Assembly (NCBI GenBank): GCA_029857975.1
Contig: JAOUFX010000050.1
Location: 1-10,503, forward strand
Direction of reading: 5' to 3'
Length of the DNA: 10,503 bases
Source: Deltaproteobacteria bacterium
GTDB lineage: Bacteria; Desulfobacterota; SM23-61
The position numbers and the translations under genes are program-made. How positions within the stretch are numbered: position 1 is the first letter of the stretch; every line of letters starts with the position of its first letter. Positions 1-10,503 of the stretch are shown here, piece after piece. The notes beneath the pieces are model-generated. The model was not told where the DNA came from and made no database searches. It worked only from the letters and a program-made list of their open reading frames with translations.

Positions 1-758
1 AAATAATTGCGGCATTTTATTTTGTCGTGGCCCTCTTTGCTCAGGGCTCCTGCGGGGCAACGCTGAATACATTGGCCACAGATTCCCTTAGAAAAAAATA
101 AACAATATGCCTGATGATCTTTATAGAGCCGATCCGTAGGGGAAATCTGGATTTGGGCCACAACCGAACCGCAACGCATCGCTTTTCCCCGGGGGGTAAT
201 GAGACCGTCGCAAAGCCCAAAAGTTCCCAAACCGGAGGCATAGGCGGCATGTCGCTCCGACCAAGTGGAGGCAAAACCGTAACGATCCGAGATCTTCCCT
301 TCCCAAAAAGGAGAAATCATGGGCGCCACGGCCTTGATCCCGTTGGCTTGTAAAGCTGCCAACACCTGCCTGCGCAGTTTTACACTAGCCTCCTCCCCGA
401 AGATCCGCGCCCTCGCCCACCTTTCCGACGGGTAGGCGGTCTCTTTCCGGTGGTCAGCCTTTGTCCTTTCAGTCTGGGGCAAAATATAGCTGATGACGGT
501 CAATTCCTTCGCGGCCACTTTCAGGTCCGGAAACGTTTTGGTGAATATCTCCAGAGGAGTCCAGTGAAAAGCCCCGACATGTTCCTTGAAATCTTGATAG
601 AGAGGATCATCCCCCCGGGAGAATCCTACGAGCGGATCTGCCCAGGCTTTCTCGTTCGCAGCATTTTTCAGGGTATTTTCCGGGGATTGGCGGATGAAAT
701 CTTTTATCACAGTTTCTATCCCGTTTCCCGGATTTTGAATTTGCCCGCTATCTTTCAC
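1..758 (-). CDS. QueG-like (epoxyqueuosine reductase-related) 4Fe-4S protein, C-terminus cut by window edge
   Basis: About 252 residues are visible; the C-terminus lies beyond position 1. The core resembles epoxyqueuosine reductase (QueG)-related iron-sulfur proteins: a segment reading STWSERHAAYASGLGTFGL at about residues 164-182, then GLITPRGKAMRCG at 185-197. A 4Fe-4S motif follows (Cys219, then C-x2-C-x3-CP at 227, 230 and 234), and another Cys at 249 begins the next set. True QueG reduces epoxyqueuosine in tRNA using cobalamin, but many anaerobe paralogues have unknown substrates and nothing here ties this copy to queuosine. The chosen start is GTG at 758, with AGGAGG four bases upstream. 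An in-frame ATG at 779 would add seven residues but has no good ribosome binding site. The gene stands 277 bases beyond the wHTH/ferredoxin gene, so it may be a separate transcript. A second QueG-like gene lies at 4629-5663. Confidence 0.8.
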   Translation of the reverse strand, partial: MKDSGQIQNPGNGIETVIKDFIRQSPENTLKNAANEKAWADPLVGFSRGDDPLYQDFKEHVGAFHWTPLEIFTKTFPDLKVAAKELTVISYILPQTERTKADHRKETAYPSERWARARIFGEEASVKLRRQVLAALQANGIKAVAPMISPFWEGKISDRYGFASTWSERHAAYASGLGTFGLCDGLITPRGKAMRCGSVVAQIQISPTDRLYKDHQAYCLFFSKGICGQCIQRCPAGALSKEGHDKIKCRNY

Positions 759-801
759 TTTTCCTCCTGTGCCAATCATAAATCGTTTTCAATTCATTGG
801 G

Positions 802-866
802 ACACAGATTTCCACAGATAAAGGCAGATAAGTATTTTCTGCATTTTATATCCTGAAAATCTGTGT
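802..866. repeat. Intergenic repeat with 10-bp inverted ends (copy 1)
   Basis: ACACAGATTT at 802-811 is the exact reverse complement of AAATCTGTGT at 857-866. The left end continues as TCCACAGATAAAGGCAG. A related arrangement occurs at 6172-6271 (CGCAGAT ... GATAAACGCAG ... ATCTGCG). Two diverged copies in gaps of the same window suggest a dispersed, non-coding element with palindromic ends. No function can be read from it. Confidence 0.55.
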
Positions 867-868
867 TT

Positions 869-899
869 ACCCTGTTAGATAGTAAACATCTAACAGGGT
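869..899. repeat. Perfect 12-bp inverted repeat with 7-base loop
   Basis: ACCCTGTTAGAT (869-880) and ATCTAACAGGGT (888-899) are exact reverse complements around the loop AGTAAAC. There is no T-run on either side, so it does not look like a classical intrinsic terminator. It lies about 110 bases upstream of the QueG-like gene starting at 758, so it could be an operator or a leader hairpin for that gene, or part of the adjacent repeat. Confidence 0.6.
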
Positions 900-916
900 G
901 AATCCCTGTCCAAAAA

Positions 917-962
917 GGAATTTCCTATGCAATCAAGTTAAGTGAAATTCCCATGCAATCGA
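917..962. repeat. Imperfect 20-base direct repeat
   Basis: Segments 917-936 and 943-962 match at 16 of 20 positions and share the core ATGCAATC with a 26-base period. They lie in the gap between the wHTH/ferredoxin gene and the QueG-like gene. Only two units are present, so this may be chance or half of a regulatory site. Confidence 0.3.
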
Positions 963-991
963 TTTACAGGTTACCAGTTTCAGGGTACGGG

Positions 992-1008
992 TCCCGCGCT
1001 TCGCGGGA
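992..1008. repeat. GC-rich hairpin downstream of the wHTH/ferredoxin gene
   Basis: TCCCGCG (992-998) and CGCGGGA (1002-1008) form a 7-bp stem with a 3-base loop. It lies 28 bases beyond the stop of the minus-strand gene ending at 1036. There is no T-run after it in the minus direction, so a terminator call is weak. The flanks carry repeated AACTCG/GTAAC-like words, and the block may be part of a dispersed intergenic repeat. Confidence 0.4.
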
Positions 1009-1035
1009 TTAACTCGCAACTCGTAACGGGAAACC

Positions 1036-2109
1036 TTATCTTTGCCTTTCCAAGGCCTGTCGAAGTTCCTTTCGATTTAGCGGAGGCTCAATGGTTCCGG
1101 TTTTTTCCACCATAACAATGGCTTCCACCGGGCAACCCGTGGCGCAAACCCCACATCCGAAGCATCGGTCTAAATCCACCTCGGGAACATCCCCCCGAAG
1201 CGTCGAGGCCTTGGCGGGGCACTGCTCTACACAGGTCTGGCATCCCGTGCAGAGGTCCGGATCGATTCGCGGCTGGAAGCCCGAGTAAAGAACTTTCCCT
1301 GGTTTAGGCTGGCTCAGGGCTGTCTTGAGAATCATGCAATGACAGGAACAACAGTTGCAAATGAAATCAATCTCCTGGGTGTTCATACTGGCATGGACCA
1401 ACCCGGCCTCCTCGGCCCTCTTTAAAATTTCTTTGGCTTCCTCTTTACCCACCTTGCGCCCCATCCCTCTTTCGATCACGAACGACGCGCCTAAACCGAA
1501 CTGCATGCACACGTCATCCGGTTTTTCGCAGGCACCCTTTTCATCCAAGAGTTTCCCTTCGTGGCGGCAAAAACAGGTACTGACCGCGATAGGATCGTAC
1601 TTGTCAATGTAGGAAGAGACCTGGTTGTAAGTATGGACTTTGGATCCGGGCCGGATCGTCTCCCCCACCGGAATCACCCGGTTGGCTGGGAAGGTAATCG
1701 TCTGGGGACCGCGAGCGGTATCAACAGCCTCTTTGTACGAATGAATCAGCTTGGCGACTTTTCGGTCCCTTTCTGTCCGGGTTCCGCGCATGAATTGAAA
1801 CTCGAAAATCCCCGGCACAAAAGGAACGGCCAGATACAAGCGGCTTCCATCCTTCTGAAAAGAGCTGCAAAGGCCCTTGCTGGCCATGGCCTCAAGCAGG
1901 TTGCTGATTTCTTTTTCATCCTTATTCGCTTCTCGGGCAATTACGCTCGCTGGGGCAGGCTTGGGGGGAAGGACCGCAGCCAAGGCGGCCTCTTCCGGTG
2001 TGAAAAGTTCCCGGGCCATTTCGTAAAATTCCGGGATGTCCATCCCGGGGTACCGTCCTCCGCGCTGGGCCATCATTGCGCATAATTTCCGGTATCTTTC
2101 ATCGCTCAT
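1036..2109 (-). CDS. Winged-helix / cysteine-rich / 2x[4Fe-4S] ferredoxin protein
   Basis: This 357-residue protein has three parts. Residues about 38-95 (TPEEAALAAVL ... SNLLEAMASKGL ... YLAVPFVPGIFEF) look like a winged helix-turn-helix. A middle block has cysteines 179, 181, 194 and 201 and then the dense cluster CNCCSCHC at 251-258, which probably binds another metal centre. The C-terminus holds two ferredoxin motifs: C287, C290, C293, C297-P and C316, C319, C322, C326-P. Such proteins are common in anaerobic Deltaproteobacteria and are annotated only as 4Fe-4S binding; an electron-carrier or redox-sensing role is inference. It starts at ATG with AAAGGA upstream and follows the nitroreductase gene by 24 bases, so the two are almost certainly cotranscribed. 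There is no signal peptide, so the protein is cytoplasmic. If the winged helix binds DNA, this would be a direct redox-to-transcription link, but in relatives the domain may only mediate protein contacts. Confidence 0.85.
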   Translation of the reverse strand: MSDERYRKLCAMMAQRGGRYPGMDIPEFYEMARELFTPEEAALAAVLPPKPAPASVIAREANKDEKEISNLLEAMASKGLCSSFQKDGSRLYLAVPFVPGIFEFQFMRGTRTERDRKVAKLIHSYKEAVDTARGPQTITFPANRVIPVGETIRPGSKVHTYNQVSSYIDKYDPIAVSTCFCRHEGKLLDEKGACEKPDDVCMQFGLGASFVIERGMGRKVGKEEAKEILKRAEEAGLVHASMNTQEIDFICNCCSCHCMILKTALSQPKPGKVLYSGFQPRIDPDLCTGCQTCVEQCPAKASTLRGDVPEVDLDRCFGCGVCATGCPVEAIVMVEKTGTIEPPLNRKELRQALERQR

Positions 2110-2133
2110 TTTCCATCCTTTTATTCCTGGATT

Positions 2134-3015
2134 TTACTCCAAAAAATCGCCGATCCAGCTGACTTTAGCCGGATTCCGGTAGACCATGCGCAAGAACTTG
2201 ACGTCCGGATACCCGACCGTGAAGGCTACCAGGGATCGATGATCCGTTGGGATCTTCAGAAATTCTTTTAGCTCCTTGGAGTCCTCGATCGCCCAGATAA
2301 GGAAACCGATATAGCAAGTCCCCAGGCCCGAGGTCTCCGCCAAAAGAACCATTTGGGTGGAGGCAATGGCCGCATCGATCTCCGGAGTCGTGGCCAGGCC
2401 CTTTTTCATGTGGACGATGATCAAGGCCGGAGCGTGGTGGAGAAGCTGATCCACCCCTTCCTCCCACTTCTTGGCGATCCGTTCCCAGACCGGGGGGAGA
2501 GTCTGCCTGGCCACCAGCTCTTCAGACAAGGGCTTTTTCTCCCGGTTGAGCTTGTCGATCACTTTTCGAATCCCTTCTCCCTGCGCCTGCAAATTCCCAA
2601 TGGCGAGCTTACATACCTTATCCAGTTTTTTTCTCCCGCTGACCACCACGTACTCGCAGGCCTGCCGGTTGGAGCCGGTGGGCGCAAACCGACCCGCTTC
2701 CACCAGCATTTTCAATTTTTCTTTTTCCACGGACTTATCCTGGTATAACCTCAGGCTGCGCCGGTTGCGCAGGAAGCGCAAGAAAGGAGCGGCACTGGGA
2801 ATCTCCTCCTTGCTCGGTACGGCTGTAAACTCCTCATTCCCCTCAGAGAACTGGGGGGCATCCGTCGGGCAAACCGCCTTGCAGTGGCCGCAGTAGAGGC
2901 ACTGGGCGGGATCAATGATCTGGATCGAGCTATCCCCTTCTTGAAGAATTCTCCGGACGCAGATGGGGATGCAGAGCCCGCAGTTCGTGCATCTTTTCTC
3001 ATCGATGGTTATCAA
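2134..3015 (-). CDS. Ferredoxin-nitroreductase fusion (2x[4Fe-4S] plus FMN oxidoreductase)
   Basis: The product has 293 residues. The N-terminus carries two complete 4Fe-4S motifs (C9, C12, C15, C19 and C39, C42, C45, C49-P). From about residue 80 it is a nitroreductase-fold flavoprotein: RNRRSLRLY at 83-91 is the usual FMN-phosphate-binding start, followed by FAPTGSNRQ (110-118), AETSGLGTCYIGFL (226-239) and a terminal TVGYPD (266-271). Fusions of this type pass electrons from ferredoxin or an iron-sulfur partner to FMN; the natural substrate is unknown, and nitro compounds are often only a surrogate. The first codon is TTG, which is supported by AAAGGAG five bases before it; no ATG fits as well. 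It lies between the TAXI protein gene (73-base gap) and the wHTH/ferredoxin gene (24-base gap). It is cytoplasmic with no signal peptide. Confidence 0.9.
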   Translation of the reverse strand: MITIDEKRCTNCGLCIPICVRRILQEGDSSIQIIDPAQCLYCGHCKAVCPTDAPQFSEGNEEFTAVPSKEEIPSAAPFLRFLRNRRSLRLYQDKSVEKEKLKMLVEAGRFAPTGSNRQACEYVVVSGRKKLDKVCKLAIGNLQAQGEGIRKVIDKLNREKKPLSEELVARQTLPPVWERIAKKWEEGVDQLLHHAPALIIVHMKKGLATTPEIDAAIASTQMVLLAETSGLGTCYIGFLIWAIEDSKELKEFLKIPTDHRSLVAFTVGYPDVKFLRMVYRNPAKVSWIGDFLE

Positions 3016-3088
3016 CTTTTCTCCTTTCCTATGTTTGGTTCGCTTCCTCTTTCAAAAGAAATCAGAGGTGGGAAAATGAAACTAACCG

Positions 3089-4474
3089 CTACCGACCCGG
3101 CTTTTCCGAGCCTGCCCCAGCGATAGGAACACCCGCAGGCTGCAGATTCAATCGCGACAGCTTCCCCCGGACCAGGTCAATATGCTCTTTCAAGTTATAA
3201 GCCTCCTTGAAAAAGGCTATGGGAACATGAATATGATTGACCGAAGACTCAATCCGGTCCAGCCGGGCCTGGTAATCCCCCATTCGTTCCGGCTGCGGAC
3301 TCTCCAGCACTTCCGATTCGAGGCTTTTGAGTTCCCCATACCAATAATAGAATTTCCGCTGGTTTCTCCAAGAATAGAACCAGGGCATGACTCGGATGAG
3401 AGGTAGCACAACGGCTGCTGTTGGCAACAGGAAAAGAATCAGGCGGTCGAATAACACAGCCATCCAGAAGGGGAGGTAGTCGAACAGGAAGGGGCGTCCG
3501 GATTTATAAAACCTTTCCGCCTGGTCGCTTAAGGGAAAATCCTGGGCCTTCGGGGTGGGAAACTCCCCGGCCTTGTTCACCCATCCCGCATTCCCATGAA
3601 TTTCAGCCGCCGCCTCCAGCAGCAAGTACATCAAAGCCGGGTGCATGGTATCGCGAACTACAAGGTTGGCTGTGGGGGCCAAAAGATGCAGGTCCGAAGG
3701 CGGCAATCCCTTCGTCAGATCCAGAATCCCCTTCGGGAGGATCACATGGGACAGGGCCGGGAAAAGCCGGGTATAAGCTTCCGCCAGGCTGAAGCTCATC
3801 AGCTTCACACCCGGCCGATGCAGGAGATCCTGCACGACGGCGCTATCCGCCGTGCCGAAGATCATCATGGCGTCCACTTCCCCTTCCCAGAGCGCCCTGG
3901 CTGCCTCTGCATTCGGTAGGCCCAAAAGCTGGGTAGGCGGCCCCGCCGTTTGGCCTGCCTCAAGCAAGTCGAAGGCAAATTTGCGGACCCCGCTGCCTTC
4001 CGGCCCGATGTTAATCCTCTTTCCCCTGAGCCGCGAAAGGTCATCGTAATTTTCCCGGCTTCGATAAAATACCCAAAGAGGGGTATAGCAGATTCCTCCC
4101 AAAGAGAGCAGGTTCGGCGTCTCGGCCCGGGAACTGGTTCCGCCCTGGACAATACCCACATCCACTCTGAAAGACTTGTCTCGCAGACGTCTCAAATTCT
4201 CCACCGCTCCCGAAGATGGAAGCAGTTCGAGATGGACTTTCTCCCGAGCCAGGATCTGCCGGTACCATTCTCCAAAAACGGCAAAGCTGCCCCCTTCCAT
4301 TCCGGTCGTCATGGCGATGGTCCTGGGAGGGGCCGGCTGGATAAAATGGTTCACCACGGCGATGACGACGGTAGCGGCCAAAAGCACCAGCGCAATCATC
4401 CCCAGAAGCTCGCGGGCGGGTATTTCCTTGATCTTTCGGCGGCTGCCCTTCTCCTGTCTCACCATTATCTGCAT
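3089..4474 (-). CDS. TAXI-family (NMT1-like) solute-binding protein, membrane-anchored at both ends
   Basis: The product has 461 residues. A hydrophobic helix at about 23-46 follows a basic N-terminus. The binding-protein domain opens with IAMTTGMEGGSF (53-64), the usual start of TAXI proteins (TRAP transporter-associated, extracytoplasmic, immunogenic), and contains INIGPEGSGVR (154-164) and a VDAMMIFGTADS segment at about 200-211. One or two more hydrophobic stretches follow at about 334-364 (FWMAVLFDRLILFLLPTAAVVLPL), then a roughly 90-residue charged, helical tail. The sensor domain should be periplasmic, with the tail probably on the membrane or cytoplasmic side. Classical TAXI proteins are free periplasmic feeders of a TRAP permease, yet no DctM/DctQ-like permease lies in this window. 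A sensory role, or use of a distant permease, is inference. The ATG at 4474 has only a weak ribosome binding site; an ATG three codons later is possible. Confidence 0.85.
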   Translation of the reverse strand: MQIMVRQEKGSRRKIKEIPARELLGMIALVLLAATVVIAVVNHFIQPAPPRTIAMTTGMEGGSFAVFGEWYRQILAREKVHLELLPSSGAVENLRRLRDKSFRVDVGIVQGGTSSRAETPNLLSLGGICYTPLWVFYRSRENYDDLSRLRGKRINIGPEGSGVRKFAFDLLEAGQTAGPPTQLLGLPNAEAARALWEGEVDAMMIFGTADSAVVQDLLHRPGVKLMSFSLAEAYTRLFPALSHVILPKGILDLTKGLPPSDLHLLAPTANLVVRDTMHPALMYLLLEAAAEIHGNAGWVNKAGEFPTPKAQDFPLSDQAERFYKSGRPFLFDYLPFWMAVLFDRLILFLLPTAAVVLPLIRVMPWFYSWRNQRKFYYWYGELKSLESEVLESPQPERMGDYQARLDRIESSVNHIHVPIAFFKEAYNLKEHIDLVRGKLSRLNLQPAGVPIAGAGSEKPGR

Positions 4475-4564
4475 AAAGCCGATTCATGAATTTGCCATCC
4501 CGCATAAAGCAAGACCTTCAGAATGCTCTCAATCGGGAAGTGGCTAAACCCAGGGAAGTTAATA

Positions 4565-4594
4565 GGAATAAAAAAACTGGTTTCCACTAGTCAA
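4565..4594 (-). promoter_or_regulatory. Weak candidate promoter for the TAXI/nitroreductase operon
   Basis: In the 154-base gap before the TAXI gene, the minus strand shows TTGACT (4594-4589), an 18-base spacer and TATTCC (4570-4565). The -35 is good and the -10 is poor. The gap makes a separate transcription start plausible, but read-through from the QueG-like gene is equally possible. Confidence 0.25.
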
Positions 4595-4628
4595 TAGCTT
4601 GAATTTTTCTTCTTGAAACATAACTCCG

Positions 4629-5663
4629 TCAGATATAAAGTGACTGCCGGTCACCCTCCAGGCTCTGAATATAAGCTTCCCCCTCTTCTGGTGAAACCCT
4701 TTTGAGGGTTCCATCAGAATTTTGTATGACGACCCCTGTGGAAGTCAGGTTTCGGTAGTTTTCCTTCCGGTCGGCCGGATCCGGCCAGCAGAGGAGCTGG
4801 CAGTTGCCGCAAGTGAGGTAGAGATTAGACCGCATTAGAATATGGGGGAATCCCCCTTCCATCCTGGGCCGCCTATCATAGGCCTTGATTCCCCTGATCA
4901 TGGCATCCCGGAAGGCTCCGTCGTCCTCGGGGATGAAAAATCGGCCCGGCGACCAGGTGGACCATTTTTTCGAGGGATGAAGCCCGGTCATCCCGCCGCA
5001 GACAAATTCACAGCGGAGGTAGTTTCTTCTCTGGGCGTAGGTGAAATCCCGTCCTCCCAGGGTTACCTTCGTTTCTTGCTCCGGGTCCATCAGCCCTGAG
5101 CAGCAGGAAGCCAGGCAGAGCTTACACCGGTTACAGTAATTTGCTTGCGGTGGGAGAGGATCCGTCGGCTCCAGTTCCGCCGCAGTTACGCAGGTTCCGA
5201 GAATCACTGCCGCCCCATACTCCGGAGTGATCACGTTTCCTGAAAAACCAAACCAGCCAACCCCGGAACGGACGGCAAGGTAGCGGTGGGAGAGGTCGGG
5301 ATGCATGCCTAACCTGCCGATTCCCGGCTCATCCCGATAAAACTCGTTGGCCACAACGCCTTGCGAGGGGAATCCCTTCTGTTCCAGATGCTTGGCCAAG
5401 TGAGAGGCGATTCCCGTCACCAGCATGTTGGCCCGCAGGTTGTCCCGTTCGTGGCTGAGACGATCTTCCTTGGCCAGGAAAGGGCGGATGTATTGCTTAT
5501 ACAGCGGGATCGCAAAGGATATGGCGGAACGGGCCTCCGGCAGGATATAGGTGAGTTCCGCAGAAGGAGGGCCTCCCTCCAGGGTTTCACGGGTAACAAT
5601 TCCCACCCGGACCATGCCATAAGATCCGATCATCTTTTTAACCTGTTCGGTAAGGGAAGCCAT
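4629..5663 (-). CDS. QueG-like (epoxyqueuosine reductase-related) 4Fe-4S protein
   Basis: The product has 344 residues from the ATG at 5663, which has AAAGGAG five bases upstream. An overlapping in-frame GTG at 5678 would add five residues but has no ribosome binding site. Family features are the central block GIGRLGMHPDLSHRYLAVRS (114-133) with GVGWFGFSGNVITPEYGAAV following it, then C177-x2-C180-x2-C183-x3-C187, and a second set with C285, C288 and C292 (CGNCQLLCWPD). Extra cysteines are at 188, 218 and 222. Two [4Fe-4S] clusters are therefore likely. Relatives include QueG and the reductive-dehalogenase core, both cobalamin enzymes, but this copy has no queuosine-gene neighbour and its substrate is unknown. 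It begins 11 bases after the osmC stop, so it is cotranscribed with the selenoprotein gene. It may be an electron donor or a repair enzyme in that unit; this is inference. Confidence 0.82.
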   Translation of the reverse strand: MASLTEQVKKMIGSYGMVRVGIVTRETLEGGPPSAELTYILPEARSAISFAIPLYKQYIRPFLAKEDRLSHERDNLRANMLVTGIASHLAKHLEQKGFPSQGVVANEFYRDEPGIGRLGMHPDLSHRYLAVRSGVGWFGFSGNVITPEYGAAVILGTCVTAAELEPTDPLPPQANYCNRCKLCLASCCSGLMDPEQETKVTLGGRDFTYAQRRNYLRCEFVCGGMTGLHPSKKWSTWSPGRFFIPEDDGAFRDAMIRGIKAYDRRPRMEGGFPHILMRSNLYLTCGNCQLLCWPDPADRKENYRNLTSTGVVIQNSDGTLKRVSPEEGEAYIQSLEGDRQSLYI

Positions 5664-5674
5664 GTTTTCTCCTT

Positions 5675-6145
5675 TCACCCTTCCGTTGCCTCGATCACCA
5701 GGTCGTCCTCAATCCGAATGCAGCCAATGACGCTCTGGGCGGCAGGGCATCTCACCAGGTAGGACGAGAATGAATCCTTGGCGTCTTCCGACTTTTCCTT
5801 GGGAATTTTCAAATGGTAGGTGGCCCGGATGCGGGTGATTTTGAGCACACCGTTCACATTCTCGATATCTCCTTCTACATCAGCCCAGTAGCGGTCTTCC
5901 GGAGTGGGAATTTTCTTTCCGGCCAGAACCCCGGCCAGTGTTCCCAACATTCAGGCGGCCGTTGCGGCGACGATATGGTCAAGGGTGGCGGCATGCTCCT
6001 TTTCCGGCTCGACTTTGTAAAACTTTTTGATTCCCCCATGGACCCCGTAATAGATCGGTTCATGAAACCCCTCAATCACGGCTCTCCGCGTAGGCCCTTT
6101 TTCCCTCACAATTTTTATGCGGGATGTATGGACGATTTCTCCCAT
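5675..6145 (-). CDS. OsmC-family selenoprotein (UGA read as selenocysteine at residue 65)
   Basis: Read straight through, this is one 156-residue OsmC-like protein: MGEIVHTSRI ... HAATLDHIVAATAA, then codon TGA at 5953-5951, then MLGTLAGVLAGKKIPTP and onward to the end. The halves are in the same frame with no gap, and the total is a normal OsmC length. OsmC/Ohr proteins are thiol peroxidases with two conserved cysteines; the first sits in the helix after the (T)LDH...A motif and the second is in a CP motif. Here the UGA falls exactly on the first site and the second is intact (YLVRCP, Cys133). A bSECIS-like hairpin follows immediately (see 5906-5950). OsmC-like selenoproteins are an established class in selenoprotein-rich Deltaproteobacteria. 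The start ATG at 6145 has a strong AAGGAGG. Likely role: reduction of hydroperoxides or related electrophiles in the cytoplasm. The gene lies downstream of a MarR gene, as ohr does with ohrR. The alternative is a nonsense mutation, which is unlikely given the position and hairpin. Confidence 0.88.
5906..5950 (-). promoter_or_regulatory. bSECIS-like element directly after the osmC UGA
   Basis: On the minus strand, after UGA and five bases, comes GGGAA (5945-5941), CA, then CUGGCC (5938-5933), the loop GGGGUUCU (5932-5925), GGCCGG (5924-5919), an A-rich bulge of eight bases, and UUCCC (5910-5906). The upper stem is 6 bp with one G-U pair and the lower stem is 5 bp. The apical loop carries GG followed by U and starts 19 bases after the UGA. 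This matches the known bacterial SECIS layout (stem-loop immediately 3' of UGA, guanines in the loop about 16-37 bases away), which SelB recognises. It lies within the coding sequence. The stem pairing is read directly; the function is inferred. Confidence 0.75.
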
Positions 6146-6171
6146 CTTTTCCCCCTCCTTTTAGTTTAATA

Positions 6172-6271
6172 GACCGCAGATCTTCGCGGATAAACGCAGC
6201 CAATGCCCTCTTATACGCTAAGCGCTTAGCGCAATGCGCCCAGCGGTTTTATTTTTCAGGGTGAATCTGCG
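6172..6271. repeat. Intergenic repeat with inverted ends and internal 16-bp palindrome (copy 2)
   Basis: CGCAGAT at 6175-6181 and ATCTGCG at 6265-6271 are inverted ends; the left side continues with GCGGATAAACGCAG, parallel to the repeat at 802-866. Inside is the perfect palindrome CGCTAAGCGCTTAGCG (6216-6231). The element occupies the leader of the osmC gene, between the operator-like site at 6294-6305 and the osmC ribosome binding site, so in the transcript it could fold into a hairpin. Confidence 0.55.
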
Positions 6272-6293
6272 CCCCCAGAAATGTTCTTTTTTA

Positions 6294-6305
6294 TTTGTGT
6301 ACAAA
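6294..6305. promoter_or_regulatory. Second MarR-type operator-like site, upstream of osmC
   Basis: TTTGTGTACAAA differs at one base from the perfect palindrome TTTGTATACAAA at 6842-6853. It lies three bases past the marR stop and about 150 bases before osmC, where an operator for a separate osmC-queG-like transcript would be expected. I see no convincing -35/-10 pair beside it. Confidence 0.5.
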
Positions 6306-6308
6306 AAA

Positions 6309-6722
6309 TCATCCTTTAATGTCCTTGAGCATCCTTTTGAACAAAAGCTTCTCTTCTAAAGATAGAACGCTGGTCAACTCTTCGTTGACCGCTTTTCTCT
6401 GTCCCGCCAAGCCGTCCATCATTTTTCTGGCTTTGGCCGTCACCGATACGCGCAGGGACCGCCGGTCTTCAGGATTTTCTTCTTTTTTAACCAATCCGGC
6501 CTCGGCCATGCGGTCTAAAACCCCGGAAAGCGTGGCGCCGTCCATGATCGTTCTTTCGGAAATTTCCGCGGGAGAGAGGGCTTCTTCATCCCCGAGTACG
6601 GCCAGGATTAAATGCTGAACGGGGGTCAAGCCGAAAGGTAAAAGTTTTTTCTTGAGTAATCCATGGGCTCTTTGGTAAGCCTTACCCAGAAGGAAAACAA
6701 AACATTCTTCGTACTCGGCCAT
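6309..6722 (-). CDS. MarR-family transcriptional regulator, possibly OhrR-like
   Basis: The 137-residue length is typical of MarR. The N-terminal dimer helices are followed by the winged helix at about 32-98: LTPVQHLILAVL (32-43), recognition region SPAEISERTIMDGATLSGVLDRMAEAGLV within 50-78, and wing NPEDRRSLRVSVT (83-95). Such proteins bind palindromes as dimers and release DNA on sensing a ligand or oxidant. Cys7, in EECFVF, lies near where OhrR carries its peroxide-sensing cysteine (CF followed by hydrophobics), offset by roughly two residues, and the next gene is an OsmC/Ohr relative. An organic-hydroperoxide sensor is therefore a fair inference but not proven. The ATG at 6722 has GAGG four bases upstream. 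Its own promoter carries a perfect palindrome at the start site, suggesting autorepression. Confidence 0.9.
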   Translation of the reverse strand: MAEYEECFVFLLGKAYQRAHGLLKKKLLPFGLTPVQHLILAVLGDEEALSPAEISERTIMDGATLSGVLDRMAEAGLVKKEENPEDRRSLRVSVTAKARKMMDGLAGQRKAVNEELTSVLSLEEKLLFKRMLKDIKG

Positions 6723-6757
6723 GATGCCTCTCCCAAGTTGCTTAAAAAAACAGTCTT

Positions 6758-6801
6758 AATCCCCCCAACCCTCCTTCAGAAAAGATGGGCGAGGGGAGAT
6801 T
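6758..6801. repeat. REP-like imperfect palindrome in the marR leader
   Basis: AATCCCCCC (6758-6766) faces GGGGAGATT (6793-6801), with eight of nine positions paired and a G-U pair possible at the ninth in minus-strand RNA; the inner arms continue as partly paired C-rich and G-rich tracts. It resembles the C-rich/G-rich palindromes scattered through many bacterial genomes. In the marR transcript it is followed by a run of seven U after a few bases, so weak attenuation is possible. Confidence 0.45.
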
Positions 6802-6841
6802 TTCATAATGCGCAGGTGGCCAATCTGTTATGATAATTTAG

Positions 6842-6853
6842 TTTGTATACAAA
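6842..6853. promoter_or_regulatory. Perfect 12-bp palindromic operator at the marR start site
   Basis: TTTGTATACAAA is an exact palindrome lying directly after the -10 of the marR promoter, so a bound MarR dimer would block initiation. A near-identical site is found at 6294-6305. Palindromes of this size and AT-rich type are usual for MarR proteins. Confidence 0.65.
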
Positions 6854-6882
6854 ATAATATAGACGAAAAAAAGAGGAGTCAA
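6854..6882 (-). promoter_or_regulatory. Sigma-70-type promoter of marR
   Basis: The minus strand reads TTGACT (6882-6877), a 17-base spacer and TATTAT (6859-6854), close to consensus in both boxes and spacing. It gives a leader of about 125 bases before the marR ATG. It diverges from the tRNA promoter at 6910-6938. Confidence 0.7.
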
Positions 6883-6909
6883 GTAAATTTTTTAGGGGCT
6901 GCTTTTTTA

Positions 6910-6938
6910 TTGACTCCCGGCAAGATTTTGTGTATTTT
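6910..6938 (+). promoter_or_regulatory. Promoter of the tRNA-Gln gene
   Basis: TTGACT (6910-6915), a 17-base spacer and TATTTT (6933-6938) end 17 bases before the mature tRNA. The same -35 hexamer occurs divergently for marR 28 bases away. Confidence 0.6.
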
Positions 6939-6955
6939 ATTTATTATAGATTTAC

Positions 6956-7029
6956 TGGGGGATCGTTCAACGGTAGGACAACGGACTCTGACTCCGTGAA
7001 TCAAGGTTCAAATCCTTGTCCCCCAGCCA
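6956..7029 (+). tRNA. tRNA-Gln (anticodon CUG)
   Basis: A full cloverleaf can be drawn: acceptor TGGGGGA (6956-6962) with TCCCCCA (7019-7025); anticodon stem ACGGA/TCCGT enclosing the loop CTCTGAC with anticodon CTG at 6988-6990; T arm CAAGG-TTCAAAT-CCTTG (7002-7018). The discriminator G and an encoded CCA (7027-7029) end the gene. The anticodon reads CAG, so the tRNA carries glutamine. The UGGGGGA acceptor start is typical of bacterial tRNA-Gln. Confidence 0.95.
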
Positions 7030-7032
7030 AGT

Positions 7033-7076
7033 AAAAACAAGGGGTTATGTCAAACGACTTAACCCCTTGTTTTTTT
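7033..7076 (+). terminator. Intrinsic terminator of tRNA-Gln
   Basis: A 15-bp stem pairs 7033-7047 (including ACAAGGGGTTA) with 7060-7074 (including TAACCCCTTGT), around a 12-base loop, and runs into a T tract at 7070-7076. It begins four bases after the encoded CCA. The A-rich foot also gives a U-tract on the opposite strand, so it may act in both directions. Confidence 0.9.
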
Positions 7077-7436
7077 GTTTCTAACCTATTTCTACCCAAA
7101 ACAATTTTTTTCTCCCATTTTCCACTTAAAAAGGGAATCTGAATTTACCCCCTACCCTTACCCCTCGGAAAGAAAAAAGTCTTGAATTTTGGCCTTTGGT
7201 GATAGCGTAGAAAGGCATTTCTGGAAGGAATCAGGAAGACCGGAAAGACCTCGCCCAGGTTTTTCTATTGACATTCTCCGCCCGTCTTGGGGCTTCCTCG
7301 TAATCCGTGGCGTGCATCTTTGACCATCCCCTGGCCCCGACCGAAGCCGGGGGGTTACAGGTCATATTTAAGGGGTAGGGGTCTGAAATATACTCCCGCC
7401 TCTAAATATCCGATTTTCAAAAAGGCTTAATCCGGT
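7077..7436. other. Gene-free stretch with an imperfect inverted repeat
   Basis: No coding region is supported here. The block starting CCCCTACCC at 7149-7160 faces TAAGGGGTAGGGG at 7369-7381 with one base missing in the left arm, which could mark the ends of a small degenerate element of about 230 bases. A short GC hairpin (CCCCG 7335-7339 with CGGGG 7348-7352) lies inside. No transposase remnant was recognised. Confidence 0.35.
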
Positions 7437-7727
7437 TTAAGCATACTTGTCCAAAATGTCTTTCTTCCTGAACTCTTCAGTTGATAAATTTTGCGGATCG
7501 GTGTAGATTTCGACATTCAATGATGTTTGGATATACTTTTCATTCCAGAAATTTCGACGAAGTGCAGAGATTGGAACGATCTCCTCTACTGGAAAGAGAT
7601 AAAAATCGGCCTTGACAGGGCTCATTTTTTGTCTAAATTTCAGCCATTGTAATTTCCCCGTTCGTGATTTAATTAATACCTGACCTTGAACTTCTGGAGG
7701 ATTTATGCAAGAGATTTTCCGGGCGAT
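7437..7727 (-). pseudogene. Unrecognised C-terminal coding remnant
   Basis: A frame of 96 codons is open from just after a TGA at 7730-7728 to TAA at 7439-7437. It has a protein-like composition (for example QWLKFRQKMSPVKADFYLFP and PISALRRNFWNEKY). The only ATG (7625) gives 62 residues and has no ribosome binding site, so the readable part upstream of it suggests that a longer gene has lost its 5' end. It abuts the broken metallo-beta-lactamase fragment at about 7735. I do not recognise the family. Confidence 0.35.
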
Positions 7728-8029
7728 TCATTAAAAAGAAAAGATTTCGGTGGCCTCTTCCATGGGGTCATGGTGTCGGCGATAATCATACCGTCATCGC
7801 CCTCGATCATGATGGAATTGGCGATGCCGTAACCGATGGCGGCGTAGATATTGTCCCCGACCTTTTCTACGCCCTTTTTGAATACCCGGCTGTGCTCCGC
7901 CAGGGCCTTGTTGGCGCCAACCGGCAGGACGGGAGACGATATTTTTAGGGCTCGGCCGGAATAAAACCATATCCCGGCCAGCCCCGCGGTCAGGATGACC
8001 ATGATCCCGATAATTATCTTTTTACACAT
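7703..8029 (-). pseudogene. Truncated, frameshifted alkyl-sulfatase-like metallo-beta-lactamase-fold gene (5' fragment)
   Basis: The open frame encodes 108 residues. An N-terminal hydrophobic segment at about 4-24 is an export signal or anchor. Next comes AEHSRVFKKGVEKVGDNIYAAIGYGIANSIMIEGDDGMIIADTM, read here as residues about 44-87, which resembles the start of the alkyl/aryl-sulfatase (BDS1-like) branch of the metallo-beta-lactamase fold. The family usually runs to several hundred residues, and the HxHxDH zinc motif is missing here. After ADTM the frame shifts at a C run near 7764-7767: a one-base loss would explain why MEEATEIF, the expected continuation, appears in another frame. Similarity then ends near 7740. 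The ATG at 8029 keeps a good GGAGG. The gene diverges from the alpha/beta hydrolase gene. Confidence 0.7.
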
Positions 8030-8134
8030 GACCGTGTCCTCCCTTATCCTGGCCGATCACGATATTCTTTGATTCTTGTTTTTTCTTCCAGGATACGATA
8101 CAGATACCCTTGAGCCAGTGTAGGGATTAATTTC

Positions 8135-8167
8135 ACCACCCAACCCTTTAACCTAAAGCGAGGTGGT
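8135..8167 (+). other. Stem-loop in the leader of the hydrolase gene
   Basis: ACCACC (8135-8140) pairs with GGTGGT (8162-8167), and within it CTTTA (8146-8150) pairs with TAAAG (8154-8158) around a 3-base loop. It is followed 20 bases later by an intrinsic terminator, an arrangement seen in riboswitches and attenuators. I do not recognise a known riboswitch class. Confidence 0.4.
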
Positions 8168-8187
8168 TATGGAAGTAAAAAGTTGAG

Positions 8188-8221
8188 CCCCATTCTTTTT
8201 GGAGAATGGGGTTTGTTTTTT
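8188..8221 (+). terminator. Intrinsic terminator just upstream of the alpha/beta hydrolase gene
   Basis: CCCCATTCT (8188-8196) and AGAATGGGG (8203-8211) form a perfect 9-bp stem with a 6-base loop, followed by TTTGTTTTTT. It sits 41 bases before the hydrolase start and no intact plus-strand gene precedes it after the tRNA. It is either an attenuator in the hydrolase leader or the leftover terminator of a lost gene. Confidence 0.8.
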
Positions 8222-8262
8222 CGGCTGGGACCATGAGAAACGAAAATAAATAGGAGGGGTCC

Positions 8263-9198
8263 ATGAAAAAAAGAAACATCGTATTGCTGGTTCTGGTTTT
8301 ACTGGTCCTGTTTTTTATTCTCTTTCCCAAAGTCTATAAAAAAGACAACATGGCCTACGACGACGCGGTAGCCAAGTGGGCCAAGGGCAAATTTGTCTTG
8401 GTGGACAACAAGAAGGTCCACTACCTGGAGCAGGGGGAAGGCAAACCGATCATCCTGATCCACGGCTTCCTCTACAACACCGTCATGTGGAAAAAGAACA
8501 TCGAGGACCTGGCCAAAAAATTTAAGGTCTATGTCATTGACCTCTGGGGCTGGGGTTACAGTGAGCGCCTGAAGGAGCTGAATTACTCCTATGAACTGTA
8601 TGGAAAACAGATTGTCGGCTTCATGGACACCTTGAAAATCTCCAAGGCCTCCCTGGTGGGCCAGTCAATGGGCGGCGGTATTTCGGTTTACGTGGCCGCA
8701 CTTTTTCCGGACCGGGTTGACAAGCTGATCCTGGTGGACCCGGCGGTCATCCCTTATCCCATGACCGCCACCGGCCGGGTTTATCAGCTCCCTTATGTGG
8801 GTGAGTTTCTAAACGCCATCCCGGGTAACGCCCTGATTAAAAAGAACATCCAAACCGTCTGGTTTTATGATCCAACAAAAGTGACCGATGATTATGTGGA
8901 AGAAGTGGCCCGGCCCTTGTACATTAAAGGGTCCTTGGATGGCCTTATGTATATCCTGCGAAATGTCCTGAAAGAGCCCTATGTGGAGGCTGAGGCCCAA
9001 AAATTGGCCCAACTCAACAAGCCGATCCTGATCATCCATGGCCGGGAGGACAAGGCCATTCCCCTTGACCGGTCGCAGAAATTGAACGCCCTCTGGAAGG
9101 GATCCCAACTGGTAATCTTCGAAAAGGCCGGCCATACCCCTCAGGAAGAATATCCGGAAAAATTTAACCCCCTGGCCGTGGGGTTTCTAACAAAATGA
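8263..9198 (+). CDS. Membrane-anchored alpha/beta hydrolase
   Basis: The product has 311 residues. A basic tip and strongly hydrophobic segment at about 5-22 form an uncleaved anchor or signal. The hydrolase domain shows the oxyanion-region HGF at 67-69, DLWGWGYS (93-100), the nucleophile elbow GQSMGG with Ser135, the acid Asp263 in GREDKAIP, and His291 in AGHTPQEE: a complete catalytic triad of the MhpC-like ester or C-C bond hydrolase class. A cap region lies at about 163-245. The substrate cannot be told from the sequence; a periplasm-facing esterase-like activity is inferred. The ATG has AGGAGGGG just upstream. It reads away from the metallo-beta-lactamase remnant and has its own folded leader with a terminator, so its expression may be conditional. 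Its neighbours are decayed on both sides while this gene is intact, suggesting that it is kept under selection. Confidence 0.9.
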   Translation: MKKRNIVLLVLVLLVLFFILFPKVYKKDNMAYDDAVAKWAKGKFVLVDNKKVHYLEQGEGKPIILIHGFLYNTVMWKKNIEDLAKKFKVYVIDLWGWGYSERLKELNYSYELYGKQIVGFMDTLKISKASLVGQSMGGGISVYVAALFPDRVDKLILVDPAVIPYPMTATGRVYQLPYVGEFLNAIPGNALIKKNIQTVWFYDPTKVTDDYVEEVARPLYIKGSLDGLMYILRNVLKEPYVEAEAQKLAQLNKPILIIHGREDKAIPLDRSQKLNALWKGSQLVIFEKAGHTPQEEYPEKFNPLAVGFLTK

Positions 9199-9204
9199 AC
9201 CATG

Positions 9205-9252
9205 ACCGACAATGGCCCTCGTTGTTTAGCCACCGCCTCTGAGCTTGTCGGT
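9205..9252. repeat. Inverted repeat downstream of the hydrolase gene
   Basis: ACCGACAA (9205-9212) and TTGTCGGT (9245-9252) are exact reverse complements, starting six bases after the hydrolase stop. The 32-base loop and lack of an immediate T-run make it a weak terminator; it could be an element end. Confidence 0.4.
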
Positions 9253-9263
9253 TACCCTTTATA

Positions 9264-9381
9264 GTTCTCCTTCAAAGGGAGGATCGAGGGAGGATTTTGA
9301 AGATGAGTTAGCTAATCGATACATTTTTTTAGTCGTTTAGATTATAAAGGAGAACCCATGTTTGATAAGAACTCGCTTTGA
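9264..9381 (+). other. Seven-codon ORF whose ribosome binding site has an upstream complement
   Basis: AAGGAGAAC (9347-9355) is followed by ATG at 9358, and the frame stops after seven codons (MFDKNSL, TGA 9379-9381). GTTCTCCTT at 9264-9272 is the exact complement of that ribosome binding site and could hide it by pairing. The ORF is either a leader peptide, the leftover start of a lost gene, or chance. Confidence 0.3.
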
Positions 9382-9589
9382 GGTGGGTTGAATATAAAAA
9401 AGGCAATTGTGAGTCAAGGGAATTTTAGCACAAGATCTTGAGTTTTTTGGGGGGGCTTTTCAGCGGGGATTCGGGGGTTTTCGGGATAGAGGTTGAGAGG
9501 GGGCGCTTTCAATGATTTGCCGAGATCTGGCAGGCTTTTTTGAGGCTCATCCGGGCACACCGCTTCCTCCCGCCCCGCATTCCTGACCT

Positions 9590-9901
9590 TTACAACTGAA
9601 GATAAGCATCCCCGGGATAGTCGGGGTCACGATAGATCTTGTCGTCGTCGTCGGTCAAAACTTGCGTTAGCTGCTATTTATCCGTCATTTCCAGGGTATT
9701 AAAACCGGTTACGATATGGTTTCCATATATTGAGTCCGGGTACACCATTTCCACCCGTAATGATCGATCGCTAACGGAACCCTTGACCCCAAAGTAGTAG
9801 GTGTAAGAGATAAATCTGGAGGAAGGGCGAAAATTCCATGCGAAGACGAGGAGTTCTTCCTGAAATCCTTGAGTGGCAGATTTTGCCAGACATTGAAGGT
9901 T
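9590..9901 (-). pseudogene. Probable decayed coding remnant with an in-frame TAG
   Basis: From 9901 down to a TAA at 9592-9590 one frame reads like a protein (pieces such as SYTYYFGVKGSVSDRSLRVE, VYPDSIYGNHIVTGFNTLEM, then KIYRDPDYPGDAYLQL), broken only by TAG at 9676-9674. No start with a ribosome binding site is visible, so the 5' part is missing. The family is not recognised. The support is the length and composition of the frame only, so it may be chance. Confidence 0.35.
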
Positions 9902-10119
9902 TTAAATGGAAATCATCAATTTTGGCACGAGAAAGAGAGGCAATTGGTGGAGGTGAATTCCTAAATTCATGGGCTGATCCCGTTGGCTCGTTCGATACGA
10001 AGGAAAGTCGCTGTATTGAAGGGCCAATGGCTGATTAAAGAATTTAAGTTCTCCACTTTCTGATGACGATAAGGTATTAAGCAAGGCCCCCCGTTTTCAC
10101 TGTCATTAGGTTGAGGCTT

Positions 10120-10503
10120 ATGGACATTTCAAACTTAATTCAGAGATTAAAGACCTTCATCTCCTCCGTGGACCTCGGGATGGACCCAATGACCTTTGCC
10201 CTTCTGTTGGCCCTGCTGCTTTTCTTCGTTTCCTTACTCGTTAACCTGATCCAAAACCGTCGTTCTAAAGCTCGCTTTCATCGGATGCTCACTAAGGAGG
10301 CATCCATCGTCAGTTTCCTTGAGGAAATGAACAAGTATTTAGGTGACCTGGAGTTTAAATGTTCCATCGAACTGCAGGGAGCAACCTCGCCGCAGGAAGT
10401 GAGAAAAGTAATCCATACGGCCCGAAATAGGCTTGAAGCGAACATTGCCGACATGAAAAGGCATCTTTACTCCTGCTATCAATACCGAAGAAAAGAAAAA
10501 AAA
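10120..10503 (+). CDS. Unrecognised single-pass membrane protein with helical tail, 3' end cut by window
   Basis: The frame stays open for 128 codons from ATG at 10120 to the end of the window. A hydrophobic helix spans about residues 24-45 (MTFALLLALLLFFVSLLVNLI), followed by basic residues (QNRRSKARF), which puts the tail in the cytoplasm. The tail from about 48 is rich in charged residues and predicted helical, possibly coiled coil, with two cysteines (81, 119). The ribosome binding site is only GAGG three bases before ATG, so the start is uncertain. I do not recognise the family. Confidence 0.6.
   Translation, partial: MDISNLIQRLKTFISSVDLGMDPMTFALLLALLLFFVSLLVNLIQNRRSKARFHRMLTKEASIVSFLEEMNKYLGDLEFKCSIELQGATSPQEVRKVIHTARNRLEANIADMKRHLYSCYQYRRKEKK

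Follow-up and report, generated by a model that had tools for sequence, protein, structure and literature searches.

The question raised by this locus is whether a TGA that interrupts a frame on the minus strand of the window (the whole 10,503-nt stretch of DNA analyzed here) ends a protein or encodes selenocysteine (Sec). The frame has 156 codons, begins with the ATG at 6145 and contains a single internal stop, the TGA at 5953–5951. ORF calling with table 11 divides it into two pieces, 5951–6145 (64 aa) and 5675–5950 (91 aa). With C written at residue 65, the product matches Pfam OsmC (PF02566) over residues 56–145 at 33.6 bits, above the cut-off of 27.5. Close relatives also score near this cut-off, at 29.6–30.9 bits in four genomes and, below it, at 26.6 bits in genome G002, and no NCBIfam model matched the window's protein. 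The frame is thus an otherwise intact OsmC frame broken by one TGA, as originally predicted. We consider it highly probable that it encodes one OsmC/Ohr selenoprotein (Sec–OsmC), with SelB- and SECIS-dependent insertion of Sec65, peroxide reduction by the selenol and resolution by Cys133. The features concerned are collected in Table 1.

Table 1. Features of the Sec–OsmC locus in window coordinates
Feature	Position	Strand	Remarks
Sec–OsmC gene (putative)	5675..6145	(-)	156 aa, Sec at residue 65, stop TGA 5677–5675
In-frame TGA, codon 65	5951..5953	(-)	read as selenocysteine; OsmC/Ohr peroxidatic Cys position
Predicted bSECIS stem-loop	5919..5938	(-)	stem 8 bp, loop GGUU 5930–5927, loop 20 nt after UGA
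Outer stem, 5946–5941 with 5910–5905	5905..5946	(-)	forms in the window, partly conserved
Cys133, candidate resolving Cys, CPAAQ motif	5747..5749	(-)	
Cys142, extra Cys typical of the window's subfamily	5720..5722	(-)	
Shine-Dalgarno-like AAGGAGGGGG	6151..6160	(-)	5 nt 5' of ATG 6145
QueG/reductive-dehalogenase-like Fe-S protein gene	4629..5663	(-)	downstream; 11 nt after the Sec–OsmC stop if ATG 5663 is the start
MarR-family regulator gene	6309..6722	(-)	upstream; Pfam MarR_2 and MarR

The TGA falls where the peroxidatic cysteine belongs. In an alignment with the Ohr structure 6d9n (E 0.025), residue 65 falls on Cys65 and C133 on the second Cys, and Cys-containing homologues have their Cys at residue 65. 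The second Cys, claimed to be intact within a CP motif, is indeed so: C133 (CPAAQ) is kept in all 79 Sec sequences (78 loci plus the window), and Cys142 is found in 76 of them. The motif starting at the Sec is UMLGT in the window, which places Thr at +4, and T69 is nearly invariant in our alignment A3. R20 and D56 are invariant in the same alignment, while N replaces R20 in 58 of 120 listed proteins of a sister subfamily described below. In Ohr proteins, a catalytic Arg and Glu adjoin the Cys pair. The OsmC/Ohr fold is present in the predicted model, where a good structural match covers residues 52–153; whole-length Foldseek superpositions on known structures are poor (TM 0.40–0.57, rmsd 11–14). 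Sec–OsmC therefore shares with the Cys-based Ohr/OsmC thiol peroxidases (PDB 1nye, 6d9n and 1n2f) the fold of residues 52–153 and the positions of the Cys pair (65 and C133). It differs from them in that they carry Cys at the peroxidatic site, in an identity of 11–21% in the Foldseek rows shown and in its extra Cys142.

A profile scan of genome contigs with the homologue alignment identified 128 loci that encode a relative, and the best 80 of these were kept. Of the best 80, 78 have TGA at codon 65 and the other two (L047 and L050) have TGC (Cys); no other codon occurs. Homologues with neither Cys nor Sec at this residue, named in the original prediction as evidence against it, are thus absent from these loci at the DNA level. 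One genome (G046) carries both a Sec copy (L046) and a Cys copy (L047). A second draw covered 297 genomes from the phylum of the nearest relative. A match at 1e-15 was present in 26 of the 297, and 27 matches were fetched, one gene being counted as two pieces at contig ends. Codon 65 is spanned by 26 of these matches (25 genomes) and is TGA in every one, L105 at 36% identity among them; L106 stops short of it. Seven of the genomes concerned (G001, G002, G004, G005, G039, G044 and G048) overlap the first set. Since TGA is one base from both TGC and TGT, a Cys codon mutated to TGA in a pseudogene, or misread in sequencing, might be suspected. We give this next to no credence, however, because 78 of 80 loci have TGA at codon 65 and conserve both halves of the protein, and because synonymous sites in the codons that follow are under additional constraint, as described next. 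At the level of sequence comparison, it is confirmed that the TGA at codon 65 is more than a chance occurrence.

The original prediction placed a two-part hairpin after the TGA, with GGGGU in its loop. The window does form such a hairpin, whose first base is the fifth one 3' of the TGA; its inner half is conserved, but the outer half is only partly kept. GGGGU is likewise present, but it spans the top of the stem and the loop, and the folded loop is GGUU. RNAalifold applied to the 79 Sec sequences returns one 7-bp stem, pairing columns 16–22 with 29–35 counted from the U of the UGA. The inner stem-loop (window 5938–5919) has 97.2% of its cells paired across these sequences, as against 76.8% for the outer stem, one of whose pairs does not form in 36 of the 71 distinct rows. 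Rules for bacterial SECIS elements (bSECIS), as given in PMC13188914, specify (i) a loop of 3–9 nt, (ii) a stem of 4–16 bp, (iii) a G in the first two loop positions, (iv) a distance of 16–37 nt from the UGA and (v) an energy of at most -7.5 kcal/mol. Applied to columns 13–38, these rules are passed by 77 of the 79 Sec sequences and by 477 of 2370 synonymous-codon nulls. The window hairpin lies within all of them (loop GGUU, 8 bp, 20 nt, -14.0 kcal/mol); L011 and L035 fail because the loop G is missing, and both TGC copies fail on energy, at -5.0 kcal/mol. The outcome of folding depends on the segment chosen. The whole 59 nt folds no better than shuffled sequences (z -1.03, with 32 of 200 equally good), nor is a 71-nt stretch unusual (z -0.58), whereas 44 nt containing the inner hairpin only are unusually stable (z -2.62, 4 of 200 equally good). 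The bSECIS assignment thus holds for the window by the published rules, but not through the fold of the 59-nt segment. A search of the window with Rfam returned no SECIS family, the sole match over its gathering score being a tRNA, which ARAGORN identifies as tRNA-Gln.

Covariation in the hairpin is modest, with changes on both sides at two of the seven pairs. Codon usage is more informative. Among codons whose amino acid is conserved, the nine within 67–78 have a mean normalized entropy of 0.48, compared with 0.86 for the 104 elsewhere (Mann–Whitney p 0.003). Stem codons 70, 71, 74 and 75 (CTG GCC ... CTG GCC) are nearly frozen (0.07–0.19), while codons 68, 77 and 78 are unconstrained at synonymous sites (0.89–0.97); the lowest values outside the region are those of S138 (0.27), V31 (0.30) and I140 (0.46). 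This synonymous constraint provides stronger evidence for a putative SECIS than does covariation, and by these comparisons the hairpin at 5938–5919 behaves as a bacterial SECIS.

The hairpin also bears on whether the locus could encode two proteins, if translation stopped at the TGA and began again at the ATG next to it (TGAATG) to yield two subunits or coupled products. An ATG does lie directly 3' of the TGA in 78 of the 79 Sec sequences, and databases list the C-terminal half as a gene of its own for 101 of 120 listed homologues. However, the Cys loci L047 and L050, and eight of nine full-length Cys proteins, have Met66 as well and need no restart, and CTG follows the TGA in L080 and in the distant L105. 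The break would moreover fall on the catalytic residue, inside one helix of the predicted model (H55–76), and would leave the constraint on the hairpin after the TGA unexplained. We therefore regard two products as very improbable.

The same database entries show how the protein has been recorded. A protein-database search found 2099 homologues, of which 120 were listed. The 101 C-terminal fragments among them are 88–96 aa long, 89 beginning at residue 66 and 12 at residue 67. Standard annotation, as anticipated, does miss the protein, since table 11 splits the frame and leaves these fragments. The 19 full-length proteins among the 120 listed have Cys (nine) or Trp (ten) at residue 65, and a search in the sister subfamily (P0122–P0241) gave Cys in 65 and Trp in 51 of the 120 listed there. 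These Trp residues are what might recommend a reading of the UGA as tryptophan under genetic code 4 or 25. We judge this slightly less probable still than a restart at the ATG, for several reasons. No TGG occurs at codon 65 in the 80 loci. In the window, the MarR, QueG-like and hydrolase genes as well as osmC itself end in TGA, and their frames run on beyond it for just 6–22 residues. Across both protein searches, the longest contig is below 5 kb for all 61 Trp proteins and above it for 28 of 72 Cys proteins, leaving out two Cys rows without a value (P0166 and P0210); for the 51 Trp proteins of the sister subfamily it is at most 3483 bases. On the tree the Trp label is dispersed (9 changes, with 115 of 500 shuffles giving as few), and one Trp protein (P0013) groups with a TGA locus (L063). 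Because TGG is absent from the 80 loci, the label is scattered and Trp is confined to short contigs, we read it as a gene-calling artefact: most likely, genes on short contigs were called with table 4, which renders the UGA at residue 65 as Trp. Many more hidden Sec–OsmC genes are probably present in the sister subfamily.

The sister subfamily was reached through L105 (36% identity). It resembles the window's in having TGA at residue 65 in L105 and C133 in 119 of 120 listed proteins, but differs in that Cys142 is found in just 16 of the 120 listed and in the L105 sequence after the TGA. Eight of its Cys proteins (every eighth full-length one) served as the outgroup for a rooted tree, in which L105 falls among the outgroup. 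The window's subfamily is monophyletic (100/100) and comprises 102 rows, 91 with Sec and 11 with Cys. A single clade (100/87) unites eight of the Cys rows and is nested within successive sets holding one, three and five Sec rows (99/83, 100/96 and 99/92). The Sec neighbors of this clade, as named from the unrooted and L105-rooted trees, are L029, L017/L025 and L008/L023. The remaining Cys rows stand singly (P0004, P0018 and P0019), the last two on long branches. Rooting with L105 alone was abandoned on account of its branch of 7.5, although the eight Cys rows are nested there too, and most of the OsmC-family paralogues taken from 12 genomes were too divergent for use as an outgroup. The plainest reading of this topology is that Sec would be ancestral in the subfamily, with at least one reversal to Cys. 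Neighboring genes of L047 and L050 (clusters 9, 23 and 24) also flank the Sec locus L029, the pattern that an in-place change would give. In L047 and L050, the members of the Cys clade examined as DNA, the hairpin has decayed.

Machinery for Sec insertion was sought in the 49 genomes behind 50 of the 80 kept loci (L001–L050). SelA and SelB score over their cut-offs in 47 of the 49 each and SelD in 45. A tRNA-Sec scores at least 70 bits in 38; by the tool's own cut-off the count is 44, which includes weaker matches and should be read beside the 5 of 14 controls that also exceed it. Each of the 45 SelD-bearing genomes has at least one SelD copy with one in-frame TGA, an internal sign of UGA decoding in these relatives. 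The draft genome of the nearest relative (G004, with L004 at 90% identity) has SelA, SelD and tRNA-Sec, and no SelB over the cut-off was found in it, the best match scoring 89 bits. Neither tRNA-Sec nor SelD was found over cut-off in G042, a Nitrospiraceae MAG with a 2.7-Mb chromosome record, which may mean that a piece is missing or that the tRNA is unusual; no tRNA-Sec was found near selB in G042 or G047. In G042, at L143, SelA adjoins SelB, and a TGA–OsmC gene is present. Co-occurrence with SelA is weak evidence, because SelA is over its cut-off in 269 of the 297 sampled genomes of the phylum; that all 26 genomes with a Sec–OsmC gene show a SelA match is little above expectation.

Two further arrangements of Sec genes were observed in these genomes. 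In G031, G026, G045 and G038 (L108, L109, L110 and L111, respectively) a second type of tRNA-Sec of 88–90 nt, with anticodon TCA and 53.6–57.6 bits, ends 44–90 bp 5' of the point where the match to a second, divergent SelB (258–287 bits) begins; three of the four also have a standard tRNA-Sec of at least 70 bits, G026 being the exception. In G039, contig C31 (about 19091–26837) carries a cluster of a SelD without TGA, a tRNA-Sec, SelA and a SelB stretch, and further copies of SelA, SelB and TGA-containing SelD lie on other contigs.

What comparison shows is the UGA, its homologous Cys, the constraint on the SECIS, the machinery of the relatives and the fold of the predicted model. Three lines of comparison support a predicted Sec at the peroxidatic position of OsmC: the Cys homologues, a constrained SECIS that has decayed in the two Cys copies examined as DNA, and the Sec machinery of the relatives. 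For the window's own organism we infer Sec insertion, as we do the peroxidase activity, the substrate and the reductant. SelB with Sec-tRNA-Sec would bind the hairpin just after the UGA and insert selenocysteine at residue 65; a ribosome lacking them would terminate, leaving the 64-aa piece. The Sec65 selenol would most likely reduce a hydroperoxide, and Cys133 would resolve the resulting selenenic acid as a selenenylsulfide. A cellular reductant could then recycle the protein, perhaps through Cys142.

It is possible, although rather unlikely in our estimation, that the selenoprotein acts on a substrate other than peroxide, such as a persulfide, a disulfide or an electrophile. Its distance from characterized Ohr/OsmC proteins (the low Foldseek identities given above) and the lack of a matching NCBIfam model are compatible with such a function, as are its neighbors in the window, which are Fe-S, nitroreductase-like and QueG/RdhA-like rather than classical peroxide-stress genes. 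On the other hand, both redox positions of the superfamily are kept, a rubrerythrin gene lies downstream in 8 of 80 loci, and the window's near kin have, upstream, a MarR-family regulator that bears an N-terminal Cys.

That regulator gene is found by tblastn upstream of Sec–OsmC in L001, L002 and L004, and its N-terminal Cys7 is kept in L001, L002, L004 and L009. We do not equate Cys7 with the Cys of OhrR, since in the phmmer alignment Cys22 of OhrR (2pfb) falls two positions beyond it. The QueG-like gene is adjacent and downstream in L002, L004 and L005 at 80–82% identity; its product matches TIGR00276 and TIGR02486, both below their cut-offs, and has no Pfam match. Neither the MarR nor the QueG-like neighbor was found by tblastn beside the gene in the other loci, many of which are short. 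The operon context, offered originally as part of the novelty, is thus weaker than proposed, the window's neighbors having been detected beside the gene in a few close kin only (L001, L002, L004 and L005). We also note three other features of the window: (i) a TAXI/NMT1-like binding protein gene at 3089–4474, between the QueG-like and nitroreductase genes, which was not found in L002 or L004; (ii) a 108-aa ORF at 7703–8029 without a Pfam or NCBIfam match, which by eye resembles the start of a metallo-beta-lactamase-fold protein; and (iii) a tRNA-Gln (CTG) on the plus strand at 6956–7029, identified by ARAGORN.

The original prediction held that OsmC-like selenoproteins were already known, and the sources bear this out. 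They have been reported since 2005, when three sequences with the motif UxxT were described from Sargasso Sea data (PMC1088965); a row of the GOS survey gives a first count of five, again with UxxT (PMC2398784), and reviews of 2022 and 2026 catalogue the same motif (PMC9312934 and PMC13188914). The kind is therefore not new. The Sargasso and GOS proteins are like Sec–OsmC in belonging to PF02566/COG1765 with Sec at a redox position (PMC1088965, PMC2398784), and the Sargasso proteins in having a predicted SECIS after the UGA (PMC1088965). They differ in motif, the catalogued UxxT contrasting with U-M-[ML]-G-T (UxxxT) in the window and nearly all of its relatives, a comparison made on the published motifs. 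Judged by such motif descriptions, the UxxxT subfamily may be separate from the catalogued proteins. No paper on a UxxxT subfamily was found by title in a literature search that most subscription papers and supplements lay outside. What appears to be new is a broad, Sec-ancestral UxxxT subfamily, a return to Cys nested within it and accompanied by decay of the hairpin, and widespread mis-annotation. More tentatively, and with somewhat less than even confidence, these proteins may constitute an uncatalogued, Sec-ancestral lineage of OsmC peroxidases across anaerobic bacteria, in which a Sec65–Cys133–Cys142 relay is coupled to Fe-S, rubrerythrin or flavodoxin partners, Sec has reverted to Cys with loss of the SECIS, and most members are hidden by splitting at the stop or by a table-4 Trp.

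The earlier record of OsmC-like selenoproteins in the two surveys is a handful of marine sequences (three Sargasso, five GOS), whereas here Sec–OsmC marks a whole subfamily, with TGA in 78 of the best 80 loci and a match in 26 of the 297 sampled genomes of the phylum. Splitting at the stop codon has left database fragments cut at or beside the active site in 101 of the 120 listed homologues, and a Trp that appears at the catalytic Cys position in a protein from a short contig may conceal a Sec. For the family itself, the nested Cys clade offers a natural before-and-after pair for the loss of Sec.
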